Positions 1 through 64,000 of a stretch of 64,000 nt of DNA are shown one piece after another. Source of the stretch: Stenomitos rutilans HA7619-LM2 (GTDB lineage Bacteria; Cyanobacteriota; Cyanobacteriia; Leptolyngbyales; Leptolyngbyaceae); the NCBI GenBank assembly GCA_019358945.1, contig JAHHIE010000009.1:62001-126000 (forward strand), in the 5' to 3' direction. The notes beneath the pieces are model-generated. The model did not search any database and was not told the origin of the DNA. It was given only the letters and a program-made list of their open reading frames with translations. Position 1 is the first letter of the stretch; each line of letters begins with the position of its first letter. Both the position numbers and the translations under genes were made by a program.

Positions 1-74
1 GCTGTCTCAAACGAGCGCCAGAAAGTAATGATCCTTAATGTGATGGCACACAACTCGACTGCATCTATAGCGTT

Positions 75-689
75 TTAAGGTTTCAGCATAGGGGTACTGT
101 CGGGCTGAGAGGCTCTAGCCAAGTTGTGTTGAATCATGGCAGCTAAATCTTGATCAGAAACAAAGCGCCGTTCTGAACAATAGGTCATCATATAGACCCC
201 GTTAATGGCCCGCACGGTGCTGACGCGCACCCGGAAGTCATCAGTGATAAACCAACAGCGCTCCTGACCTTGATTTTGATCGTAATCAGTATCGATCGTC
301 AAAATGCCGTCCTTACCAAACCAGTAGCGACTGACCACAGGAATCTTTTCGACGTAGCCTTGGTTGCGCAAAAGTTTACCTGATCGCCCCGTCTCATCAT
401 CGGGCACATCCACTAACACAGCCGCCCGCTCAGCATTGGGTGCCTGGTTATCTTGATGCTCTTGCCACATGAAGCTAGCTCCACCAACGGCGAACGCCGG
501 ATCAACACCCTGTGGTTCGCAAACCTGTTTGATCCGAGGATCGTCGGCTGCAACCACTTGCACATAAAGCTTTGATTCCCCTGACTGATCGGCGACCGCA
601 TCAAAATGATGCACAGTCCGTTGGGTAAACCAGATGCCTTCACTCTTGCGGAAAAAATCCATCATCGTCAGCGGTTGGACAAGTGGCAT
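75..689 (-). CDS. CpcS/CpeS-family phycobiliprotein bilin lyase
   Basis: This 204-residue protein belongs to the CpcS/CpeS/CpeU lipocalin-like lyase family, which attaches phycocyanobilin or phycoerythrobilin to the Cys-82-type position of phycobiliproteins in the cytoplasm. Family features seen are the N-terminal FFRKSEGIWFTQRTVHHFD stretch (about residues 12-30), GRSGKLLRNQGYVE (about 101-114), a TDYDQNQGQERCWF strand (about 133-146) and the terminal TYCSERR (about 169-175). A second family member at 13227-13760 is only moderately similar, so the two probably serve different subunits or bilins. It lies downstream of a linker gene on the same strand with a strong hairpin between them (704-740). 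The subgroup (CpcS, CpcU or CpeU) cannot be decided by eye. Confidence 0.88.
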   Translation of the reverse strand: MPLVQPLTMMDFFRKSEGIWFTQRTVHHFDAVADQSGESKLYVQVVAADDPRIKQVCEPQGVDPAFAVGGASFMWQEHQDNQAPNAERAAVLVDVPDDETGRSGKLLRNQGYVEKIPVVSRYWFGKDGILTIDTDYDQNQGQERCWFITDDFRVRVSTVRAINGVYMMTYCSERRFVSDQDLAAMIQHNLARASQPDSTPMLKP

Positions 690-703
690 GGGAGTTCTCT
701 CAA

Positions 704-740
704 ATCAATAAGGGCATGGCGACGCCATGCCCTTATTGAT
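704..740 (-). terminator. 17-bp perfect hairpin between linker and lyase genes
   Basis: Arms 704-720 (ATCAATAAGGGCATGGC) and 724-740 are perfect reverse complements around a 3-base loop. The hairpin sits between the stop of the linker gene (774) and the start of the lyase gene (689), both on the minus strand. It could terminate the linker transcript or act as an intercistronic mRNA-stabilising or attenuating structure; no long T-run follows on the minus strand. Confidence 0.7.
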
Positions 741-773
741 TTTAGACAGGTTATGGGGTCTGGGAAAAACTGT

Positions 774-1502
774 CTAACACAAAGCTAACAATGCCTCTCG
801 TTGCTGGGGCGATAAATTGGCGAGCAAGGCTTTGGCTTTGCCAACATCACTCGTCTTGAGAATATGCAGTAAGGTTTCGACATCGCTCGATGCCCGCCGG
901 ACAGGCTCGGCAGTCGTTGTAAAGAATTCATCCACTTCAGGGTGGCGACAAACACCGTTAGCGCAGTTCAACCCAAGCTGTCGCCAATACATCGTTGGCA
1001 CTGACTGTCCTCGTTGACCATAGTGTTCCTCGTTCAGAAATTTCGTTTCTAAAAAAGCTTCGGGCGATCGATACAAGCTGTAAGTACGCGGATACGGCAC
1101 GGTAAAGCAACCAAAGGCTTTGCGATACTCTTCTGAATCCAGTATGGCTGTCACCAGTCCACCCACTCCTTGGGTGATCAAAATATTGTTGTAGACCTGC
1201 ATTTCCTGATGATCCAGGATTGCTCGCCCCAGGAAATGCTTAAAACATACCTCCATAAACTTGACATTGGAGAGTTTGTAGTAAAACTGATTGAGATAGA
1301 TGTCTGTGCAGGCAAAGTGTTTCAAAAAACGGCGCACGCCAATCTTGTCTTTGAGAAAGTCCTTTTCCAGCGGCGCAATGGTCTGCCGCTCTGATTCATA
1401 GGGTTGCCGCTCTAGAACTTGGCGGTAGAGCTGCGTCAATGCAAATTGACGTTCTTCTAGAGAAGACCGTCGGCTGACAGTTACCGATGTAAAGTCGTGC
1501 AT
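774..1502 (-). CDS. phycobilisome linker-domain protein, unassigned type
   Basis: The 242-residue protein carries one phycobilisome linker domain (PBS_linker_poly type), roughly residues 15-150. Diagnostic pieces are LYRQVLERQP, GVRRFLKHFACTDIY, FMEVCFKHFLGRAILDHQEM and ILDSEEYRKAFG followed by VPYPR. It has no CpcD domain. The last 60 residues form an unfamiliar helical tail ending in LSPQQREALLALC. Rod-core linkers (CpcG) and rod linkers share this fold, but the N-terminus does not match CpcG, so the position in the phycobilisome is open. The start is supported by GAGGAA 7 bases upstream. It is probably co-transcribed with the lyase at 75-689. Confidence 0.85.
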   Translation of the reverse strand: MHDFTSVTVSRRSSLEERQFALTQLYRQVLERQPYESERQTIAPLEKDFLKDKIGVRRFLKHFACTDIYLNQFYYKLSNVKFMEVCFKHFLGRAILDHQEMQVYNNILITQGVGGLVTAILDSEEYRKAFGCFTVPYPRTYSLYRSPEAFLETKFLNEEHYGQRGQSVPTMYWRQLGLNCANGVCRHPEVDEFFTTTAEPVRRASSDVETLLHILKTSDVGKAKALLANLSPQQREALLALC

Positions 1503-1886
1503 AGAAAATTCCTCTAACCTTTAAGTTGCAGATGTGCCTCGGCTGAGGACATAAGCCGAGCGCGAATGTTTTGTCAAGAAAGTTTGGTGGGTCAAAGACC
1601 TCAAAGTTCAACCCTAATCAGCGTCCAGGGCTTAATGGCGCGTCAGATTTAATTTGACCAATCACTAACAATGGCTTCCTCAGTCTGGGAAAGAGGTGGT
1701 TTAACCTTATGGGGGGCAGTGTTAACCCAATTACGCTCTCTGTCTGAGAGTGCCCCTCGTTTTAGCTACGATCGCACCGTCAGTAAAATTCTTAACAAAG
1801 CAGTCTTTCGGTGGATCTTCTGTAATTTCAACCGGAAACCACTTAAAGAAACGGTATGATGCTCGTAAGCCTTACCGATAGGACTC
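1503..1886. other. divergent promoter region, no gene
   Basis: This gap separates the divergent linker gene (minus) and pentapeptide gene (plus), so it must hold both promoters. A 7-bp inverted repeat CTCGGCT/AGCCGAG lies near 1538-1559, within the leader of the minus-strand gene. Short open frames here show no family resemblance or ribosome binding sites. No clear sigma-70 boxes could be fixed by eye. Confidence 0.5.
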
Positions 1887-2687
1887 ATGGGCATAGCACT
1901 TCAGAGAACCCCACAAGATCTTTTGGCAGCGCTTCAAGCAGGTCTCACTCTGGAGCAAGAAGAGTTATACCAGTTCGACCTGAATGGGTTAGATCTGCGA
2001 AACGCGACGTTAAAGCAAGCTACCCTGATTCGAGCAAACCTCAGACAAGCCAATCTCAGTGCCGCCGATCTACGCGGTGCTGATCTACGCGGTGCTGATC
2101 TACGCGACGCTGTTTTGCAGGCTGCCAATTTACAGGGAGCCTGTTTATATCGAGTTGATTTGAGTGGAGCCGATTTGAGTGGGGCGAATCTAACTGAGAC
2201 GCAGATGCAGTGGGCGCGGTATGATAGCCGGACTCTTTTTCCAGAGGGCTTTGCCTACAAATCATCTGGGGCGATCGGTCCCAGAGCCAACCTGAATGGG
2301 GCACCGCTAAATACGGCTAATCTGCGACACAGCGATTTACAAGAAGCAACTCTGCTAGGAGCCTATTTAGGGGGGGCAGATCTAACCGGAGCAAACTTGC
2401 AAGGAGCAAAGCTAGTCCAGGCGGACTTGCGGGGAGCGATGTTGACTGGAGCTTTTCTACGCAAGGCTCGTATGAATGGGGCAAATTTAGCCAGCGTCGA
2501 TTTACGGGCAGCCGATCTCACCGACGTAGAATTTGAGCAGTTTGAAAGCATTGCTGGCGCAGATTTCTCGCAGGTTCAGGGACTCAGTGAAGCGATGCGA
2601 TCGTGCCTACTCAGTCACCCCGACGATCAATTGGAAACGACTCATCCTCTTACTCTCAGAACGACCCTGGAAAGCTTGACCTGCTAG
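1887..2687 (+). CDS. pentapeptide-repeat protein
   Basis: This 266-residue protein is built of A(D/N)LXX pentapeptide repeats, for example ADLRGADLRGADLRDAVLQA around residues 60-80 and again at about 145-210. Such repeats fold into a right-handed quadrilateral beta-helix. There is no signal peptide or membrane segment, so it is likely cytoplasmic. A gap of about 30 residues without repeats (about 107-137) splits the helix into two blocks, and the last 45 residues are non-repetitive. Pentapeptide proteins are abundant in cyanobacteria and mostly of unknown role. Its place inside a phycobilisome gene island suggests, but does not show, a part in pigment-protein assembly. The start is preceded by AGGA. 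Confidence 0.9.
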   Translation: MGIALQRTPQDLLAALQAGLTLEQEELYQFDLNGLDLRNATLKQATLIRANLRQANLSAADLRGADLRGADLRDAVLQAANLQGACLYRVDLSGADLSGANLTETQMQWARYDSRTLFPEGFAYKSSGAIGPRANLNGAPLNTANLRHSDLQEATLLGAYLGGADLTGANLQGAKLVQADLRGAMLTGAFLRKARMNGANLASVDLRAADLTDVEFEQFESIAGADFSQVQGLSEAMRSCLLSHPDDQLETTHPLTLRTTLESLTC

Positions 2688-2786
2688 TTGTGCCCTCAAT
2701 CTGCTCTGACTGTATGGCGAGAACGAGGAAGCTAACAAATGTTGTCTGGTTTCCAACCATTGCCAAAATGACTGGCATGCCTTCGT

Positions 2787-2993
2787 TTAGGACTTAGTTG
2801 CTGTCCAATCTTTTTTCAATAATGCCAGAAACGTGGCAATTCCTTTAGAAAAGCCTTCAGGATCAGGCAGCACATATTGTGGAAACTCTTCGTAGTGAGA
2901 CCAGGGCTCTGACTCATCATGCCGTAAGTGCAGGACTCGATCGTCTCCCTCTAATTTCCAGAGCATTTGACCACCCGTTGGAATGTCTACCAT
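2787..2993 (-). CDS. small conserved protein, paralogue of 3954-4196
   Basis: A 68-residue protein with a strong ribosome binding site (AGGAGG, 5 bases before ATG). No known family was recognised. It is clearly related to the protein at 3954-4196: both share a core of the form LHLR, four to six residues later PW.xY/hY, then QFP-type YxxFP, a V-x-D/P turn and SKG.AT at the C-terminal third. Both genes flank a HEAT-repeat lyase-like gene on the same strand, so they may work with phycobiliproteins or their lyases. No membrane segment or signal peptide is present. The function is unknown. Confidence 0.7.
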   Translation of the reverse strand: MVDIPTGGQMLWKLEGDDRVLHLRHDESEPWSHYEEFPQYVLPDPEGFSKGIATFLALLKKDWTATKS

Positions 2994-3221
2994 AGGTTCC
3001 TCCTGTTATCTAACCAAAAGTGCCAGTCTAAAGCTATATCTCTGCTAATTTTGCCAGTCTAGATATTAAATTCTGTAAACGATGCTACGTTAGTTCTAGA
3101 CAATTTTGCCAAACTGCTATAGAGCGTAGATAAAATATAGCTTTTCCAAAGTCAGGTAACCATAACCTGAAGGGGTACCTTTTTGGCAGAGGGTAAAATC
3201 AGGGTGAAGATGTGTGCAATG
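2994..3221. repeat. short GCCAGTCTA repeats between small gene and HEAT gene
   Basis: The spacer contains two direct copies of TGCCAGTCTA/GCCAGTCTAGAT (near 3029 and 3052) and a third related block TCTAGACAATTTTGCCAAACTG (near 3095), all close to AAGCTATAT-type AT-rich patches. It may be a regulatory region for the downstream small gene on the minus strand. No further gene is seen. Confidence 0.4.
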
Positions 3222-3881
3222 TTACGAGATTAAATCTTCCATTGCTGCTCTCACCACTCGATGATCGGCATCTTGTCTGAGTTGGGCTAAGGCTTCTTTT
3301 GCTTCAGGAACGGCAAAGTGCTTCAAGGCGTAGGAGACTCTGACTCGGATATAGTCTGCCCCCGCATTTTTTAGCTCCAAAAGTTGGGCTAGCGCAGCCA
3401 CAGACTGACGAGAATTGACTAACGCCCCCAGACCATCAACCGATGCTTCCTGTACAGCCGCATCCTTGCCTGCCAGTCCTAAGCTACAAACTTCCAGAAC
3501 TTCTTCAGGACAGTCCATTTCAACTAAAGCCGCCAAGATGCTTCGGCGGACCAACCAGTGGTCGTCTCTAAAGAAGGTTTGCACCAGATGAGAAGCGGAG
3601 ACTCTCCCAAACAGCGACAGGGAGTTAGCGGCTTCTGCACGCACATTGGGGGTATCGTCAAGCCGCATAATCTGGAGGAGGGCGGCAAAGGACTCAGAGG
3701 TTTTTTGCCTGCCTAATTCTCTAGCCACAAAGGTTCGCACCAGAAATTCTGAGTCCTGGATGTGCTGAGTGAGGATTGGCACTGCAACATCGGGCGGGTA
3801 ATCTTTAAGAGCAGCGATCGCCTTGAGGCGGTATTGAAAGTCCGGATTTTGCCGATCAGTTTCAATTTGGCTGAGATCCAT
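3222..3881 (-). CDS. HEAT-repeat phycobilin lyase-like protein (CpcE/CpeZ/NblB superfamily)
   Basis: About 219 residues made of five HEAT/PBS-lyase repeats, e.g. DSEFLVRTFVARELGRQK, DTPNVRAEAANSLSLFG and DDHWLVRRSILAALVEM. Proteins of this size and build include CpcF/PecF, CpeZ/CpeF and NblB, which attach, chaperone or remove bilins on phycobiliproteins. The gene at 8406-9074 encodes a relative with the same order of repeats (WLVRRSI here, WLTRQTI there). The ATG at 3881 is chosen because it gives an N-terminus matching that relative; a GTG 21 bases upstream is possible. The flanking small genes on the same strand may form a unit with it. Confidence 0.8.
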   Translation of the reverse strand: MDLSQIETDRQNPDFQYRLKAIAALKDYPPDVAVPILTQHIQDSEFLVRTFVARELGRQKTSESFAALLQIMRLDDTPNVRAEAANSLSLFGRVSASHLVQTFFRDDHWLVRRSILAALVEMDCPEEVLEVCSLGLAGKDAAVQEASVDGLGALVNSRQSVAALAQLLELKNAGADYIRVRVSYALKHFAVPEAKEALAQLRQDADHRVVRAAMEDLIS

Positions 3882-3953
3882 GAGGCAAAGCGTGAACGTC
3901 ACCCTCTACTTTAACGCTTAAGGCAATCCCCTCATTCACACTCTAACTCCTGA

Positions 3954-4196
3954 TTATGCTGCTTGAGAGCGATTAAAAGCGGCTTTGGCCTCAGTTACAG
4001 AAAGCAATGTCCAGCCTGTCGATAATAGTTTTTGAGAGGTTGCAAATCCTTTAGATGCACCAGCAATAGGGTAGTCTGGAACAGCTAGATGTGGAAATTG
4101 GGTATAGGGCTTCCAGGGTTGAAGGAGCCCTAGTCGAAGATGTAAAATCAACTCACCACCGCCAAATCTGGAAAGCCAACACATTTGTCCAACCAT
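3954..4196 (-). CDS. small conserved protein, paralogue of 2787-2993
   Basis: About 80 residues. The start at 4196 is chosen because GGGAG lies 8 bases upstream; an ATG five codons earlier has no such site. It shares the LHLR...PW.PY.QFP...SKGFAT core with the 68-residue protein at 2787-2993 and carries about 12 extra C-terminal residues. Not recognised as any known family. It is the first gene of a possible minus-strand unit (this gene, HEAT-repeat gene, second small gene). Confidence 0.65.
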   Translation of the reverse strand: MVGQMCWLSRFGGGELILHLRLGLLQPWKPYTQFPHLAVPDYPIAGASKGFATSQKLLSTGWTLLSVTEAKAAFNRSQAA

Positions 4197-4346
4197 TTGA
4201 AATGCTCCCATTCGCTACAGAGTACGCCATTCAGCAATTCAACCATCAAGATTTTCAATTCCAATTTCTGGAACCGTTCAAGCCTGCTTTGTTGCTGAAT
4301 CGTCTAACTACAGTGATATTGAAAAGATGTGTGGGCTGACTCCATC

Positions 4347-4379
4347 AGTTGGCTGATTCCACTAGTTGGCTGATTCCAC
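4347..4379. repeat. tandem 17-bp direct repeat in a divergent promoter
   Basis: AGTTGGCTGATTCCAC occurs at 4347-4362 and again at 4364-4379, a 17-bp period, with a degenerate third copy (GGGCTGACTCCATC) just upstream at 4332-4345. The repeats lie between the divergent small gene (minus) and the phycobiliprotein-like gene (plus), so they are candidate regulator-binding sites for either promoter. The rest of 4197-4480 shows nothing further. Confidence 0.5.
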
Positions 4380-4480
4380 CAAAAGTGATAATTTTCTCAA
4401 AGAAGAAAATTCTTAAGGTAAGACAGTCTGTAAATTGAACGAGTTACAACGGTACAATCTCTAACTCTCATATTTCTACA

Positions 4481-5062
4481 ATGACCCAGCCACAGATTAG
4501 CGAAAAAGTTCGAGAATTGATTCAAAAAGCCAGGATTGTTAGTTTTGCCACCTGGCATCATACTCATCCCACAGGAGCAATTCAGCGCTTTCAGGCGGCA
4601 GATGATGAGGGACGGTATCTCACAGATGAGGATGTGAAGCAAATTCAACAGCTTGCACCTACGACAATCGCTCTCGCCTCCTTGGCGCAGCAGTTGCGCG
4701 ATCGCGTGAGTGAAATTGTCGATGAAGCGAGAGATCAGGTATTGCAGACCTTTCCCACCATTACTCAACCCGGTGGTGGGCTTTACCCAGCCGAACGGGC
4801 AAATGCCTGCTGGCGAGATTTCTGGCATTTTTTGCGCTGCATCACCTATGGCATCGCTGGACAGCATGTAGACTACACCAGCCCCGAAGGGTTGCATTAT
4901 ATGCAATTGCTCTATCAAGAATTGCAGGTGCCCCTGGATGCGATGGTGGTGGGCTTGGAAGGCATCAAAACAGCTAGCTTAAAACGAGTAGAACCCGATC
5001 AGCAAGCGATTTTATCTCCCTATTTTGATCATCTGATTGAGCGATTAAAACAGTTTTGCTAG
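4481..5062 (+). CDS. divergent phycobiliprotein-like protein with conserved bilin cysteine
   Basis: This 193-residue protein has the phycobilisome (globin-like) fold family signature. Residues 43-55 (EGRYLTDEDVKQI) match the start of helix A of allophycocyanin, and PGGGLYPAERANACWRDFWH (97-116) aligns with the chromophore region. C110-x-R112-D113 keeps the Cys-84/Arg/Asp pattern of phycobiliproteins, followed by LRCITYGIAG and a C-terminal YFDHLIERLK. It differs by a 25-residue N-terminal extension and Trp at position 111 in place of the usual Leu. It is not a standard ApcA/B/D/F, CpcA/B or CpeA/B subunit. It could be a bilin-carrying sensor or a minor antenna component. A terminator follows at 5078-5145. 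Confidence 0.82.
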   Translation: MTQPQISEKVRELIQKARIVSFATWHHTHPTGAIQRFQAADDEGRYLTDEDVKQIQQLAPTTIALASLAQQLRDRVSEIVDEARDQVLQTFPTITQPGGGLYPAERANACWRDFWHFLRCITYGIAGQHVDYTSPEGLHYMQLLYQELQVPLDAMVVGLEGIKTASLKRVEPDQQAILSPYFDHLIERLKQFC

Positions 5063-5077
5063 CCGTAGGAATGACGC

Positions 5078-5145
5078 AAAACTCGGAGGCTTTAACCAAA
5101 CATGAAGCACAAACTCAATGTAGTGGCTTAAACCTCCGAGTTTTT
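5078..5145. terminator. bidirectional terminator between phycobiliprotein-like gene and pcyA
   Basis: AAACTCGGAGG at about 5079-5089 pairs with CCTCCGAGTTT at about 5133-5143, extended by imperfect pairing into GGCTTAA on the inner side, and ends in TTTTT on the plus strand; the loop is long (about 30 bases). A-runs on the other side would give a U-tract on the minus strand, so it may also terminate convergent transcription of pcyA. Confidence 0.65.
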
Positions 5146-5245
5146 GATCAAAGCGCGTAAGCCCTACAAACGCTTCAGCGATCGGTTGGCGGTCTCGACT
5201 ATGTGCAAACTAGACTATCTGCTTCTAATGCCTTAGCGCGCTGAC

Positions 5246-5974
5246 TCAGGTCACATAGTCAAACAGCATAGTGGTCATATAGCGATCAGTCCACTCTGCA
5301 CCAAAGGATTTCTCCAAAACCCGCCGGGTTTTATCATTTTGCTGTTGTTTAGTGCAGTAATACTGTTGCCCTGCGATCGTACTAGCGACTTCCAGTTCGG
5401 AGGCTAAGGGGACTTCTGTGCTAGCGATTTGGCAGTGGAGCATCAGAAACTCGCGCACGCGTTGAAGAAAGGCTGCTTCCTCAGCCGCTCCAACGGGGCG
5501 GACAAACAAGCAAAATTCGGAAAATATATCTGCCCATTCTGGCAAGACGCGAGGCTGGGAAAATTGTAGCTCAGGTAGTGCTGAAAGAACTTGATGGTAA
5601 TGGGCTGGCAGCGATCGATCTGCATTGACGGGAGATAGATCCGCGATCGCGGCACTGATCCCACTTCGCCCACCGACTAGATCAGCGCCAAAAATAGGAA
5701 GGGCATATTCGGGATTGGGAAACATGACACAATGGAGAATATCTAAGCCATTCCCCATTTGAGCCAATTCCAAGTGCAATTTGCGAAATTGTGGCGTTTG
5801 GTAACAGCGATTTTCAATGGTTAATCGTTCGCCTTCCAGGCTACCTTCAATGTAGCCTAAATCATTTGGCATCGGGTATGGAGACAAATCCAGATGTTGC
5901 CGCCAGGCCTCTTCTACGCAATCTGCCAGTTGACGGATCAAGGAGTGCTGGTAATTTCTTAATGACCCTTGCAT
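5246..5974 (-). CDS. pcyA: phycocyanobilin:ferredoxin oxidoreductase
   Basis: PcyA (EC 1.3.7.5) reduces biliverdin IXalpha by four electrons from ferredoxin to phycocyanobilin, the chromophore of phycocyanin and allophycocyanin. The 242 residues fit the usual length. The active-site block LHLELAQMGNGLDILHCVMF and the IFGADLVGGRSGISAAIADL stretch are intact. Glu69, His81 and Asp98 keep exactly the spacing of the catalytic Glu76, His88 and Asp105 of the Synechocystis enzyme. The upstream region carries a CTGTACA-N4-CTGTGCA direct repeat (6029-6046) resembling the L-box of chromatically regulated promoters. It is divergent from nothing immediate, and its 3' side converges on the phycobiliprotein-like gene. 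Confidence 0.96.
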   Translation of the reverse strand: MQGSLRNYQHSLIRQLADCVEEAWRQHLDLSPYPMPNDLGYIEGSLEGERLTIENRCYQTPQFRKLHLELAQMGNGLDILHCVMFPNPEYALPIFGADLVGGRSGISAAIADLSPVNADRSLPAHYHQVLSALPELQFSQPRVLPEWADIFSEFCLFVRPVGAAEEAAFLQRVREFLMLHCQIASTEVPLASELEVASTIAGQQYYCTKQQQNDKTRRVLEKSFGAEWTDRYMTTMLFDYVT

Positions 5975-6028
5975 AAACGTTAGACTAATGTCTTTGTTGA
6001 ATCTGTAATAAACGCCTTAGCATGAAGC

Positions 6029-6046
6029 CTGTACAAAAACTGTGCA
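6029..6046. promoter_or_regulatory. L-box-like direct repeat upstream of pcyA
   Basis: CTGTACA at 6029-6035 and CTGTGCA at 6040-6046 are separated by four bases (AAAA). The published L-box consensus bound by the response regulator RcaC is TTGTACA-N4-TTGTACA; this site matches 11 of 14 defined positions with the correct spacing. It lies 55-72 bases upstream of the pcyA start codon. The family knowledge (RcaC, chromatic acclimation) is established; the assignment here is inference. Confidence 0.45.
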
Positions 6047-6348
6047 GCGTTCAACTTGCCCAGGCACAAAACGCACTGTAAGCGGTTCAGCACTCGACTT
6101 GCCAGTTTGCTCGCTGGTGGAGTTCGCCAGCACCTCTAAAGATGATACAGGTAATTGTTGCTAGTGAGAGTCACTGCGAAAAATCTGACACAGTGCAAAG
6201 CATTTAATTTTAATCAGATTTAAACAGATTTGTTAAAACTTCAAGTTAATTAAACTAGTATTTTAAATCTTAATAAGCCATTAAGCATACTGGAAGCCGA
6301 TTAGATTACTCCAATTAGCTTACGATTTACAACTCGGCAACAGGATAT

Positions 6349-6385
6349 GCACCATTTCAGCCACATGAAATGGCTGAAATGGTGC
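6349..6385 (-). terminator. 14-bp perfect hairpin 3' of the carotenoid-protein gene
   Basis: GCACCATTTCAGCC (6349-6362) and GGCTGAAATGGTGC (6372-6385) form a perfect 14-bp stem with a 9-base loop. It lies 40 bases beyond the stop codon of the minus-strand carotenoid-protein gene. There is no strong T-tract, so it is either a weak terminator or a 3'-end stabiliser. Confidence 0.55.
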
Positions 6386-6424
6386 AATTGAACTTACGTT
6401 AAGCTCATAGCCGTTACGCTTGCA

Positions 6425-6889
6425 CTACACAGAAGGTGTACCACCATCTGATAGTAAGGCATCACGCAGGAAGACGAATTGCTGCTCAAAGCCAATGGGT
6501 TTCAACACAGATACCAACGATTGAACCGCCGATGATGGCTGGTAGTCAGACGGAGCTTGAATAATTTCAGAACGCTCCATTCCTTGAGCTAGTTGATACC
6601 AGAAGGCTAGCTTGGTGTTGTTGGTAAGAGCTTGATATTCACGAGCAGTTCCTGTGTCGGTTCCTTTCAGAATGTCACGCATCAACTGAAGTTGTTCATC
6701 CTGAGAGAGTCCTTTCGCTTTACCGAATAACTCGTCAGGGCTATCAGGTGCCGTTCCATCTGGCTCTTTCATGCCCGATTCGCTACAGATAAAGCCGTAA
6801 ACGTACCACAAAACAGCAAGTTGGTCGTCTACAGATAGTTGCTTGAAAGTTTCTGCATGTTTTGCAGATTGGCTTGTGTATGCAGTCAT
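6425..6889 (-). CDS. helical carotenoid protein (OCP N-terminal domain only)
   Basis: This 154-residue protein is a stand-alone copy of the all-helical carotenoid-binding N-terminal domain of orange carotenoid protein. It shows VDDQLAVLWYVYGF (about 20-33, matching NAEDQLALIWFAY of OCP) and TKLAFWYQLAQGMERS (about 92-107, matching KLGFWYRLGELME). The aromatic residues that line the ketocarotenoid in OCP are retained. The C-terminal NTF2-like sensor domain is absent, which is the normal state for the HCP family, members of which quench singlet oxygen or phycobilisome fluorescence constitutively. No matching C-terminal-domain homologue gene lies in the window. An inverted repeat (6959-6985) sits upstream. 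Confidence 0.92.
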   Translation of the reverse strand: MTAYTSQSAKHAETFKQLSVDDQLAVLWYVYGFICSESGMKEPDGTAPDSPDELFGKAKGLSQDEQLQLMRDILKGTDTGTAREYQALTNNTKLAFWYQLAQGMERSEIIQAPSDYQPSSAVQSLVSVLKPIGFEQQFVFLRDALLSDGGTPSV

Positions 6890-7214
6890 AAATTATTCCA
6901 AATTCATCAATCAATTTGCTGTTAGACCATTCAAAGGAATCGCTCTAACTTCACCAAAGTTAACAATCATACTCAGGTTGTTAACCCTACTAAGGGTAGA
7001 GAGTTGAAACGATTTAAAGCTCTACAAAGCCTTTAACCCAAGCCTTTAGAAGGATGTAATGCTGATTTATAAAAAGGATTTTGCGATTGTGACGGATGCT
7101 CAATTATCCTCTGCAAAACGGGGTTAAAAGAGGTGCAGTTAGAGACCAAGAGGTGAAGGGGAAATGGTAGTCTAGGGGATGCAAGCCACACTTTTATGAC
7201 AATTCACTACAGCC
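6890..7214. other. divergent promoter region of carotenoid-protein gene
   Basis: No gene is seen in this 325-base gap. It holds the inverted repeat at 6959-6985, a small hairpin CCCTACTAAGGG just beside it (6985-6996), and the 5' region of the plus-strand gene at 7215. Confidence 0.5.
6959..6985. promoter_or_regulatory. GTTAACAA inverted repeat, candidate operator
   Basis: GTTAACAA (6959-6966) and TTGTTAAC (6978-6985) form an 8-bp perfect inverted repeat with an 11-base spacer, 70-96 bases upstream of the carotenoid-protein start. Its position suits a promoter operator; the binding protein is unknown. Confidence 0.4.
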
Positions 7215-7688
7215 GTGAGTAAACAGGTTCAGGGGCGGATGCTACTCTCTCATAATTTTGATGTTTTACCAGACACCATTCCAGCTTTGAGTCGTCAAGA
7301 GTTTGCGGCTGTGTTTCAGGTGGGTCTAAGTGAGCAAGACCACTTGCAATGCAGAATGATCAATCATCCGCATTGGATAGTCGAGATCCAGTTTCCGCCG
7401 AACCAGTTTTTACCGTCACAGGTTGGAGCGCTGTGTGCAAAAGCTTTGGCAGAGAAGCGACGATCGCAGCAATTAAGCGCCGCCTTCCCAGAAATTTTGG
7501 TGTTAGGGGGTATTAAAACTACGCCTCCCACCACCAACTCACCCGAGGCCCTGCAACCAGGAGAGTGGGGAGTCGATGTGGTGGAAACTCGCTCCAGGGA
7601 AGCTTTTTTGCAAGGGATAGGCTGGGATGCCACTATTGCCCAGAAGCCCATTGAAAGTGTCTTCAAAATTGAATGGCAGGAAGACTGA
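7215..7688 (+). CDS. conserved hypothetical protein in phycobilisome island
   Basis: A 157-residue protein that was not recognised. It is soluble, with no membrane segment, a C-terminal region rich in beta propensity (VDVVETRSREAF, SVFKIEW) and a central loop with TTPPTTNSP. The start is uncertain: GTG at 7215 gives this length, while ATG at 7239 has AGGGG close upstream. Its stop codon is 2 bases before the ATG of the ankyrin gene, whose ribosome binding site lies inside this gene, so the two are probably one operon with the HEAT-repeat gene after them. Confidence 0.7.
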   Translation: MSKQVQGRMLLSHNFDVLPDTIPALSRQEFAAVFQVGLSEQDHLQCRMINHPHWIVEIQFPPNQFLPSQVGALCAKALAEKRRSQQLSAAFPEILVLGGIKTTPPTTNSPEALQPGEWGVDVVETRSREAFLQGIGWDATIAQKPIESVFKIEWQED

Positions 7689-7690
7689 CG

Positions 7691-8404
7691 ATGCCCTCCA
7701 ATCCAGAACTGAATCAACAACTAATCCGGGCGATCATCAAGGGGGATGCGGCAGCGGTGGAGAGCCTGTTAGCCCAAGGTGCAGAGTCCAATACCGCTGG
7801 AGGGGTTACTGCCGTCGGCGCGAGTAATACGGCACTGATGTGGGCTGCTACAGAAGGCTACCTTGAGATCGTGGAACAACTTCTGGCGAAAGGTGCCGAT
7901 GTCGATACGAAAAATGCCGGAGGCTATACCGCTTTGATGTTTGCGGCAGAGGGCGATCGGCGTGAAATTGTTTCTCTACTGTTGGATCATGGTGCAGCGA
8001 TCGGCGATCGCAATTCCTACGAAGAAACCGTGTTGATGGTACTGGCACGTCATGGTCAGACTGATCTCGTCCAACGCCTTGCGAAACTGGGTGCTGAGGT
8101 CAATACTGTCAATAAAATTGGCAACACTGGCCTCTATTTAGCCGTAGAGCGAGATCAGGTTTACGCCGTCAAAGCGCTGATTGATTTGGGGGCTGAAATC
8201 AATACCGCCAACATCGGTGGTTGGACTCCTCTGATGATGGCAGCAGCTCAGGGCAATCTGGAAATCATCAGCCTGCTGCTGGAGCATGGCGCAGATTTTC
8301 GTTCGGTCAATCGCTGGGGTGCCACTGCTCTGAGTGAAGCCCGCAAATCGTTTCGATCGGCGCAGGCATCTGAGCTGTTAATCCGAGCCGGAGCCATTGA
8401 ATAA
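7691..8404 (+). CDS. ankyrin-repeat protein
   Basis: About 237 residues with six to seven ankyrin repeats of the TALMWAATEGYLEIVEQLLAKGADV type; repeats run almost end to end. Ankyrin proteins are protein-protein interaction scaffolds. ATG 7691 is chosen over ATG 7673 because AGGAAG lies 7 bases upstream of it and the 7673 start would overlap the previous gene. The stop overlaps or abuts the start of the HEAT-repeat gene. Placement between an unknown gene and a phycobilin-lyase-like gene suggests a scaffold in phycobilisome assembly, which is inference only. Confidence 0.9.
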   Translation: MPSNPELNQQLIRAIIKGDAAAVESLLAQGAESNTAGGVTAVGASNTALMWAATEGYLEIVEQLLAKGADVDTKNAGGYTALMFAAEGDRREIVSLLLDHGAAIGDRNSYEETVLMVLARHGQTDLVQRLAKLGAEVNTVNKIGNTGLYLAVERDQVYAVKALIDLGAEINTANIGGWTPLMMAAAQGNLEIISLLLEHGADFRSVNRWGATALSEARKSFRSAQASELLIRAGAIE

Positions 8405-8405
8405 G

Positions 8406-9074
8406 ATGAATGTTGATCGTTTGGCTCAGTTAGAATCCTGGCTACGTTCGGGCGCGATCGACCAGCGCAAAAAGGCGATCGATGAGTTGGCTGGCTTCCC
8501 TTCTGACATCGCAGTGCCGCTTTTGCAACGCTTCTCGACTGACCCCGATTTCCTCTGTCGTCGTTTTGCCGTCATGGGGCTGGGCAACCATCGCACCGAG
8601 GCATCATTCCAGGCGCTTAGAACTCTGTTAGAGAACGAGCAGGATGATAATGTTCTGGCAGAGATTGCCAATGCCTTGTTTGATTTTGGCGATGCGTCCA
8701 TCCCCTTGCTACAACAGCTATTTGAGCGCAATCGTCACTGGCTGACCCGGCAAACTATTTTATCGATCTTAATGGAGTCCGACCAGGACGACGTTTTGCT
8801 GGCAGTGATCCGGGAAGCCTTACTCGACGAGACCCAAACGGTTAAAGAAACGGCCATTCTGGCGCTGGGTCAGTTGCTTAAAGGACCTCTCCAGCAGGAG
8901 GCGCTTGATCTATTGGAATCCTTAGCCGAGGCTGATTTCTGGCGCGATCGCTGGCGAGCCGCCACAGCCCTGACCCTGGCGACTGATCCTAGAGCCAAGC
9001 CAATGCTGGCGAAATTGCAACAAGACGAGAATCATTACGTGGTTGCGGCGGCTTTAGACAGCGCGTTGCGGTGA
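8406..9074 (+). CDS. HEAT-repeat phycobilin lyase-like protein
   Basis: About 222 residues of HEAT/PBS-lyase repeats: DPDFLCRRFAVMGLGNHR, DNVLAEIANALFDFG, NRHWLTRQTILSILMES, ETQTVKETAILALGQLL and WRDRWRAATALTLATDP. It belongs to the CpcE/F, PecE/F, CpeY/Z/F and NblB superfamily, and its size fits the short members (CpcF, CpeZ, CpeF). It is a relative of the minus-strand gene at 3222-3881. The ATG at 8406 lies 1 base after the ankyrin stop; a TTG at 8397 would overlap it by 8 bases. It likely helps ligate or chaperone a bilin on phycoerythrin subunits, given the cpe genes 560 bases downstream. Confidence 0.82.
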   Translation: MNVDRLAQLESWLRSGAIDQRKKAIDELAGFPSDIAVPLLQRFSTDPDFLCRRFAVMGLGNHRTEASFQALRTLLENEQDDNVLAEIANALFDFGDASIPLLQQLFERNRHWLTRQTILSILMESDQDDVLLAVIREALLDETQTVKETAILALGQLLKGPLQQEALDLLESLAEADFWRDRWRAATALTLATDPRAKPMLAKLQQDENHYVVAAALDSALR

Positions 9075-9123
9075 TGGGATAACAAGCCAGAGAGCGATCG
9101 CACATCAATTTGTCCTTTAATCT

Positions 9124-9284
9124 TAGGACCTACGCATTCCCCCCTCTTTTCTTGTATGCCCAAAGGGCTTTAAGCCCCCAATTCTTGGGGACTTGGAGTG
9201 CTTGCTTCCCCTTTCTTGTATGCCCGCTAGGGCTATAAATTGAGGACTGGAGGGCCAGTTTTGCGAGACTTTGCGTAAGTCCTA
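9124..9284. mobile_element. MITE-like element with TAGGACTTACGCA ends (copy 1)
   Basis: A 161-bp block opens with TAGGACCTACGCA and closes with TGCGTAAGTCCTA, a 13-bp inverted repeat with one mismatch. The interior holds internal palindromic pieces of the type CTTGTATGCCCAAAGGGCTTTAAGCCCCCAATTCTTGGGG. No transposase is encoded. Related copies are at 33058-33527 and 39105-39227. Confidence 0.7.
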
Positions 9285-9631
9285 CAATCTGTAACAGTAG
9301 ATCGCCAACCTGAAAACCCATCTCCAGACGACAACTGGATGCCTGAGGAGTTTATGCTCCAGTAGTGTTCTATACGAGCTGACTGTATCAAGCTTTATAA
9401 ATCTTGATAATTATGGTTGCAGGCTTATAGGAAGATTGATCATAACAAAGCGTATGAAACGCTTGAGAGGTCTGAACCGCTTAGAAATTAGCCTTTTCCT
9501 AAACGATCGCAGGAGTTTTTCTGACGATAGATTTAATCTGGTATCTAAGCGAGTTGGCTGAGAAATCTGAAATTTCTTTTTGCTTTGAAACAATTTTCTT
9601 AATCTTTGTCGTTAGCCAGGAGATTCCATTC
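9285..9631 (+). promoter_or_regulatory. cpeC promoter and leader with candidate attenuator
   Basis: No gene is seen. Three small inverted repeats lie here: TATCAAG/CTTGATA (about 9386-9408), GATAGATT/AATC..TATC (about 9526-9545), and AGAAAT-CTGAA-ATTTCT followed by TTTT (9561-9581), which looks like a weak intrinsic terminator 50 bases before the cpeC ATG. In Fremyella the cpeC leader is known to carry an attenuating stem-loop used for green-light control; functional equivalence here is a guess. No L-box was found in this region. Confidence 0.4.
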
Positions 9632-10492
9632 ATGCCATTTGGACCAGCTTCACGCTTAGGGGTCAGCCTCTTTGATGAAACCCCTCCCGTCGAGTGGGTG
9701 CCCGGTCGCTCACAAGAAGAAGCCGAGACGATTATTCTGGCAGTCTATCGTCAGGTGTTAGGTAATGCTTACGTAATGGAAAGCGAGCGGCTCGCGGTGC
9801 CCGAATCCCAATTTAAGCGGGGTGAGTTGAGTGTTCGTGAGTTTGTCCGGGCAGTGGCAAAGTCTGACCTCTATCAGTCTCGTTTCTTTACCAGTTGTGC
9901 GCGTTACCGGGCGATCGAACTCAATTTTCGGCATTTGCTGGGTCGTCCACCCCTGGATCTGGAAGAGATGCGGCTGCACAGCACGATTCTCGATACTCAG
10001 GGCTTTGAAGCAGAAATCGATTCCTACCTCGACAGTGACGAGTATCAAACCACGTTTGGCGAAAACTTTGTCCCTTACATTCGGGGCTACAAGAGCGATG
10101 CGTGTCAGAGCATGGTGCAATTTACCCACACGTTTCAATTGGTGCGTGGAGCCAGCAGCAGCAGCCTGAAGGGTGACTTGTCTGGCAAGAGTCCCAAGCT
10201 CAATGCGCTGGTGATTCAAAGCACTCCCACTCCGGTGATTTCGCCTGCCAGTAGCGGTGCCTTGTTCTCTGCGCCGTCTAATGATCCTCAGACGCGCTTG
10301 GGTGTGGGTGCCAGTGCCGATGGCAAAGTGTATCGGATTGAGGTTACAGGCTATCGCTCTAACGCAGTCAACCGGGTCTCTAAGTTCCGCCGCAGCAACA
10401 AGGTGTTTCTGGTGCCCTACGAGCAACTTTCCCAGGAGTATCAGCGGATTCACCAGCAGGGTGGCGTGATTGCCAGTATTACGCTTGTATAG
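9632..10492 (+). CDS. cpeC: phycoerythrin-associated rod linker CpeC
   Basis: This 286-residue linker holds phycoerythrin hexamers together in the peripheral rod. It has an N-terminal PBS linker domain (about residues 15-170: [70 protein letters not shown]) and a C-terminal CpcD domain (about 230-286, KVYRIEVTGYR to GGVIASITLV), joined by a Ser/Pro-rich stretch. The start MPFGPASRLGVSLFDETPP resembles known CpeC/CpcC-type linkers; AGGAGA lies 9 bases upstream of this ATG. It heads an apparent cpeCDE...STR operon. Confidence 0.92.
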   Translation: MPFGPASRLGVSLFDETPPVEWVPGRSQEEAETIILAVYRQVLGNAYVMESERLAVPESQFKRGELSVREFVRAVAKSDLYQSRFFTSCARYRAIELNFRHLLGRPPLDLEEMRLHSTILDTQGFEAEIDSYLDSDEYQTTFGENFVPYIRGYKSDACQSMVQFTHTFQLVRGASSSSLKGDLSGKSPKLNALVIQSTPTPVISPASSGALFSAPSNDPQTRLGVGASADGKVYRIEVTGYRSNAVNRVSKFRRSNKVFLVPYEQLSQEYQRIHQQGGVIASITLV

Positions 10493-10532
10493 CCTCAGCT
10501 CAAGATTACAGGACTTTAGGAGATAGGTTTCA

Positions 10533-11291
10533 ATGGGTAGTATCGTCATCAATGCCACTCCGGTGGAACTCTGGCCGACCAGCGATCTAGAGGAAATTCA
10601 GACCGTCATCCGAACCGTTTATAAGCAAGTGCTGGGCAATCCCTATGTGATGGAAAGTGAGCGGTTGGTCACCGCTGAGTCCCAGTTGAGCGATCGCTCC
10701 ATCACCGTGCGAGAATTCGTGCGTGCCGTAGCGAAATCTGATTTCTACCGTGCCCGTTACTTTGAATCCTGCGCTCCCTACCGCTTTGTGGAACTCAACT
10801 TTCTACATTTGCTCGGTCGGGCACCTCAGGATCAAAAGGAAGTATCCGAGCACATTGTTCGCACGACGACCGAAGGCTACGATGCTGAAATCGATTCCTA
10901 TATCGACAGCAGTGAGTACCAGTCGGCGTTTGGTGAGAATATTGTGCCCTACACGCGTGGCGGCAGCAGCGAGGCAAACGCGAAGCAAGTAGGGTATAAC
11001 CGCATTTTTGCGATCGATCGCGGCCCCTCTCAGATTGACAGCTCGGTGAAAGCATCGCAATTGGTATATGACATTGCCACCAACAGCGCCAATGCTATCA
11101 AACCGTCTTCAGCAACCGTGACGGGTTCTGGTACTGAAAAGCGGTTCAAAATTCTGGTGGCAGGGTCAAAATTTGACTGCCCTAGACGAGTGAGTGCCAC
11201 TGAATACATTGTTTCAGCGAGCAAGATGACTCCTCAAATCCAGCGGATTAACCGTACTTCTGGCAAAATCGTCAGCATCACCGAGATTTAA
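10533..11291 (+). CDS. cpeD: phycoerythrin-associated rod linker CpeD
   Basis: A 252-residue rod linker with the same two-domain layout as CpeC but a shorter N-terminus: PBS linker domain about residues 10-165 ([77 protein letters not shown]) and CpcD domain about 195-252 (KRFKILVAGSKFD to GKIVSITEI). TAGGAGA precedes the ATG. Gene order and length match cpeD of Fremyella-type cpeCDE operons. A perfect 11-bp hairpin (11299-11323) follows its stop. Confidence 0.92.
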   Translation: MGSIVINATPVELWPTSDLEEIQTVIRTVYKQVLGNPYVMESERLVTAESQLSDRSITVREFVRAVAKSDFYRARYFESCAPYRFVELNFLHLLGRAPQDQKEVSEHIVRTTTEGYDAEIDSYIDSSEYQSAFGENIVPYTRGGSSEANAKQVGYNRIFAIDRGPSQIDSSVKASQLVYDIATNSANAIKPSSATVTGSGTEKRFKILVAGSKFDCPRRVSATEYIVSASKMTPQIQRINRTSGKIVSITEI

Positions 11292-11298
11292 TCGTTTT

Positions 11299-11323
11299 AG
11301 CAAGTGGGCAATGCCCACTTGCT
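11299..11323 (+). terminator. intercistronic hairpin between cpeD and cpeE
   Basis: AGCAAGTGGGC and GCCCACTTGCT form a perfect 11-bp stem with a 3-base loop (AAT), 8 bases after the cpeD stop codon. There is no T-tract afterwards, so it more likely sets mRNA stability or partial termination, giving less cpeE than cpeCD, than full termination. Confidence 0.65.
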
Positions 11324-11456
11324 CCATTTCGATAAAGCACAGAGGATGTCGAGAAGTATCTAATGTTGCGCTGTAGTTCGCTTAGACTACATCATGGCAA
11401 CGCTGATATTTAAGCCATCCTCATTAACTACAAACCTTATTTTAGGAGTCATTAGT

Positions 11457-12215
11457 ATGGCACTTTGGATTGAAGCTGAGTCGGTTGAATTACGCCCCAA
11501 TGCAACGGAAGAGAATCTGCAAACCGTTATTCGGGCGGTTTATCGGCAAGTCTTGGGTAATGCACACGTCATGGACAACCAGCGGCTCACCAGCGCTGAG
11601 TCTCAGTTACGGAATGGTGATATTACCGTCAGAGAATTTGTCCGCGCAGTGGCGCAGTCTGATCTGTACCGTTCTTTGTTTTTTGAGACATCTTCTCCCT
11701 ACCGTTTTGTTGAATTGAATTTTAAGCATTTGCTGGGTCGTGCGCCACAGGATCAAACTGAAATCTCGGAGCATGTGCAAACGTATAACAACCAGGGCTA
11801 TGAAGCCGAGATTGATGCCTACATTTCCAGCGATGAATACATTCTGAATTTTGGTGAGCATGTTGTGCCTTCTGCACGTGGAAATCGCACTCAAGCTGGC
11901 ATCAAAAATGTTGGATTCAACCGTACTTTTGCCTTAATGCGGGGCTTTGCAGCGAATGATGTGGGCAAAGCAGCAAAACTAATTAGCGATATTGGCGGTA
12001 ATTTGCCGACCAAAATTGTTGCTCCAGCGAGCGGCTCTGGCGCTTCCAGCAATCGGGAGAAGCGGTTCCGTGTTGCGGTTTCCAAAGCCAGCTATGGTCC
12101 GCGTGTGACCCGAAGCGCCACGACCTTTGAAGTTGGCTACAATCAGCTTTCCCAAAAAATTCAAAATATTCAGAAGACGGGCGGCAAGATTTTGAGTATT
12201 ACTGAGGTAGCTTAG
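11457..12215 (+). CDS. cpeE: phycoerythrin-associated rod linker CpeE
   Basis: A 252-residue linker with PBS linker domain (about residues 15-165: [77 protein letters not shown]) and C-terminal CpcD domain (about 195-252). ATG 11457 is chosen since TAGGAGT lies 8 bases upstream; the frame is open a further 21 codons upstream without a comparable site. It is third in order after cpeC and cpeD, as in known cpeCDE operons; the 165-base gap after cpeD could contain an internal promoter. Confidence 0.91.
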
Positions 12216-12316
12216 AGAAGGGCGATCGCAGTTGAGCGATTGGGTCTAGTAAGGATACAGGCAAAACCAACCCCTAGCTTTGTCTGACTGCTTTCTAGTG
12301 ATCTCAGGTATCGACT

Positions 12317-12796
12317 ATGGCGACTACTGAATATGACGATCGCATCTTGTTGATTGAGGTCAGTGGCTTACGTCAACAGGGTACGATGCCAACGAGTCAT
12401 TACACCTTTAAGGTTCCCTATCGCTCACTTGCTCGCACCCTTCAATTCATTAGCCGCAAGGGTGGAAAGGTTATTCGGATTCAGGCTCCGTCTTTATTGC
12501 TACCAACTCCGGCAAGTTGGAACCATGCTACATCACTAGCTAATCCAGGAGTGGTTGAAGCGATCGCCGCACACCCCTCCTCTACTTTTGACCCTGACCC
12601 TGTTTTAGCCCTCGAAAACGCACCGACAGCTAGTGAAACAACTCAGCCGACTGTTGTAGCAGAAGCTGTGGCAGAAGCGGACACATTAACTTCATTACAG
12701 CCGTCTGAACCCAGGCTTTTAGAGCCGCTCAACGTGCCAAAACTGATCAGATCATTTCTGAAAAAGCTGAATCATACCTGGGTAAAGTCTGAGTAG
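12317..12796 (+). CDS. CpcD-domain protein with long variable tail
   Basis: This 159-residue protein starts with a CpcD domain (about residues 5-57: DDRILLIEVSGLRQQG, TFKVPYRSLARTLQFISRKGGKVIRI), the module that caps phycobilisome rods in CpcD and binds FNR to phycobilisomes in PetH. The remaining 100 residues are a Pro/Ala/Glu-rich, probably disordered linker ending in a basic amphipathic segment VPKLIRSFLKKLNHTW. Normal CpcD capping linkers are only about 80-90 residues. It may cap phycoerythrin rods or tether rods to another partner through the terminal helix. It is co-directional with cpeCDE. Confidence 0.82.
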   Translation: MATTEYDDRILLIEVSGLRQQGTMPTSHYTFKVPYRSLARTLQFISRKGGKVIRIQAPSLLLPTPASWNHATSLANPGVVEAIAAHPSSTFDPDPVLALENAPTASETTQPTVVAEAVAEADTLTSLQPSEPRLLEPLNVPKLIRSFLKKLNHTWVKSE

Positions 12797-12903
12797 AAAC
12801 GCACCCATGAGCCAGCACCACTGTTCTGGCAGTTACTTTAAGACTGACGAATACAGTTTCTCTTCTATTGCTATAGTGGAGCATCGCATTCAAGGTGATT
12901 TGT

Positions 12904-13227
12904 ATGGCAAGTGCAATGATTGCTTCTGGCACCATTGACCTCAGTGATTACAATAGTCGTCTGGTAACCATTGAAGTGAGGGGTGGTCACCAGGAGATGC
13001 TACGGAAGGGATTGTATACAGTAACGATTCCTTACAGATGCCTCTCTCAAACAATGCAACGGATTCATCGGTTTGGTGGAAAGGTTACGAATGTAGCCAT
13101 CCCTCATTATTCCGGTGAAGCGTTGTCTGCTCAACCGCAGGCAAAACCTGCGTCGAATGCTCGGCAGACCCCAAAATCGGCGGACGAGACGCAAAAGAAA
13201 CAATCACAACGAAAAGCAAAACGTTGA
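12904..13227 (+). CDS. CpcD-like small rod-capping linker
   Basis: A 107-residue protein. Residues about 13-65 form a CpcD domain (YNSRLVTIEVRGGHQEM, YTVTIPYRCLSQTMQRIHRFGGKVTNVAIP), followed by a Lys/Gln-rich basic tail ending in KKQSQRKAKR. ATG 12904 has AAGGTG upstream; a GTG three codons earlier is an alternative. Its stop overlaps the cpeS start in an ATGA-type overlap, so the two are translationally coupled. It probably ends phycoerythrin rods. Confidence 0.82.
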   Translation: MASAMIASGTIDLSDYNSRLVTIEVRGGHQEMLRKGLYTVTIPYRCLSQTMQRIHRFGGKVTNVAIPHYSGEALSAQPQAKPASNARQTPKSADETQKKQSQRKAKR

Positions 13228-13760
13228 TGAACATTACGGAGTTTGTTGCGAGTTCGATTGGGCATTGGCGATCGCAGCGCAGCGCTCACCATTTGGCATT
13301 TGGTCATTTTGAAGCCGTTCAGTCCGAGATCGACATTGTGGCTCTCTCGGTGGATGATCCGGCAGTGTTAGATCTATGCAAAACCTACAGCATTGATCCA
13401 CAGGCTGCCATTTCACCCTTCCGTATGAGTTGGGAAGGTCAGTCGGATTGGGAAGATAGTGAGCTTGTCAAAGGAACGTGCGTTTTGGTGCCTGTTCCCG
13501 ATCCGAGCCAGCCTCAGCGTGGCAAACTCCTGCGCGATCAAGGGTACGCTGAAGAAATCGCGGCGGTGGGTGACTACACCCTCACCGAAGACGGCACGTT
13601 TGTGCTTGTTACGGCGTACGATCGCGCCGCTGCTGAAGAAAAAATCTGGTTTGTTAACCCCAATGTTCGCTGTAGGGTCTCTCTGATTAAAACCAGTGCT
13701 GGTACGGGAGTGGTTACGGCTTCGTTCTCTTCAGAGATTCGCCAAGAAATTAAACATTAA
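13227..13760 (+). CDS. cpeS: phycoerythrobilin lyase CpeS
   Basis: A 177-residue CpcS/CpeS-family lyase; in phycoerythrin producers CpeS attaches phycoerythrobilin to Cys-82 of CpeB. Seen features are IGHWRSQRSAHHLAFGHFEA (about 12-31), RGKLLRDQGYAEE (about 98-110), TAYDRAAAEEKIWFVNPNVR (about 128-147) and the C-terminal ASFSSEIR. The ATG overlaps the stop of the small linker gene by one base. Its place after cpeCDE and before cpeT and cpeR fits the cpeCDESTR order known from Fremyella, interrupted here by two CpcD-like genes. Confidence 0.9.
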   Translation: MNITEFVASSIGHWRSQRSAHHLAFGHFEAVQSEIDIVALSVDDPAVLDLCKTYSIDPQAAISPFRMSWEGQSDWEDSELVKGTCVLVPVPDPSQPQRGKLLRDQGYAEEIAAVGDYTLTEDGTFVLVTAYDRAAAEEKIWFVNPNVRCRVSLIKTSAGTGVVTASFSSEIRQEIKH

Positions 13761-13826
13761 AGCTTAAAAATTCGCGCTCATTAACGTCTTAATTTTTGGT
13801 TTTAATTTTTCATCGCCTTTATACCC

Positions 13827-14450
13827 ATGTCATCGACTCCACTGTCTTTCTCTCAAGCGACATCCAATGATTTAATGACCCTGGCACGCTGGATGGCGGG
13901 GGACTTTAGTAATGCTAAGCAGGCGTTTGAAAATGCCAAGGATTACGCCCACATCCATGTTTTTTTTCGTCCCTTACCCTATGCATTCTTTTCTGGTATT
14001 GGACTCTATTCAGAGCAGGTTTATGACTACGATTTGTGGAGTCCTTATCGGCAAGGAGTGCACCGCTTAGTCGAACAGGATGATCAGATTTATATTGAAA
14101 ACTACAGCTTAAAAAAACCAATGCTCTATGCCGGATCGGCGCGTGATTTAAATATTCTCAAAACCATCACGCCTGCCTGCATTGAACGTCGCTACCACTG
14201 CTCGATGATTTTTAAGCGAGAGGGCGATCGCTTTCAAGGCAATGTTGAGCCTGGAAACCTTTGCTTGATTGAAAAACATGGTTGCCAAACGTATCTGGAT
14301 AGCTATGTTGAAATCAGTGAAACTACCTGGGTCAGCTTGGATAAGGGCTTAGATATCAATACACATCAGCAAGTTTGGGGGTCTACCTTTGGACCTTTGC
14401 GGTTTGAAAAACAGGAGAGCTTTGCCCATGAAGTCCCCACTATTGACTGA
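13827..14450 (+). CDS. cpeT: phycobiliprotein lyase CpeT (CpcT/CpeT family)
   Basis: A 207-residue protein of the CpcT/CpeT family, beta-barrel lyases or bilin chaperones acting on the Cys-153/165-type position of beta subunits. Typical pieces are LARWMAGDFSNAKQA (about 19-33), PYAFFSGIGLYSEQVYDYD (about 51-69), SPYRQGVHRL, CIERRYHCSMIFKREGDRFQG (about 119-139) and DKGLDINTHQQVWGS. It lies 66 bases after cpeS and its 3' end overlaps the start of cpeR. Confidence 0.92.
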   Translation: MSSTPLSFSQATSNDLMTLARWMAGDFSNAKQAFENAKDYAHIHVFFRPLPYAFFSGIGLYSEQVYDYDLWSPYRQGVHRLVEQDDQIYIENYSLKKPMLYAGSARDLNILKTITPACIERRYHCSMIFKREGDRFQGNVEPGNLCLIEKHGCQTYLDSYVEISETTWVSLDKGLDINTHQQVWGSTFGPLRFEKQESFAHEVPTID

Positions 14451-14793
14451 TCTCTCCCTGCCCTATCTAGCACCCATTGAAACTAAAATGCTGCCCCCAG
14501 AAGCGCAGAAAAAAATGCAGTGCTGGATTCGCAGCCGCCATTTAGTTTGCTCAGGCAATTTCTTTGTGTTTGAAACGGTGGACTATAGTGCGGTTGATCG
14601 GTTTTGTGAGTGCGTTGAAACGTTGGGTGGCAGCGTCATTTCCGTTGATCCGGTTGACAAAATCTGGATGGGCGATCACCGACAAGTGATTTTGTATCGT
14701 GCCAGAGCCAGTTTGCATACACCCTGTCATGCCTTGAAACAATATTGGCTGAAATATGGCGGTTTTCGCTCTCGCTTTGATCCTCAAGATTAG
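14428..14793 (+). CDS. cpeR: phycoerythrin operon activator CpeR
   Basis: CpeR is a small regulator needed for expression of the cpeBA phycoerythrin genes in chromatically acclimating cyanobacteria. This 121-residue protein shows the family body: MLPPEAQKKMQCWIRSRHL (about 18-36), FVFETVDYSAVDRFCECVE (about 43-61), DKIWMGDHRQVILYRA and KQYWLKYGGFRSRFDP. ATG 14428 is chosen because AGGAGA lies 8 bases upstream; it overlaps the end of cpeT by 23 bases in another frame, indicating coupled translation. The target genes cpeBA are not in the window, so the regulator would act at a distance. Confidence 0.9.
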   Translation: MKSPLLTDLSLPYLAPIETKMLPPEAQKKMQCWIRSRHLVCSGNFFVFETVDYSAVDRFCECVETLGGSVISVDPVDKIWMGDHRQVILYRARASLHTPCHALKQYWLKYGGFRSRFDPQD

Positions 14794-14893
14794 ATAGACG
14801 GCATAAGCGATGCGATCGCCCAACCTAAGGATCGCTCGATTGAAGATGAATTTGGTCACGTCGGGTTTCATTACTTTTTTATGGAGCTATAGC

Positions 14894-15223
14894 ATGGAAA
14901 TAACAATGGATGTAGGTGTAATGGTCACACTCGTTTATGGCATCCTTGCGATCGTGGGCGGCATTCTAGGCTATGTTCAGGCACAGAGTAAGGTTTCTCT
15001 GTTTGCTGGCTGCGGCTGTGGCATTCTGTTGCTGGTCAGTGCCTTGTTACAATTTCAAGGACAACCCTGGGGGCTGGTAGCTGCCACAGTTGTCACGCTG
15101 ATCTTGCTAGTGGCGTTTGTGATGCGATGGATCAAAACGCGCAAGTTTATGCCTGCTGGTTTGATGCTGCTTTTGGGAATTCCATCACTAGGCATCATGA
15201 TTAGTCAGTTGGTTGGCGTTTAA
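14894..15223 (+). CDS. TMEM14-family small membrane protein
   Basis: About 109 residues, nearly all hydrophobic: four predicted membrane segments around LVYGILAIVGGILGYV, LFAGCGCGILLLVSALL, LVAATVVTLILLVAFV and LMLLLGIPSLGIMI. The Gly-rich first helix and the R-x-x-x-K-F-M-P-A-G turn before the last helix fit the TMEM14/UPF0136 family. The role in cyanobacteria is unknown; plant relatives affect plastid fatty-acid or haem-related transport. GGAG lies 8 bases before the ATG. It follows cpeR by 100 bases on the same strand, so it may be co-regulated with phycoerythrin genes. Confidence 0.82.
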   Translation: MEITMDVGVMVTLVYGILAIVGGILGYVQAQSKVSLFAGCGCGILLLVSALLQFQGQPWGLVAATVVTLILLVAFVMRWIKTRKFMPAGLMLLLGIPSLGIMISQLVGV

Positions 15224-15432
15224 TCAGTCAGCACTTGACCGAATCCGCCTGACAATTTGGCTGATTGAAACGGTAGTCCCTGTTAGATTCAGATTTTTAC
15301 AACTTACCAGCTATTTCCATTTGTATTCGCCACACCCGATACTCTACACCCGGTACCCGTCTCTACAAGACGGTGGCTTACCGGATTGAAAACCGCTATA
15401 AACGCGATTGGTGCGTTAAGGAGATGACTCAT

Positions 15433-16491
15433 ATGGTCAGTACGTTTATTAATCCATTGCTTAATCCAGATGCGAGCCTTGGAGTAGGCACATTCAATGA
15501 CACTGCACCCATCTGTCTATGGGAGAACCACTCTGACGCAGAGGTTGATGTGGTTATTCGAGCAGCCTATCGCCAAATTCTGGGCAATGCTCATGTGATG
15601 GAAAGTGAACGCTTGATCGTCTCAGAATCTCAGCTCAGACAGGGAGACATCAGTGTGCGGGGGTTTGTGCGTCAGGTGGCCCAGTCGGCTCTCTACCGCG
15701 CGCTTTTTTTTGAAGCTTGTTCACGATCGCGATCGATCGAGCTTAACTTCAAGCACCTACTCGGTCGTGCGCCTGAAAGTCATGAAGAAGTGGCTCAACA
15801 TGGTCAGTGGCTCGATCAGGGCGGGTTTGAGGCGGAAATCGATTCTTATATTGATAGTGATGAATATCAGGCAGCTTTTGGTGAGCATACCGTGCCCTAC
15901 TACCGGGGATACAAAACTCAGACGGGTAAGAAAATGGTCGGCTTTACCCACATGTTTCAACTTTTGCGCGGTTCTGTCAGTAGCGACAAAGATCTGACCC
16001 ACCAGAATCGCTCCCGGTTGAATGCATCCCTCATGACTAACCGCCCTAGCGCGATCGCGCCTGTTGAAGGCGCACCATCCTCGTGGCAATACCCGGCTGC
16101 TGGCACTGATGTAAGCGCCATCCTGGCAGCAGTCTTCAAGCCCAAGCATCCAGCCAGCCAAACCCAAGCTTGGGCTACCGCACCTAATTACGCTGCTGAA
16201 GCAGCCTTGAGACAGACCATTCAAGAGCAAGCCCAAGTGATTGACCGTTTGCAACAACAATTGACGACGTTGCGTCCCTTTGCTGCGATCGGATCTGCCT
16301 ATCTCAAAAGCGATTGGCAGTCCACAGTAGCTTCTCCTCCTGAAAAGATAGCGGCTCAGTTACAACAACAGGCAGACGCACAGACGACTCAAATAGCGGC
16401 GTTGCAAGCACAGATCGCCAATGCCCAACCCTATGCAGCGATTGGGGAAGCCCGCTTGAATAAATGGCGTAGTCGGACTTTCAACAGCTAA
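15433..16491 (+). CDS. phycobilisome linker with duplicated coiled-coil tail
   Basis: A 352-residue linker. Residues about 15-185 form a standard PBS linker domain ([95 protein letters not shown]). The CpcD domain of rod linkers is missing. Instead the C-terminal third carries two coiled-coil segments, each followed by a copy of P(F/Y)AAIG.A.L (RPFAAIGSAYLKSDWQS and QPYAAIGEARLNKWRSR). ATG 15433 has AAGGAG at a good distance. It may end the rod or join it to another complex. It closes the phycobilisome gene run and is followed by a strong hairpin. Confidence 0.85.
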   Translation: MVSTFINPLLNPDASLGVGTFNDTAPICLWENHSDAEVDVVIRAAYRQILGNAHVMESERLIVSESQLRQGDISVRGFVRQVAQSALYRALFFEACSRSRSIELNFKHLLGRAPESHEEVAQHGQWLDQGGFEAEIDSYIDSDEYQAAFGEHTVPYYRGYKTQTGKKMVGFTHMFQLLRGSVSSDKDLTHQNRSRLNASLMTNRPSAIAPVEGAPSSWQYPAAGTDVSAILAAVFKPKHPASQTQAWATAPNYAAEAALRQTIQEQAQVIDRLQQQLTTLRPFAAIGSAYLKSDWQSTVASPPEKIAAQLQQQADAQTTQIAALQAQIANAQPYAAIGEARLNKWRSRTFNS

Positions 16492-16548
16492 CACCCTTAC
16501 AGAATGCAAGGGTTAATTGGTGAGGCAATGACGCGCGTCATCAGAGCA

Positions 16549-16597
16549 CTCCAGCATTGAAATCGGACTCTATCATCGTCCGATTTCAATGCTGGAG
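16549..16597 (+). terminator. 20-bp perfect hairpin ending the phycobilisome gene run
   Basis: Arm 16549-16568 (CTCCAGCATTGAAATCGGAC) is perfectly complementary to 16578-16597 around a 9-base loop. It lies 58 bases after the linker stop and marks the end of the run of co-directional phycobilisome genes. A T-rich tail is weak (TGTGTTTATCTT), so termination may be partial. Confidence 0.7.
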
Positions 16598-16643
16598 ATG
16601 TGTTTATCTTGAGGCTGTCATGAGGGCGAACCCAGTGAATCTG

Positions 16644-16745
16644 ATACCGATTTAAAGAATGACGGCTACAGATCAATCGGTGGGTAGGGGCAAGGCATTG
16701 CCTTGCCCCTACAGGATGTGTCGCATTTTCAATTCAAATTGGTAT
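16644..16745 (+). repeat. 102-bp ATACCRATTT element, copy 1
   Basis: Begins ATACCGATTTAAAGAATGA and ends CAAATTGGTAT, with a central inverted repeat GTAGGGGCAAGGC/GCCTTGCCCCTAC. Four more copies of exactly 102 bp occur at 28571, 33717, 35188 and 43220. This copy overlaps the 3' end of the CyRepA1 gene and supplies its stop codon. TA at both tips would suit a Tc1/IS630-type target duplication, which is unproven. Confidence 0.8.
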
Positions 16746-19700
16746 GAGTTAGAAGGAGGTAGCGTCAACTTTTGGAAGACAACAGCAGGAACCGTGCGCT
16801 CAATTTCTGCCCTTACGTCAGGATCCTGCCCCAAGGCTGTTGTCCATGCCGTCACAGCTTCAATTGCTCCCTCCGTTGACCACGGATCTGTACCAGAAGA
16901 AGCAGGGGCAGTTGGATCACCCGTAGGAGGTTCAAAATTAAAAGGGACGGGTGATCCATTTCCAGACTCAATTTCCATTCGCTGTTGCTGTAAAGCCTCC
17001 CGCTTCGTCTGCCGTCGCTGCAAAATCGACCACACGCGCTCCCAATGTAATACGTTCAAGTTGTAAAGCCTCAATTTTTCCCCTTCATAGCCAGGATGGG
17101 AGCGTGACCATCTCATCGTTAACTTAATACCTAACTGGGACAATAGCTGATGAATGATCTGCGTGTCACTGATGGCATTAGTAATCCTGTAATGCAAAGC
17201 GACTTTAATTTGCTGAGCCAGTTCCCTAGCACGATCGGCATAAGGTTTCAGCTCATACTTGCACCATTGCCATCCAGCCTGAATCTTGGCAAGCAGTTCA
17301 TCTAAACCAATTTTGGAGCGGAGCCAGCGCCGGAGTTCTGAGCCGGAAAGGTCCCAAGGACAGTAGCCCTGGTTCCAAGTTGCCTGTTTTTCTAGTGCCC
17401 TCGCGGTGCGATCAACGGCCACCCCCGGAAACAGTTGCACTTCCAGATTCAGCAACTCCCCGCGTCGCCTGCCCTCGGTATCCCACAGCACATCTTCCAG
17501 GGTGAGGCTGTCCAGGCAATAGAACTCTTTGAAGTAAAATTTGGCGACTGCTAACGATTCTTCCCGTCCTAACCCCTCTTTCTGCTCTAGCAGAAGGAGT
17601 TCGCTATACATTAAATCCTCTGCGTTTAAAATTGCCTGTGCATCCACTTCCTGCTGTTCCTGTCTGGCAATCAGCAGCAAACTTCGCATTGCAGGGTTAC
17701 TGTCTCGGTCTTCGACGGTCACTGGATTCCCTTCAAACCGAAGCCGCACCAGAAGTGCATTGCGCAAATTGTGCATCGCAAAGTTTTGTTCGGCAGCAAT
17801 GCGGCAAAATAGGCTCAGATGAGGATCACTCTGCCAGTCATAGCGGCTGATTTCTCCGGTAACATCTTCCTTTAAACCGGAGCGAATGAGTTGAATTGTG
17901 GCGGTTGCTCGTTGCTGAAGGTGATCTTTTAGCTCTAAAGCATTTGTGGAACGACTTACCTTTGAGAAGTTATTGCCCCGCTGGGCACACCAGACAACGC
18001 GATTCACAGGTGCTCGAACCCTGCCCAAGGCTTGTGCCATGTCAGCATCCGTGCTGGAAGTTCCTGTAAAGATGCCATAGATCTTTTGAATCGTGCCTTG
18101 AGATTCAATACTAACTCCAGTTGCCACTGAGGGAGAACAGATAATAATGTCGTACTCGCTTCGCTGTAGCACTGCATCAGGCGTTTGAATAAACTCTCGT
18201 TCGCATTCTCCCCCGCTGGTTTCGGAGTTGATTAGTAGCACTCGCTTGTCAGGAGCTTCCTTCGCCAAGAGTCGGGCGATCGCCTTACTCGTGCCCTTGC
18301 TATCCGTCGCGACAAATAAGACGTTCCCAACAATCAGGTCTTGAACGTCTGCCAGCAGTTCTCCAGTAATGACGGTTCGATCGGGGGATTGAATAAACCG
18401 TACTGGGTAACCTGCGGACTGATAGCCATTGCGGATCAGGAAGATGGCTGTATCATCGCCTCTCAGCTCTTTCAAATAGTGCAAGGTCGCATTATCCAGA
18501 TCTGCGTCAGCGACAATGACGCGACGGGCCAGCCGGATCAGTTCCCGTAGTCGAGATAAAAGGGCTGGACGTTTGCCATCACGGGCACAGGTGGAGCTGG
18601 TCAACAGATGTCGGAGCACCTGAACGACTTCATCAAGGATCAGGTCACAGTCACTAAACTTGCTAGGATCAACGCTCAGCAAAGAGTCTACACACAGCCC
18701 GATCCGCAGGGTGTAACCAGCTCCATTAATAAACGCTCCGTTGACCTTATCAAGGTCTCCTTTGTAATCCAGTCCCAATCGAGCCGATAGGTTACGCATT
18801 AAAGCAATGCGATGTCCTCCGGCAATCGCCTTCTCAGCATCCTTCACCAATGCCTGAATGTGTTTCGTTTTTCCAGTCCCTTTCGCACTCTCGATCGCGA
18901 TAATGCCTCTCTCTGGTACGCTCTCAAGCACTAAGCTAGAAAGATCTGCCGTCACTACCTTGACGGCAGCAGGATAGGTCAGCCGATTCTCTAACCGTTG
19001 CCAAATCATCCAGTGTTGCAGAGGAAGCGCCTGGGCATAAGCAGTTTCCCAAGCCGCAGCGCCACCCTGGACAATTAAATCATCGACTCCTTTCCCCTGT
19101 TCCGCTTTCCAAGTTGTGACGCTGGTCGGACAACTCGCCTGATGCAGCAAGCCTCCAAACCGGTACAGAGCAACCGATACTCGCCGTTTGGTGGCTGCCT
19201 TTTCATCCTGGTCAAACGCCAAGACAAACCGCCGACTATTCTTGGCAAAGCGGGCTGCATCCTGGCTGAGCCGACGAGTCCCATCTAATCGTTTTTGATA
19301 GCCCCCGTTTACTCCATAGAATGCGAGGGGAACAAAGCCTTGACTGAGTAGAGCAAGAGCTTTTTTGCCGCCTTCAGTTGGCACCATTGGAATTTCTGGA
19401 TGGGCTTCTAACCAATCCCAAAAAGAGCCGAACAGAGGGACTTCTACGCTGTAGCGATCGCTGATTAATGACCTAATTTCAGATGGGATAGCAGGTAAAT
19501 AAGCGCGAGATCCATTTCCTACAGGGGTTTCGTATTTCTGAATTTTGCCTTTCTTGGCATCTTGCCGGGGGTGACTCAGCTTTGCCTGCCAGCAAAAACC
19601 ATCTTCGTTAACCAGCAAGATGGCATACAGATTGATACGTGCCTGATAGCCAAAGCGAGTCACATTCCAATTCAAAGCCTCATGAATGGGATAAGTAACG

Positions 19701-19906
19701 TCACCGCCAGGGAGGACTTCAGTATCGCTAACGACGTGAGTAGCCGTCTGATAGAGAGACCGAGCGATCGCACTCCCTTGCATAAACTCTCGCTCGATCT
19801 GTTGAGAGAATTCTATTTGAGAAGTATTTTGCCTGCTAACTTGTGTGGCGCTAGTCCCTAGCCTGAAAGATCTCGTTGAAATCGGCTCCCTAGAAGAAGT
19901 AAACAC
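16709..19906 (-). CDS. CyRepA1-family plasmid replication protein
   Basis: About 1065 residues. It matches the cyanobacterial CyRepA1 class, large plasmid replication proteins with a toprim-like N-terminal part and a helicase-like C-terminal part. Seen are a toprim-like Glu in VPTEGGKKA (about 178) and an Asp pair in VLAFDQDEK (about 232-234), then Walker A SAKGTGKT (about 340-347), Walker B-like CDLILDEV, SPSVATGVS and a motif VI-like QALGRVR. The GTG at 19906 is chosen because AGGGAG lies 6 bases upstream; the frame is open further up to 20035 without such a site. The last 11 residues (from Tyr-Gln-Phe) and the TAG stop are encoded by the 102-bp repeat, so the native C-terminus has been replaced. 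Confidence 0.85.
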   Translation of the reverse strand: MFTSSREPISTRSFRLGTSATQVSRQNTSQIEFSQQIEREFMQGSAIARSLYQTATHVVSDTEVLPGGDVTYPIHEALNWNVTRFGYQARINLYAILLVNEDGFCWQAKLSHPRQDAKKGKIQKYETPVGNGSRAYLPAIPSEIRSLISDRYSVEVPLFGSFWDWLEAHPEIPMVPTEGGKKALALLSQGFVPLAFYGVNGGYQKRLDGTRRLSQDAARFAKNSRRFVLAFDQDEKAATKRRVSVALYRFGGLLHQASCPTSVTTWKAEQGKGVDDLIVQGGAAAWETAYAQALPLQHWMIWQRLENRLTYPAAVKVVTADLSSLVLESVPERGIIAIESAKGTGKTKHIQALVKDAEKAIAGGHRIALMRNLSARLGLDYKGDLDKVNGAFINGAGYTLRIGLCVDSLLSVDPSKFSDCDLILDEVVQVLRHLLTSSTCARDGKRPALLSRLRELIRLARRVIVADADLDNATLHYLKELRGDDTAIFLIRNGYQSAGYPVRFIQSPDRTVITGELLADVQDLIVGNVLFVATDSKGTSKAIARLLAKEAPDKRVLLINSETSGGECEREFIQTPDAVLQRSEYDIIICSPSVATGVSIESQGTIQKIYGIFTGTSSTDADMAQALGRVRAPVNRVVWCAQRGNNFSKVSRSTNALELKDHLQQRATATIQLIRSGLKEDVTGEISRYDWQSDPHLSLFCRIAAEQNFAMHNLRNALLVRLRFEGNPVTVEDRDSNPAMRSLLLIARQEQQEVDAQAILNAEDLMYSELLLLEQKEGLGREESLAVAKFYFKEFYCLDSLTLEDVLWDTEGRRRGELLNLEVQLFPGVAVDRTARALEKQATWNQGYCPWDLSGSELRRWLRSKIGLDELLAKIQAGWQWCKYELKPYADRARELAQQIKVALHYRITNAISDTQIIHQLLSQLGIKLTMRWSRSHPGYEGEKLRLYNLNVLHWERVWSILQRRQTKREALQQQRMEIESGNGSPVPFNFEPPTGDPTAPASSGTDPWSTEGAIEAVTAWTTALGQDPDVRAEIERTVPAVVFQKLTLPPSNSYQFELKMRHIL

Positions 19907-20053
19907 ATTAGTCTCCCTAAATTCACACGCAAAAGGGAGAAATATCCATGCAGCAGCTAAAGATGTTTGCAGATAGGTTGCAACATCTACATAAACACCT
20001 CTAAAATTGAGCAAGATAAAGCAGACTATGCCCACAAAAGCATAATCGCCACT

Positions 20054-20188
20054 ACATGGCTTTCCCCTGTAGTCAATTACTGGACTCTTAACTTGTTGCT
20101 TGGTCGGCGGATAAGTTAGAGTCCATAGCTATTTTCAGTTTTGATGCTTTTGCTCTCCACAACCGACTGTGATTGAGAGCTTTTTTTT
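20054..20188 (+). ncRNA. candidate structured RNA in CyRepA1 upstream region
   Basis: Three consecutive stem-loops can be read on the plus strand: CTACA..TGTAG (about 20053-20073), GGACTCTTAACTT pairing with AAGTTAGAGTCC (about 20082-20123), and GCTCTC/GAGAGC (20152-20180) followed by eight Ts (20181-20188), a good intrinsic terminator. No plus-strand gene lies upstream, so the terminator would end a short RNA that is antisense to the leader of the minus-strand replication gene. That is the layout of a countertranscript RNA controlling plasmid copy number. No promoter could be assigned confidently. Confidence 0.4.
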
Positions 20189-20456
20189 ACCTGTCTTTCC
20201 TCCTCTCACGGCTGTGAGTCAACAAATAGCCAACAGATCAAACAGATAGTGCAACCGCAGATCTGAAGGGTAAATCAAAAGATTTGGATAGAAACCTTTC
20301 GATCGAATAAGTGAGTACGGATGCCTAAGCAACTAAAAGTCTGCGCTTCTGCTCTTAATAGACCTAGAACAAAAGAACTAATTTGATCCGACTGAGACCT
20401 ATTAAACACCGAAAAATACAAACCAAAACATACTCAAACTATGACTGGCTAAGGAT

Positions 20457-20772
20457 TACGCCAGAGTTACAGGTGGTTTATACGCGAGAGTTACAGGTCA
20501 AAACTATACGCCGGAGTTATAGGCTAGCTGTGAATGATACGCGGGAGTTACAGGTCAAAACTATACGTGGGAGTTACAGGTTTCCAATTTCAAATTGAGA
20601 GAAATTAAGCGCAAAAATTAGTGTCTTTTAGATCGATACGTGGGAGTTACAGGTCAAAACTATACGCCGGAGTTATAGGCAAATTGTGGAACTGTACGCG
20701 GGAGTTACAGGTCAAAACTATACGTGGGAGTTACAGGTCAGTCAGTCAAAATCATACGCGAGAGTTACAGGC
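20457..20772 (+). repeat. ten-iteron plasmid replication origin
   Basis: Ten copies of an 18-bp unit TACGCGNGAGTTACAGGT start at 20457, 20481, 20507, 20538, 20564, 20637, 20663, 20695, 20721 and 20755, all in the same orientation. Four pairs have a 26-base period joined by CAAAACTA. The variant order (..CCGGAGTTATAGGC, GCGGGAG, GTGGGAG) occurs twice, so the array arose by block duplication around a 55-base AT-rich gap. An AT-rich stretch follows (20775-20840), then the Rep-like gene. This is the classic plan of an iteron-regulated theta-type origin. Confidence 0.85.
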
Positions 20773-20918
20773 ACTCTCATTCTTTAAACCTACAAATAGT
20801 GTTTTGAGATCGCTTTTTTGAGTAAAACGCTAAATGTGAGTCGTGGGCAAATCGTAGAAGAAAGTGCTTTAAAGTAAGATCGCTGCTAAGATCTGCTCAC
20901 GTTGAGGGTTAGAGTATT

Positions 20919-22004
20919 GTGAGTAAAAGTGATGAGTTAGCCTTTCCGATTGACGGGCAGCTTCTAATGGTGTTGCCTAGAGCGGGCGCTTCGATTCACA
21001 ACCCAGATGTGAAACTTCCAATTCTGCGCTCTGACCCCGATGGCTACTACTTAGAGATGCGAGTTGAGTCCGATGCTGCTGACCCGACTGAAGTAGCTGT
21101 AACTCGTCGAATGCCGCTAGAAGATCTTTCGACTGACGAGTGGGAAGAATTAAAAGCGCAATATGCCAAGTTAGATTTTAGCGATTGTGCTGATCAGGGA
21201 ATTAGTAAGGGACTTGAAAAAATTCAAGACCGGAAAATTCAGCGCCTGTTTATGGCATTGTTGACGTTCTTAAATCCCCGACAAGTCTCGATCGTTCTCT
21301 ACCTCTACAAACAAGCTGCCCGTCAAAGAACTGGGGCAACCGTTTCCTTTCGCTCCAATGACTTACTTGAAAGCCTTGGATACACTCGCACTAAGGATGG
21401 AGGGTTTGCATCCAAGCTACGATCGCAACTCAATCGCGATCTGGTTGCCCTACACCGAACGGAGCTAGTGTTTGCTCAGTCCCTTCGTAAGGGTAATAAT
21501 GTTGGTGCCAAAGTCACGATCAAAAGCATTTTACGGATTAAGGATTTTGAAATTGATAATGTTCCACGAGATTTTGATCTCGCTAAAGCAGCGGATTATA
21601 CCTACGAATTAGCCGATGCTTACACCATCTCTCTGGAGTTTTTTGATGGGCCCAGCCGTACCGGAGATTATGTATTATTGGCAAATGACATTGATATTAC
21701 TCAAAAACTGGGCAGTAATACAAAAAATGATTATAAGACTAAGTTACTGATTTACCTTGCAAGTCGGATGAAGTGGGATACGCCTCAAGATGGGCAATAT
21801 TTAGTGATCTCAAAGCAGTATTTATTTAAGAACCTTGACCTATTGGGAAGTAATTCCTCACGTAACAATCAAATCTTTTGGCGGACTGTTGATGAACTTA
21901 ATCAAGAAGGTTATTTGTTAGGAGCGCAGGAATTACCCGGTAAGAAAAAAGCGGCTAACATTCAGTTTCAAATTAATCCTGAAAAGCTACGCTCCCATCA
22001 ATAA
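20919..22004 (+). CDS. probable iteron-binding replication initiator
   Basis: A 361-residue soluble basic protein directly downstream of the iterons. Its layout suits a two-winged-helix Rep: a helical segment around RKIQRLFMALLTFLNPRQVSIVLYLYKQA (about 107-135), a wing region SFRSNDLLESLGYTRTKDGGFASKLRSQLNRDLVALHRTEL (about 150-190) and a second domain with KNDYKTKLLIYLASRMKW and WRTVDELNQEGYLLGA. The family was not recognised by sequence; the assignment rests on fold-like features and position. The start may be GTG (AGAGTATTGTGAG) with GAGGG upstream. Confidence 0.65.
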   Translation: MSKSDELAFPIDGQLLMVLPRAGASIHNPDVKLPILRSDPDGYYLEMRVESDAADPTEVAVTRRMPLEDLSTDEWEELKAQYAKLDFSDCADQGISKGLEKIQDRKIQRLFMALLTFLNPRQVSIVLYLYKQAARQRTGATVSFRSNDLLESLGYTRTKDGGFASKLRSQLNRDLVALHRTELVFAQSLRKGNNVGAKVTIKSILRIKDFEIDNVPRDFDLAKAADYTYELADAYTISLEFFDGPSRTGDYVLLANDIDITQKLGSNTKNDYKTKLLIYLASRMKWDTPQDGQYLVISKQYLFKNLDLLGSNSSRNNQIFWRTVDELNQEGYLLGAQELPGKKKAANIQFQINPEKLRSHQ

Positions 22005-22013
22005 GCTTAGGTC

Positions 22014-22184
22014 TTATCGGCGGCTCTCAAGCCGTTGTTTTTCACGCCACCATTGCTTGGGAGTTTCTTCTAATGGTAAAGCGACAAGATAGCGAGAAAC
22101 AAGCCGTTGATCATCCATTCTCGTTGTGGCAAAGTGAAATTCCTCCGATCGCGACAAGACAGCATAGTCGTCTATGGTAGAGCC
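22014..22184 (-). pseudogene. coding-like fragment, probable gene remnant
   Basis: An open frame of 56 codons, closed by stops at both ends and lacking an ATG near its beginning, reads ...DDYAVLSRSEEFHFATTRMD... and ends KQWWREKQRLESRR. Composition and codon use look like a real protein C-terminus rather than random sequence. No family was recognised. It sits just 3' of the Rep-like gene, convergent with it. Likely the tail of a lost gene; a short gene starting at TTG or the internal ATG cannot be excluded. The rest of 22185-22364 shows only a repeated CTTTTTGAGCTTG near 22300-22329. Confidence 0.4.
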
Positions 22185-22364
22185 TTAGTGGTGCGCTAAA
22201 CGCAAAGAGGCGGGTTGGGTGATGCCCATTGGCTCAGAATCTTCTCAATGCTTTTCATGCGGTTGCCCTGATATAACCAGTTATTACAATCCTGGCTTTT
22301 TGAGCTTGATTCTAGCTTTTTGAGCTTGTGATAGTATCGTCATTACTTGGCAAAAGTAAACGCT

Positions 22365-23270
22365 ATGGCAGAAACACAGCCCCCGATCATCGATCTGACT
22401 CAGGAAGATGAGCTTTTGCAGATTTTGCCGCGTCCAGCACTGCGATCGAGTGCAAACTTGGGCTGGGATGGTATTTCTGTTCAACAGCATTGGCAACCTG
22501 CGTGGGAAGTACCTGAGAATTACGGGATCAAACATATGCTGGTGATGCATAACCATACAACGCCAGTGGAATCGGAACGCTGGTTTGATGGACGGAGGCA
22601 GCAGGAGCAAGGCGTTGGGGGTCGCAATAACATTGTGCTTATTCCAGCGATGATTTCGCATCAAGTAACCTGGACACAAGAATGTTCCTTCTCGTTGCTA
22701 TTTCTCGATCCAAACCGTCTGACTCAAGTAGCTTACGAATCCATCACGGCCGATCGTGTTCAACTCATTCCCCATAGCGCTACGCATGATCCGTTGATTA
22801 ACCAAATTGGACAATCACTCACGGCAGAATTAGAAAATAATCAGCTACATAGTCGTCTATTTGTAGATGCATTGATGATCGCGCTTTCAATTCATCTACT
22901 AAGACATTATTCAGACTGGCAGCAATCTTTGCGCGAAGGTCTAAACGGTCTACCCCAACGTAAGTTAAGACAGGCGATCGAGTACATCAATGAACACCTA
23001 AGAGAAGACTTAACGATTGGTGCGATCGCAAATGAGTTAGAGATGAGTCAATACTATTTTTCGCGCTTATTTAAGCAATCCATTGGCGTATCGCCCTATC
23101 AATATGTCATGCAGCAGCGAATTGAGCAAGCAAAACATCTGCTGCGAACGACGTCGCTTTCAGTAGCCGCGATCGCGATGCAAACTGGTTTTTCCAATCA
23201 GAATCAACTGACGATTCAATTTCGTAAGTTCACAGGTACAACACCCAGCGGCTATCGCAAAAATCTTTAA
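22365..23270 (+). CDS. AraC-family transcriptional regulator
   Basis: About 301 residues: an N-terminal cupin-like sensor part (HMLVMHNHTTPVESERWFDG about 57-76) and a C-terminal AraC/XylS double helix-turn-helix (about 200-301: LRQAIEYINEHLREDLTIGAIANELEMSQYYFSRLFK, then the second HTH SVAAIAMQTGFSNQNQLTIQFRKFTGTTPSGYRK). ATG 22365 is preferred over a TTG or ATG-like start six codons upstream. It is co-directional with the oxidoreductase run starting 130 bases downstream and is the natural candidate for its regulator. Confidence 0.93.
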   Translation: MAETQPPIIDLTQEDELLQILPRPALRSSANLGWDGISVQQHWQPAWEVPENYGIKHMLVMHNHTTPVESERWFDGRRQQEQGVGGRNNIVLIPAMISHQVTWTQECSFSLLFLDPNRLTQVAYESITADRVQLIPHSATHDPLINQIGQSLTAELENNQLHSRLFVDALMIALSIHLLRHYSDWQQSLREGLNGLPQRKLRQAIEYINEHLREDLTIGAIANELEMSQYYFSRLFKQSIGVSPYQYVMQQRIEQAKHLLRTTSLSVAAIAMQTGFSNQNQLTIQFRKFTGTTPSGYRKNL

Positions 23271-23400
23271 ACTTTAATCAGAGAGCAGGATTCCAATAAA
23301 TTTGGCAACTATGGATGATTAATCTGGATTCTTTCTTTCAAGCTTTCAGCGCGGGATGAATCGCTGCTATTAAGTAGTAGCGCTACATTCAGGAATACCT

Positions 23401-24900
23401 ATGAAAGTTTGTGAACCAGTTGAGCAACCCAAATTATCAGCACGCCCAGATTTTCCCATTAACCTGACTCAGCTTTACATCAATGGCGAATGGCGTGATT
23501 CAGCTAGCGGCAAAACCTTTGCGGCGATCGACCCCACCACTGAAGCTGAAATTGCCCAACTAGCAGAAGGCACTGTTGCAGATGTTGAATTGGCGGTTCA
23601 GGCTGCCGAGACTGCCTTTGTTGCCGCTTGGGGACAGATGAGTGGACATGAGCGGGGAGAAATTCTCTGGCGAGTGGGAGATTTGTTCCTTCACTATGGT
23701 GAAGAGCTTGCGTTTTTGCAAGCCAAAGAAATGGGGCGACTGTTTACCGATTCTATGACCGTAGACATTCCCCATCTTGCCAATATGTTTCACTATTACG
23801 CAGGTTGGGCAAGCAAAATCGAAGGTGCTGTCAAACAAGCTACAAAAGGGCTGCACACCTACACACTTCGAGAGCCACTGGGTGTAGTCGCTGCCATCAC
23901 ACCCTTCAACTTTCCGCTCATACTTTCCATCAGCAAGTTTGCGCCTGCTCTCGCTGCTGGAAATACCCTCATTCACAAACCGGCTTCGGCAACCCCCCTC
24001 TCTGCCTTGAAGGTCGCTCAAATCATGCAAGAGGCTGGCGTCCCAGCGGGTGTTTTCAATGTGGTGATGGGGCCAGGTGGTACGGTCGGCAATGCCCTAT
24101 CCACCCATCCGGGCATTGAAAAGGTGGCAATCACCGGATCGACTGCCAGCGGCATTCGCGTGATTAAAGATTCTGCCGACACGTTGAAGCATTTGACGAT
24201 GGAACTGGGTGGTAAAAGCGCCAACATTATTTTTGCCGATGCCGATTTGGATGCTGCGACACAAACCGCTTACGACGGCATGTTCTACAATAAAGGCGAA
24301 ATTTGCTATGCAGGTTCACGAATGTTGGTGGAACGGGCAGTGTACGACGAAGTGGTCGATCGCGTTCGTCAACGGGCATTAAAGACGAAACCGGGAGACC
24401 CCCTTGATCCAGGCAGTCAAATGGGGCCGATCGCCAACAAGAGCGAGTACGACAAAGTACTCAACTATATGCAGGTAGGTCAGCAAGATGGGGCGCGACT
24501 GGTCGCTGGCGGCAAAGCTGCCGATATCGGTACAGGCAAAGGGTATTTTGTCGAACCAACGGTATTTGCCGATGTTAATAGCGAGATGACGATCGCCCGC
24601 GAGGAAACCTTTGGTCCAATTCTTGCCATCATTCCCTTTGATGGGTTTGATCAAGCAATTCAGTTCGCTAACAGTAACCAATATGGATTAGCCTCTGGAG
24701 TGCATAGCCGCGATATTAAGAAAGCCCACAAAGCGGCAGCAGCGCTTAAAGCAGGCACAGTTTGGGTCAACACCTACGGGCACTTTGATCCATCGGCTCC
24801 CTTTGGTGGCTATAAAATGAGCGGCTATGGGCGTGAACAAGGTTGGGAAGCTCTGGAGTTCTATCTACAGACGAAAACTGTATGGGTTGATCTGTCCTAG
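23401..24900 (+). CDS. aldehyde dehydrogenase family protein
   Basis: A 499-residue NAD(P)+-dependent aldehyde dehydrogenase, oxidising aldehydes to acids. Full length for the family: oxyanion-hole Asn in ITPFNFP, general base Glu268 in MELGGKSA, nucleophile Cys302 in GEICYAGSR (the residue numbers coincide with the canonical ones), and the C-terminal APFGGYKMSGYGRE signature. The substrate cannot be read from the sequence; benzaldehyde, betaine-aldehyde or vanillin-type enzymes are all possible. It starts a co-directional run with the DJ-1/SMP-30 fusion 49 bases downstream. Confidence 0.95.
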   Translation: MKVCEPVEQPKLSARPDFPINLTQLYINGEWRDSASGKTFAAIDPTTEAEIAQLAEGTVADVELAVQAAETAFVAAWGQMSGHERGEILWRVGDLFLHYGEELAFLQAKEMGRLFTDSMTVDIPHLANMFHYYAGWASKIEGAVKQATKGLHTYTLREPLGVVAAITPFNFPLILSISKFAPALAAGNTLIHKPASATPLSALKVAQIMQEAGVPAGVFNVVMGPGGTVGNALSTHPGIEKVAITGSTASGIRVIKDSADTLKHLTMELGGKSANIIFADADLDAATQTAYDGMFYNKGEICYAGSRMLVERAVYDEVVDRVRQRALKTKPGDPLDPGSQMGPIANKSEYDKVLNYMQVGQQDGARLVAGGKAADIGTGKGYFVEPTVFADVNSEMTIAREETFGPILAIIPFDGFDQAIQFANSNQYGLASGVHSRDIKKAHKAAAALKAGTVWVNTYGHFDPSAPFGGYKMSGYGREQGWEALEFYLQTKTVWVDLS

Positions 24901-24949
24901 TCCTGGCGATGAGAACTGTATCCAGGGTAAAGCTCTATAGAGGAGTTAC

Positions 24950-26524
24950 ATGAAAAAGGTTTTGGTGGTAACGACCAGTCACGATCGCTTTGAAGGGGCA
25001 AATCCGCATCTAACAGGGGTATGGCTGGAGGAATTTGCCGTACCTTATATTGAGTTGCTCAAACACAATGTTGAGCTAACGGTTGCCAGTCCTAAAGGCG
25101 GTGCGATGCCTATTGATCCACGCAGTTTACCCACGCCAGAGCAGGAAGCAGAATGGCAGCCTGCGATCACAGCCGCCACACAGACATTCAAACTAGCTGA
25201 GATAAAGTCGGAGGACTTTGACGCTATTTTTATACCGGGGGGGCATGGTCCCATGTTTGACTTGCCCAATGATCCTGACTTACAGCGATTGCTGCCTGAG
25301 TTTCAGCAAGCGGGGAAATTGATCGCTTCGATCTGTCACGGGCCGGTTGGATTAGTGGGTGCAGTGCTGGCAGATGGCACTCCCCTGGTGAAAGGGAAAA
25401 TTTTGACCTCCTACACTTACTCGGAAGAGGTAGCAGCGAAACTGGATCAGGAAGTGCCGTTTATCTTAGAACACCGTCTACAGGAGTTAGGTGCAACATT
25501 CATCACAGGTGAAAATAAAGCCGATCACGTTGAGCGGGATGGACAACTGATTACAGGGCAGAATCCCAACTCTAGCGCCAGCATTGCCCAAGCGATCGTC
25601 GCGGCTCTCACTGACCAACTTCCACCCATTTTTACGCAGACGACCGAGGCGATCGTCCCTGCCCAAATTACGGCGGAGTTTCCGGTCAATACGTTTCTAG
25701 AAAATATTGCGGTTGATCAGCAGGGCGATCTGTTTGTCACAAGCTACGAGGAAGGCAAAATCTATCGCGTCACGCCAACAGGCGGTGTTGCTGACTATGC
25801 CACTATTGGCGGCAATTTAGCCGGAATTGCGTTTGAACCTCAAGGCAGTTTGCTGGTCGCTGGCACCAGTGTCGATCAAGTTCAAACTGTTTATCGGATT
25901 GATCAAACTGGTGCAATTGCCACACTCCTAACGCTCCCTGACGCGGTTTTTCTCAACGGCATGACTTACTTGAGGGACGATCGCTATCTAATTGCCGATT
26001 CCTTTAAAGGCGCAATTTGGGAGATTGATGCTGCTAAGAAAACGGCTCAAATTTGGTTGCAGCATGAACGGCTTGCCCCGTCAGAGTCTAAGTTTCCACC
26101 CTTTCCAGCCGCCAACGGTCTTAAGGTTTATCACAATACTCTCTATGTCTCTAATACGCAACGTCAACAGCTGATCCGCATTCCACTGCACAGCGATGGG
26201 ACTGCCGGATTACTCGAAGTTTTCCTAACAAATGTCAACCTGGATGATTTTGCTTTCGATGTTCAGGGCAATCTCTATGCGGCAACCCACGTTTACAACA
26301 GCGTGGTGCGAATTTCGCCGGATGGGCAAGTGACCGCGATCGCCAAAGCCGAACAGGGCATGACAGGCAGCACCGCGATCGCCTTCGGTCATACCGCCGC
26401 AGACAACCAGGCCCTTTATGTGACGACCAATGGGGGTATGAGCTTGCCACCTGTTGATGGGGTGCAAGCTGGCAAAGTGGTGCGGCTTGATGTGGGCATC
26501 GCAGGACAAAAGCTCATCGCTTAA
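24950..26524 (+). CDS. DJ-1/PfpI-type domain fused to SMP-30/NHL-type beta-propeller
   Basis: A 524-residue fusion. Residues 1-225 form a DJ-1/PfpI (Hsp31-like) class-I glutamine-amidotransferase-fold domain: FIPGGHGPMFDLP (about 94-106) and nucleophile elbow ASICHGPVG with Cys129-His130. Family members act as glyoxalase III or chaperones on reactive carbonyls. Residues about 240-524 form a beta-propeller of SMP-30/gluconolactonase type (NTFLENIAVDQQGDLFVTSYEEGKIYRVTP, LAGIAFEPQGSLLVAG, DDFAFDVQGNLYAATHVYNSVVRISPDG), often a lactonase. GAGGAG lies 6 bases before the ATG. The two halves could be sequential activities on one substrate. Confidence 0.88.
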   Translation: MKKVLVVTTSHDRFEGANPHLTGVWLEEFAVPYIELLKHNVELTVASPKGGAMPIDPRSLPTPEQEAEWQPAITAATQTFKLAEIKSEDFDAIFIPGGHGPMFDLPNDPDLQRLLPEFQQAGKLIASICHGPVGLVGAVLADGTPLVKGKILTSYTYSEEVAAKLDQEVPFILEHRLQELGATFITGENKADHVERDGQLITGQNPNSSASIAQAIVAALTDQLPPIFTQTTEAIVPAQITAEFPVNTFLENIAVDQQGDLFVTSYEEGKIYRVTPTGGVADYATIGGNLAGIAFEPQGSLLVAGTSVDQVQTVYRIDQTGAIATLLTLPDAVFLNGMTYLRDDRYLIADSFKGAIWEIDAAKKTAQIWLQHERLAPSESKFPPFPAANGLKVYHNTLYVSNTQRQQLIRIPLHSDGTAGLLEVFLTNVNLDDFAFDVQGNLYAATHVYNSVVRISPDGQVTAIAKAEQGMTGSTAIAFGHTAADNQALYVTTNGGMSLPPVDGVQAGKVVRLDVGIAGQKLIA

Positions 26525-26567
26525 ATTGAATGATTTTCACCAAGACTACAATTCCGGTAAATACACG

Positions 26568-26909
26568 ATGCGCTACATGATTCTCTGCAAACTGAAGCGA
26601 GACAGTGATGAATCCAGAAAGACATTGCGGCTAAAGCATCTGGAATACATTCAGGCGAACTATGAGAAGATTGCCTTTGGAGGTCCAACCCTAGATGAGG
26701 ACGGCATCCCAGAGATGATGATTCTGGTTGTTGCAGTGAGCGACCCCACTGAAGCCAGACACTTCATTGATGCAGAACCTTATTACGCATCGGGTAGAGT
26801 TTTTGACTCAATAGAGATTCGTCGCTGGGCACAAGTGATGCCAGAATTGCATACAAATGCTTTGGCATCGGAGATTGAAAAGGAAAAAGCCAAAACTACC
26901 CAGGCTTAA
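26568..26909 (+). CDS. YciI-like (YCII domain) protein
   Basis: A 113-residue protein with a YCII-related ferredoxin-like fold: MRYMILCKLKRDSD at the start, RLKHLEYIQANYEKIAFGGPTLDEDG (about 22-47), ILVVAVSDPTEARHFIDAEPYYASGRVFDSIEIRRW (about 53-88). The His in the HLEYI stretch corresponds to the conserved YciI histidine. Members are small dehydratase-like or stand-alone subunits often found with oxidoreductases. ATG 26568 is chosen because the family motif begins there. It lies 43 bases after the fusion gene. Confidence 0.88.
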   Translation: MRYMILCKLKRDSDESRKTLRLKHLEYIQANYEKIAFGGPTLDEDGIPEMMILVVAVSDPTEARHFIDAEPYYASGRVFDSIEIRRWAQVMPELHTNALASEIEKEKAKTTQA

Positions 26910-26946
26910 AGAATGCTCAATCGATCCAATAAATCATTTAGACACT

Positions 26947-27669
26947 ATGAACTTACAAGATAAAGTGGCTGTTATTACAGGTGCTAGCAGCGGCATTGGT
27001 GCTGCTATTGCGACCAATCTAGATGCGGCAGGGATGAAGTTAGTATTGACGGCGCGATCGCAGCAAAAGCTCACTGAGCTGGCGAGCAAATTGCAAAAGG
27101 CGGTGATTTTACCCGGTGAAATCACCGATCCAGCGTTGCCTCAACAGCTTTTAGACAAAGCGCTCGCTGAATTCGGTCAGTTAGATGCAGTTATCAACAA
27201 TGCTGGCGTTATGCATATGATGTCGATCGAAGAGGCTGACATCGAAGCTCTCTGCACCATGATTCGCGTCAACTTTGAAGCTGTTGTTCGCATCAGCTAT
27301 GCCATGTTGCCATACTTGAAACAGCAGGGCAGTGGGTTCATCGTCAACATATCTAGTATTTCTGGATTAAAAACCACTCCCATGACGGGTGTTTATGATG
27401 GCACAAAACACGCCCTCGAAGCTTTTACAGATTCGTTGCGAATGGAACTGGCGGGTTCTGGTGTAGGAGTCGCAACCGTCGAACCTGGAGCCGTCGCCAC
27501 TAATCTGTATGAGTCTTGGCGGGATCGGGGCAAACAAGGCTTTGATGAAATCGTGCCAGATCCTCTCAAGAGTGAAGATGTTGCTCGGTGTGTGCGGTTT
27601 ATTCTGGAACAACCCAATGGAGTCCTTGTCCCTCGGTTATTTGTTGTTCCGGCCACCTCTCCGGTTTAA
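26947..27669 (+). CDS. short-chain dehydrogenase/reductase
   Basis: A 240-residue classical SDR: cofactor motif TGASSGIGAAIA (about 13-24), NNAGVMH (about 85-91), catalytic Ser in NISSISG and Tyr-Asp-Gly-Thr-Lys (YxxxK) in the segment after it. It most resembles YdfG/serine-type 3-hydroxy-acid or clavaldehyde dehydrogenases, NADP-preferring in general. ATG 26947 places the cofactor motif at the usual depth; the frame is open 30 codons upstream but overlaps the YciI-like gene. Part of the AraC-ALDH run. Confidence 0.92.
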   Translation: MNLQDKVAVITGASSGIGAAIATNLDAAGMKLVLTARSQQKLTELASKLQKAVILPGEITDPALPQQLLDKALAEFGQLDAVINNAGVMHMMSIEEADIEALCTMIRVNFEAVVRISYAMLPYLKQQGSGFIVNISSISGLKTTPMTGVYDGTKHALEAFTDSLRMELAGSGVGVATVEPGAVATNLYESWRDRGKQGFDEIVPDPLKSEDVARCVRFILEQPNGVLVPRLFVVPATSPV

Positions 27670-27757
27670 GCCCTTAGGAAAACTGTCAGGCTTATGGCTT
27701 TGCAAATAAACCACAGGTTCAACTCTTCTCACTAACGCTAAAGCTAAAAGGAACTCT

Positions 27758-28387
27758 ATGAACATCGGTATTATTGGCGCAGGCAACATGGGTAGCGGCT
27801 TGGGTAAAATCTGGGCACAGAACGGGCATCAGGTGATGTTTAGCTACTCCCGCGACATCTCGAAGTTGGAGAAAGTTGCCCAAGCGATCGGTAGCAATGC
27901 CAGTGTTGGCACACCCGCTGAAGCCGTTCAGTTTGCTGATGTAGTTGTATTATCGGTGCCCTACGGTTCAGTTGAAGATGCCCTCAACGCAGCCGGTTCA
28001 CTCAATGGCAAAATTCTTTTCAGTATTGTCAATGCGCTGTTGCCCGATATGAGCGGCATGGCAGCTGGAACCACTACATCAGCCGCCGAGGAAATTGCTA
28101 AACTGGCGACCAATGCCCATGTCGTTGAAGCGTTACCCGTGTTTGCTGAAGTTCTCAATTCTGAGTCACGCCGCTTTGGCGATCAGCAAGCGACCGTATT
28201 CTACACAGGTGACGACGAGCCGTCAAAACAGGTTGTAGCAAACCTGTTGCGCGAAACGGATGTTGAGCTAGTTGATGCTGGGTCGCTGAAGAACTCGCGC
28301 TATGTTGAACCCGCCATGATGCTCTTGATTCAACTGGCGTATACTCAGCAACTTGGACAAGTTGGCTTTAAGCTGCTGCGACGCTGA
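27758..28387 (+). CDS. NADPH-dependent F420-reductase-type NAD(P)-binding protein
   Basis: A 209-residue Rossmann protein beginning MNIGIIGAGNMGSGLGKIWA, with GxGxxG followed by a basic Ser-Arg pair (FSYSRD) that suggests NADP(H). The length and the VVLSVPYGSVEDALNAAGSL and LVDAGSLKNSRYVEPAMMLLIQLAY segments fit the short F420:NADP oxidoreductase / ProC-like family common in bacteria lacking F420. The substrate is unknown. AAAGGAAC precedes the ATG. It is the last gene of the redox run; the gap after it is filled with repeats. Confidence 0.85.
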   Translation: MNIGIIGAGNMGSGLGKIWAQNGHQVMFSYSRDISKLEKVAQAIGSNASVGTPAEAVQFADVVVLSVPYGSVEDALNAAGSLNGKILFSIVNALLPDMSGMAAGTTTSAAEEIAKLATNAHVVEALPVFAEVLNSESRRFGDQQATVFYTGDDEPSKQVVANLLRETDVELVDAGSLKNSRYVEPAMMLLIQLAYTQQLGQVGFKLLRR

Positions 28388-28439
28388 GATACGATCGCCA
28401 GCTAGGGACGAGAGTTGATTGAAGTGTGATCTTGGGTAC

Positions 28440-28459
28440 GGGCGCACGGCCGTGCGCCC
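28440..28459. repeat. 20-bp GC-rich palindrome, copy 1
   Basis: GGGCGCACGGCCGTGCGCCC, a perfect palindrome flanked by GGTAC/CCTTAC. The same palindrome with similar flanks (GGTAA/CCTAC) recurs at 38975-38994. It can fold into a very stable hairpin and looks like a small dispersed repeat. Confidence 0.7.
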
Positions 28460-28570
28460 CTTACAGAAAACCTCACTTATCGAAGTTATTTAATTCGCGA
28501 TCCTAACAACCGCGGGCGTTGGTGAACGGAGGGTCTGAATCATTGCGGCACAGGCATATCTCCAAACGTG

Positions 28571-28672
28571 ATACCGATTTAAAGAATGATGACTACAGAT
28601 CAATTGCTGGGTAGGGTCAAGGCAATGCCTTGACCCTACAAGGTGTGCCGCATTTTCAATTTAATTTGGTAT
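28571..28672 (+). repeat. 102-bp ATACCRATTT element, copy 2
   Basis: Same length and ends as the copy at 16644 (ATACCGATTTAAAGAATGA to TTTGGTAT), with a few substitutions in the central inverted repeat (TAGGGTCAAGGC/GCCTTGACCCTA) that are compensatory on both arms, so base pairing is kept. Confidence 0.8.
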
Positions 28673-28742
28673 GAGATAGTGCAAAAGCAAGCTGAGCCAA
28701 TGCCTTTTGAGCCGTGTGACAGGGTTTTTCATGCTTTGACTC

Positions 28743-28910
28743 TAGGGCGTGTTTTAAAACCCTCGAAAGCCTCCCACCCCCAATTCTGGGGGCTTCCAAA
28801 CAGGCTTCAAAGTCCCCCAAGCTTGGGGGACTTTGAAGCCCTTTGGGCATACAAGAAAAGGGGGCAGAAGCTTCAGCAACGAAGCGATTAGGAGTTTTAC
28901 AACACAGCCT
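28743..28910 (+). repeat. palindromic repeat block shared with 33326-33490
   Basis: Starts TAGGGCGTGTTTTAAAACCC and contains the inverted repeat TTCAAAGTCCCCCAAGC/TTGGGGGACTTTGAA and GGCATACAAGAAAAGGGGGC. The block at 33326-33490 has the same order of pieces with about 10-15 % differences. It shares modules with the TAGGACTTACGCA-bounded elements but lacks their ends here. Confidence 0.6.
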
Positions 28911-29081
28911 AGCGGCCCATCTCTAATCCCATTTCTCTTTAATTGAGCTACAGATGATGCACTTCAACCAGCGATGCTACGCAGGTTCGATCGCTCAAAA
29001 CTCTCTAGCAACGCGGCGTAAAGCGCTACTCAAAACTGAGAACTGGTATAACTTTGGATCTCCCTGCCCTTTTCACTCTGC

Positions 29082-29786
29082 TTAAGTCCTATGCTTTCTA
29101 GACATTTGGGTAAGCCAGATACCATCTACCTGGTAAAACTCTCCCCGCTGCTCAATGGTAAACCCGCCCAGCAAGAGTGCAAGCCAAAGTTGAATGAGCG
29201 GCATCTGGAGCGATCGCTGTAGTTCTGGCAGCGAGACTGCCTGGTGGTGATGTGCTTGTTGCCATTGACCAATGGCGTCTATCCAGGCTGTGACATCTTC
29301 GTCGTGGGCGATTGCGAGTGCTTCTTGCTGTGCTTGCTTCTGATCAACCTGCTCTAAAAACGCTAAGAGGTTGTCTTTCTCAACGGTGCCGATCACAGAA
29401 TTGGACGACTGCGATGTTTGGTGTTTCAACGGCGAATCCCCTAAAACTGCTTCCAGATTGAGCGACATCGTGTGTCGCAAAACCTCCTGAAGCATGGCCG
29501 TTGTTAAAACTGGTTCAGCCTGGACAGGATTGTGTTTTTCTTCCCAATCCTCTAATAATTGATCGGCACGAGCCGCCAGGATGCCAGTGAGTTGAGCCAA
29601 AAGATCGCCTGCTAGCTTCAGATGCAAGTGTGGCGGCAGGAGGTTTAGCAAGTCGTCAAAGTCGCTTAGCAGTTGACGCAGATTGGCAGAGCGAGGGGAC
29701 GCGATCGCGGCTTGCACTGCCAGGTCTAGGTTGCGTTTTGGCTGTTCTGCCTGTATCTTGGCGCTTTGCTGCGAAGAAATTTCCAT
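29082..29786 (-). CDS. hypothetical plasmid-region protein
   Basis: A 234-residue soluble protein, mostly helical, that was not recognised. It has a Leu-rich segment FDDLLNLLPPHLHLKLAGDLLAQLTGILAARADQLLEDWEE (about 44-84) and a C-terminal part resembling a winged-helix end (SLPELQRSLQMPLIQLWLALLLGG, then FTIEQRGEFYQVDGIWL). It starts 3 bases after the stop of the RHH-like gene upstream, so the two form an operon near parAB. Confidence 0.65.
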   Translation of the reverse strand: MEISSQQSAKIQAEQPKRNLDLAVQAAIASPRSANLRQLLSDFDDLLNLLPPHLHLKLAGDLLAQLTGILAARADQLLEDWEEKHNPVQAEPVLTTAMLQEVLRHTMSLNLEAVLGDSPLKHQTSQSSNSVIGTVEKDNLLAFLEQVDQKQAQQEALAIAHDEDVTAWIDAIGQWQQAHHHQAVSLPELQRSLQMPLIQLWLALLLGGFTIEQRGEFYQVDGIWLTQMSRKHRT

Positions 29787-29789
29787 GAG

Positions 29790-30116
29790 TCAGACGCTTA
29801 CCAGCCCAATCCGGCAGGCTGAGTGATGGCTTGCTGAGTCTAGTTTGCTTTCCGTAGTGGCACTCCAAGTCTCTTCCAGATACTCTAAACGAGCCTCCCT
29901 TTTGGCATCGGCTTGGAGTTGGCTCGAATCGAGATTGGCAAAAGTTGGCGCTGCTAAATCCAAAAAACGGGTGATCGCCCACTCTACAACCTGAGTCTCA
30001 CTCAGCCCTGTACGGGCGGCATCGTCTGGCAAGACGGCTGCAACGTGCTCAGGCAAAAACTTCAAGCTGCCTGTATTGAGCGTTGAGGAGCATCCGGGTG
30101 CTGAGCGTGCACTCAT
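29790..30116 (-). CDS. small protein with ribbon-helix-helix-like segment
   Basis: A 108-residue protein. Residues about 17-52 (SLKFLPEHVAAVLPDDAART, then GLSETQVVEWAITRFLDLAA) look like a ribbon-helix-helix DNA-binding fold: a beta strand, a helix, a Gly-Leu-Ser turn and a second helix. Small RHH proteins often accompany partition or toxin-antitoxin loci. It is followed after 3 bases by the gene at 29082-29786. The RHH call is by eye and unconfirmed. Confidence 0.6.
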   Translation of the reverse strand: MSARSAPGCSSTLNTGSLKFLPEHVAAVLPDDAARTGLSETQVVEWAITRFLDLAAPTFANLDSSQLQADAKREARLEYLEETWSATTESKLDSASHHSACRIGLVSV

Positions 30117-30205
30117 GGCTAAGACCCCAGTGAAGGACTGTACTGATTATAAGATGGCTGAAAAACAAAAATTACCTGGCCTACACTGGGCGCTTGATCA
30201 GATCA

Positions 30206-30928
30206 TCATCGGTCATCTTTCAATGGGCATGAGGGAATAGGGCAGTGCTGCACTGGCCTTTCTTTGATGACATCCTCGAAGCGAGTGACAGCAAACCGTT
30301 GGTGCAGGTCGCTCAAAAGTGCCTTGATGTAGTCGGATACTTTGTCTGCTCTCATGCCCATGCAATGTATAGGTTTGACTTCCATGATTTTTTCATCACC
30401 TTGCCAAACCTCTGCCGCTACCGCATGTACAGGTGTATCGGCAGCTTGGCGATACAGAACCAGGATGGCAGCTGGCGCAGTTGGTCGTAGCGGTGGTTCA
30501 ACTTCAATGATTGCAGACGGTTGATGGGCAACAGGCAAGGCAAGCTTTCTGTGCCTTTGCGGTTTGCGGCTTTTGTCATCCCAGTGACGGTACTGGGACT
30601 GTTCCAGCGTCCAGATTTGGGTTTTGAGGTGCTCGATCTGCCGTTCGAGCTGCTGCACTTGCTTACCACGATCGCACGCTGCCTCGTAATGAGCGATTTG
30701 TTCCACTGGAATGTAAAGGCTCTTCTTCCCATTGGGAAGGAGCTTGCCTCTGCCAGCCCGAAGCCGTGCATATTTGCAGTCTTCTTTAGCTGCCTTGGAA
30801 GCCGATCCGCCTGCTGGCGATCGCTCAAGGCGGACTCCGATGAGATAATCTCCAGCTCCCTTTAAAGTTTCCATCTCTGCTTCTAAAGAGGACAACTGGT
30901 GCTGTAAGGCTTCATTTGAGGACGGCAT
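30206..30928 (-). CDS. coiled-coil protein, related to 35441-36025
   Basis: About 240 residues, not a recognised family. Two coiled coils: residues about 5-25 and 85-115 (KQVQQLERQIEHLKTQIWTLEQ). Between them is a conserved module CKYARLRAGRGKLLPNGKKS and a following IPVEQIAHYEAACDRGKQ. The protein at 35441-36025 carries the same order CKYWQVR...NGKTLKHLKAHEVEAYSAAIARG then LKQIDRQIEKLQKQ, so the two are paralogues. The start at 30928 is preferred because an inverted repeat (30932-30973) overlaps the codons of the upstream ATG at 30943. It lies downstream of parB on the same strand, about 85 bases apart. Confidence 0.65.
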   Translation of the reverse strand: MPSSNEALQHQLSSLEAEMETLKGAGDYLIGVRLERSPAGGSASKAAKEDCKYARLRAGRGKLLPNGKKSLYIPVEQIAHYEAACDRGKQVQQLERQIEHLKTQIWTLEQSQYRHWDDKSRKPQRHRKLALPVAHQPSAIIEVEPPLRPTAPAAILVLYRQAADTPVHAVAAEVWQGDEKIMEVKPIHCMGMRADKVSDYIKALLSDLHQRFAVTRFEDVIKERPVQHCPIPSCPLKDDR

Positions 30929-30931
30929 AAG

Positions 30932-30973
30932 TATTCGTGTCACAAATTGCTTTCACTATATGTAACACGAATA
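30932..30973. promoter_or_regulatory. TATTCGTGT inverted repeat, candidate operator
   Basis: TATTCGTGTCAC (30932-30943) and GTAACACGAATA (30962-30973) form a 12-bp inverted repeat with one mismatch, centres 30 bases apart, directly before the coiled-coil gene. A similar ATTCGTA/TACGAAT pair precedes its paralogue at 35441. Confidence 0.5.
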
Positions 30974-31026
30974 CCTGCTCAAACATGAGATCCGAGCTAG
31001 AAGTACCGGGCTTGGTCATCGTTTAA

Positions 31027-32085
31027 TCATTCCAGCCCTGATAGCTCTGTTCGCTTGGTCTGCAAAAATTTCTCCATGCGTTCCAGGGTCATCAGTAAGT
31101 TTTGGTGTTCTACTGGAGACATCTTATTGGCCTTTTGAAAGTTAACTGCCTGGATGCGAGCCTCAATCTTTTCTAACCCAGCGATGATGGGATGTGCTTT
31201 TGTTTGAGGCGATAGAGTCTGCTCAGGGTTTGCTACGAGTTGCTTGATTTGAGTTTTGAGGGTTTCTACGCTCCAGCCCTCTTCTATAGTCAATTTCAGC
31301 AATCGTTCTCTACACTTTTCATCCTCCACTTGCGCGATCGCTAAAGCCTTCGTATACGCAAGTTGCCCTGTGTTATACATCGCTAACACGTCTTCAGGCA
31401 AATTTAGTAGCCTTAGCCTCACTGAGACAAACGATTGCCAGGAAATGTCAGGTGCAACTTCTCTAAAGACATGTTGAATTGCCTGTTCCTGGTCTGAGGG
31501 AATCGGCGCTGCTTTTGCTTCCGCTGCATTCTTCATTTGGTACAGCAGCTTGATCACTTCAGTTTCATTGAGTTCGAGCGTGAGTGATAGCAAGTAGAGT
31601 AGTTCCTTCGTATCATCAAGCTCATTAAGGTTGCGACGGCGAGCATTCTCAATTCTCGATAGTTTGACGGCTGTAACATCATCAGTTTCAACAATATCGA
31701 CCTTGATCGTGCTCAATCCAGCCTCGATCGCGGCTTCTAAACGTGACTCCCCAGCAATTAAACGTACTGAGCTATCCGTGAGCCGCTGCACCCAAATTGA
31801 GCCGCGAAACCCGTAAAGCCGGATCGATTCTACTAGCTCCGCATGAGCTACAGGATCTTTTTCGCGTCGTGACTGATAAGGGCGACGCTTGATCTGAGCA
31901 ATAGGAATTTCAATCCCTTCTCTGATCGACTGGCTTCCTACTGCTCGCTCTAGTTTTTGGCGGAGTTGCTCTCGCTCTGCTTCTAAGGTCTCTACCTTTT
32001 TTTTGAGTTCTGCTTGAACATTCAGAGATTTTTGACTACTAGACAAAAATTCTCTGGCGCTTGGTCTTTGAACTGGCATTGGCAT
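31027..32085 (-). CDS. parB: ParB/RepB-type partition protein
   Basis: A 352-residue ParB-family centromere-binding protein for plasmid segregation. The N-terminus has a coiled coil (about 25-50, ELKKKVETLEAEREQLRQKL). The ParB core follows: IAQIKRRPYQSRRE (about 63-76), ELVESIRLYGFRGSIWVQ, the CTPase-type motif RLIAGESRLEAAIEAG (about 105-120) and RIENARRRNLNELDD (about 140-154), then an HTH region and a C-terminal helical part. It starts 4 bases after the parA stop, so the two are one operon. Confidence 0.93.
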   Translation of the reverse strand: MPMPVQRPSAREFLSSSQKSLNVQAELKKKVETLEAEREQLRQKLERAVGSQSIREGIEIPIAQIKRRPYQSRREKDPVAHAELVESIRLYGFRGSIWVQRLTDSSVRLIAGESRLEAAIEAGLSTIKVDIVETDDVTAVKLSRIENARRRNLNELDDTKELLYLLSLTLELNETEVIKLLYQMKNAAEAKAAPIPSDQEQAIQHVFREVAPDISWQSFVSVRLRLLNLPEDVLAMYNTGQLAYTKALAIAQVEDEKCRERLLKLTIEEGWSVETLKTQIKQLVANPEQTLSPQTKAHPIIAGLEKIEARIQAVNFQKANKMSPVEHQNLLMTLERMEKFLQTKRTELSGLE

Positions 32086-32089
32086 TCCT

Positions 32090-32896
32090 CTAATTTTTCT
32101 TGTTCAGCAAGCTTTGAATCGCATCAACAATTGGCTCAAAATCTTTACAGGCTTCATTTCCAGGACGGTAAAGATACAACGGTGCAATGCCACGATTAGC
32201 GGCATTTTCAAAATGTTTATTTTCACGAATTGCTGGGAAGCAATGAACGTCTTGATCCTCAAAAATATCCTTGATTTCGGTCGCAAACATTTGCTGATCA
32301 GCATTTTTGGCAACTTTCATGGGGACTCCTCCCAGAATCTGAGGCGGCGGAATCAGATTTAACTCTTCGGACTCACTTCGAATCATTTGAAGTAAGGAAT
32401 CCACACCTGATATTTTGATACTCATAGGACTAGGAATCAGAATGTGAGTTGCTGCTGCTAAGGCGCAGTAACTCAAAACATCAAGGGATGCTGGTGAGTC
32501 AAGCAAGATCACCTCAGCCGGGGGTGGAAATTTTTTGAAGGTTTTTTGTAGCACATACTCTCTACCCGTCCGGGCTGGTAAATCGAGGGCAACCGAGACC
32601 ATAATATCCCCACCTAAACATAAGCCAAACTTTTCTGGTGCTGCTTGCTTCCAGGTAGGGAAAGCAACAGGGTAGTTTCCATTAAACTGTCTTGAGAAGA
32701 GTGCAGCGCTGGTCTGCTCTGCGTCGATTGGAGACTCTAGTCCGCAAAAGCGAGCTAAAGAGCCATTAGTGTCAAGATCTACCAAAAGCGTTTTAACGCC
32801 GTGCTGCGCTAACCGATAGCCAATGTGAATACTCAAAGTCGTTTTTCCGACGCCTCCGGCGTTAGAAGCGATCCAAATTACAACTGCCTCTGCCAT
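32090..32896 (-). CDS. parA: ParA-type partition ATPase
   Basis: A 268-residue ParA/Soj-family ATPase that drives plasmid segregation with ParB. The deviant Walker A is NAGGVGKTTLSIHIG (about 11-25), with the signature Lys two residues before the GK motif region replaced by Gly-Gly; VDLDTNGSLARF (about 39-50) is the switch I region and EVILLDSPASLDVLSYCAL (about 128-146) the Walker B. There is no N-terminal HTH, so it is the small (type Ib or chromosomal-like) form. The upstream region carries a 20-bp palindrome in two copies (33005, 33603). Confidence 0.93.
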   Translation of the reverse strand: MAEAVVIWIASNAGGVGKTTLSIHIGYRLAQHGVKTLLVDLDTNGSLARFCGLESPIDAEQTSAALFSRQFNGNYPVAFPTWKQAAPEKFGLCLGGDIMVSVALDLPARTGREYVLQKTFKKFPPPAEVILLDSPASLDVLSYCALAAATHILIPSPMSIKISGVDSLLQMIRSESEELNLIPPPQILGGVPMKVAKNADQQMFATEIKDIFEDQDVHCFPAIRENKHFENAANRGIAPLYLYRPGNEACKDFEPIVDAIQSLLNKKN

Positions 32897-33004
32897 TGTC
32901 TTAAATCCTTTTACACGTAAATACTTTTATTAGCTTTGCAATGTGCCTGATCTCGTTGACTTCTAAAGCCTTTAATCCATCTCTGGCCTGCTCGGCTGAT
33001 AGAG

Positions 33005-33024
33005 TTAGAAAAACGTTTTTCTAA
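33005..33024. promoter_or_regulatory. par-region palindrome, copy 1 (candidate parS)
   Basis: TTAGAAAAACGTTTTTCTAA is a perfect 20-bp palindrome 109 bases upstream of parA. An identical copy lies at 33603-33622. Identity of two 20-bp palindromes next to parAB makes them strong candidates for ParB-binding centromere sites or a parA operator. It does not match the chromosomal parS consensus. Confidence 0.6.
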
Positions 33025-33057
33025 AAAGCTGACTCTCTGAGAGAACAACGTTCTAGA

Positions 33058-33527
33058 TAGGACTTACGCAGCCGCCCCCTTTCCTTGTATGCCCAGAGCA
33101 GGGTGTTTTCATATAAGGAAATCAAATGAGCAACGGATGGCAAACCGATGAAACGGATGAGTTAGGTGGCTTTTTGTTTGGGTTATCTGTTTCATCCGCT
33201 CCACAATCTGTTGCCAACCTTTTTTCTTCTGATACATGAAACCACCCTCTTTCCTTGTATGCCCAGAGGGCTTTAAGCCCCTAATTCTGAAAACTTTGAG
33301 TGCTTGCCCCCCGGAGCTGAGTGCTAGGGCGTGTTTTAAAACCCCCGGAAGCCCTCAACTCCCAACTTTGGGGGCTTACAAACCAGCTTCAAAGTCCCCC
33401 AGCATGGGAGACTTTGAAGCCCTTTAGGCATACAAGGAAAGGAGCCAGAAGCTATCAGCAATGAAACGATTGAAGTTTTAAAGCACTGCCTGAGAGGCTA
33501 GTTTTGCGAGAATTTGCATACGTCCTA
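33058..33527. mobile_element. TAGGACTTACGCA-bounded element, copy 2 (composite)
   Basis: Begins TAGGACTTACGCA at 33058 and ends TGCATACGTCCTA at 33527, about 470 bp. Inside are two CTTGTATGCCCAGAG pieces, an inverted repeat around GATGAAACGGATGA/ATCTGTTTCATC, and the block shared with 28743-28910. No transposase. It looks like a nested or composite non-autonomous element that inserted between the two par palindromes. Confidence 0.55.
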
Positions 33528-33602
33528 CTAAAAATACTCTACTTCGATTTTTGCTTTTCGGATCTATTTTTAATCACTTCCTGCTTATTTAACGTTGTTA
33601 GA

Positions 33603-33622
33603 TTAGAAAAACGTTTTTCTAA
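33603..33622. promoter_or_regulatory. par-region palindrome, copy 2 (candidate parS)
   Basis: Identical to the palindrome at 33005-33024 and 598 bases from it. Removing the inserted element (33058-33527) would bring the two to about 130 bases apart. Confidence 0.6.
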
Positions 33623-33716
33623 CGGTTGTGGCTAGCTTGTAAATTGCTTTTATTGAGTCGTGGTCTGGCTTGGAACCGTTAAAGCGCTTAAATCTTCTTT
33701 CTATAAGCGACAAGTG

Positions 33717-33818
33717 ATACCAATTTGAATTGAAAATGCAACACACCCTGTAGGAGCAAGGCCTTGCCTTACTCCTACCCACCGATTGATCTGTAGCCGT
33801 CATTCTTTAAATTGGTAT
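33717..33818 (-). repeat. 102-bp ATACCRATTT element, copy 3
   Basis: Reverse orientation relative to copy 1: ATACCAATTTGAATTGAAAAT at 33717 to AAATTGGTAT at 33818. Both ends are present and the central inverted repeat shows a few mismatches. Confidence 0.8.
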
Positions 33819-33960
33819 GAGAACGCGTGAAGAAAATAACGAATGCAGGCGGATTAGAGCTGAGCTGACCTACTGCTGGTCGATGAAGACTTACTTCAAA
33901 CTGATGTGGGAATTTGATCGCTTTCACGAGCAGATTGATCACCACGCTAAAGACGATCAA

Positions 33961-34368
33961 TCAGTCCTGGGGACTGTGGAGGGGGCGCAAACGATGCAAT
34001 AGATCCATCAACTGCCGCCCATCTTCCAGATAGGTGACGTACTCAGTGTCACTCAGTTGAATGTTTTTCCCTTCCATATCCGCTCCGTAGTGTTCTGCTA
34101 TGACCACGATCGGCGTCTGGCTGTCAAGGTTTGCGCGTTGTCGAATGCGCTGTCCGCTCACCACATGCTCCTGGATTGATTGCCGTACCTGGTTCAGCAA
34201 AATGAGAACAGGGCAGAGACTGCTGCCCCTGGTGAGGTCGATCGCATCGGCTTCATTGAGCGCCACAATGACCTGAAAGCCGTGATTACGAAGATTTTGG
34301 CTGAGGATGGGTCGTACCTGATTATCCTCCTCAACGAGTAAAATCGTGGGTGACAGGTCGCTATTCAT
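33961..34368 (-). CDS. degenerate response-regulator receiver domain
   Basis: A 135-residue single-domain receiver. It starts TILLVEEDNQVRPILSQNL with the acidic cluster retained (Glu13, Glu14, Asp15), but the phosphoacceptor position in PVLILLNQ is Asn59 instead of Asp, and the conserved Lys near YLEDG is absent. It is therefore probably a pseudo-receiver that cannot be phosphorylated in the usual way. Its ATG overlaps the stop of the Crp/Fnr gene (ATGA), so the two are translationally coupled and may act as a pair. Confidence 0.82.
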   Translation of the reverse strand: MNSDLSPTILLVEEDNQVRPILSQNLRNHGFQVIVALNEADAIDLTRGSSLCPVLILLNQVRQSIQEHVVSGQRIRQRANLDSQTPIVVIAEHYGADMEGKNIQLSDTEYVTYLEDGRQLMDLLHRLRPLHSPQD

Positions 34369-35138
34369 ACTAAATCTCGCTTGCTGGAAACCAGCAAGCG
34401 ATCGTATTCATCTTTGACGGTTTTAAAGCACTCGCAGGAACGGGCTTCCAGTCCAGCCTGGTTCAAAATGTGAATATGTCCGCGTCTGTAGCGAATGAGT
34501 CCCATGTCCTGAAGCATTTGGGCTGCCTGGGTGACTCCCGATCGGCGTACACCTAGCATTTCTGCAATAAACTCATGAGTTAATTTCAGCTCGTTTGAAG
34601 CGATGCGACTTTGGGCCTCCAGTAGCCAGCGTGCCAGGCGCTGGTCTAGCATGTGTGCGCTGTTGCAAGCGGCGGTTTGTGAAACCTGAGCAATAAAGGC
34701 TTGCGTGTAGCGCAATAAAACGACACGCAGCTCTTGATCACGGTCAAATTCTTCTTGCAATCGCTGCGCCTTTAGTTTGATCGCTCTGCCAGAAATTTGT
34801 ACGGTGTACTCTGTCTGGGTGGTCTCTTTTCTACCCATGAAAGCATTGATGCCGAGCATTTCACGGCAACCCACCACACCCGTTTCAACCACCTTACCAT
34901 CGCTCATGGTAACGGTGATTGAGAGGAGACAGTCGATGGGAAAGTAGACCGCCTCAAGTGCATCGCCCGGTTCGTGAAGTCGCTTGCCTTGCTCTAAGAA
35001 GACAGTTTGGAAGGAAGGAGCAAGCCTTTGATATGCCTCAGGGGGAAACGACTCAAGGAGATAATTTTCTTTACCCATGTTGGTGTTCTTAACGTGATCG
35101 CGAACAGAATCAACCTTGAAGCTTGTTTGAACAGGCAT
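34365..35138 (-). CDS. Crp/Fnr-family transcriptional regulator
   Basis: A 257-residue regulator with N-terminal cyclic-nucleotide-binding fold (FLEQGKRLHEPGDALEAVYFPIDCLLSI about 48-75, GVVGCREMLGINAFMG about 87-102) and C-terminal winged helix (LTHEFIAEMLGVRRSGVTQAAQMLQDMGLIRYRRGHIHIL about 185-225). The Cys residues of Fnr iron-sulphur sensors and the Arg/Glu cAMP signature are not evident, so the ligand is unknown. The start could be Met21 at 35078. It is related to the regulator at 36166-36882, sharing LGVRR(S/A)(G/S)V in the recognition helix. Confidence 0.9.
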   Translation of the reverse strand: MPVQTSFKVDSVRDHVKNTNMGKENYLLESFPPEAYQRLAPSFQTVFLEQGKRLHEPGDALEAVYFPIDCLLSITVTMSDGKVVETGVVGCREMLGINAFMGRKETTQTEYTVQISGRAIKLKAQRLQEEFDRDQELRVVLLRYTQAFIAQVSQTAACNSAHMLDQRLARWLLEAQSRIASNELKLTHEFIAEMLGVRRSGVTQAAQMLQDMGLIRYRRGHIHILNQAGLEARSCECFKTVKDEYDRLLVSSKRDLV

Positions 35139-35187
35139 GTTTAGATCCCGTCTTTAAAGAATTGCGGTTGTCGCAATGACAGATGTA

Positions 35188-35289
35188 ATACCAATTTGAA
35201 TTGAAAATGCGACACATCCTGTAGGGGCAAGGCAATGCCTTGCCCCTACCCACTGATTGATCTGTAGCCGTCATTCTTTAAATCGGTAT
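35188..35289 (-). repeat. 102-bp ATACCRATTT element, copy 4
   Basis: Reverse orientation, ATACCAATTTGAATTGAAAAT to AAATCGGTAT, almost identical to copies 1 and 5. It lies in the 302-base gap between the divergent Crp/Fnr gene and the coiled-coil gene; the only other content there is a short ATTGCG/CGCAAT hairpin (35162-35178) and the inverted repeat at 35342-35381. Confidence 0.8.
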
Positions 35290-35341
35290 AAAATTCTTGA
35301 TTGCAAAATTTTGTCCATCATGAAGCGAGAGTCGGTATATC

Positions 35342-35381
35342 ATTCGTATGCAAATTTTAACATGAAGTACTGAGTACGAAT
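35342..35381. promoter_or_regulatory. ATTCGTA inverted repeat, candidate operator
   Basis: ATTCGTA (35342-35348) and TACGAAT (35375-35381), 7-bp perfect inverted repeat with centres 33 bases apart, about 60 bases before the coiled-coil gene at 35441. It resembles the TATTCGTGT pair in front of the paralogous gene (30932-30973). Confidence 0.45.
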
Positions 35382-35440
35382 ATGCATGATTGTATAGAAA
35401 AAGCTTTAAGATGAGATTGTCGTCAGCATACTAGCCACGT

Positions 35441-36025
35441 ATGTCACCAGTAGAAAGAGTTCAATTTGACCTAGAAGCACTCAAGACCCAACGAGCACAG
35501 GTTGTTGAGGAAGGCTGGTTTTTGCAACATTGCTGGTTGGTACAGGTAAAACCCGGAGGTACTGCCCAGACCAACTGCAAGTATTGGCAGGTACGAAGCC
35601 GCCAACCGCTCTTTAATGGCAAGACCCTAAAACACCTGAAAGCGCATGAAGTGGAGGCTTACAGTGCCGCGATCGCACGGGGACGACAGCTCAAGCAGAT
35701 CGATCGCCAAATTGAAAAACTGCAAAAACAGCTTGGGCAACAAACAGCCAAAACAGACGTCTTAGGTCGCTCCTTCGCATTAACCGCACAGGAACCGCCC
35801 CTCCCGGTGCCGATGCTGGTGGGTGGTCATCCGCGATCAGAGGCAGCGGCGATACAGCCTCTCACGCTAGAAGCTATTGATGCGACCGAACAAGAGCGCC
35901 TTGTCAAAGAAGTGCTTGCTAGTAGTCGGGAGCTGAGAGCTTCACTGCGGCAGTCAGTGGCGCTTTGCAGACAATTAGGGGCAAGGAATGTTAACCTGAG
36001 AAACGGCTATCCTCACATTCGGTAG
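35441..36025 (+). CDS. coiled-coil protein, paralogue of 30206-30928
   Basis: A 194-residue protein without a recognised family. After a short helix it has the module NCKYWQVRSRQPLFNGKTLK, then HLKAHEVEAYSAAIARG and a coiled coil LKQIDRQIEKLQKQLGQQ (about 88-105), matching the order in the 30206-30928 protein. The C-terminal half is unique, with a helical stretch ERLVKEVLASSRELRASLRQSVALCRQL. No membrane segment. It is divergent from the Crp/Fnr gene at 34365-35138. Confidence 0.65.
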   Translation: MSPVERVQFDLEALKTQRAQVVEEGWFLQHCWLVQVKPGGTAQTNCKYWQVRSRQPLFNGKTLKHLKAHEVEAYSAAIARGRQLKQIDRQIEKLQKQLGQQTAKTDVLGRSFALTAQEPPLPVPMLVGGHPRSEAAAIQPLTLEAIDATEQERLVKEVLASSRELRASLRQSVALCRQLGARNVNLRNGYPHIR

Positions 36026-36047
36026 CAGCGAAGTATAGAGCAGAGAC

Positions 36048-36089
36048 GCTATCTGTAACGTCCCTACTGCTATCTGTAACGTCCCTACT
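36048..36089. repeat. tandem duplication of a 21-bp unit
   Basis: GCTATCTGTAACGTCCCTACT occurs twice in direct tandem (36048-36068, 36069-36089), 3' of the coiled-coil gene and 3' of the Crp/Fnr gene, i.e. between convergent genes. No hairpin or T-tract is obvious. Confidence 0.6.
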
Positions 36090-36165
36090 GTGGATCTGCA
36101 AGATAGCGAATTTTAAATTGGTATCACTTGCCTGGGAAGCGTCATACACGCTTTAGGGCATTGTC

Positions 36166-36882
36166 TTAATTCATGTTGTCGCCAATTAAGCGATCAAACT
36201 CCGCTTTAATGACGGCATAACACTCACAGCTTGTCTCTTCTAACCCGGCTCGATCCAAAACGGTGATTTTGCCGTAACGAGAAGAAATGAAGCCTGCGTT
36301 TTGTAACCTAGCCGCGACATCACTGACACTGGCTCGCCGCACTCCCAGCATTGCAGATAAGAATTCGTGGGTGAGCGGAAATTCATCGGTTCCTACGCGA
36401 TCGCGCGTCAAGAGCAGCCAGCGGCAGCAGCGTTGCTCAATGGAGTGAACTCGGTTACACAGCGCCGTTTGCGAAATAAAGTTAAATAGGGCTTGCGTAA
36501 AACGGTGCAGCACATTATACAGAGTGGTGCCCTGAGTGACTTGCGTTTGAAAGTCTTCAGTGCGCATTCTCAAGGCCTCTCCTGAGATTTGACAGATGCC
36601 TAAACCTGGAATTTGCGTGGCTCCCAAAAAGACGGGTAGCCCCACCATGCCTTCATTGCCGATCGTCGCCACTTCGACCAGGTCACCATTTGACGTTAAC
36701 GCCAGCAGTGAGCAAACCCCTGCTAAGGGAAAGTAGACAAACTCGATCGGCACATTTGGCTGATAAAGCTCTTGTTTGAGCCTGAGAGAAACGGGTTCTA
36801 GATAAGGCTGAAGTCGTTCGTATTCTTCACTGGGCAGGCTAGCCAGCAGCCGATTGTTGACAGGTGGAAAATCTGGAGTCAC
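36166..36882 (-). CDS. Crp/Fnr-family transcriptional regulator
   Basis: A 238-residue regulator with the same plan as 34365-35138: sensor beta-barrel with LKQELYQPNVPIEFVYFPLAGVCSLLAL (about 34-61) and EVATIGNEGMVGLPVFLGA (about 69-87), and C-terminal winged helix LTHEFLSAMLGVRRASVSDVAARLQNAGFISSRYGKITVL (about 167-206). The ligand residues for cAMP are not obvious. The gene diverges from a CheB-type gene; two GTAC-N6-GTAC palindromes (36982-37031) lie in the shared upstream region and could be its operators. Confidence 0.9.
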   Translation of the reverse strand: MTPDFPPVNNRLLASLPSEEYERLQPYLEPVSLRLKQELYQPNVPIEFVYFPLAGVCSLLALTSNGDLVEVATIGNEGMVGLPVFLGATQIPGLGICQISGEALRMRTEDFQTQVTQGTTLYNVLHRFTQALFNFISQTALCNRVHSIEQRCCRWLLLTRDRVGTDEFPLTHEFLSAMLGVRRASVSDVAARLQNAGFISSRYGKITVLDRAGLEETSCECYAVIKAEFDRLIGDNMN

Positions 36883-36981
36883 AAAGGTTTGCCTGACTAC
36901 GTCGCTTCTTGTCTAACGGGATAACACAGAAACGGAGGGAAACACCTCTGACGCAAGGGGAACTTTACTGTAAACAAAGAA

Positions 36982-37031
36982 TGTACGCTAGAGTACAGCT
37001 GATAGAGAGACAATTGTACGGTGCAGTACAA
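36982..37031. promoter_or_regulatory. twin GTAC-N6-GTAC palindromes in divergent promoter
   Basis: GTACGCTAGAGTAC (36983-36996) and GTACGGTGCAGTAC (37016-37029), extended to TGTAC..GTACA and TTGTAC..GTACAA. Their starts are 33 bases apart, about three helical turns. Each fits the GTA-N8-TAC pattern of NtcA sites, and more generally the dyad bound by Crp/Fnr dimers. They lie between a Crp/Fnr gene and a CheB-type gene. Confidence 0.6.
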
Positions 37032-37068
37032 TTTTTGCCTTTGGCTCAATCTTCAGGAGTCTGTGCTT

Positions 37069-37689
37069 GTGAACGCCCTCATCCAGCATCCGCAACATCG
37101 CCTTTGCTCCCAATTTCCCAATATCGCCTTTTATGTTGTGGCACTGGTCGCTTCAACGGGCGGCATCGCCGCACTCTGTACCATTCTGGCTGCCTTACCG
37201 GCTGATTTTCCCGCCGCGATTCTGGTTGTGCTACACCTCAGCCCTCATTCCCCCAGCTACCTGCCTGAAATTTTAAGTCGGCGAACGGCGTTACAGGTCA
37301 AGCCTGCCGCAACCGGAGAGGTTTTGCGTCCAGGCACCGTTTATGTCGCGGTTCCGGCTCATCACCTGATGATGCAGCCGAACGGGACGCTGATGCTTTT
37401 GGATACACCCAAAATGAATTTTGTTCGCCCTGCTGCCGACAAACTGTTGATGTCAATGGCGACCGTTTACAAGGCACGATCGATCGCGGTAGTACTGACA
37501 GGCAACGGCTCTGATGGTGCCCTGGGTATCCTTTGCATTAAGAAGCACGGAGGGGCGACGATCGCTCAGGATCAAGCGACCTCTGAGTTTTTTGGGATGC
37601 CAGGAGCAGCCATTGCCACAGGCACCGTGGATTGGGTGTTGCCGTTAGACGCGATCGCCGACAGGCTAATGCATCTGATAGCAGCGTAG
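37069..37689 (+). CDS. stand-alone CheB-type methylesterase-domain protein
   Basis: About 206 residues covering a single CheB catalytic domain: Ser in VASTGGIAAL (about 28-37), His in VVLHLSPHSPSYLPEIL and Asp in VVLTGNGSDGALG. CheB removes methyl groups from chemoreceptor glutamates; stand-alone versions without receiver domain are common near Crp and CheR-fusion genes. GTG 37069 is used, with AGGAG 9 bases upstream; the frame is open earlier to 37021. No receiver domain means no ordinary phospho-control. No chemotaxis receptors or CheA are in the window. Confidence 0.88.
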   Translation: MNALIQHPQHRLCSQFPNIAFYVVALVASTGGIAALCTILAALPADFPAAILVVLHLSPHSPSYLPEILSRRTALQVKPAATGEVLRPGTVYVAVPAHHLMMQPNGTLMLLDTPKMNFVRPAADKLLMSMATVYKARSIAVVLTGNGSDGALGILCIKKHGGATIAQDQATSEFFGMPGAAIATGTVDWVLPLDAIADRLMHLIAA

Positions 37690-37778
37690 TACATTCCACT
37701 TTTTGTAGATCTACAAAAGGCGGAGTGATTTAATCCGCAAGCTTAAGCGTTGTTTGTGGTTGGTAGCCAATCAAGACA

Positions 37779-38813
37779 CTAAATGGTTTCACTAGATTTT
37801 AATTCTTGCTCTAAATTGTCCTGACTCAAGATTTCGTTGCTCATCACGGCTTGCCGCACTAGTTTTGCTCGTCGCTTGGCATCCTCGGCTTTTTGCAACA
37901 GCAAGTCTGCCGCCTCATGCTCATTCACCTCGTGCAGATGCTTGGCGGTGTGAGTCATCAACATCTCACTTTCTTCGATCGTGCGAATACCATCCCAGAG
38001 CGACTCTTCGATCGACTGGGTCACTTCGGCTAATAGAGAGTTGAGCGAATAGGCGTGCCCAGTGTGGCAACGAAAGCGAATCAGGTTATTTTCTTTTAAC
38101 TGCAACAAAATCCCATGACACTCAGGACAGGTAAAGGGAGAAAGTCCGCCTAGCTTCATAATCCCCAGCTCCAATCCATTGTCTTCTCGCGCAATGCCCA
38201 CTTCGATCTCCATCTTTTCAGACATCGGTTCCTCCTGCGTGGGAATGGCTTTGTTCACTAAAGCCTCTAACAACGCTCCCATCTCGCTCATCGACACACA
38301 ATAATCCGCGTCTACTGCTTGCATTGCCGCTTTGGGCATGGAGGAGTGCAGGGCATCCAACGGGTCTTGCACAATGGCAATGCCGCCGCGCTCTTTAATA
38401 GCGTACATCCCAGCCGCGCCATCATCCAGGGTACCAGATAGCACCACGCCGATCACTCGCGCTCCGTATGACCAGGCAGCAGAGCGAAACAACACATCAA
38501 CCGCTGGACGAAAGCGGTTTTCTTTGGGGCCCCGCGAGAGCCTTACCCTCCCTGGCTCCACCAACAGATGGCGATCGGGCGGAGCCACGTAAATGCGACC
38601 CGGTTGAATCGGCTCCTGGTCGATCGCATGGGCTACGGCCAGAGGAGTGAACCGGGCCAAAATTTTGGGCAACAAACTTGGATAGTCTGGAGCGATGTGC
38701 CAAACAATGAAAATTGCCGCCGGAAAGTCAGAGGGCAATTGAGCAACCAGCGTTTCAAAGGCTGCGAGTCCTCCAGCGGATGCTCCAATGACGACGATAT
38801 CTGGCTTTGACAC
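37779..38813 (-). CDS. CheB-type methylesterase with C-terminal zinc-ribbon-like and helical part
   Basis: A 344-residue protein. Residues 1-190 are a CheB domain with Ser in IGASAGGLAAF, His in VWHIAPDYPSLLPKIL and Asp in VVLSGTLDDGAAG. Residues about 225-260 hold two Cys pairs or Cys/His ligands (FTCPECHG and FRCHTGHAYS), suggesting a zinc-binding knuckle, followed by a helical region rich in Glu and Ala (about 265-340). The same architecture occurs in cyanobacterial and rhizobial stress-signalling loci. It faces the other CheB gene convergently. Confidence 0.88.
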   Translation of the reverse strand: MSKPDIVVIGASAGGLAAFETLVAQLPSDFPAAIFIVWHIAPDYPSLLPKILARFTPLAVAHAIDQEPIQPGRIYVAPPDRHLLVEPGRVRLSRGPKENRFRPAVDVLFRSAAWSYGARVIGVVLSGTLDDGAAGMYAIKERGGIAIVQDPLDALHSSMPKAAMQAVDADYCVSMSEMGALLEALVNKAIPTQEEPMSEKMEIEVGIAREDNGLELGIMKLGGLSPFTCPECHGILLQLKENNLIRFRCHTGHAYSLNSLLAEVTQSIEESLWDGIRTIEESEMLMTHTAKHLHEVNEHEAADLLLQKAEDAKRRAKLVRQAVMSNEILSQDNLEQELKSSETI

Positions 38814-38974
38814 ACAACACTCCTGATCACCAGAAAGCTAACTCTAATGCACTACGCTAACACGCGCACTCAACAGGCGACACTACCTTAGTGCTAGTTC
38901 AAGCGTGATTAAGCGGTGGTAAGTTTGTGTTAAGGATCGTGGATTAGATAAAACCGACAAATGTTTGCAGGTAA

Positions 38975-38994
38975 GGGCGCACGGCCGTGCGCCC
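38975..38994. repeat. 20-bp GC-rich palindrome, copy 2
   Basis: Identical to GGGCGCACGGCCGTGCGCCC at 28440-28459, with flanks GGTAA/CCTACGAG. Confidence 0.7.
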
Positions 38995-39104
38995 CTACGA
39001 GAAATGCCGAAGCTATTAAGTGTTTGTTCGTAAGTGCAATCGCCTGCCGATCTTGCCGTGTAATTAAAGTGCTTCCAGATCAAACTGTGCAATCAGTTGA
39101 AGTC

Positions 39105-39227
39105 AGGACTTACGCAGTGGCTCCCTTTTCTTGTATGCCCAAAGGGCTTTAAGCCTCCAATTTTGGGGGAACAGAGCCAATTAAACCCCCCAGCATTGGG
39201 GGTTCGGGGGCAAGTGCGTAAGTCCTA
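39105..39227. mobile_element. MITE-like element with TAGGACTTACGCA ends (copy 3)
   Basis: Begins AGGACTTACGCA and ends TGCGTAAGTCCTA, about 122 bp, with the internal TTGTATGCCCAAAGGGCTTTAAG block and CCCCCAGCATTGGGGG hairpin. No coding capacity. Shortest of the three copies. Confidence 0.7.
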
Positions 39228-39395
39228 ACAATAACTTATGCAATTTGACTGGGACGAAAATAAGGCAGCGCGCCTCATCAGTGCAAGGGAAGTGACACGA
39301 ACCGGGCGAGAAGCTAAAAGCTCCTGCACGAACCGAACAGATTCCGGTTACTCATCTAGAATCAGCGTAGTCAACGCAGCTAACAGCGACAAAAT

Positions 39396-42300
39396 ATGGC
39401 ACCCAGACGCATTTCCAGAAAAGCTCAACCTAACCCTTCGGATGATAATGCTTCGGATGGCAAGGCTCCGAGTGAGCCACAGCCGGATAGTGACAATCAA
39501 ACCAGTGTCAATTCAACAGGCAGTGATCAAATCGGCAACGACCATGAAGTCTTTCCGGTCGTGGGGGTTGGTGCATCTGCCGGAGGCTTGGAAGCGTTTA
39601 CCCAATTGCTGCATCATTTGTCAACCAATACGGGTATGGCGTTTGTCCTGATTCAGCATATGCCTGCCGATCGCGAAAGCGGGTTGAGTGCCATTCTGGG
39701 TAGAGCCACTGCTATGCCCGTGCAGGAAGCGCAAGAGGGGATGATAGTAGCACCCAATCAGATCTATGTCATTCCGCCCAATGTGTCAATGACGATCGTG
39801 GAGGGGGCGCTTCGGCTCAAGCCGCGCTCAAAGGCGCTCGGTGCCTTTATGTCGGTAGACGCGTTTTTGCTCTCCCTGGCAGAGGAGCGGGGCAACAAAG
39901 CGATCGGCATCATTCTGTCGGGGGGCGATTCCGATGGAGCGCGGGGGATTGAAGCGATCAAAGGGGTGGGGGGTGTCACCTTTGCCCAATCTGACAGTAC
40001 GGCACAAGTCGACAGTATGCCTAACACGGCGGTTGCCACAGGCGAAGTAGACTTCGTTTTGCCGCCCGACCAAATTGCCGAGAAACTGGCAGAAATTAGC
40101 CGTCATCCCTACATTGCCAGCTCTCTCCCCGTTGCACTGGAAGTTATTCCAGCCAACAGCCAGGATGCCCTCACGGTGATCTTCAGTTTGCTGCGGCGCA
40201 CCACTGGCGTTGACTTTACCCACTATAAGCAGACTACTTTAAATCGCCGGATCCAGCGACGGATGGTGTTGTACAAGCTAGAGCACCTGGAGGATTATGC
40301 TCGCTATCTTCAGAACAACGCGACAGAAGTGATGGCGCTCTATCAAGATTGCTTAATTCATGTCACCAGTTTCTTCCGCGACCCGGAAAGCTTTGATGCC
40401 TTAAAAAGCACCGTCTTTCCCGTCATTCTCAAAGATCGATCGCCCGGTACACCCATTCGGATCTGGGTAGCGGGCTGTTCCACGGGGGAGGAAGCCTACT
40501 CGATCGCCATTTGCCTGCTAGAGTTTCTCGCCGATCAGTCGCCCCGCACGCCGATCCAAATCTATGCCACTGACATCAGTGAGATGGCGATCGAACATGC
40601 CCGCAACGGTTTCTATACGGCGAGCCAGGTTGCCAATGTTGCTCCCCAACGGCTCTATCGGTTTTTTGTCCAGGTTGAGGGAGGCTATCAGATCAGTAAA
40701 GCCGTGCGCGAACTGTGCGTCTTTGCCCGCCAAAACCTGATTGGTGATCCACCCTTTTCGCGGCTGGACTTAATTAGCTGTCGTAATGTGTTGATCTATC
40801 TAGGCAACGCCTTGCAGAAAAGGCTCTTGCCCATTCTCCATTACGGGTTAAAGTCCACCGGGTTTCTCATGTTAGGTACGTCAGAAACCATCGGTGACTT
40901 TACAGACCTGTTCACGCTGAACGACAAAAAGAACAAAATTTATGCCAAAAAGCTGACAACGGCTCGACCCAATATTGAGCTGACCGCCAACTCTTATACA
41001 CCAGCGATGATCAATCCCCAACTGGTCGTGGCTGGGCCTTTTCCCAACGACTTAGAGCTGCAACGAGAAGCCGATCGCATTGTGTTGAATCAATACGCCC
41101 CCGCTGGAGTAGTGATTGATGCCAACCTGGAAATTCTGCAATTTCGGGGACAGACCAGCCCCTACCTGGAACCAACACCGGGTCGCGCCAGCTTAAACCT
41201 GTTGAGCATGGCGAAAGATGAATTGCGGCGAGAGTTGCAATCTGCCATCTATCAGGCAAAACAACAGAATTTGCCCGTCAAGCGAGATGGCTTACCCGTG
41301 AACATTTACCCCGACGGAGGAACAGCCTCGCAGCAGATGCGGCAAGTCGCCATCAAGGTCACCCCTTTTCAGTTGGGGAACGCTCAGGAGTGTTTTTTAG
41401 TGCTGTTTGAAGATGCTCCGATGCTGGAGTTACCCCCTATAACCGACGATGGCAGCAGCACCCCAAAGCGCAAGGCCAGAGAAACTCAGGAGATCAATCG
41501 GCTTAAACAAGAACTGGCCGCAACGCGAGAGCATCTGCAATCGATCATTGAGGAGCAACAAGCCACTAATCAAGACTTGCGCGCCGCTAACGAAGAAATT
41601 TTGTCGAGCAATGAAGAGTTGCAGAGTACGAATGAGGAATTGGAGACGGCAAAAGAAGAAATTCAGGCGGTGAATGAAGAACTGAGCACCGTGAATGACG
41701 AGCTGCGCCGCCGCACCCAGGAAGCCACTCAAGTCAGCAACGATTTGCAGAATTTACTCAACAGCATTCAGATCCCCATCTTAATGCTGGGTGCGGATCT
41801 GCAAATTCGGCAGTTTACCCCCGCCATTGAAGGTATTTTTAACCTGATCTCGACCGACGTTGGGCGACCCCTGAGCGACATTACCCACAAGCTGAATCTG
41901 CCCAACTTAGAGCAACAAATTTTGGAGGTGATTCGGACGCTCAATTTAAGGACTCAGGAGATTCAAGACCGGGATGGACACTGGTATCATTTGCAAATTC
42001 GTCCCTATCGCACGCTCGACAACAAGATCGATGGGGCAGTATTGGTCTTGATTGATATTGATGAACTCAAACGCGGTAATGCCCAATTGCTCCAAGCCAG
42101 AAGCTACGCCGCTGCGATCGTCGAAACTATTTGGGAACCGCTGCTTGTGCTCAATGATGAGTTGCAGATCATCACCGCCAATTATTCATTCTACGAGGCG
42201 TTTCAGGTTGCGCCTGTGCAAACCGAGCAGCAGTCGCTGTTTGAACTGGGCGACGGACAGTGGGACATTCCCCAACTGCGATCGCAGCTTGAAGCGATTC

Positions 42301-42449
42301 TTGCTGACAATACCCAGTTTCAAGATTTTGTGGTTGAGCATCATTTTGAACAAATCGGACGTAAAGTCATGCGGCTCAAAGCGCGCAAAATGCCCAAGAT
42401 TGATAGCACTCAGATGATTCTACTGGCGGTCGAAGACATCACTAATTAG
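39396..42449 (+). CDS. CheB-CheR fusion with coiled coil and PAS domains
   Basis: A 1017-residue fusion. CheB domain about residues 50-235 (GASAGGLEAF, IQHMPADRE, LSGGDSDGARG), CheR N- and C-terminal domains about 245-500 (SFFRDPESFDAL, VAGCSTGEEAYSIAIC with the SAM-binding loop, YATDISEMAIEHAR, LISCRNVLIYL), a linker, a long coiled coil about 690-790 (EEILSSNEELQSTNEELE), then two PAS-like domains to the C-terminus. Both methyltransferase and methylesterase active sites look intact. It ends without a kinase domain. Such fusions are thought to set a sensory or stress response rather than chemotaxis. Its partner kinase is unknown; a hybrid kinase lies downstream. Confidence 0.93.
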   Translation: MAPRRISRKAQPNPSDDNASDGKAPSEPQPDSDNQTSVNSTGSDQIGNDHEVFPVVGVGASAGGLEAFTQLLHHLSTNTGMAFVLIQHMPADRESGLSAILGRATAMPVQEAQEGMIVAPNQIYVIPPNVSMTIVEGALRLKPRSKALGAFMSVDAFLLSLAEERGNKAIGIILSGGDSDGARGIEAIKGVGGVTFAQSDSTAQVDSMPNTAVATGEVDFVLPPDQIAEKLAEISRHPYIASSLPVALEVIPANSQDALTVIFSLLRRTTGVDFTHYKQTTLNRRIQRRMVLYKLEHLEDYARYLQNNATEVMALYQDCLIHVTSFFRDPESFDALKSTVFPVILKDRSPGTPIRIWVAGCSTGEEAYSIAICLLEFLADQSPRTPIQIYATDISEMAIEHARNGFYTASQVANVAPQRLYRFFVQVEGGYQISKAVRELCVFARQNLIGDPPFSRLDLISCRNVLIYLGNALQKRLLPILHYGLKSTGFLMLGTSETIGDFTDLFTLNDKKNKIYAKKLTTARPNIELTANSYTPAMINPQLVVAGPFPNDLELQREADRIVLNQYAPAGVVIDANLEILQFRGQTSPYLEPTPGRASLNLLSMAKDELRRELQSAIYQAKQQNLPVKRDGLPVNIYPDGGTASQQMRQVAIKVTPFQLGNAQECFLVLFEDAPMLELPPITDDGSSTPKRKARETQEINRLKQELAATREHLQSIIEEQQATNQDLRAANEEILSSNEELQSTNEELETAKEEIQAVNEELSTVNDELRRRTQEATQVSNDLQNLLNSIQIPILMLGADLQIRQFTPAIEGIFNLISTDVGRPLSDITHKLNLPNLEQQILEVIRTLNLRTQEIQDRDGHWYHLQIRPYRTLDNKIDGAVLVLIDIDELKRGNAQLLQARSYAAAIVETIWEPLLVLNDELQIITANYSFYEAFQVAPVQTEQQSLFELGDGQWDIPQLRSQLEAILADNTQFQDFVVEHHFEQIGRKVMRLKARKMPKIDSTQMILLAVEDITN

Positions 42450-42583
42450 CCGTTAGAAACGGTAGCCTGACGGTTGTTGTGCATATTTCAGGCGATGCAG
42501 TACTTACAGTAGTGATTGTTTGGCTAAGCCACAGTCCTTTGAGAACGGGTGTGAGGTTTTGGAGGTATGGAAGCGATTCAATA

Positions 42584-43072
42584 ATGGTTAGTTTCATGCG
42601 TATGGATTCCTCAACACTGCATGCTGATTTCGCCGCTGCGCTCAGTGGGGTTTGTCAGGTTATTGATTGGGATTATGGCGAAGTTTGGCTACCCAATCTA
42701 GAAATAAATCTACTCGAACTCAGTCCAGTTTGGCATGGGCACCCAAACCGAAGCTCCGATCGCCTGGAAGACTTGAGAAAGTTTAGAGCCTGTAGTGAAA
42801 AATTTGCTTTATCCATTGACGAAGGCTTGCCAGGAAGAATTTGGCGATCGCGACAGCCTGAGTGGATTAACGATGTTTCCATGCAGTCAGAAAGTTACTT
42901 TCTGCGTAACCAAATTGCGAAAGCATTCAGCATTAAAGCTGGCTTTGGCTTTCCAGCGTTCTGTGAACAAGAAATCATAGGGATTTTCGTCTTTTTCACC
43001 GATTGCGCTTGCGAGAAAAACACTGATTTAATTGAACGTGCGATCGCGGCGGCAACTTTATCCATTTCATAA
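42584..43072 (+). CDS. GAF-domain protein
   Basis: About 162 residues. The body resembles a GAF domain: an N-terminal helix FAAALSGVCQVIDWDYGEVWLP (about 14-35), FRACSEKFALSIDEGLPGRIWRSRQPEWIND (about 68-98), FLRNQIAKAFSIKAGFGFPAFCEQEIIGIFVFF (about 105-137). GAF domains bind small molecules or chromophores; no bilin-binding Cys-His motif is seen. ATG 42584 is one of three possible nearby starts (42584, 42596, 42602). It lies 134 bases after the CheB-CheR gene. Confidence 0.75.
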   Translation: MVSFMRMDSSTLHADFAAALSGVCQVIDWDYGEVWLPNLEINLLELSPVWHGHPNRSSDRLEDLRKFRACSEKFALSIDEGLPGRIWRSRQPEWINDVSMQSESYFLRNQIAKAFSIKAGFGFPAFCEQEIIGIFVFFTDCACEKNTDLIERAIAAATLSIS

Positions 43073-43219
43073 GTTGATCACTTTTGGCTCCACTGTTGCC
43101 TCTAGCACAGCGCAGCAAAAGTTCTGCAACGTCGGTTGCAAGAGTGCTGAGTGCTGTAGCTTGCTTCCGCTTTGCGGTGGACTGAGTAGCGCTCAAGCAT
43201 GTTGCATCATTTTAAGCTC

Positions 43220-43321
43220 ATACCGATTTAAAGAATGACGGCTACAGATCAATCGGTGGGTAGGGGCAAGGCATTGCCTTGCCCCTACAGGATGTGTCGC
43301 ATTTTCAATTCAAATTGGTAT
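43220..43321 (+). repeat. 102-bp ATACCRATTT element, copy 5
   Basis: Same orientation as copy 1 and nearly identical to it over the full length (ATACCGATTTAAAGAATGA to CAAATTGGTAT). It occupies the gap between the GAF gene and the XRE gene (43073-43410), which otherwise contains nothing recognisable. Confidence 0.8.
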
Positions 43322-43410
43322 CAGAGCAAGGCTTCAGCCTACAGATAGATAACAGAAGGGAGATCTCCGTCAAAAGTGGTAGGTAGCTCTCTCTCTATTT
43401 TTCCCGTAAG

Positions 43411-43701
43411 ATGCGCTCCCAACCCAAATCGCATCGGCTACAACAACTCGCGATCGCTCAATTCGTGCGGGAACTGCGCGCTATAATGCAGCTCTCCCAA
43501 GAAAAGTTTGCTGACGAATTAGGCATGACCTTTGCCACCATCAATCGGTGGGAAAATGGACGCGCCACGCTGTCTCCTTTAGCACTCAAGCAAATTGACA
43601 CATTATTGAACCAACTGGCTCAGGCCCCTAATGTAACGTTGCGGGAACGGAGCCAGGCTCTTCGAGGCAAATATTTTCTGGCAAAGGAAGCAAACGCATG
43701 A
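43411..43701 (+). CDS. XRE-type helix-turn-helix regulator
   Basis: A 96-residue protein with a Cro/C1-type HTH (about 18-75): LSQEKFADELGMTFATINRWENGRATLSPLALKQIDTLL, including the typical recognition-helix Trp-Glu-Asn-Gly. It has a short C-terminal extension. Its stop overlaps the start of the large hybrid kinase (ATGA), so both are made from one message in linked amounts. It may carry the output of, or regulate, the kinase gene. Confidence 0.9.
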   Translation: MRSQPKSHRLQQLAIAQFVRELRAIMQLSQEKFADELGMTFATINRWENGRATLSPLALKQIDTLLNQLAQAPNVTLRERSQALRGKYFLAKEANA

Positions 43702-46700
43702 GGGGTGGAAGGAGAAACCAGAGCAGTCGCTTGCTTCACTTTGGGATAGCCATTTTCAGTGTGGTTGTAGCACTGGGACTGACGAAGCTGCTGGCACCGT
43801 GGCTCTATCCCACCGTTACGCCCCTCTTTTTTGTGGCAGTTATGGTCAGTGCGTGGGTGGGAGGCTGGGAAGCGGGGTTGCTGGCGACCGTTTTGTCCAT
43901 GCTAGCCATTGGCTACTTCTGGATTGAGCCACGCTACTCCTTACAAATTTTTGGCATTAGAACGATCGTGCAGTTGGGCCTGTTTGCGATCGCAGCAGGA
44001 GTCATCAGCTGGCTCAGTCGGTCACGCTACAGGGCACTCGCCGATGCTAGAGCACACGATCAGACGCTCCGAGAAACTATGGAACGCGAGGCAGCAGCGC
44101 GAACCAGGGGCAGTCAGACGGAGGAAGCACTTTGGCAAAGTGAAGCCCGCTTTCGTGCAGTAGCGGCGAACCTGCCCCAGGGAGCGGTGTTTGTGGTCGA
44201 TCGCGATTTGCGCTATCTCCTGGCGGAGGGCAAAGCGCTTGAAGATGCAGGCATGACGTCTGAAGACCTGGTGGGTAAAACCATTTGGGAGGCACTCGAC
44301 CTAGACCTGGCGGCGACCTATGAACCCAACTACCGCCAAGCGCTAAAGGGTGAACCGTTTAGCCATGAGCATGACAGCCACGATCGCCACTACATTTCTC
44401 ACGGCACTCCATTGGTGAACGATCAGGGTGAGATCTATGCCGTGCTGGCAATATCCTATGACATCACTGATCGCAAACGCCGCGAAGCCAACCTTGTCTT
44501 TTTAGCTGAAATCCAGAACGACTGCGCCCATCTCACCACGGCTGATGCCATGATGCAAACCGTTGGTGCGAAAATCGGCTCCTATTTGAATCTTTCGATC
44601 TGTGCCTTTGTAGATGTGGACGAGGCCCAGGATCGGGCGATCGTGCAGCACAACTGGCATCGAGCAGACGCACCAAACCTAATGGGCACGTATCGCATTT
44701 CTGAGTTTGTATCGGAAGCATTCTACATTGCGGTACGGGCTGGAGAGATTGTCATCGTTAACGATACGAATACAGATCCGCGTACCCATGCAGAGAACTG
44801 TGCCGCACTTAACATCCAGGCATTCATCCACGTGCCATTTCTGCGCGATGGGCAATGGAAGTTTCTCTTCAACGGGTATGACTCGCGTCCGCGTCAGTGG
44901 CGAGCGGATGAGATTGATTTATTCCGTGAACTCGCTAACCAGATCTTTCCACGCCTGGAGCGTGCTCGCGCAGAGGAAGCCACTGCTGCCGATCTGCGAG
45001 ATACGCAACTGCTGCAAGAACTGGGGGCACGATTCGTCACAGAAGGCGACATTCAAACCCTGTATCAAGAGATTTTGTCTGCCGCGATCGCGCTCACCCG
45101 CGCCAATGGCGGAACGGTGCAGATGCTTGACAGTGCAACGCAGAAGTTGCTGACGCTTGCCAGCCAGGGCTTTAGTCGCGCTGTCTTTGAGCATTTCTAC
45201 CGCCTTGATGCCAGTTCCAACACCTCCTGCGACATTGCCCTGAGAACGGGCGATCGCACCTTTATTGATTTTGATGTCCCCGCTAGCGAAGACCCCGATG
45301 GTTCACGCCGAATGCATCTGGAGGCGGGTTATCGCTCGGCTCAGTCCACGCCGCTGATCACCCGTTCTGGCAGGGCGATCGGCATGGTTTCCACCCATTG
45401 GAGTGACCACTATCGACCCAGCGATCGCGAGTTGCGGTTCCTCGATCTCCTGGCGCGTCAAGCCGCCGACCTGATTGAGCAACGGCAATCTGAGCAAGCC
45501 TTGCGCGACAGTGAAGCACGATTGCAATTGGCTTCAGCCGCCTCTTGCCTGGGAGTGTGGTTTTGGGATCTGGAAATGGGTTGCCTCACCTGGTCTGAAC
45601 AATGTAAGGCGCTGTTTGGTTTACCACCGGACACGGAGATGTCTTACGACACCTTTCTGGCAGCCCTGCACCCAGATGATCGCGATCGTGCACACGCTGC
45701 CGTGACTCATTCCATTAACCATCACGCCGACTACGACATTGAATACCGCACCTGTTGGCAAGACGGTAGCGTACATTGGATTGCGGCGAAAGGTTCCTGC
45801 ACCTATGACCTGACAGGTAAACCCATACGGATGACAGGGGTCGCACTGGATATCAGCGATCGCAAACAAGTCGAATACGAGCGAGAGCAACTCCTGAGCC
45901 GAGAGCAATACTACACCACCAAACTGCACGAGTTGAATCAAGCGGCGATCGCGCTCAACGCTACCCTCTCTATTGAAGCCGTGCTAAACGTTGTAACGGC
46001 ACAAGCCTACCGCATCATTGGTACTCATCAAGCGGTGATCAACATCGTGTTTGAGCAGAACTGGACGGAAGCGATTACCGTCGCTCACCTCTCGGATAAA
46101 TATGCCCAGTGGCGAGACTACGACGCACAAATAGACGGGACGGGCATCTATGCCCTGATTTGTCAGATCAGCCAACCCATCCGCATGACTCAAGCTGAAC
46201 TGGAAGCGCATCCTCGCTGGCGGGGCTTTGGTGCAGAAGCTAGAAACCATCCTCCCATGCGGGGTTGGTTAGCTGCACCGTTAGTCGGGCGAGATGGGCA
46301 AACCGTTGGGCTGATTCAACTTTCCGATAAATATGTGGGTGAGTTTACTGAGGAAGACGAAGCGCTGCTGGTGCAACTGGCGCAGATGGCATCGGTAGCG
46401 GTGGAAAGTGCGCGATCGTACCAAGGAGAACAGCACGCACGGAAATCAGCCGAAGCTGCACGAGAATCAGCTGATCGCGCCAATCGCGTCAAGGATGAGT
46501 TTTTGGCGGTGTTGTCTCACGAGTTGCGATCGCCCCTTAACCCAATCCTCGGTTGGTCGAAACTCTTGCGACAAGGCAGACTAGACGCCGCAAAAACCGA
46601 GCAGGCACTCAAGACGATCGAACGCAACGCCCAACTGCAATCGGAACTGATTGAAGACCTGCTGGATGTCTCCCGCATTTTGCAAGGAAAACTCAGTCTC

Positions 46701-47669
46701 AACATTAGCGCAGTCAATTTAGCAACGGTGATGCGAGCGGCAATGGAAACGGTGCGTCTGGCGGCGGAAGCCAAAGGGATAGAAGTGAAGTGTGAGTTGA
46801 GAGGAGTGGCGAGTGAAGAACCAGACCTCCCCGCACCTCTCCCTGCTGACTTGTCAGCCTTTATGGTTTCGGGTGATGCTACTCGCTTACAACAAGTCGT
46901 GTGGAACTTGCTTTCCAATGCGGTGAAGTTTACCCCTGCTGGGGGGCATGTGGCAGTGAAACTGGCATCAGTAGACAATCAAGCTCAAATGACCATCCGT
47001 GATAATGGCAAAGGCATTGCGCCAGAGTTCTTACCGCATGTCTTTGACTATTTCCAGCAAGAAGATAGCGCCACCACGCGCAGGTTTGGTGGCTTAGGGT
47101 TAGGGTTAGCGATCGTCCGCCAGATTGTGGAACTGCACGGCGGCACCGTTTGGGCAGAGAGCCAGGGCGAAGGGTTAGGAGCCACGTTTACGGTCAGGCT
47201 ACCGTTAATAAAAAGACAGGAAGATGGGGAGACGGGGGGATGGGGAGAAAATGCTCACACCCCACACCCCACACCCCACGCCCCTCTCACTGGTTTACAC
47301 ATTCTGGTGGTGGATGATGATTCTGACTCGCGTGACTTCATTGCCTTTGTGATCGGGCAGGCGGGGGCAACCGTAAGCATCGCGGCTTCTGGGGCAGAAG
47401 CCATTGCCCTGCTGCTGCAATCCCAAGTCGATGTGCTGCTGAGTGATGTTGGGATGCCGGATATGGATGGCTATATGCTGATGCAGCAGGTGAGAGGTCT
47501 TCCACCTGAGCAAAATGGACAGGTGAAGGCGATCGCTCTCACCGCCTACGCTGGAGACTTTAACTACCAACAGGCCTTGCAAGCCGGATTTCAACAGCAT
47601 GTGAGTAAACCCATTGCACCAGAAGCGTTGGTGAAGGCGATCACCGCTCTATTGAGGGGCAACCCATGA
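43698..47669 (+). CDS. large membrane-anchored hybrid histidine kinase
   Basis: A 1323-residue kinase. N-terminus: membrane anchor of DUF4118/KdpD type with three or four segments (about 10-110). Then PAS (about 155-260), GAF (about 270-430), GAF (about 445-605), PAS (about 625-740, FRTWQDGS-type fold), GAF (about 760-925), HisKA with His941 in LSHELRSPLNP, HATPase with N-box and G-boxes (DNGKGI, GGLGLGLAI) and a C-terminal receiver with Asp1250 in LSDVGMPD. The order of domains is typical of cyanobacterial multi-sensor kinases. A G- and C-rich heptamer tract (47218-47284) is read in frame between HATPase and receiver. It is translationally coupled to the XRE regulator. Confidence 0.93.
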   Translation: MRGGRRNQSSRLLHFGIAIFSVVVALGLTKLLAPWLYPTVTPLFFVAVMVSAWVGGWEAGLLATVLSMLAIGYFWIEPRYSLQIFGIRTIVQLGLFAIAAGVISWLSRSRYRALADARAHDQTLRETMEREAAARTRGSQTEEALWQSEARFRAVAANLPQGAVFVVDRDLRYLLAEGKALEDAGMTSEDLVGKTIWEALDLDLAATYEPNYRQALKGEPFSHEHDSHDRHYISHGTPLVNDQGEIYAVLAISYDITDRKRREANLVFLAEIQNDCAHLTTADAMMQTVGAKIGSYLNLSICAFVDVDEAQDRAIVQHNWHRADAPNLMGTYRISEFVSEAFYIAVRAGEIVIVNDTNTDPRTHAENCAALNIQAFIHVPFLRDGQWKFLFNGYDSRPRQWRADEIDLFRELANQIFPRLERARAEEATAADLRDTQLLQELGARFVTEGDIQTLYQEILSAAIALTRANGGTVQMLDSATQKLLTLASQGFSRAVFEHFYRLDASSNTSCDIALRTGDRTFIDFDVPASEDPDGSRRMHLEAGYRSAQSTPLITRSGRAIGMVSTHWSDHYRPSDRELRFLDLLARQAADLIEQRQSEQALRDSEARLQLASAASCLGVWFWDLEMGCLTWSEQCKALFGLPPDTEMSYDTFLAALHPDDRDRAHAAVTHSINHHADYDIEYRTCWQDGSVHWIAAKGSCTYDLTGKPIRMTGVALDISDRKQVEYEREQLLSREQYYTTKLHELNQAAIALNATLSIEAVLNVVTAQAYRIIGTHQAVINIVFEQNWTEAITVAHLSDKYAQWRDYDAQIDGTGIYALICQISQPIRMTQAELEAHPRWRGFGAEARNHPPMRGWLAAPLVGRDGQTVGLIQLSDKYVGEFTEEDEALLVQLAQMASVAVESARSYQGEQHARKSAEAARESADRANRVKDEFLAVLSHELRSPLNPILGWSKLLRQGRLDAAKTEQALKTIERNAQLQSELIEDLLDVSRILQGKLSLNISAVNLATVMRAAMETVRLAAEAKGIEVKCELRGVASEEPDLPAPLPADLSAFMVSGDATRLQQVVWNLLSNAVKFTPAGGHVAVKLASVDNQAQMTIRDNGKGIAPEFLPHVFDYFQQEDSATTRRFGGLGLGLAIVRQIVELHGGTVWAESQGEGLGATFTVRLPLIKRQEDGETGGWGENAHTPHPTPHAPLTGLHILVVDDDSDSRDFIAFVIGQAGATVSIAASGAEAIALLLQSQVDVLLSDVGMPDMDGYMLMQQVRGLPPEQNGQVKAIALTAYAGDFNYQQALQAGFQQHVSKPIAPEALVKAITALLRGNP
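47218..47284 (+). repeat. G-rich and ACACCCC short tandem repeats inside the kinase gene
   Basis: AGGAAGATGGGGAGACGGGG followed by repeated CACACCCC units encodes a low-complexity segment (ETGGWGEN then HTPHPTPHAPL) between HATPase and receiver. The same kinds of tract occur at 51306-51421 and around 62066-62088 and 62454-62486. Confidence 0.6.
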
Positions 47670-47929
47670 TGCCCGAACCCCAACCACACCCGAAACGGCC
47701 AGCAGTGGCGTTTCAAATGGAACATAGAAGCCAGCAGCTCTAAAACGGATTGAAGCGTGGTCACTATCATTTCAAGCTCTGTAGAAAAAAGGCCTAAAAA
47801 GGAACAGCCGTTTAAGTCCTGAAATGGTATGACTATTGCAGCAAAAGTAAGTCTCCTGGCAATCTGGTTATCGTTCAAAGTCGGCTAGGGAACGATAAAG
47901 GTGCTTCACGTATTGCTGGAGGCAGCGAG
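47670..47929. other. promoter region of the haemagglutinin-type gene
   Basis: 260 bases between the kinase gene and the exoprotein gene. No gene or clear terminator hairpin is seen; the region should hold the exoprotein promoter. GAGGCAGCGAG precedes the next start. Confidence 0.5.
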
Positions 47930-50900
47930 ATGACCGAATGGAATTTAAGGACATGGGTTTTGCTGAGCAGTGTTATGTGGGTATTCGGTGGTGTGCAACC
48001 GATCGCCGCTCAAGTTGTTCCTGATGCCACGTTGCCTGCTGGAGAGCGATCGCAAGTCACAGGCAACCCTAACGTGCAAATTGATGGTGGGGCAAGGCGA
48101 GGCGGCAACCTGTTCCACAGCTTCAGTCAGTTCTCTGTGCCAACGGGAGGCTCTGCTTATTTCAACAATGCCGCTGATGTGCAGAACATTTTCAGCCGCG
48201 TGACGGGTGGGTCAGTCTCGAATATCGACGGGCTAATTCGGGCAAATGGGGCGGCAAATCTATTTCTGCTCAATCCCAACGGGATTTTGTTTGGCCCAAA
48301 TGCATCCCTCAACATTGGCGGTTCCTTTGCGGCAACGACTGCTAATGCGATCGGCTTCCCCAATGGTGAGGTGTTCAGCAGCGACGCGACGCAACCATTA
48401 CCGAGTCAATTGCTCACTGTAAATCCCAATGCCTTCTTCTTTAATCAACTGACACCCAAGCCGATCGTCAATCAATCAACATTCAACGGCACAGGTTTAC
48501 AAGTTCCAGTGAAACAGAACTTATTACTGGTTGGTGGCGCTGTGCAATTCGATAACGGACGGATAGCGAGTCCGGGCAGTTATGTCGAGTCAGGAAATGT
48601 GGGTGGAGTAGGAACCGTTGGTTTGTCAACTACTTCCGAAGATTGGCAACTGAGTATTCCCGATAGTGTTGTGCGAGCAGATGTCTCTCTCAGTAATGAC
48701 TCCCGAATCAACGTTCTTGGTGGGGAAGGTGGGAGTATTGCAGTCACAGCCCGAAACGTTTCCTTGAGTGAGGAAAGCAGATTTCGGGTAGGAATTGATG
48801 CTGATTTGGGCTTTGTTGGCGCTCAAACAGGGGGCATTCAGATTGATGCGACAGAAACAGTCAATTTGTTTAATGCGGGCTCGATCCGCATTGAAGTACT
48901 TCCTAGGGGCACAGGTAATGTGGGTGACATGACGATCACGACCGGATCGCTTTTTCTCACTGGGGTTTCTCGACTAGTTGCTGCTACGAGCGGACAGGGA
49001 AGCGTAGGAAGTATAAATATTCATGCCCGCAATACGGTCTCTTTCGATAGCAATAGCTACATACTTAACGCTGTGCAAAATGCGGCTATCGGTAATACTG
49101 GCGGTATCAACATTACTACGGGATTGCTTTCTCTTACAGGAGGTACTGAACTAGTTTTCAGCGTGAGAGGGCAGGGAAACGTAGGAAGTGTGAATATTCA
49201 TGCCCGCGATACGGTCTCTTTGGATAACAGTAAGGTATTTAATACCGTAGAGCCAACGGGTATTGGGAATGCTGGTAACATCAGTATCACGACGGGGGCA
49301 CTTGCTTTCACAGACGACGCTGCACTGATTTCCAGAACGGAAGGACAAGGAAATTCCGGCAATGTATCTATCAACGCCCGCGATCGCATCTCTTTAGATA
49401 ACAGTGCGATATTCAATACCGTGGAACCAACGAGTATCGGTAATGCTGGCGATATCGCTATCACGACAGGGTTACTTACGCTCACAGGGGGCAGTTACCT
49501 GCTTGCCAACACGAGTGGACAGGGAAACGCAGGCAGTGTGACTATCAATGCCCGCGATCGCGTCTCCTTAGACAGCAGTACTATATTTAATACTGTGGAA
49601 CCAACAGGCATCGGGAATGCTGGCGCTATTAACATCACTACGGAATCACTATCTCTCGTGAAGGGTTCTCAAATGATTGCTGGAACCTCGGGACAGGGGA
49701 ATGCTGGTGACGTTACAATTAATGCCCGCGATCGCGTTTCCGTGGACGGTGAGTCTTTGGATGGAACTATAGCCAGCACTATCTTCACGCAAGTGAATCC
49801 AGGTGCTTTCGGTCAGGGTGGCAATGTGGCGATCGCAACGGGAACGCTGTTTCTAACCAACGGGGGTGCTATCAATACTGCAAACACAGGTGGTACAGGC
49901 GATGCCGGTCGCGTTACCATCCAGGCACGTGACTCTGTGCAGATTCGTGGCACAGCGCCTAGTTATACTTATCTCCGCAGTGGCGTGTTTACCTCGGCAA
50001 CGCCAGGATCGGTGGGAAACGGCGGGGATGTCAGCCTTGCAACAGGCTCACTCTCCGTTTCCGACCAGGGAAGAATCATTACAAATGCTGAAGGGCAAGG
50101 CGATGCCGGCAATATCCAGATTCAAGCGAGTGGTGTTGTCTTGTTTGATGGTGGCGATGCTATCAGTACGTTCGATTCAGAAGCAGCAGGTAGGGGCGGT
50201 GATATTGAGATTGAGGCGCGATCGCTCTCTGTTCTGAATAACGCTCAACTCTCAGCTTCCACCACTGGCAACGGGAATGCGGGCAATATTACAGCCAGTG
50301 CCGATACGGTGACTGTGAACAGCGGTGGACAACTGCTCACCACAACATCTAGTAACGGTCGAGCAGGCGACATTACAGTGAAGACTCCAAACTTGCAATT
50401 ATCAGGCGCAAACAGTGGTCTCTTTGCTGGCACGACCAGTGCCGGAGATGCGGGTAATTTAACAATTCAGCCACGCGGAAACGGGCAAAGTGTCCAAGTG
50501 AACCTTCAAGATGGGGCGCAGATTTCTGCCTCCACCGCCAGCAGCGGTCGCGGAGGACAATTAACAATCGCTGCTCCCGAATCCATTACTTTAGCAGGGA
50601 ATGGTTCCATCATCGCCGCTGGAGCGGGGGGCATTGGGGCAGGTGGAAATTTAAGTCTCCGCACTGGAAGTCTAAACATTCAAGACCAAGCGGAAGTCAC
50701 GGTGAGTAGTTCCGGTACTGGCACGGCGGGTTCTCTATTTGTGGATGCGAATCGCATCTTCCTTAACAATCAAGGCAGCATCCGTGCCGATACAACGGGC
50801 GGTGGTGGAAATATCAATCTGCGATCGCCTTTCATCCTCCTCCGTAATGGCAGCAACATTACCACCAACGCTACGGGCAATAACGTTCCTGGCGGTAACA

Positions 50901-51559
50901 TTGCTATTGATACCCGCTTTCTGGTTGCGGTGCTCAGTGAAGACAGCAATATCAGTGCCAACTCTGAAGATTTTCAGGGCGGCAACGTTCGCATTAATGC
51001 CTTTTCCATCTTTGGCATTCAACCCAGTCTGGTTGCCACCCCTTTCAGTGACATCACTGCCACAGGTGCAACGTCAGCGTTGAGCGGCACAATCGATGTC
51101 ATTACCGCAGGCATTGACCCGACTTCTGGTTTAGTGGCGCTACCCACTGATCTTGCAGATGCATCAGGATTAATTGCTCAAGGCTGTCCTGCCGATAATG
51201 GCAACTCGTTTGTCATCACGGGTCGCGGTGGGTTGCCGCCCACGCCGGAACAACAGCTAGACGATGATGCGGAGTGGAGCGATCAACGGAGGCTGGTCGT
51301 AGCTGGGATAGGAGGACAGGGAGACGCGGAGATGCGGAGACGCGGAGACGTTCAAAATTCAAAATTACCCTACACCCCATCCCTCATCCCCCACACCCTA
51401 CACCCTACACCCTACGCCCCAATCGTCGAAGCAACCGGAATACAAATCACTTCCAATGGAAAAATCTTTCTAGTCGCGATCGCCCCCAACCCAAGCGTAC
51501 AGAATTGGTTCAATCAGCCAGGCACTTGCAGCGGTAAGGTCGTAAACCACTTAAAGTAG
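47930..51559 (+). CDS. two-partner-secretion haemagglutinin-type exoprotein (TpsA)
   Basis: A 1209-residue secreted protein. A signal peptide (residues about 1-28, cut after PIAAQ) is followed by the TPS secretion domain (about 30-170: GGARRGGNLFHSFSQFSVP, NIFSRVTGGSVSNIDGLIRANGAANLFLLNPNGILFGPNASLNIGGSF). The rest is a beta-helix with about five 60-residue repeats of the type TINARDRVSLDSSTIFNTVEPTGIGNAG. The C-terminus after a G-rich tract has an odd low-complexity stretch and a final GxCSGKV. Family exoproteins are adhesins or biofilm matrix proteins exported by a TpsB pore; no tpsB gene lies in the window. Confidence 0.93.
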   Translation: MTEWNLRTWVLLSSVMWVFGGVQPIAAQVVPDATLPAGERSQVTGNPNVQIDGGARRGGNLFHSFSQFSVPTGGSAYFNNAADVQNIFSRVTGGSVSNIDGLIRANGAANLFLLNPNGILFGPNASLNIGGSFAATTANAIGFPNGEVFSSDATQPLPSQLLTVNPNAFFFNQLTPKPIVNQSTFNGTGLQVPVKQNLLLVGGAVQFDNGRIASPGSYVESGNVGGVGTVGLSTTSEDWQLSIPDSVVRADVSLSNDSRINVLGGEGGSIAVTARNVSLSEESRFRVGIDADLGFVGAQTGGIQIDATETVNLFNAGSIRIEVLPRGTGNVGDMTITTGSLFLTGVSRLVAATSGQGSVGSINIHARNTVSFDSNSYILNAVQNAAIGNTGGINITTGLLSLTGGTELVFSVRGQGNVGSVNIHARDTVSLDNSKVFNTVEPTGIGNAGNISITTGALAFTDDAALISRTEGQGNSGNVSINARDRISLDNSAIFNTVEPTSIGNAGDIAITTGLLTLTGGSYLLANTSGQGNAGSVTINARDRVSLDSSTIFNTVEPTGIGNAGAINITTESLSLVKGSQMIAGTSGQGNAGDVTINARDRVSVDGESLDGTIASTIFTQVNPGAFGQGGNVAIATGTLFLTNGGAINTANTGGTGDAGRVTIQARDSVQIRGTAPSYTYLRSGVFTSATPGSVGNGGDVSLATGSLSVSDQGRIITNAEGQGDAGNIQIQASGVVLFDGGDAISTFDSEAAGRGGDIEIEARSLSVLNNAQLSASTTGNGNAGNITASADTVTVNSGGQLLTTTSSNGRAGDITVKTPNLQLSGANSGLFAGTTSAGDAGNLTIQPRGNGQSVQVNLQDGAQISASTASSGRGGQLTIAAPESITLAGNGSIIAAGAGGIGAGGNLSLRTGSLNIQDQAEVTVSSSGTGTAGSLFVDANRIFLNNQGSIRADTTGGGGNINLRSPFILLRNGSNITTNATGNNVPGGNIAIDTRFLVAVLSEDSNISANSEDFQGGNVRINAFSIFGIQPSLVATPFSDITATGATSALSGTIDVITAGIDPTSGLVALPTDLADASGLIAQGCPADNGNSFVITGRGGLPPTPEQQLDDDAEWSDQRRLVVAGIGGQGDAEMRRRGDVQNSKLPYTPSLIPHTLHPTPYAPIVEATGIQITSNGKIFLVAIAPNPSVQNWFNQPGTCSGKVVNHLK
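51306..51421 (+). repeat. GGAGACGCGGA and CCCTACACC tandem repeats inside the exoprotein gene
   Basis: Direct repeats of GGAGACGCGGAGATGC-type units are followed by CTACACCC heptamers and read in frame near the C-terminus of the exoprotein. The same heptamers occur in the kinase gene and beside the four-helix-bundle gene. Confidence 0.6.
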
Positions 51560-51823
51560 ATCGATCGCCCTGTGCTTCCGCTATCCCACTCAAGTACATC
51601 TGACAAGAGATGTAATGTTGGAGCGATGATAGCTGTAATCGCAACGATCCAGCGTAAAGGTATTGCCATCCGCAACTTTCCTCAACTGAGCCTGCATGTA
51701 ACGGGTCTGTTGAGCGGAGACAAATAACATTCAAACGAAGCGTGAAGACCTTATTCGCCGCTCCAACAGAATTGTTATACGGCGATCATTGGTAGTTTGT
51801 GGCGCAAAGTAGGCATTACGCGT

Positions 51824-52276
51824 TTACTTAAGGATTAATGGTGTCAGAACAGGAGCCATTAACATTTCAAACTCCAGATTCGTTGCGCTAACTACATTTT
51901 CGACAATCTTACCATTCTGTAGCCGCATGACGTGGGTTTCAATGAAGGTGATATCTCGATTCGTTGCAGGAAGACCAAAGAACTCCTTGGCATGTTTCTG
52001 TACGGATCGGAATCGAACGACCACGCGATCGCCCGATGCAAACATATCTTCAATGATCATCTCTAAACCTGGAATCGGAGGAAAGGCGTCGAAAAAGCTG
52101 CTGAAAATTTGCTGGTACTGCTCACGTCCATTGATCGGACCATCTGGTTTCAATCCGGTGATCGCCTGCACCTGTTTGTCTAGAACGTCTGCTGCTACGG
52201 ACATATCGCCCCTACCCAAAAATTGCTCAACAAAAATACGAGCGATCGTCAAGTTTTGTTCTTCTGTTGGAGTCAT
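51824..52276 (-). CDS. SnoaL-like ester cyclase / NTF2-fold protein
   Basis: A 150-residue SnoaL-type protein: NLTIARIFVEQFLGRGDMSVAADVL (about 8-32), NGREQYQQIFSSFFDAFPPI (about 44-63), MIIEDMFASGDRVVVRFRSVQKHAKEFFGLPATNRDITFIETHVMRLQNGKIVENVVS. Family members are small polyketide cyclases or general ligand-binding NTF2 folds. On the minus strand, 50 bases downstream of an SDR gene, so the two may be co-transcribed. Confidence 0.88.
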   Translation of the reverse strand: MTPTEEQNLTIARIFVEQFLGRGDMSVAADVLDKQVQAITGLKPDGPINGREQYQQIFSSFFDAFPPIPGLEMIIEDMFASGDRVVVRFRSVQKHAKEFFGLPATNRDITFIETHVMRLQNGKIVENVVSATNLEFEMLMAPVLTPLILK

Positions 52277-52327
52277 TGTCGTTGTTTCCTTTTGTCATAA
52301 CACTGCAATCAAATATCACAAACCTGA

Positions 52328-53080
52328 TTACCAGGGCAGCGCGATCACCCCACCCAACTTCCGCATTTCGGCAAAAAACTTGCCCTGTGCGCCGTCATCA
52401 GGCAACGTTGCTAGATACATTGCCGTTTCCGCACCTTCATCGACGGTGAAGGGTGCATTAGAACCACCCATATCGGTTTTTACCCAGCCAGGAGAATAAG
52501 CGTTTACCAAAATGTTGGTTCCCTGAAGTTCCTTTGCCAGGATAGCCGTCAGTCCATTTAGCCCAACTTTGGAAAGGCGGTAGGAAGGAGCCAATGGATA
52601 GTCATCGCTACCCATCAACATCAGAGAAGCCATCTCGGTAGAAACATTGACAATTCGCCCGTAGTGTTGTGCTTGCATCAAGGGCAACAGGGCTTGGGTC
52701 ATGCGAGCAACTGCTAGAACATTGGTTGCAAAGGTTGCCAGCATCGTTTCCATTTGAACCGTTAATAGGCTAGATTCCTCTGGCTGCATCGTTGGGTTAA
52801 TCCCTGCGTTGTTGACCAAAATATCGGCTCGTCCATAGGTTTGCTGCAACCAAGTGGTGAACTGCTGCACACTGATATCGCTCGTCACATCCAGGGGATG
52901 ATAATCCACTGGAATGCTCTCACCGGATAATCGCTGTTGGGCAGCAAGACCCTCTTGCTCCTTACGGCTCGTCAGTACAACTTGAATATCCTCTTTCTGG
53001 GCTAACTGACGGGCGATCGCATAGCCTAACCCCTTATGGCTACCAGTGACCACTGCAACTCTCGGCATCATATTCATCAA
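52328..53080 (-). CDS. short-chain dehydrogenase/reductase, carbonyl-reductase type
   Basis: A 250-residue SDR: TGSHKGLGYAIARQLAQ (about 12-28), NNAGINPTM (about 88-96), catalytic Ser in VNVSTEMA and Tyr-x-x-x-Lys in SYRLSKVGLN (about 170-178). It most resembles carbonyl reductase 1-like SDRs. It diverges from a LysR gene, whose product may control it, with 84 bases between the two starts. The SnoaL-like gene follows. Confidence 0.92.
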   Translation of the reverse strand: MMNMMPRVAVVTGSHKGLGYAIARQLAQKEDIQVVLTSRKEQEGLAAQQRLSGESIPVDYHPLDVTSDISVQQFTTWLQQTYGRADILVNNAGINPTMQPEESSLLTVQMETMLATFATNVLAVARMTQALLPLMQAQHYGRIVNVSTEMASLMLMGSDDYPLAPSYRLSKVGLNGLTAILAKELQGTNILVNAYSPGWVKTDMGGSNAPFTVDEGAETAMYLATLPDDGAQGKFFAEMRKLGGVIALPW

Positions 53081-53164
53081 AAAATAGATCTTGGATTCGC
53101 AATGCTGTTACGGTAGCAACCTTTAGACTAGTGAACAAGTCGATATTACACATGAATACTATTA

Positions 53165-54091
53165 ATGAAATCAATAAACTTAGCAGCGATCGACCTGAAT
53201 CTGCTGGTTGCGTTTGAAGCATTGCTAGAGCAGCGTAGCGTCACTAAGGCCGCTGAACAGCTTCAAATTGGACAGCCCGCCATGAGCGCAGCGCTCAATC
53301 GTTTGCGGGTCTTGTTTGAAGATGAATTGTTTGTCCGATTAGGGCGACAAATGGAGCCAACCCTCAAAGCTTTGGCGATCGCTCCAGGCATCTTGGCGGC
53401 ATTGCAACAGATTCGCCAAACCATTACATGCAGTCAGACATTTGATCCGACCTCCAGCGATCGCACCTTTGCCATTGGCAGTTCAGATTACACAAGCTTT
53501 GTTCTGGTGCCACTGCTGCTGGAATTTAGCCATCAAGTCGCCCCATCGCTCAACTTCCAGATGATTGGATTTGAGAAAGACAGCGTTGGAGGGTTGTTAG
53601 AACAAGGAGCGATCGACATTGCATTGGGCGTTTTTCCCAACCCACCCCGGCAAACCCAATGGGAACCGATTTTTGAAGAACGATTTGTGGGAATTGCCCG
53701 TCAAGGGCACCCAGAACTGAGGCAGGGAACCATGAGTTTGGAAACATTCACTCATCTCTCCCATGCCCTGACAACTCTGCGGCGAGATACCGTTGGTGAA
53801 ATTGATCAAGCCTTAAGTCAGCGGAATTTAGAGCGTCGCATTGCCTTAACGACTCCGCACATGCTGACCTTGCCCTTTGCGATCGCATCCAGTGACTTGG
53901 TAGCAGCACTTCCTCACCGCATCGCTCTTCGTTTAGCAACGGTCTGCAACTTGACAATCTTTGAACTTCCAATCAAAACAAAACCGTGGATGGTTTCCAT
54001 GCTTTGGAGTGCATTGAACGATCAAGATGAAGCAAACCGTTGGTTACGCAAAGCAGTTAAAACGATTTCCCAAAAGATATGGGCAAGCTGA
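53165..54091 (+). CDS. LysR-family transcriptional regulator
   Basis: A 308-residue LysR-type regulator with N-terminal winged helix (LNLLVAFEALLEQRSVTKAAEQLQIGQPAMSAALNRLRVLFEDELFVR about 11-58) and the two-subdomain effector-binding part. The NodD/NahR-like layout (SDRTFAIGSSDYTSFVLVPLL) suggests an aromatic or quinone-type effector. It is divergently paired with the SDR and SnoaL-like genes, the classic arrangement for LysR control of an adjacent operon. Confidence 0.92.
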   Translation: MKSINLAAIDLNLLVAFEALLEQRSVTKAAEQLQIGQPAMSAALNRLRVLFEDELFVRLGRQMEPTLKALAIAPGILAALQQIRQTITCSQTFDPTSSDRTFAIGSSDYTSFVLVPLLLEFSHQVAPSLNFQMIGFEKDSVGGLLEQGAIDIALGVFPNPPRQTQWEPIFEERFVGIARQGHPELRQGTMSLETFTHLSHALTTLRRDTVGEIDQALSQRNLERRIALTTPHMLTLPFAIASSDLVAALPHRIALRLATVCNLTIFELPIKTKPWMVSMLWSALNDQDEANRWLRKAVKTISQKIWAS

Positions 54092-54335
54092 ACTGGTAGA
54101 GGGCAGTCCCAATACCCCCAATATTCACTCAACCTAGAACATCGACAAGTGAGGTTTGCATTGCGCCCCGCCAAAAATTTAGCTGTATAACGGCTCAAAT
54201 CAGCGGCGGCAGACAACCTTGAACTTAGCACCAACGACTCTCAACCGTCCGCTGCATTTGAATTGTTAGACCGCGCCCAACGAAATGTTTCTCAACTACG
54301 ATCGCAAATCAAAACACCAATTGGAGAGAATAGGG

Positions 54336-54728
54336 CTAGGGAATGTAGATCCGCCCCACTCCCGTATAGTTATCAATATCGAACAGAATCTCAACTAGAC
54401 GACTGGCACATCGTTCACGATAATTTTGTTCATCAAGTCTCTCTTTATTGCCAATCGTCACAATAGGGAGCGATGTCAGTGTACTGTTTTCCCGGATCAC
54501 TTGCTCCAGCGAATCGTCCCCTTTCATATTCCGATTTGCAGTCAGGATAATCATTTGATTGTCTTAAGCGACCTGCCAAACTAAACGATCGCTGCTGTTT
54601 TCGAGTAAACCAACTTCCTCAAACCCAATGAAGCGAATCGGTATCAGTTCGAGCCATCCTTCAGCCGCGATCGTGCCCCAGAGTAAGGTTGCCTGTCCTC
54701 TCAAGTTGTAGTCGAGCAGAAAATTCAT
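54336..54728 (-). pseudogene. broken PIN-like (DUF5615-type) toxin gene
   Basis: Reading from ATG 54728 gives MNFLLDYNLRGQATLLWGTI, and the frame runs on through FIGFEEVGLLENSSDRLVWQVA to an in-frame TAA at 54566-54564, then continues in the same frame with DNQMIILTANRNMKGDDSLE to the stop at 54336. The start resembles DUF5615/PIN-like toxins of cyanobacterial toxin-antitoxin pairs. One internal stop, 54 codons in, splits it. The 3' half has its own ATG at 54554. It follows a DUF433-type antitoxin gene with a 4-base overlap. Confidence 0.75.
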
Positions 54729-55099
54729 ACCTTGGACTCAAGCCTATCTTTCCAAGCTTGGAGTTTAGAACGGATAGCTTCTTGACCCGGTTTCGGGGGT
54801 GTTGCAGCAAGATGGGCAAAGTGTTTTCGATTGCGTTCTTCCCAATATTGCCGATTGTCTTCCGCAATTTGCAATACTTGTTGGTATTCAGCTTCTACCT
54901 CACTTTGATGAGCTTCGATGTAGGAAAGCGCAGCATCAACTTGAGCATCTGTGAGACAGAGCTTTTCGCGAATGAGCTTTGCAGGATAGCCAGCTATGAA
55001 GTAGTCCATCACATCATAAAGCGTGATGCGGGTTCCTGTGATTGTCAGACCACGCTCTGTTCGCGTAATCTCTGGTTGCCCAGTGCCTAATGCAGCTAT
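54725..55099 (-). CDS. DUF433-type antitoxin, start codon apparently ATA
   Basis: About 124 residues if read from 55099, or 95 residues from the internal ATG at 55012. The sequence ITRTERGLTITGTRITLYDV, then MMDYFIAGYPAKLIREKLCL and the C-terminal coil is typical of DUF433 antitoxins. AAGGAG stands 7 bases before codon ATA at 55099, exactly where an ATG should be, so the original start seems to have mutated (ATG to ATA). Both genes of this toxin-antitoxin pair are damaged. It might still be made from the internal ATG, lacking the N-terminal DNA-binding part. Confidence 0.65.
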   Translation of the reverse strand: MAALGTGQPEITRTERGLTITGTRITLYDVMDYFIAGYPAKLIREKLCLTDAQVDAALSYIEAHQSEVEAEYQQVLQIAEDNRQYWEERNRKHFAHLAATPPKPGQEAIRSKLQAWKDRLESKV

Positions 55100-55186
55100 A
55101 CTAAGACTCCTTGAGTTAACTGCTTCGCCTATATTTTAGCTCAAACCTAATCCTGAAAGGTTGGGAGTATTATCAACCGAACGCAT

Positions 55187-55347
55187 TCACAGTGATTCAC
55201 GGAGTTTTGCGATCGCTTTCAGGATTGCTTCTCGGTTCTTGCGGGATTGCATCCATTTTGGCAGTCGAGAAAATAAGCTACGATTCGACCACCCATACTG
55301 CTTATCAGGTCAAGTGCAGCGCCTTGTTCTGCCTCGTGCTCATCTTC
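55187..55347 (-). pseudogene. frameshifted gene remnant
   Basis: Two adjacent frames read as coherent protein: EHEAEQGAALDLISSMGGRIVAYF in one, then after a one-base shift (RLPKWMQSRKNREAILKAIA), ending in LRESL and a stop at 55187. No start codon is present. The source family was not recognised. It lies between the broken toxin-antitoxin pair and the broken marC gene. Confidence 0.4.
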
Positions 55348-55354
55348 TTAATCT

Positions 55355-55962
55355 TTACCTAAGCCACCGTTGGGCACCAATAGCCTGCATGATGAGTTCG
55401 ACAGCCAGTGCAGCTAAAATCATGCCTGTAACACGCTCTAAGATTGCAGCACCGTTATTACCGATGATTCGTAAAATCGGATTAGCCAGCAGCATCAACC
55501 CATAGATGATGGTCATAATGAATACAACAACACAAGCTGTTACCGCCTGTGATGAGATTGAATAGATCTGATTGTCTGTCAGCAAAACCACAGCCATGAT
55601 TGCTTCTGCTCCTGCGATAGACGGCACCGCCAGCGGAAAAACCGCAATATCATGACCCTTTTCAGGTGTTGCTGATGGTTCGTGCGAAAAGCCGAAAATC
55701 ATTTGCAAGGCAAGCAATAATAAGATCAAACCGCCTGCAACTTGCAAAGAAAGCAACTGAATTTTCATCGCCGACAGAATTGCTTGTCCTGCTGCAATAG
55801 ACCCTAATAAAATTACTGTGGAGTAAACAACAGCCTTAAGCGCGACTTACGGCGCTGCGTTTGAGCTAGATGTGCCGACAACGAAGCAAAAAAAACAGGT
55901 GTTCCGATCGGTTCGATTGTCACCCACAACGTCAGGAAATCACTCAGTGCTTTATCAACCAT
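55355..55962 (-). pseudogene. MarC-family membrane protein gene with frameshift
   Basis: Starting at ATG 55962 the first frame gives LSDFLTLWVTIEPIGTPVFF, the MarC N-terminus, and stops after a short nonsense tail. One base off, the sequence continues as ALKAVVYSTVILLGSIAAGQ and then the intact C-terminal 137 residues (LLSLQVAGGLILLLLALQMIF to QAIGAQRWLR). The one-base loss falls near 55841-55848. MarC proteins are six-segment inner-membrane proteins of unclear role. Either a pseudogene or a sequencing error. Confidence 0.7.
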
Positions 55963-56241
55963 GCCTAAAGTTTACATGGTCAAAGCTTAGTAAGGCGTAT
56001 CCGGTAATTGGAGGATACGCTGACGTGGAGACAGAGGGCCACGGAGACGAGATCGTAAACCTCTCAGCGTCATTCTGAATGACTTCCTTAACCTCCAGAT
56101 GCACCATACTGAACGGCTTAAATTGGATTAACTTATCTATCTAGTCTGGTCTGGCTTTGCAAAACCTGCGACGATAAAGTACAAACCCAGCCAAAAACCG
56201 ATATTCGCTGCTATCAGCATCGGAAGGAGCCACACAATGTC
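55963..56241. other. upstream region of the CHAT gene
   Basis: About 280 bases with no gene. A short GAGACAGAGGGCCACGGAGACGAG repeat-like stretch near 56027-56050 and the AAGGAG at 56224-56229 that serves the CHAT gene are the only notable points. Confidence 0.4.
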
Positions 56242-58938
56242 ATGAATGAGGGATACCGGGGCGGGCAAATCAATCGCGTCATACAACGCCTCTTTTCAGG
56301 CAGGGGATGGTGGCGATCGCTCCCTTTGGCTCTGTTGGGATGGCTCGTCGCGATTAGCTTGCACGCTGGGATTGCAGGTGGTTTTCAAGAGGCTGGTAAC
56401 TGGAAGGCGGAGGATATAGAGCGGATCAAGATGGCATCAAAGACCCTGCCGTCTTCTACAATTTCTCCTTTCGCCCAAGTGCAACAGGCAGAAGATTACT
56501 ATCAGGCAGGGCGACTTTTGGACGCGATCGCCCTCTGGCAACAAGCCGCCACCAGTTACGAAACGAACGGTGATCGCCTAAATCAAGCACTCGTTCTCAG
56601 CTTCCTCGCCACCGCGTTTGCCGATTTGGGACAGTGGACACAGGCGAATGACGCGATCGCGACCAGCCTTGCCCTCATTCCAAACTCCAAACTCCAAACT
56701 CCAAATTTACAACTCTTTCTCGCCCAGGTTCTGACTACTCAAGGAAAGCTACAACTGGTTCAAGGGAAAGCCTCTGAAGCGTTGGCAACTTGGGAACAGG
56801 TAGAAGCTGTCTACCGTAAAATAAACGATACCAGCGGAGTGTTAGGGAGCCAGATCAATCAGGCAAGGGTTTTACAGGCAGAGGGGTTGTACAGACGAGC
56901 GACGAATCTACTGACGCAGGTGGGGCAGTCCCTCCAAGGTCAACCCAATTCGCGTCTCAAAGTGACAGGATTGCGAAATCTCGGCAAGATGTTGCGGTTA
57001 GTTGGCAATCTAGAGCAATCTCGGACTGTCCTGGAACAGAGTTTAGCAATCGCCCAGAAACTTCAAGGCAAAGTACCTACATCCGATATCAGCGGTATTC
57101 TGTTCAGTTTGGGAAACACGGTTCGCTCCCAGGGAGAAACGGATGCAGCCCTCGACTTCTATCAAAAAGCTGTAGCGCTTGCTCCCTCGCTTACAGTAAA
57201 AACTCAGATTCAACTTGCCCAATTCAATTTGCTAGCAGCCAGCGATCGCCCAACAGCAGTTGATCGCTGGCTGCCGCAAATTCAATCTCAGCTTGCCCAG
57301 TTACCTCCTGGTCGGCTAGCTGCGTATGCCCGCATTGACTTGGCTCAAAGCGCCATCAAAATCAGCCGTGATGGGAAGGTGGCATCTCCCAATCTTCTTA
57401 AAGCCGCAGCTCAGGAACTTGCTACGGCGCTTCAACAGGTTCGCATGTTGGGCGATCGACGTGTTGAATCCTACGTGCTTGGAACCTTGGGCAGTTTGTA
57501 TGAAGGCACCCAGCAATGGGACGCTGCCAAAACGCTGACACGACAGGCGCTCAGTCTCGCTCAGTCGATTAACGCGCCTGACATTGCCTATCAATGGGAA
57601 TGGCAACTCGGACGAGTGTTCTGTCAAGGCACGCAGTCCTGTACATCCACAGGAGATCTACACAACGCTACTGCTGCCTATGGTTCAGCGGTCAAAACCT
57701 TGCAATCCCTTCGCAGTGATTTGGCAGCAATTAATCCAGAGGTACAATTTTCGTTTCGAGAAAGCGTCGAACCCGTTTATCGACAGTTTGTAGAACTGCT
57801 GTTGCAGACTGACAGCAACGCGCCCAACCAGTCAAACCTGAAACAAGCGCGTGAAGTGATCGAAGCGCTGCAATTGGCAGAACTTGACAACTTCTTTCGA
57901 GAGGCTTGTACCAACGCGCGTCCCGTCAACATCGACCAGATCGATCCGCAGGCAGCGGTCATTTACCCCATCATGCTGCCCAACCAGTTAGCCGTCATTG
58001 TGGCACTGCCCAACCAGCCCTTGCGCTATCACAAGACATTGCTACCCCAGGTGGAAGTCGAACACCGTCTCACTCAAATGCGTCAAGCGCTCAGACCCAC
58101 TGCCTTTGTGGAGGATTGGTTGCCTGCTGCTCAACAGGTCTACAAGCTGCTGCTAAAGCCAGTAGAGGCTGAACTGGCAGCAAGTGGTGTGAAAACTCTG
58201 GTGTTTGTACCGGATGGGTTACTTCGCAGTTTGCCAATGGCAGCCCTCCATGATGAACAGCAATATTTGATTGAAAAGTACAGTGTGGTGCTCACGCCCG
58301 GATTGCAATTGCTGCAACCGCGATCGCTGCAACGATCGCGGCTACAAGGACTCCTGGCAGGCTTGAGTCAAGCGCGTGAAGGCTTTGCGGCATTGCCCAA
58401 TGTAGCAGTTGAAATGCAGCAAATTAAAGCCGAAATTCCCGCTCAGATGTTGCTGGATCAGTCCTTCACCCGCCAATCGCTGCAAGCTCAGATTGATTCC
58501 AATGCTTCATCCATTGTGCATCTGGCAACGCACGGTCAGTTTAGTTCGCAGGCTGATGACACCTTTGTTTTGTCCTGGGATGGGCGCATCAACGTCAAAC
58601 AATTGGATCAACTGCTTCGTTCCAGGGAGGGCAAGCTTAACCCGATCGAACTGCTGGTACTGAGCGCGTGCCAGACCGCAACTGGCGATAAACGCGCAGC
58701 GTTGGGCATGGCAGGGGTAGCGGTGCGATCGGGGGCGCGCAGTACGCTTGCCTCGCTGTGGTCGGTCAGCGATCGTTCCACAGCATTGCTCATGATCGAG
58801 TTTTACCGGGAGTTAGGCAAGCCTGGAGTGACGAAAGCGGAGGCGTTGCGTCGTGCTCAGGTCGCTTTATTACATCAAGACGATTACACTTCTCCTTATT
58901 ACTGGGCACCATTTGTTCTATTAGGAAATTGGTTGTAA
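56242..58938 (+). CDS. TPR-CHAT protein (caspase-like protease domain)
   Basis: An 898-residue protein. A membrane segment near the N-terminus (LPLALLGWLVAISLHAGIAG, about 27-46) is followed by TPR-like repeats (about 75-480) and a C-terminal CHAT domain (about 600-898). The CHAT catalytic dyad is intact: His764 in VHLATHGQF and Cys810 in VLSACQTATGD. CHAT proteases are clan CD relatives of caspases and separase. A CCAAACT tandem repeat (56683-56712) is read in frame. DUF928 and CHASE2-kinase genes follow directly, a grouping that recurs in cyanobacteria but has no known function. Confidence 0.93.
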   Translation: MNEGYRGGQINRVIQRLFSGRGWWRSLPLALLGWLVAISLHAGIAGGFQEAGNWKAEDIERIKMASKTLPSSTISPFAQVQQAEDYYQAGRLLDAIALWQQAATSYETNGDRLNQALVLSFLATAFADLGQWTQANDAIATSLALIPNSKLQTPNLQLFLAQVLTTQGKLQLVQGKASEALATWEQVEAVYRKINDTSGVLGSQINQARVLQAEGLYRRATNLLTQVGQSLQGQPNSRLKVTGLRNLGKMLRLVGNLEQSRTVLEQSLAIAQKLQGKVPTSDISGILFSLGNTVRSQGETDAALDFYQKAVALAPSLTVKTQIQLAQFNLLAASDRPTAVDRWLPQIQSQLAQLPPGRLAAYARIDLAQSAIKISRDGKVASPNLLKAAAQELATALQQVRMLGDRRVESYVLGTLGSLYEGTQQWDAAKTLTRQALSLAQSINAPDIAYQWEWQLGRVFCQGTQSCTSTGDLHNATAAYGSAVKTLQSLRSDLAAINPEVQFSFRESVEPVYRQFVELLLQTDSNAPNQSNLKQAREVIEALQLAELDNFFREACTNARPVNIDQIDPQAAVIYPIMLPNQLAVIVALPNQPLRYHKTLLPQVEVEHRLTQMRQALRPTAFVEDWLPAAQQVYKLLLKPVEAELAASGVKTLVFVPDGLLRSLPMAALHDEQQYLIEKYSVVLTPGLQLLQPRSLQRSRLQGLLAGLSQAREGFAALPNVAVEMQQIKAEIPAQMLLDQSFTRQSLQAQIDSNASSIVHLATHGQFSSQADDTFVLSWDGRINVKQLDQLLRSREGKLNPIELLVLSACQTATGDKRAALGMAGVAVRSGARSTLASLWSVSDRSTALLMIEFYRELGKPGVTKAEALRRAQVALLHQDDYTSPYYWAPFVLLGNWL
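56683..56712 (+). repeat. CCAAACT heptamer tract inside the CHAT gene
   Basis: Four tandem copies of CCAAACT (ATTCCAAACTCCAAACT...) are read in frame as a low-complexity PNSKLQTPNLQL-type segment between TPR repeats. Confidence 0.6.
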
Positions 58939-58946
58939 AAAACGTT

Positions 58947-59789
58947 ATGGCTGACCTTAAAGTGCTTCTAAGCAGCATTCCCATCAGCATCGCTCTGGGT
59001 TTAGAACTGGCGATCGTGCCTGGGACAGCTTCGCCAGCAATATTCCAACAAAGATTCCCCTTAGTCCCCCTTTTTAAGGGGGAAACAGAGCCACTCTTAC
59101 CCTCCCTTTTTAAGGGGGGATGGGGGGATCGAATGGAGAGACAACTTGCACAAAGCAATCCCCCGCCACCCCCGACGAATCCGGGTAGCTCCTCCGCTGG
59201 GGGACGGCGTGATCCAACCAACTGCCCTCAAGATGTGGGAGTAACAACCAGCCCCTTACTCACTGCCCTTAGCCCCATGACAAAACCAGGACTCACAGTG
59301 GCAGAGCGTCCGACCTTTCTCGTCTATGTGCCCAAAACCAGTGCAAAGAATGCAGAGTTTAGCCTTCGCAGCCGGATGGGTCAAGGGATTTATCGCACCA
59401 TGATTGCCCTGTCCGCGACTCCCAAACTCATCAGCATTACCCTGCCCGCGCAAACACCCCCGTTAGCGGTGGATCAGTCCTATACCTGGGCGTTTGCCAT
59501 CATTTGCAACCTGAACGATCGCCTGGACGATCGCTTTGTCACAGGCATGGTGCAACGCCTTGCGATTGATTCGGGTCGTCTACGTCAAATCCAGCAGGCA
59601 TCACTCAAGGAACAGCTAGTGCTCTATCAGCAAGTGAATGCCTGGTACGATGCCCTCGCCCTTCTGTTTCAGCTAAAACGTAGTCAACCGAATGACTCAA
59701 CCGCCAACACCGCTTGGCGCGAACTGCTGCAAGCAGGAGGAGTGGATCCCATGATTGATAGCAACCCAGAGACTACAAACCCACGTTGA
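58947..59789 (+). CDS. DUF928 protein with repeat-derived insertion
   Basis: A 280-residue secreted or periplasmic protein: hydrophobic start MADLKVLLSSIPISIALGLE as a possible signal peptide, then DUF928 body (YVPKTSAKNAEFSLRSRMGQ, TLPAQTPPLAVDQSYTWAFAI, QVNAWYDALALLFQLKRSQP). Between them is a 26-residue insert read from a dispersed repeat (CCCCCTTTTTAAGGGGG) that gives FKGETEPLLPSLFKGGWGD. DUF928 function is unknown; it co-occurs with CHAT and CHASE2 proteins. It starts 9 bases after the CHAT stop and overlaps the kinase start by 4 bases, so all three are one operon. Confidence 0.85.
   Translation: MADLKVLLSSIPISIALGLELAIVPGTASPAIFQQRFPLVPLFKGETEPLLPSLFKGGWGDRMERQLAQSNPPPPPTNPGSSSAGGRRDPTNCPQDVGVTTSPLLTALSPMTKPGLTVAERPTFLVYVPKTSAKNAEFSLRSRMGQGIYRTMIALSATPKLISITLPAQTPPLAVDQSYTWAFAIICNLNDRLDDRFVTGMVQRLAIDSGRLRQIQQASLKEQLVLYQQVNAWYDALALLFQLKRSQPNDSTANTAWRELLQAGGVDPMIDSNPETTNPR
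59052..59128 (+). repeat. CCCTTTTTAAGGGGG palindromic repeat inside the DUF928 gene
   Basis: Two copies of a CCCCCTTTTTAAGGGGG / CTCCCTTTTTAAGGGGGG palindrome 45 bases apart, in frame. Such blocks are dispersed repeats and look like a recent insertion into the coding sequence. Confidence 0.6.
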
Positions 59790-62065
59790 GCGATCGCATT
59801 TATTCCATGTGGACAACTTTAAAGCAGCAGCTTTGGCGATGGCGTGGCGTTTTAATTACCGTTCCGAGCATTGCCGGAGGTTTGCTGCTGCTGCGTTTTA
59901 CAGGCGCACTACAACTGATGGAGCTAGTGGCGCTGGATCAGATGTTTCGCCTTCGTCCCGTTGAAGCCGTTGATGATCGCATTGTCCTCATCACGATCGA
60001 TGAGTCAGATATCAAACAGCTTGGGCAATGGCCCATGTCTGATGCAGCGCTAGCTCGCGTCATCACTACGCTCAAACAACAGCAGCCCAGAGTCATTGGT
60101 CTGGATATTTTTCGCGATCTACCCGTTGAACCGGGACATCAGGCATTGGTCAACGTTTTCACGACCACACCAAACTTAATTGGCATTGAGAATGTGATTA
60201 AAGCAGCGAACGGTGAAGTCGTTCAAGCCCCACCGCTCTTGAAGCAGCGTGATCAAGTCAGTGCCAGCGATCTGCTACTAGACAGGGATGGTCGGGTGCG
60301 TCGCAGCTTGTTGTATTTGAGGACTCAGGACAATCGCTCAATCTTCGCGCTGGGAGCACGCCTAGCGTTTTTGTACCTTGATCGACAAGGCATTCGCCGC
60401 CAACCCCTTAATGCTGATCAGACAAAATTTCGATTGGGTCGAGCCGTCTTTAAGCCATTGCAAACCAATACTGGTGGGTATGTGGGTCTTGATGCGGGTG
60501 GCTATCAAATTCTGTCTAACTTTCCCAGATTCCAGCAAGGGTTTCGCACGATCTCGCTGACGAATGTTTTGCAGGGTCAGTTGCCACGCGATCTGGTGCG
60601 CGATCGCATCGTCCTGATTGGGTTAACCGCAGAAAGTCTCAAAGACAAATTTTTTACTTCCTACACCACTGACTCTACTGCCGTACCTGCTGGTGTTGAA
60701 GTCCACGCGCTATTAACCAGTCAATTGTTGAGCGCTGCTTTAGATGGGCGACCACTACTGAACGTTTACCCGGAACCAATGGAATGGGTATGGCTGGTAC
60801 TTTGGTCTGCGATCGGAGCCGTCATTGGTTGGACAGCCTCATCACCACGAAAAGCCTTAGTGAGAGTGATTCTCTTAGGCATCGCTCTTTGTGGCGGTGC
60901 CTATGGCTTCTTTCTGCTGGGCTGGTGGATCATGCTCATCCCACCGTTGCTGGCGCTACTGGGATCTGCCATCACCAGCCATGGCTATTTATTGTGGGAA
61001 AATCTGAAGGAGTATGCCCACACACTTGAACAAAAGGTCGAAGAGCGCACCCTGAACCTGGAACAGGAAATTGTTGAACGAAAACAGGCAGAAGAGACCT
61101 TAAGCCAGCAGAAACAGCTTCTCCAAACGATCGTGGATCACATTCCGGTAATGATTACGCTTTACGACGCCACGGGGCGCATTGAGTTTGTCAATCATCA
61201 GTTTGAGCAAATTTTGGGCTGGTCATCTGCCGATTTGCAGAATATTGACCTGGTCGCTGAATGTAGTTCCGATTCAGAACATCGGGAGCAGATTTTAGAC
61301 CATATGTTAGCCGCCACTGGCACCTGGCTCGATCTAAAAATTAGAACCAAAGACGATCGCTTAGTAAACACCGCCTGGGCAAATGTTCAGCTTGATCATC
61401 GTCTATCTGTTGGAATCGGGCAGGACATTAGCGATCGCAAGCGGGCTGAAGAAGCCTCCCTGCTGGATGAACGCAACCGCATGGCACGCGAAATTCACGA
61501 CATTCTCGCCCAGGCGTTTACGGGCATCTTGCTGCATGTGGGAGCCGCGATGGAAATTATGGTTAAAAAACCAGCCAAGGCAGAAACACACCTGGAAACC
61601 GTGGATGAGTTAGCGCGTTCTGGACTGGCAGAAGCGCGGCGATCGGTCGTTGCCTTGCGTCCCAAACTCCTGGAAGAAGGCGATTTGCCAAGTGCCCTCA
61701 AACGCCTGACCGCTCAAATGCAGGTGTCCAGCCAGACTCAGCTCACCTGTGAAATCGTTGGAGTCACCTACGCTTTATCACCCCACGTTGAGAACCATCT
61801 TTTGCGAATTGGGCAAGAAGCCCTCACTAACGCCATTAAGTACGCTCATGCTACAACCATTGACATCGAGTTAGTGTATGAGGAAACGCAGTGCCTTCTG
61901 CGAGTTAAAGATAATGGGCAAGGCTTTGATGTAACTCAGGTCTCTCTAGAGCGGGGCTTTGGTCTAATTGGCATGAGTGAACGGGCTGAGCGGATGCATG
62001 GTGAATTAATGATCCAAAGTCAGCCAGGCCAAGGTACAGAAATCATTGTGATAGTTGGGGCGTAG
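59786..62065 (+). CDS. CHASE2-domain sensor histidine kinase (LuxR-type partner)
   Basis: A 759-residue kinase (752 from ATG 59807). It has an N-terminal membrane segment, an extracellular CHASE2 domain (about 45-300: DDRIVLITIDESDIKQLGQWP, VIGLDIFRDLPV), three membrane segments (about 330-400), a coiled coil, a PAS domain (about 440-550), then a HisKA_3 dimerisation and phosphoacceptor domain with His571 in AREIHDILAQAFTGILLHVG and a HATPase (DNGQGFD, GFGLIGMSERAERM). The HisKA_3 type pairs with LuxR/NarL response regulators, one of which lies at 62495-63127. The TTG at 59786 overlaps the DUF928 stop. Confidence 0.93.
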   Translation: MSDRIYSMWTTLKQQLWRWRGVLITVPSIAGGLLLLRFTGALQLMELVALDQMFRLRPVEAVDDRIVLITIDESDIKQLGQWPMSDAALARVITTLKQQQPRVIGLDIFRDLPVEPGHQALVNVFTTTPNLIGIENVIKAANGEVVQAPPLLKQRDQVSASDLLLDRDGRVRRSLLYLRTQDNRSIFALGARLAFLYLDRQGIRRQPLNADQTKFRLGRAVFKPLQTNTGGYVGLDAGGYQILSNFPRFQQGFRTISLTNVLQGQLPRDLVRDRIVLIGLTAESLKDKFFTSYTTDSTAVPAGVEVHALLTSQLLSAALDGRPLLNVYPEPMEWVWLVLWSAIGAVIGWTASSPRKALVRVILLGIALCGGAYGFFLLGWWIMLIPPLLALLGSAITSHGYLLWENLKEYAHTLEQKVEERTLNLEQEIVERKQAEETLSQQKQLLQTIVDHIPVMITLYDATGRIEFVNHQFEQILGWSSADLQNIDLVAECSSDSEHREQILDHMLAATGTWLDLKIRTKDDRLVNTAWANVQLDHRLSVGIGQDISDRKRAEEASLLDERNRMAREIHDILAQAFTGILLHVGAAMEIMVKKPAKAETHLETVDELARSGLAEARRSVVALRPKLLEEGDLPSALKRLTAQMQVSSQTQLTCEIVGVTYALSPHVENHLLRIGQEALTNAIKYAHATTIDIELVYEETQCLLRVKDNGQGFDVTQVSLERGFGLIGMSERAERMHGELMIQSQPGQGTEIIVIVGA

Positions 62066-62088
62066 GGGTGTAGGGTGTGGGGTATGGG
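62066..62088 (+). repeat. GTGTAGGG heptamer tract, left flank of the four-helix-bundle gene
   Basis: GGGGTGTAGGGTGTGGGGTATGG just before the small gene, G-rich version of the heptamer tract. Its reverse complement type (CTACACCC) occurs at 62454-62486 on the other side, so the small gene is bracketed by inverted heptamer tracts. Confidence 0.6.
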
Positions 62089-62437
62089 TAAATTGGAAAG
62101 CTATCGTGACTTAGAGGTTTGGAAAGTCTCAATGCAATTAGCACGAGCCGTATACCAAGCGACAGAAGCTATGCCGAAGCATGAGATCTATGGCTTAACG
62201 TCTCAGATTCGCAAAGCTAGTGTATCTGCAAATATTGCTGAAGGCTATGGGCGGCATCATCGTAAGGAATACCTCCAGTTCCTCGGCATTGCTAATGGTA
62301 GCTTTAAAGAACTGGAGACGCTGCTTCTCCTCGCTAATGGTTTGACTTACATTGGTAACATTACCGAACTGATGCGTTTGTGTGAAAGTGCAGGACGCTT
62401 ACTCAATCGCCTTCGTCAAAATCTTCAAGGGTTGTAG
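62084..62437 (+). CDS. four-helix-bundle (S23/IVP-type) protein
   Basis: A 117-residue protein of the four-helix-bundle family related to 23S rRNA intervening-sequence proteins and diversity-generating-retroelement accessory proteins: YRDLEVWKVSMQLARAVYQAT (about 6-26), YGLTSQIRKASVSANIAEGY (about 36-55), YLQFLGIANGSFKELETLLLLAN (about 63-85). ATG 62084 is used; it lies inside the G-rich tract. It separates a histidine kinase from its probable response regulator and is flanked by inverted heptamer tracts, so it looks like an inserted cassette. Confidence 0.9.
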   Translation: MGKLESYRDLEVWKVSMQLARAVYQATEAMPKHEIYGLTSQIRKASVSANIAEGYGRHHRKEYLQFLGIANGSFKELETLLLLANGLTYIGNITELMRLCESAGRLLNRLRQNLQGL

Positions 62438-62453
62438 ATCGCAATAAGATTTG

Positions 62454-62486
62454 CTACACCCTACACCTTACACCCCACACTCTACC
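62454..62486 (+). repeat. CTACACC heptamer tract, right flank of the four-helix-bundle gene
   Basis: CTACACCCTACACCTTACAC and the following CCCACACTCTACC, heptamers complementary to those at 62066-62088. Confidence 0.6.
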
Positions 62487-62494
62487 TAACCCCA

Positions 62495-63127
62495 ATGTCT
62501 ACATCCCATACTCAGATTCGAGTGCTCATTGTGGATGATCATCTGATCGTTCAGGAAGGGATCGCTGCCATCATCAATGAAGAAGAGGATATGACGGTGA
62601 TTGGTCGCGCAAAGAATGGGATCGAGGCGATCGAGTTGTTTCGTCAGCTACAGCCTGATGTAACTTTGATGGATTTGCGGATGCCCGAAATGGGAGGAGT
62701 GGAAGCCATCACGGCGCTTTGTGCTGAATTTAACACGGCTCGCACGATTGTCTTAACCACTTATGACGGCGATGAGGACATCTATCGAGGGTTACGAGCA
62801 GGTGCAAAAGGCTATTTACTCAAAGACTCTAAACCCAGTGAACTGCGCACAGCCATTCGTACCGTTTATAGCGGTCAGCAGTACATTCCATCACACGTTG
62901 GCGCTAAGTTAGTCGAGCGGATGAACAATCCCGAATTAACCGATCGCGAATTAGAAGTCTTGCAATTAGTCGCTCAGGGCATGAGTAATTTAGAAATTGG
63001 TGTTGCCTTAACAATTACTGAAAGCACCGTTAAGTCGAATATCAACCGCATTTTAAGCAAGCTGGGAGCGAAAGACCGCACCCAAGCAACCATTATTGCA
63101 ATGAAACGGGGGCTTACCAGCTCTTAA
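62495..63127 (+). CDS. LuxR/NarL-type response regulator
   Basis: A 210-residue response regulator: receiver domain (about 8-125) with acidic pair in VDDH, phosphoacceptor Asp60 in VTLMDLRMPE, Thr in VLTTYDGDED and Lys in YLLKDSKP, then a LuxR-type HTH (about 145-205, LTDRELEVLQLVAQGMSNLEIGVALTITESTVKSNINRILSKLGAKDRTQ). It is the natural partner of the HisKA_3 kinase at 59786-62065, separated from it by the four-helix-bundle gene. Confidence 0.94.
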   Translation: MSTSHTQIRVLIVDDHLIVQEGIAAIINEEEDMTVIGRAKNGIEAIELFRQLQPDVTLMDLRMPEMGGVEAITALCAEFNTARTIVLTTYDGDEDIYRGLRAGAKGYLLKDSKPSELRTAIRTVYSGQQYIPSHVGAKLVERMNNPELTDRELEVLQLVAQGMSNLEIGVALTITESTVKSNINRILSKLGAKDRTQATIIAMKRGLTSS

Positions 63128-63368
63128 ATCTGTCACATCCAACTTAGAGTTGATTGAGTTTATAAACTTAAGTTGGAATCAAATCCCATACTTTGGATCA
63201 ATCAATTTGTAATCGATGGGTTACGCAAATGATAGCCCTGGAGTGGACGACAAAGTCGAGTGTATCTTCTAAAGTAAGGCCATACAAACGGTTATAGCGT
63301 GACAGCAAAGATGATGGAAACCAATAAAGGGTTACCATTTCTGATGACTAAACATTGTGGAGCTGCAA

Positions 63369-64000
63369 ATGAAACTCATCTCTGTCAATGTCGGGCTTCC
63401 GCGTGAAGTGACTTGGAAAGGGAAAACGGTAAGCACAGGTATTTTCAAAGAGCCAGTCGGCGATCGTGTTATGGTGCGATCGCTCAACTTAGACGGGGAT
63501 GGACAGGCTGATTTAACCGTTCATGGTGGTTTAGAAAAAGCCGTCTATGTCTATCCATTCGAGCATTACGACTATTGGCGCGGTGAATTGCCTGACGCTG
63601 AGTTGACGATGGGTAATTTTGGTGAAAATTTCACCACTACTGGGCTGAAAGAAGAGGACTTGAATATCGGCGATCGCTTTGCGATTGGTAATGTGCAATT
63701 GATGGTGACCCAACCGCGCATGCCCTGCTATAAGCTCGGCATTCGGTTTGGGCGACCGGATATGGTGAAACGTTTTCTTGCGAGTCGTCGCACTGGTTTT
63801 TACTTCTCCGTTTTGCAAGAAGGTGAAGTCGAGGTCGGAGACACTCTAGAGTTGGTCAGCCGAGACGAGAACAACATCACAGTTGCTGATATTACTCAAC
63901 TGTATACCCGTGAGCAGACCGATCCAGCGCTACTTCACCGCGCGGCTCACCTGGAAGCGTTACCCGAAAGTTGGCGCAATTACTTCCAGGAGCAAGGTCG
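63369..64000 (+). CDS. MOSC-domain protein (YiiM-like), incomplete at the window end
   Basis: Open from ATG 63369 (GGAG 7 bases upstream) to the end of the window, 210 codons so far. The MOSC fold is seen: MKLISVNVGLPREVTWKGKT (1-20), DGQADLTVHGGLEKAVYVYPFEHYDYW (about 45-71), FGENFTTTGLKEEDLNIGDRF and VTQPRMPCYKLGIRFGRPD with the Cys that binds the molybdenum cofactor sulphur in relatives. YiiM-type proteins reduce N-hydroxylated compounds or carry sulphur; the exact role is unknown. The upstream 240 bases (63128-63368) contain no gene. Confidence 0.9.
   Translation, partial: MKLISVNVGLPREVTWKGKTVSTGIFKEPVGDRVMVRSLNLDGDGQADLTVHGGLEKAVYVYPFEHYDYWRGELPDAELTMGNFGENFTTTGLKEEDLNIGDRFAIGNVQLMVTQPRMPCYKLGIRFGRPDMVKRFLASRRTGFYFSVLQEGEVEVGDTLELVSRDENNITVADITQLYTREQTDPALLHRAAHLEALPESWRNYFQEQG

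Follow-up and report, generated by a model that had tools for sequence, protein, structure and literature searches.

The intervening sequence (IVS) in the 23S rRNA of Coxiella burnetii contains an S23p gene and a 28-bp terminal stem within which RNase III cleaves; RNase III excision has been seen in vitro, and the S23p protein is thought not to be made (PMC4990558, in its available part). The same part of that article describes heptameric repeats before the S23p start, in a number that differs between strains, and cites a homopentamer for the Xanthomonas homologue of the S23 protein. G-rich heptamers of Xanthomonas and Nostoc, found as convergent inverted pairs (70 in Xcc, 75 in Xac), are treated in PMC4692102, from which the terms "IVP", "four helix" and "S23" are absent. 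PMC2670836 describes STRR hairpins of filamentous cyanobacteria, for example between hupS and hupL, and has neither "S23" nor "heptamer" among its terms. Two partially available sources place IVP genes in cas loci: PMC3936711 counts 18 of them, and PMC10910872 has IVP among the proteins named in a figure of cas loci. Structural homology between PF05635 and Avd, a protein of diversity-generating retroelements, is suggested in the available part of PMC10053308. The protein family, the rRNA IVS, the intergenic heptamers and the hairpin-forming STRR are each already known. A search of titles and abstract openings in the open-access literature found no report that connects heptamer arrays with IVP genes lying outside rRNA. 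Earlier work reportedly deals with small dispersed repeats in Nostoc.

The window analyzed here is a stretch of 64,000 nucleotides from the 7.28 Mb genome (G000) of Stenomitos rutilans HA7619-LM2. It contains an IVP gene that lies between a kinase gene and a regulator gene rather than in 23S rRNA, with all features of the locus on the forward strand. The sensor kinase, with CHASE2, PAS, HisKA_3, and HATPase_c domains by Pfam, occupies 59813..62065 (its ORF is listed from a TTG at 59786). An imperfect heptamer array of the GTGTAGG/GTGTGGG type, the left arm, covers 62056..62083, and the kinase stop codon at 62063-62065 falls inside it. The IVP/S23 four-helix-bundle gene, encoding 117 amino acids, follows at 62084..62437, with a GTG at 62075 as an alternative start. 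A C-rich heptamer array, the right arm, extends over 62454..62494, and the NarL/LuxR-type response regulator (ORF, with Response_reg and GerE by Pfam) runs from 62495 to 63127. A preliminary description, made from the letters alone, had placed an IVP-type gene between a HisKA_3 kinase and its LuxR-type regulator, and the ORFs and the Pfam and TIGR profiles agree with it: the product matches PF05635 at E 1.7e-30 and 105.8 bits (curated cut-off 33.8) and TIGR02436 at 101.4 bits (cut-off 24). Its structure model, with a pLDDT of 93.9, is a helical bundle that aligns to 2GSC with TM 0.90 and rmsd 1.0. XCC0516 (2GSC) and BT_0352 (2RLD), of the S23 family, have the same fold, with profile E-values of 6e-36 and 1.7e-34; these are protein structures only, and no link to repeat arms was found in what was consulted. 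The window IVP is without two residues (VP) of a conserved motif that its nearest relatives, at loci L015 and L016, both retain in the alignment.

The same preliminary description claimed inverted heptamer tracts around the gene, and these are found by TRF with period 7 on both sides: TGGGGTG at 62056-62088 (score 36), overlapping the IVP ATG, and CTACACC at 62454-62485 (score 43). The right arm is the reverse complement of the left arm type and reaches the start codon of the regulator, and the G-rich strand of the left arm points into the cassette, a term that we use for the IVP gene plus both arms. The arms are paired in the RNA fold of 62041-62505 (-154.3 kcal/mol, z -4.7, with 0 of 100 shuffles as good). 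As far as the available parts of the sources go, the locus is thus like the Coxiella IVS in having an IVP-family gene in the loop, complementary ends that give a stem, and heptamers directly before the gene, but differs from it in occupying a protein-operon junction with an open reading frame (PMC4990558). It shares with the repeats of PMC4692102 the 7-bp unit, the intergenic position and the convergent inverted pair, and with the STRR of PMC2670836 the location at a gene junction and the short tandem repeats with hairpin-forming potential. No transposase was found in the insert, whose only ORF of at least 60 amino acids is the IVP gene, nor was a reverse transcriptase with template/variable repeats, as in a diversity-generating retroelement; unlike Avd systems, an insert of about 430 bp has no room for them. 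Of 443 PDB matches to the window model, 50 were listed, and the Avd entry 4DWL is not one of these 50. The arms are short and imperfect, with about 4.6 copies each. Neither was scored in a stricter array scan, the 6-mer match of this copy ranks 8th among 32 right flanks, and its arm-match score is 14.0 against a control-window maximum of 13. Alone, these arms are modest evidence; the weight lies with the class as a whole.

Matches to PF05635 occur in six of the seven genomes of the genus (20 copies), in 25 of 42 genomes of the order, and in 76 of 146 genomes sampled across the phylum, other classes included, 69 of them over the curated cut-off. The best named IVP matches of the profile from genus and order are in Nostoc and Phormidium. 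For a second set, seven IVPs (A2) served as queries on GTDB contigs, and the best 80 of 582 confirmed matches were kept. These best 80 come from Acidobacteria, Rhizobiales, Planctomycetes, Chloroflexi, Gemmatimonadetes, Bacteroidota, Fibrobacteres, Nitrospirae, and others, and include one Methanophagales MAG, possibly mis-binned. The two sets hold 139 copies, 133 with 200 usable bp on each side. For these, an arm-match score compares the left flank with the reverse-complemented right flank, with a threshold of 12, which marks the 99th percentile among 259 control windows shifted along the same contigs. The search for the same gene with heptamer flanks at other loci, proposed in the preliminary description, found 119 of the 133 copies above this threshold and 14 at or below it, where the 133 are partly non-independent (orthologous loci), are best-scoring loci, and are biased to A2 relatives. 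The median score is 20 for a copy's own flanks, against 8 for cross-paired flanks (n = 399), 8.5 in direct orientation, and 8 for shifted windows (n = 259, maximum 13). Autocorrelation at lag 7 is 15.0 in left flanks and 15.4 in right flanks, against 5.1 in control stretches, with lags 4-6 and 8-12 at 3.7-6.0. Median RNA duplex energies are -64.6 for own arms, -43.3 for cross-paired arms, and -49.9 for controls; the separation between own and other arms is only moderate, and the energies were dropped as main evidence.

None of the 139 loci has two or more of six 23S rRNA motifs, 20 of the loci gave no Rfam match over threshold, and the window IVP protein has no match in phages at 1e-5. In the Lysobacteraceae, the family of genome G188, the gene occurs in 29 of 60 genomes; of 30 loci, 28 are long enough to score and 26 exceed 12. 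The sharing of units among these loci also lifts 26 of 112 cross-paired flanks above 12. Several of the IVP genes sit inside arrays with GGGATTC/GGGAATC units, the type described from Xanthomonas (PMC4692102, available part).

The units themselves vary. Both arms could be scored in 82 copies; in these, the unit of the left arm is 0.86 identical to the reverse complement of the right-arm unit, against 0.55 when cross-paired, and the two agree at 6 of 7 positions or better in 68 of 82 copies, against 5.7% of 406 cross-paired comparisons. The inward-running strand has more G than C in 73 of the 82, less in seven, and equal amounts in two. What varies is the sequence of the unit, with period, inversion, and polarity almost constant; the 82 cassettes carry 61 different units, a variety that rules out a fixed sequence as the signature of the element. 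A stop codon occurs in the left unit of 41 of the 82, a suggestive count, as shuffling the units gives 32.8 +/- 3.7 and the opposite strand 20. Unit identity is 0.770 for those 36 pairs, from 95 cassettes, that occupy different sites and whose IVPs are at least 70% identical, "different sites" meaning no flank homology by blastn, so that distant orthologous sites could count as different. Permuted units give 0.549 +/- 0.028, and 0 of 2000 permutations reach the observed value. Agreement between the arms of one cassette is 0.874 over the 95; for cassettes in the 36 pairs, own arms agree at 0.866, and the arms of the relative at 0.770 and 0.758. The unit follows the IVP gene between sites, and the arms thus travel with the gene and then change together. 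Very long arms, one of the two having at least a dozen units, are seen at L172, L393, and L396 and suggest continued array expansion.

Relatives of the window's genome show kinase-regulator pairs without the gene, as the preliminary description had proposed to look for. Of the two outcomes that it named as refuting its reading, a gene present at every orthologous locus and a lack of heptamer flanks at other loci, neither was observed. Four of the seven genomes of the genus, besides the window's, hold a full-length kinase ortholog, 69-87% identical. Three of these four congeners are empty (G001, G004, and G006, with kinase identities of 69-77%): kinase and regulator adjoin with no insert and no left array, and in G001 and G006 the kinase stop and regulator start overlap as ATGA. 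The fourth and nearest, G005, has a C-rich array of about four units, one G-rich unit, and no IVP, and an array there may be older than the gene. Two other kinase-regulator pairs (regulators read from the flanks) hold IVPs with arms of the same unit type; identity to the window IVP is 85% for L015 in G002 and 83% for L016 in G005, and recombination between paralogous kinase genes may have transferred these.

A larger sample of filled and empty sites is provided by the junction of nuoC and nuoD. For the order of a Rhizobium tropici genome, a search of 81 genomes gave 30 loci for inspection, and the 28 resolved junctions comprise, by hand count, five cassettes (L214, L215, L217, L219, and, by eye, L223), four other inserts, and 19 empty junctions. 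The genus of G258, which is Mesorhizobium-like (97-98% match to a Mesorhizobium locus), was covered by 81 genomes, 78 with the gene, and 70 junctions fetched and resolved. Here 21 junctions hold an IVP cassette, 44 are empty, and five hold other genes. The empty junctions measure 32-42 nt from the nuoC stop to the nuoD core and are therefore too short for arrays, whereas all 21 filled ones have matched arms, with scores of 13.0-32.0 and units of the types GTAGTGA (11), GTGAATG (8), and GCGAATA (2). On a tree of the flanks, the states IVP, empty, and other need 23 changes; with 31 of 67 inner branches open and recombination likely, this number shows lability and is not a count of jumps. Filled junctions were compared with their closest empty counterparts by ungapped identity, a measure blind to differing lengths of the nuoC end, and the pairs used are L280/L278 and L253/L251. 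The filled L280 and the empty L278 are 94.8% identical over 785 flanking nt; what sets them apart is an insert that lies within the stop codon (CAGT / insert / AGGGCGACC) and shows no target duplication; precise loss would give the same picture.

At nuoC/nuoD, near-identical hosts carry divergent IVP genes. The pairs L180/L215 and L153/L219 each share 97% identity in NuoC and 98-99% in NuoD but only 58% and 55%, respectively, in the IVP (comparisons of up to 150 residues), and their units differ. Different cassettes therefore reached the same junction. Together with the insertion polymorphism, 21 of 70, these pairs support the earlier suggestion of a mobile cassette with tandem-repeat ends. 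In individual cases the movement may have been with surrounding DNA, by homologous recombination or on plasmids. Repeated copies were sampled in five genomes (20 loci) without any sign of a bare cassette having jumped recently; the copies are divergent, apart from two loci of G086 that are alike over the whole 3.3 kb. By type, the Rhizobiales cassettes have IVP dN/dS values of about 0.12, 0.12, and 0.09, against 0.05, 0.05, and 0.04 for the nuoC tail, calculated over 20 of the 21 cassettes (L266 not being extracted) with L260, which belongs to type B, counted in type A. These values indicate purifying selection on the gene within types. The frame looks shifted in L254 and L260.

Heptamer arrays also occur without the gene, and this bears on a different reading, which we judge unlikely, that convergent heptamer arrays are separate and older intergenic landing pads where IVP genes merely insert. 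In 464 kb of this genome, 37 of 44 arrays have period 7, and heptamer arrays amount to 8.0 per 100 kb. In three congeners with 0, 3, and 6 IVP genes, the array density per 100 kb is 3.0, 8.0, and 20.5, respectively. Array density as a product of IVP number, the trend of these three, was not borne out in 20 further cyanobacterial genomes, where array number and IVP count correlate with rho 0.39 (p 0.09), where the means are 3.7 arrays per 60 kb in genomes with no IVP against 3.8, and where one genome with no IVP has 16 in 60 kb. Being frequent without IVP, and not explained by IVP count, the arrays are not simply IVP products. Neighbouring array pairs in the three congeners run G-to-C in 24 cases (two of them IVP loci), C-to-G in three, and in the same direction in 15, and a hand sum over the 20 further genomes gives 11 G-to-C against three C-to-G pairs; convergent pairs without IVP keep the same polarity, which is therefore not a consequence of the gene. 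These frequent and mostly convergent arrays without IVP, with the convergent GGGAATC pairs published for Xanthomonas (PMC4692102, available part) and the array without gene in G005 at the window's own site, speak for landing pads. Against them, the 44 empty nuoC/nuoD junctions are too short for arrays while the 21 filled ones have them, matching units are found in 5 of 22 convergent IVP-less pairs (hand count) against the 68 of 82 with IVP, and the unit follows the gene from site to site. Array-less empty junctions next to filled, array-bearing ones were compared at two sites, the kinase-regulator and nuoC/nuoD junctions.

Genome G150 speaks for a non-autonomous passenger of a conventional transposon, MITE-like and moved in trans by a transposase, a reading that we consider quite improbable. 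At 12 loci (L067 and L095-L105) it has an IVP element, the IVP often cut short, that ends in TAACTGACGTTACGCA in 12 of 12 and also has TGCGTAACATCAGTTA in 6 of 12, a count that refers to the stretch examined; the first 360 bp or so are mostly 95-99% identical. This recent burst has terminal inverted repeats of another kind than the heptamer arms, and here an IVP cassette was apparently captured by a transposon-like element. By eye, no such outer ends are present at the window's locus or at the Rhizobiales junctions, and the clean L280/L278 pair, without target duplication, also speaks against a transposon. Least probable of all, and largely refuted, is ordinary vertical inheritance with occasional loss, in which the gene belongs to the kinase-regulator operon and helps to regulate there. 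It would account for the similar IVPs and units of L015 and L016 in other kinase-regulator pairs, and for purifying selection in the Rhizobiales copies. It fits poorly with a family that is also found at nuoC/nuoD, at cas10/cmr2-cmr3, and (by flank reading) at carA/carB, with the empty orthologs of the window's kinase, and with unrelated cassettes in near-identical hosts.

We consider it likely that the locus holds a transferable element, made up of an IVP gene with heptamer-array ends, that corresponds, in a protein operon, to the intervening sequence of 23S rRNA. Because the Coxiella IVS shows the same anatomy, we read the window element as an IVS of an operon junction, transcribed, folding, and probably cut at its arms. 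On this reading, the inserted element would be the 430 bp or so from the last codons of the kinase to the start of the regulator, and would live in the transcript of the host operon. Its arms would form a long stem, as the fold predicts, that RNase III can cut, and cutting would release the IVP message and limit harm to neighbouring cistrons. The left array would supply both the stop codon of the upstream gene and a purine-rich sequence before the IVP start, and the IVP protein would act on the RNA or DNA of its own element. In the arms, the G-rich strand runs inward on both sides, and we conjecture that a target was broken and its 3' ends extended by a 7-nt repeat. A bolder extension, which we hold only tentatively and regard as doubtful, is that IVP cassettes are one family-wide mobile class in bacteria, and perhaps archaea, whose ends are period-7 arrays renewed together. 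Aided by an RNA intermediate or a host polymerase, the single protein would copy or extend the arrays on the 3' ends of the broken target, the G-rich strand pointing inward as it does in telomeres, and many intergenic heptamers, as well as the rRNA IVS, would be traces of the process.

The transferable-element reading links the IVP/S23 family, intergenic heptamer repeats, and rRNA intervening sequences, which we have so far found treated apart. It would give a simple account of IVP genes in unrelated operons, CRISPR loci included, and it cautions against inferring the function of an IVP from its gene neighbourhood. A gene within mirrored repeats in many bacteria would represent a widespread, little-noticed kind of mobile DNA, and raises the question of how an element with no transposase keeps ends that change freely and yet hold to a 7-bp period and a mirror match.

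The window itself has two array pairs without IVP. At 47214-47284, a G-rich and then a C-rich heptamer array, with non-matching units, lie between ATPase-like and receiver-like coding sequence; by reading, the frame is open through the pair, and the arrays would encode a linker. At 51320-51421, a G-rich (GGAGACGC) array is followed by a C-rich (CCCTACA) one, again with convergent polarity. The GCGATCGC octamers typical of cyanobacteria are also present in the window.

Neighbours could be scored for 97 of the 119 arm-bearing cassettes. They are co-oriented in 87 cases, convergent in seven, and divergent in three, and the IVP is on the same strand as both neighbours in 73, as neither in 14, and as one in 10. 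Adjacent long ORFs are co-oriented in 176 of 255 cases in this genome and in 433 of 668 in 20 cyanobacterial genomes; cassettes are thus over-represented between co-oriented genes, by a background that is cyanobacterial, for cassettes from many phyla, and serves as a guide only. One cassette lies between carA and carB, by our own reading of the translated flanks. Another, on a Picosynechococcus plasmid, lies at the junction of cas10/cmr2 and cmr3 and has inverted heptamer-like arms with a flank score of 14.5. Like the 23S_rRNA_IVP genes of cas loci in the available parts of PMC3936711 and PMC10910872, it is a member of the same protein family between cas genes, and its arms suggest operon invasion rather than function. 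At L022 and L049, in different genomes, the start of the same ABC-ATPase gene is, by reading, closely preceded by different IVPs, another junction hit twice, with AGTTGTT-like units in one and GGTGAGG-like units in the other. Two plasmids of Calothrix brevissima NIES-22 (L412 and L413) share about 3.5 kb of near-identical sequence that includes a gene for a phage-type integrase as well as an IVP cassette; the arms of this cassette are of the GTGTAGG type, as in the window, and the integrase segment is a possible vehicle for the cassette.
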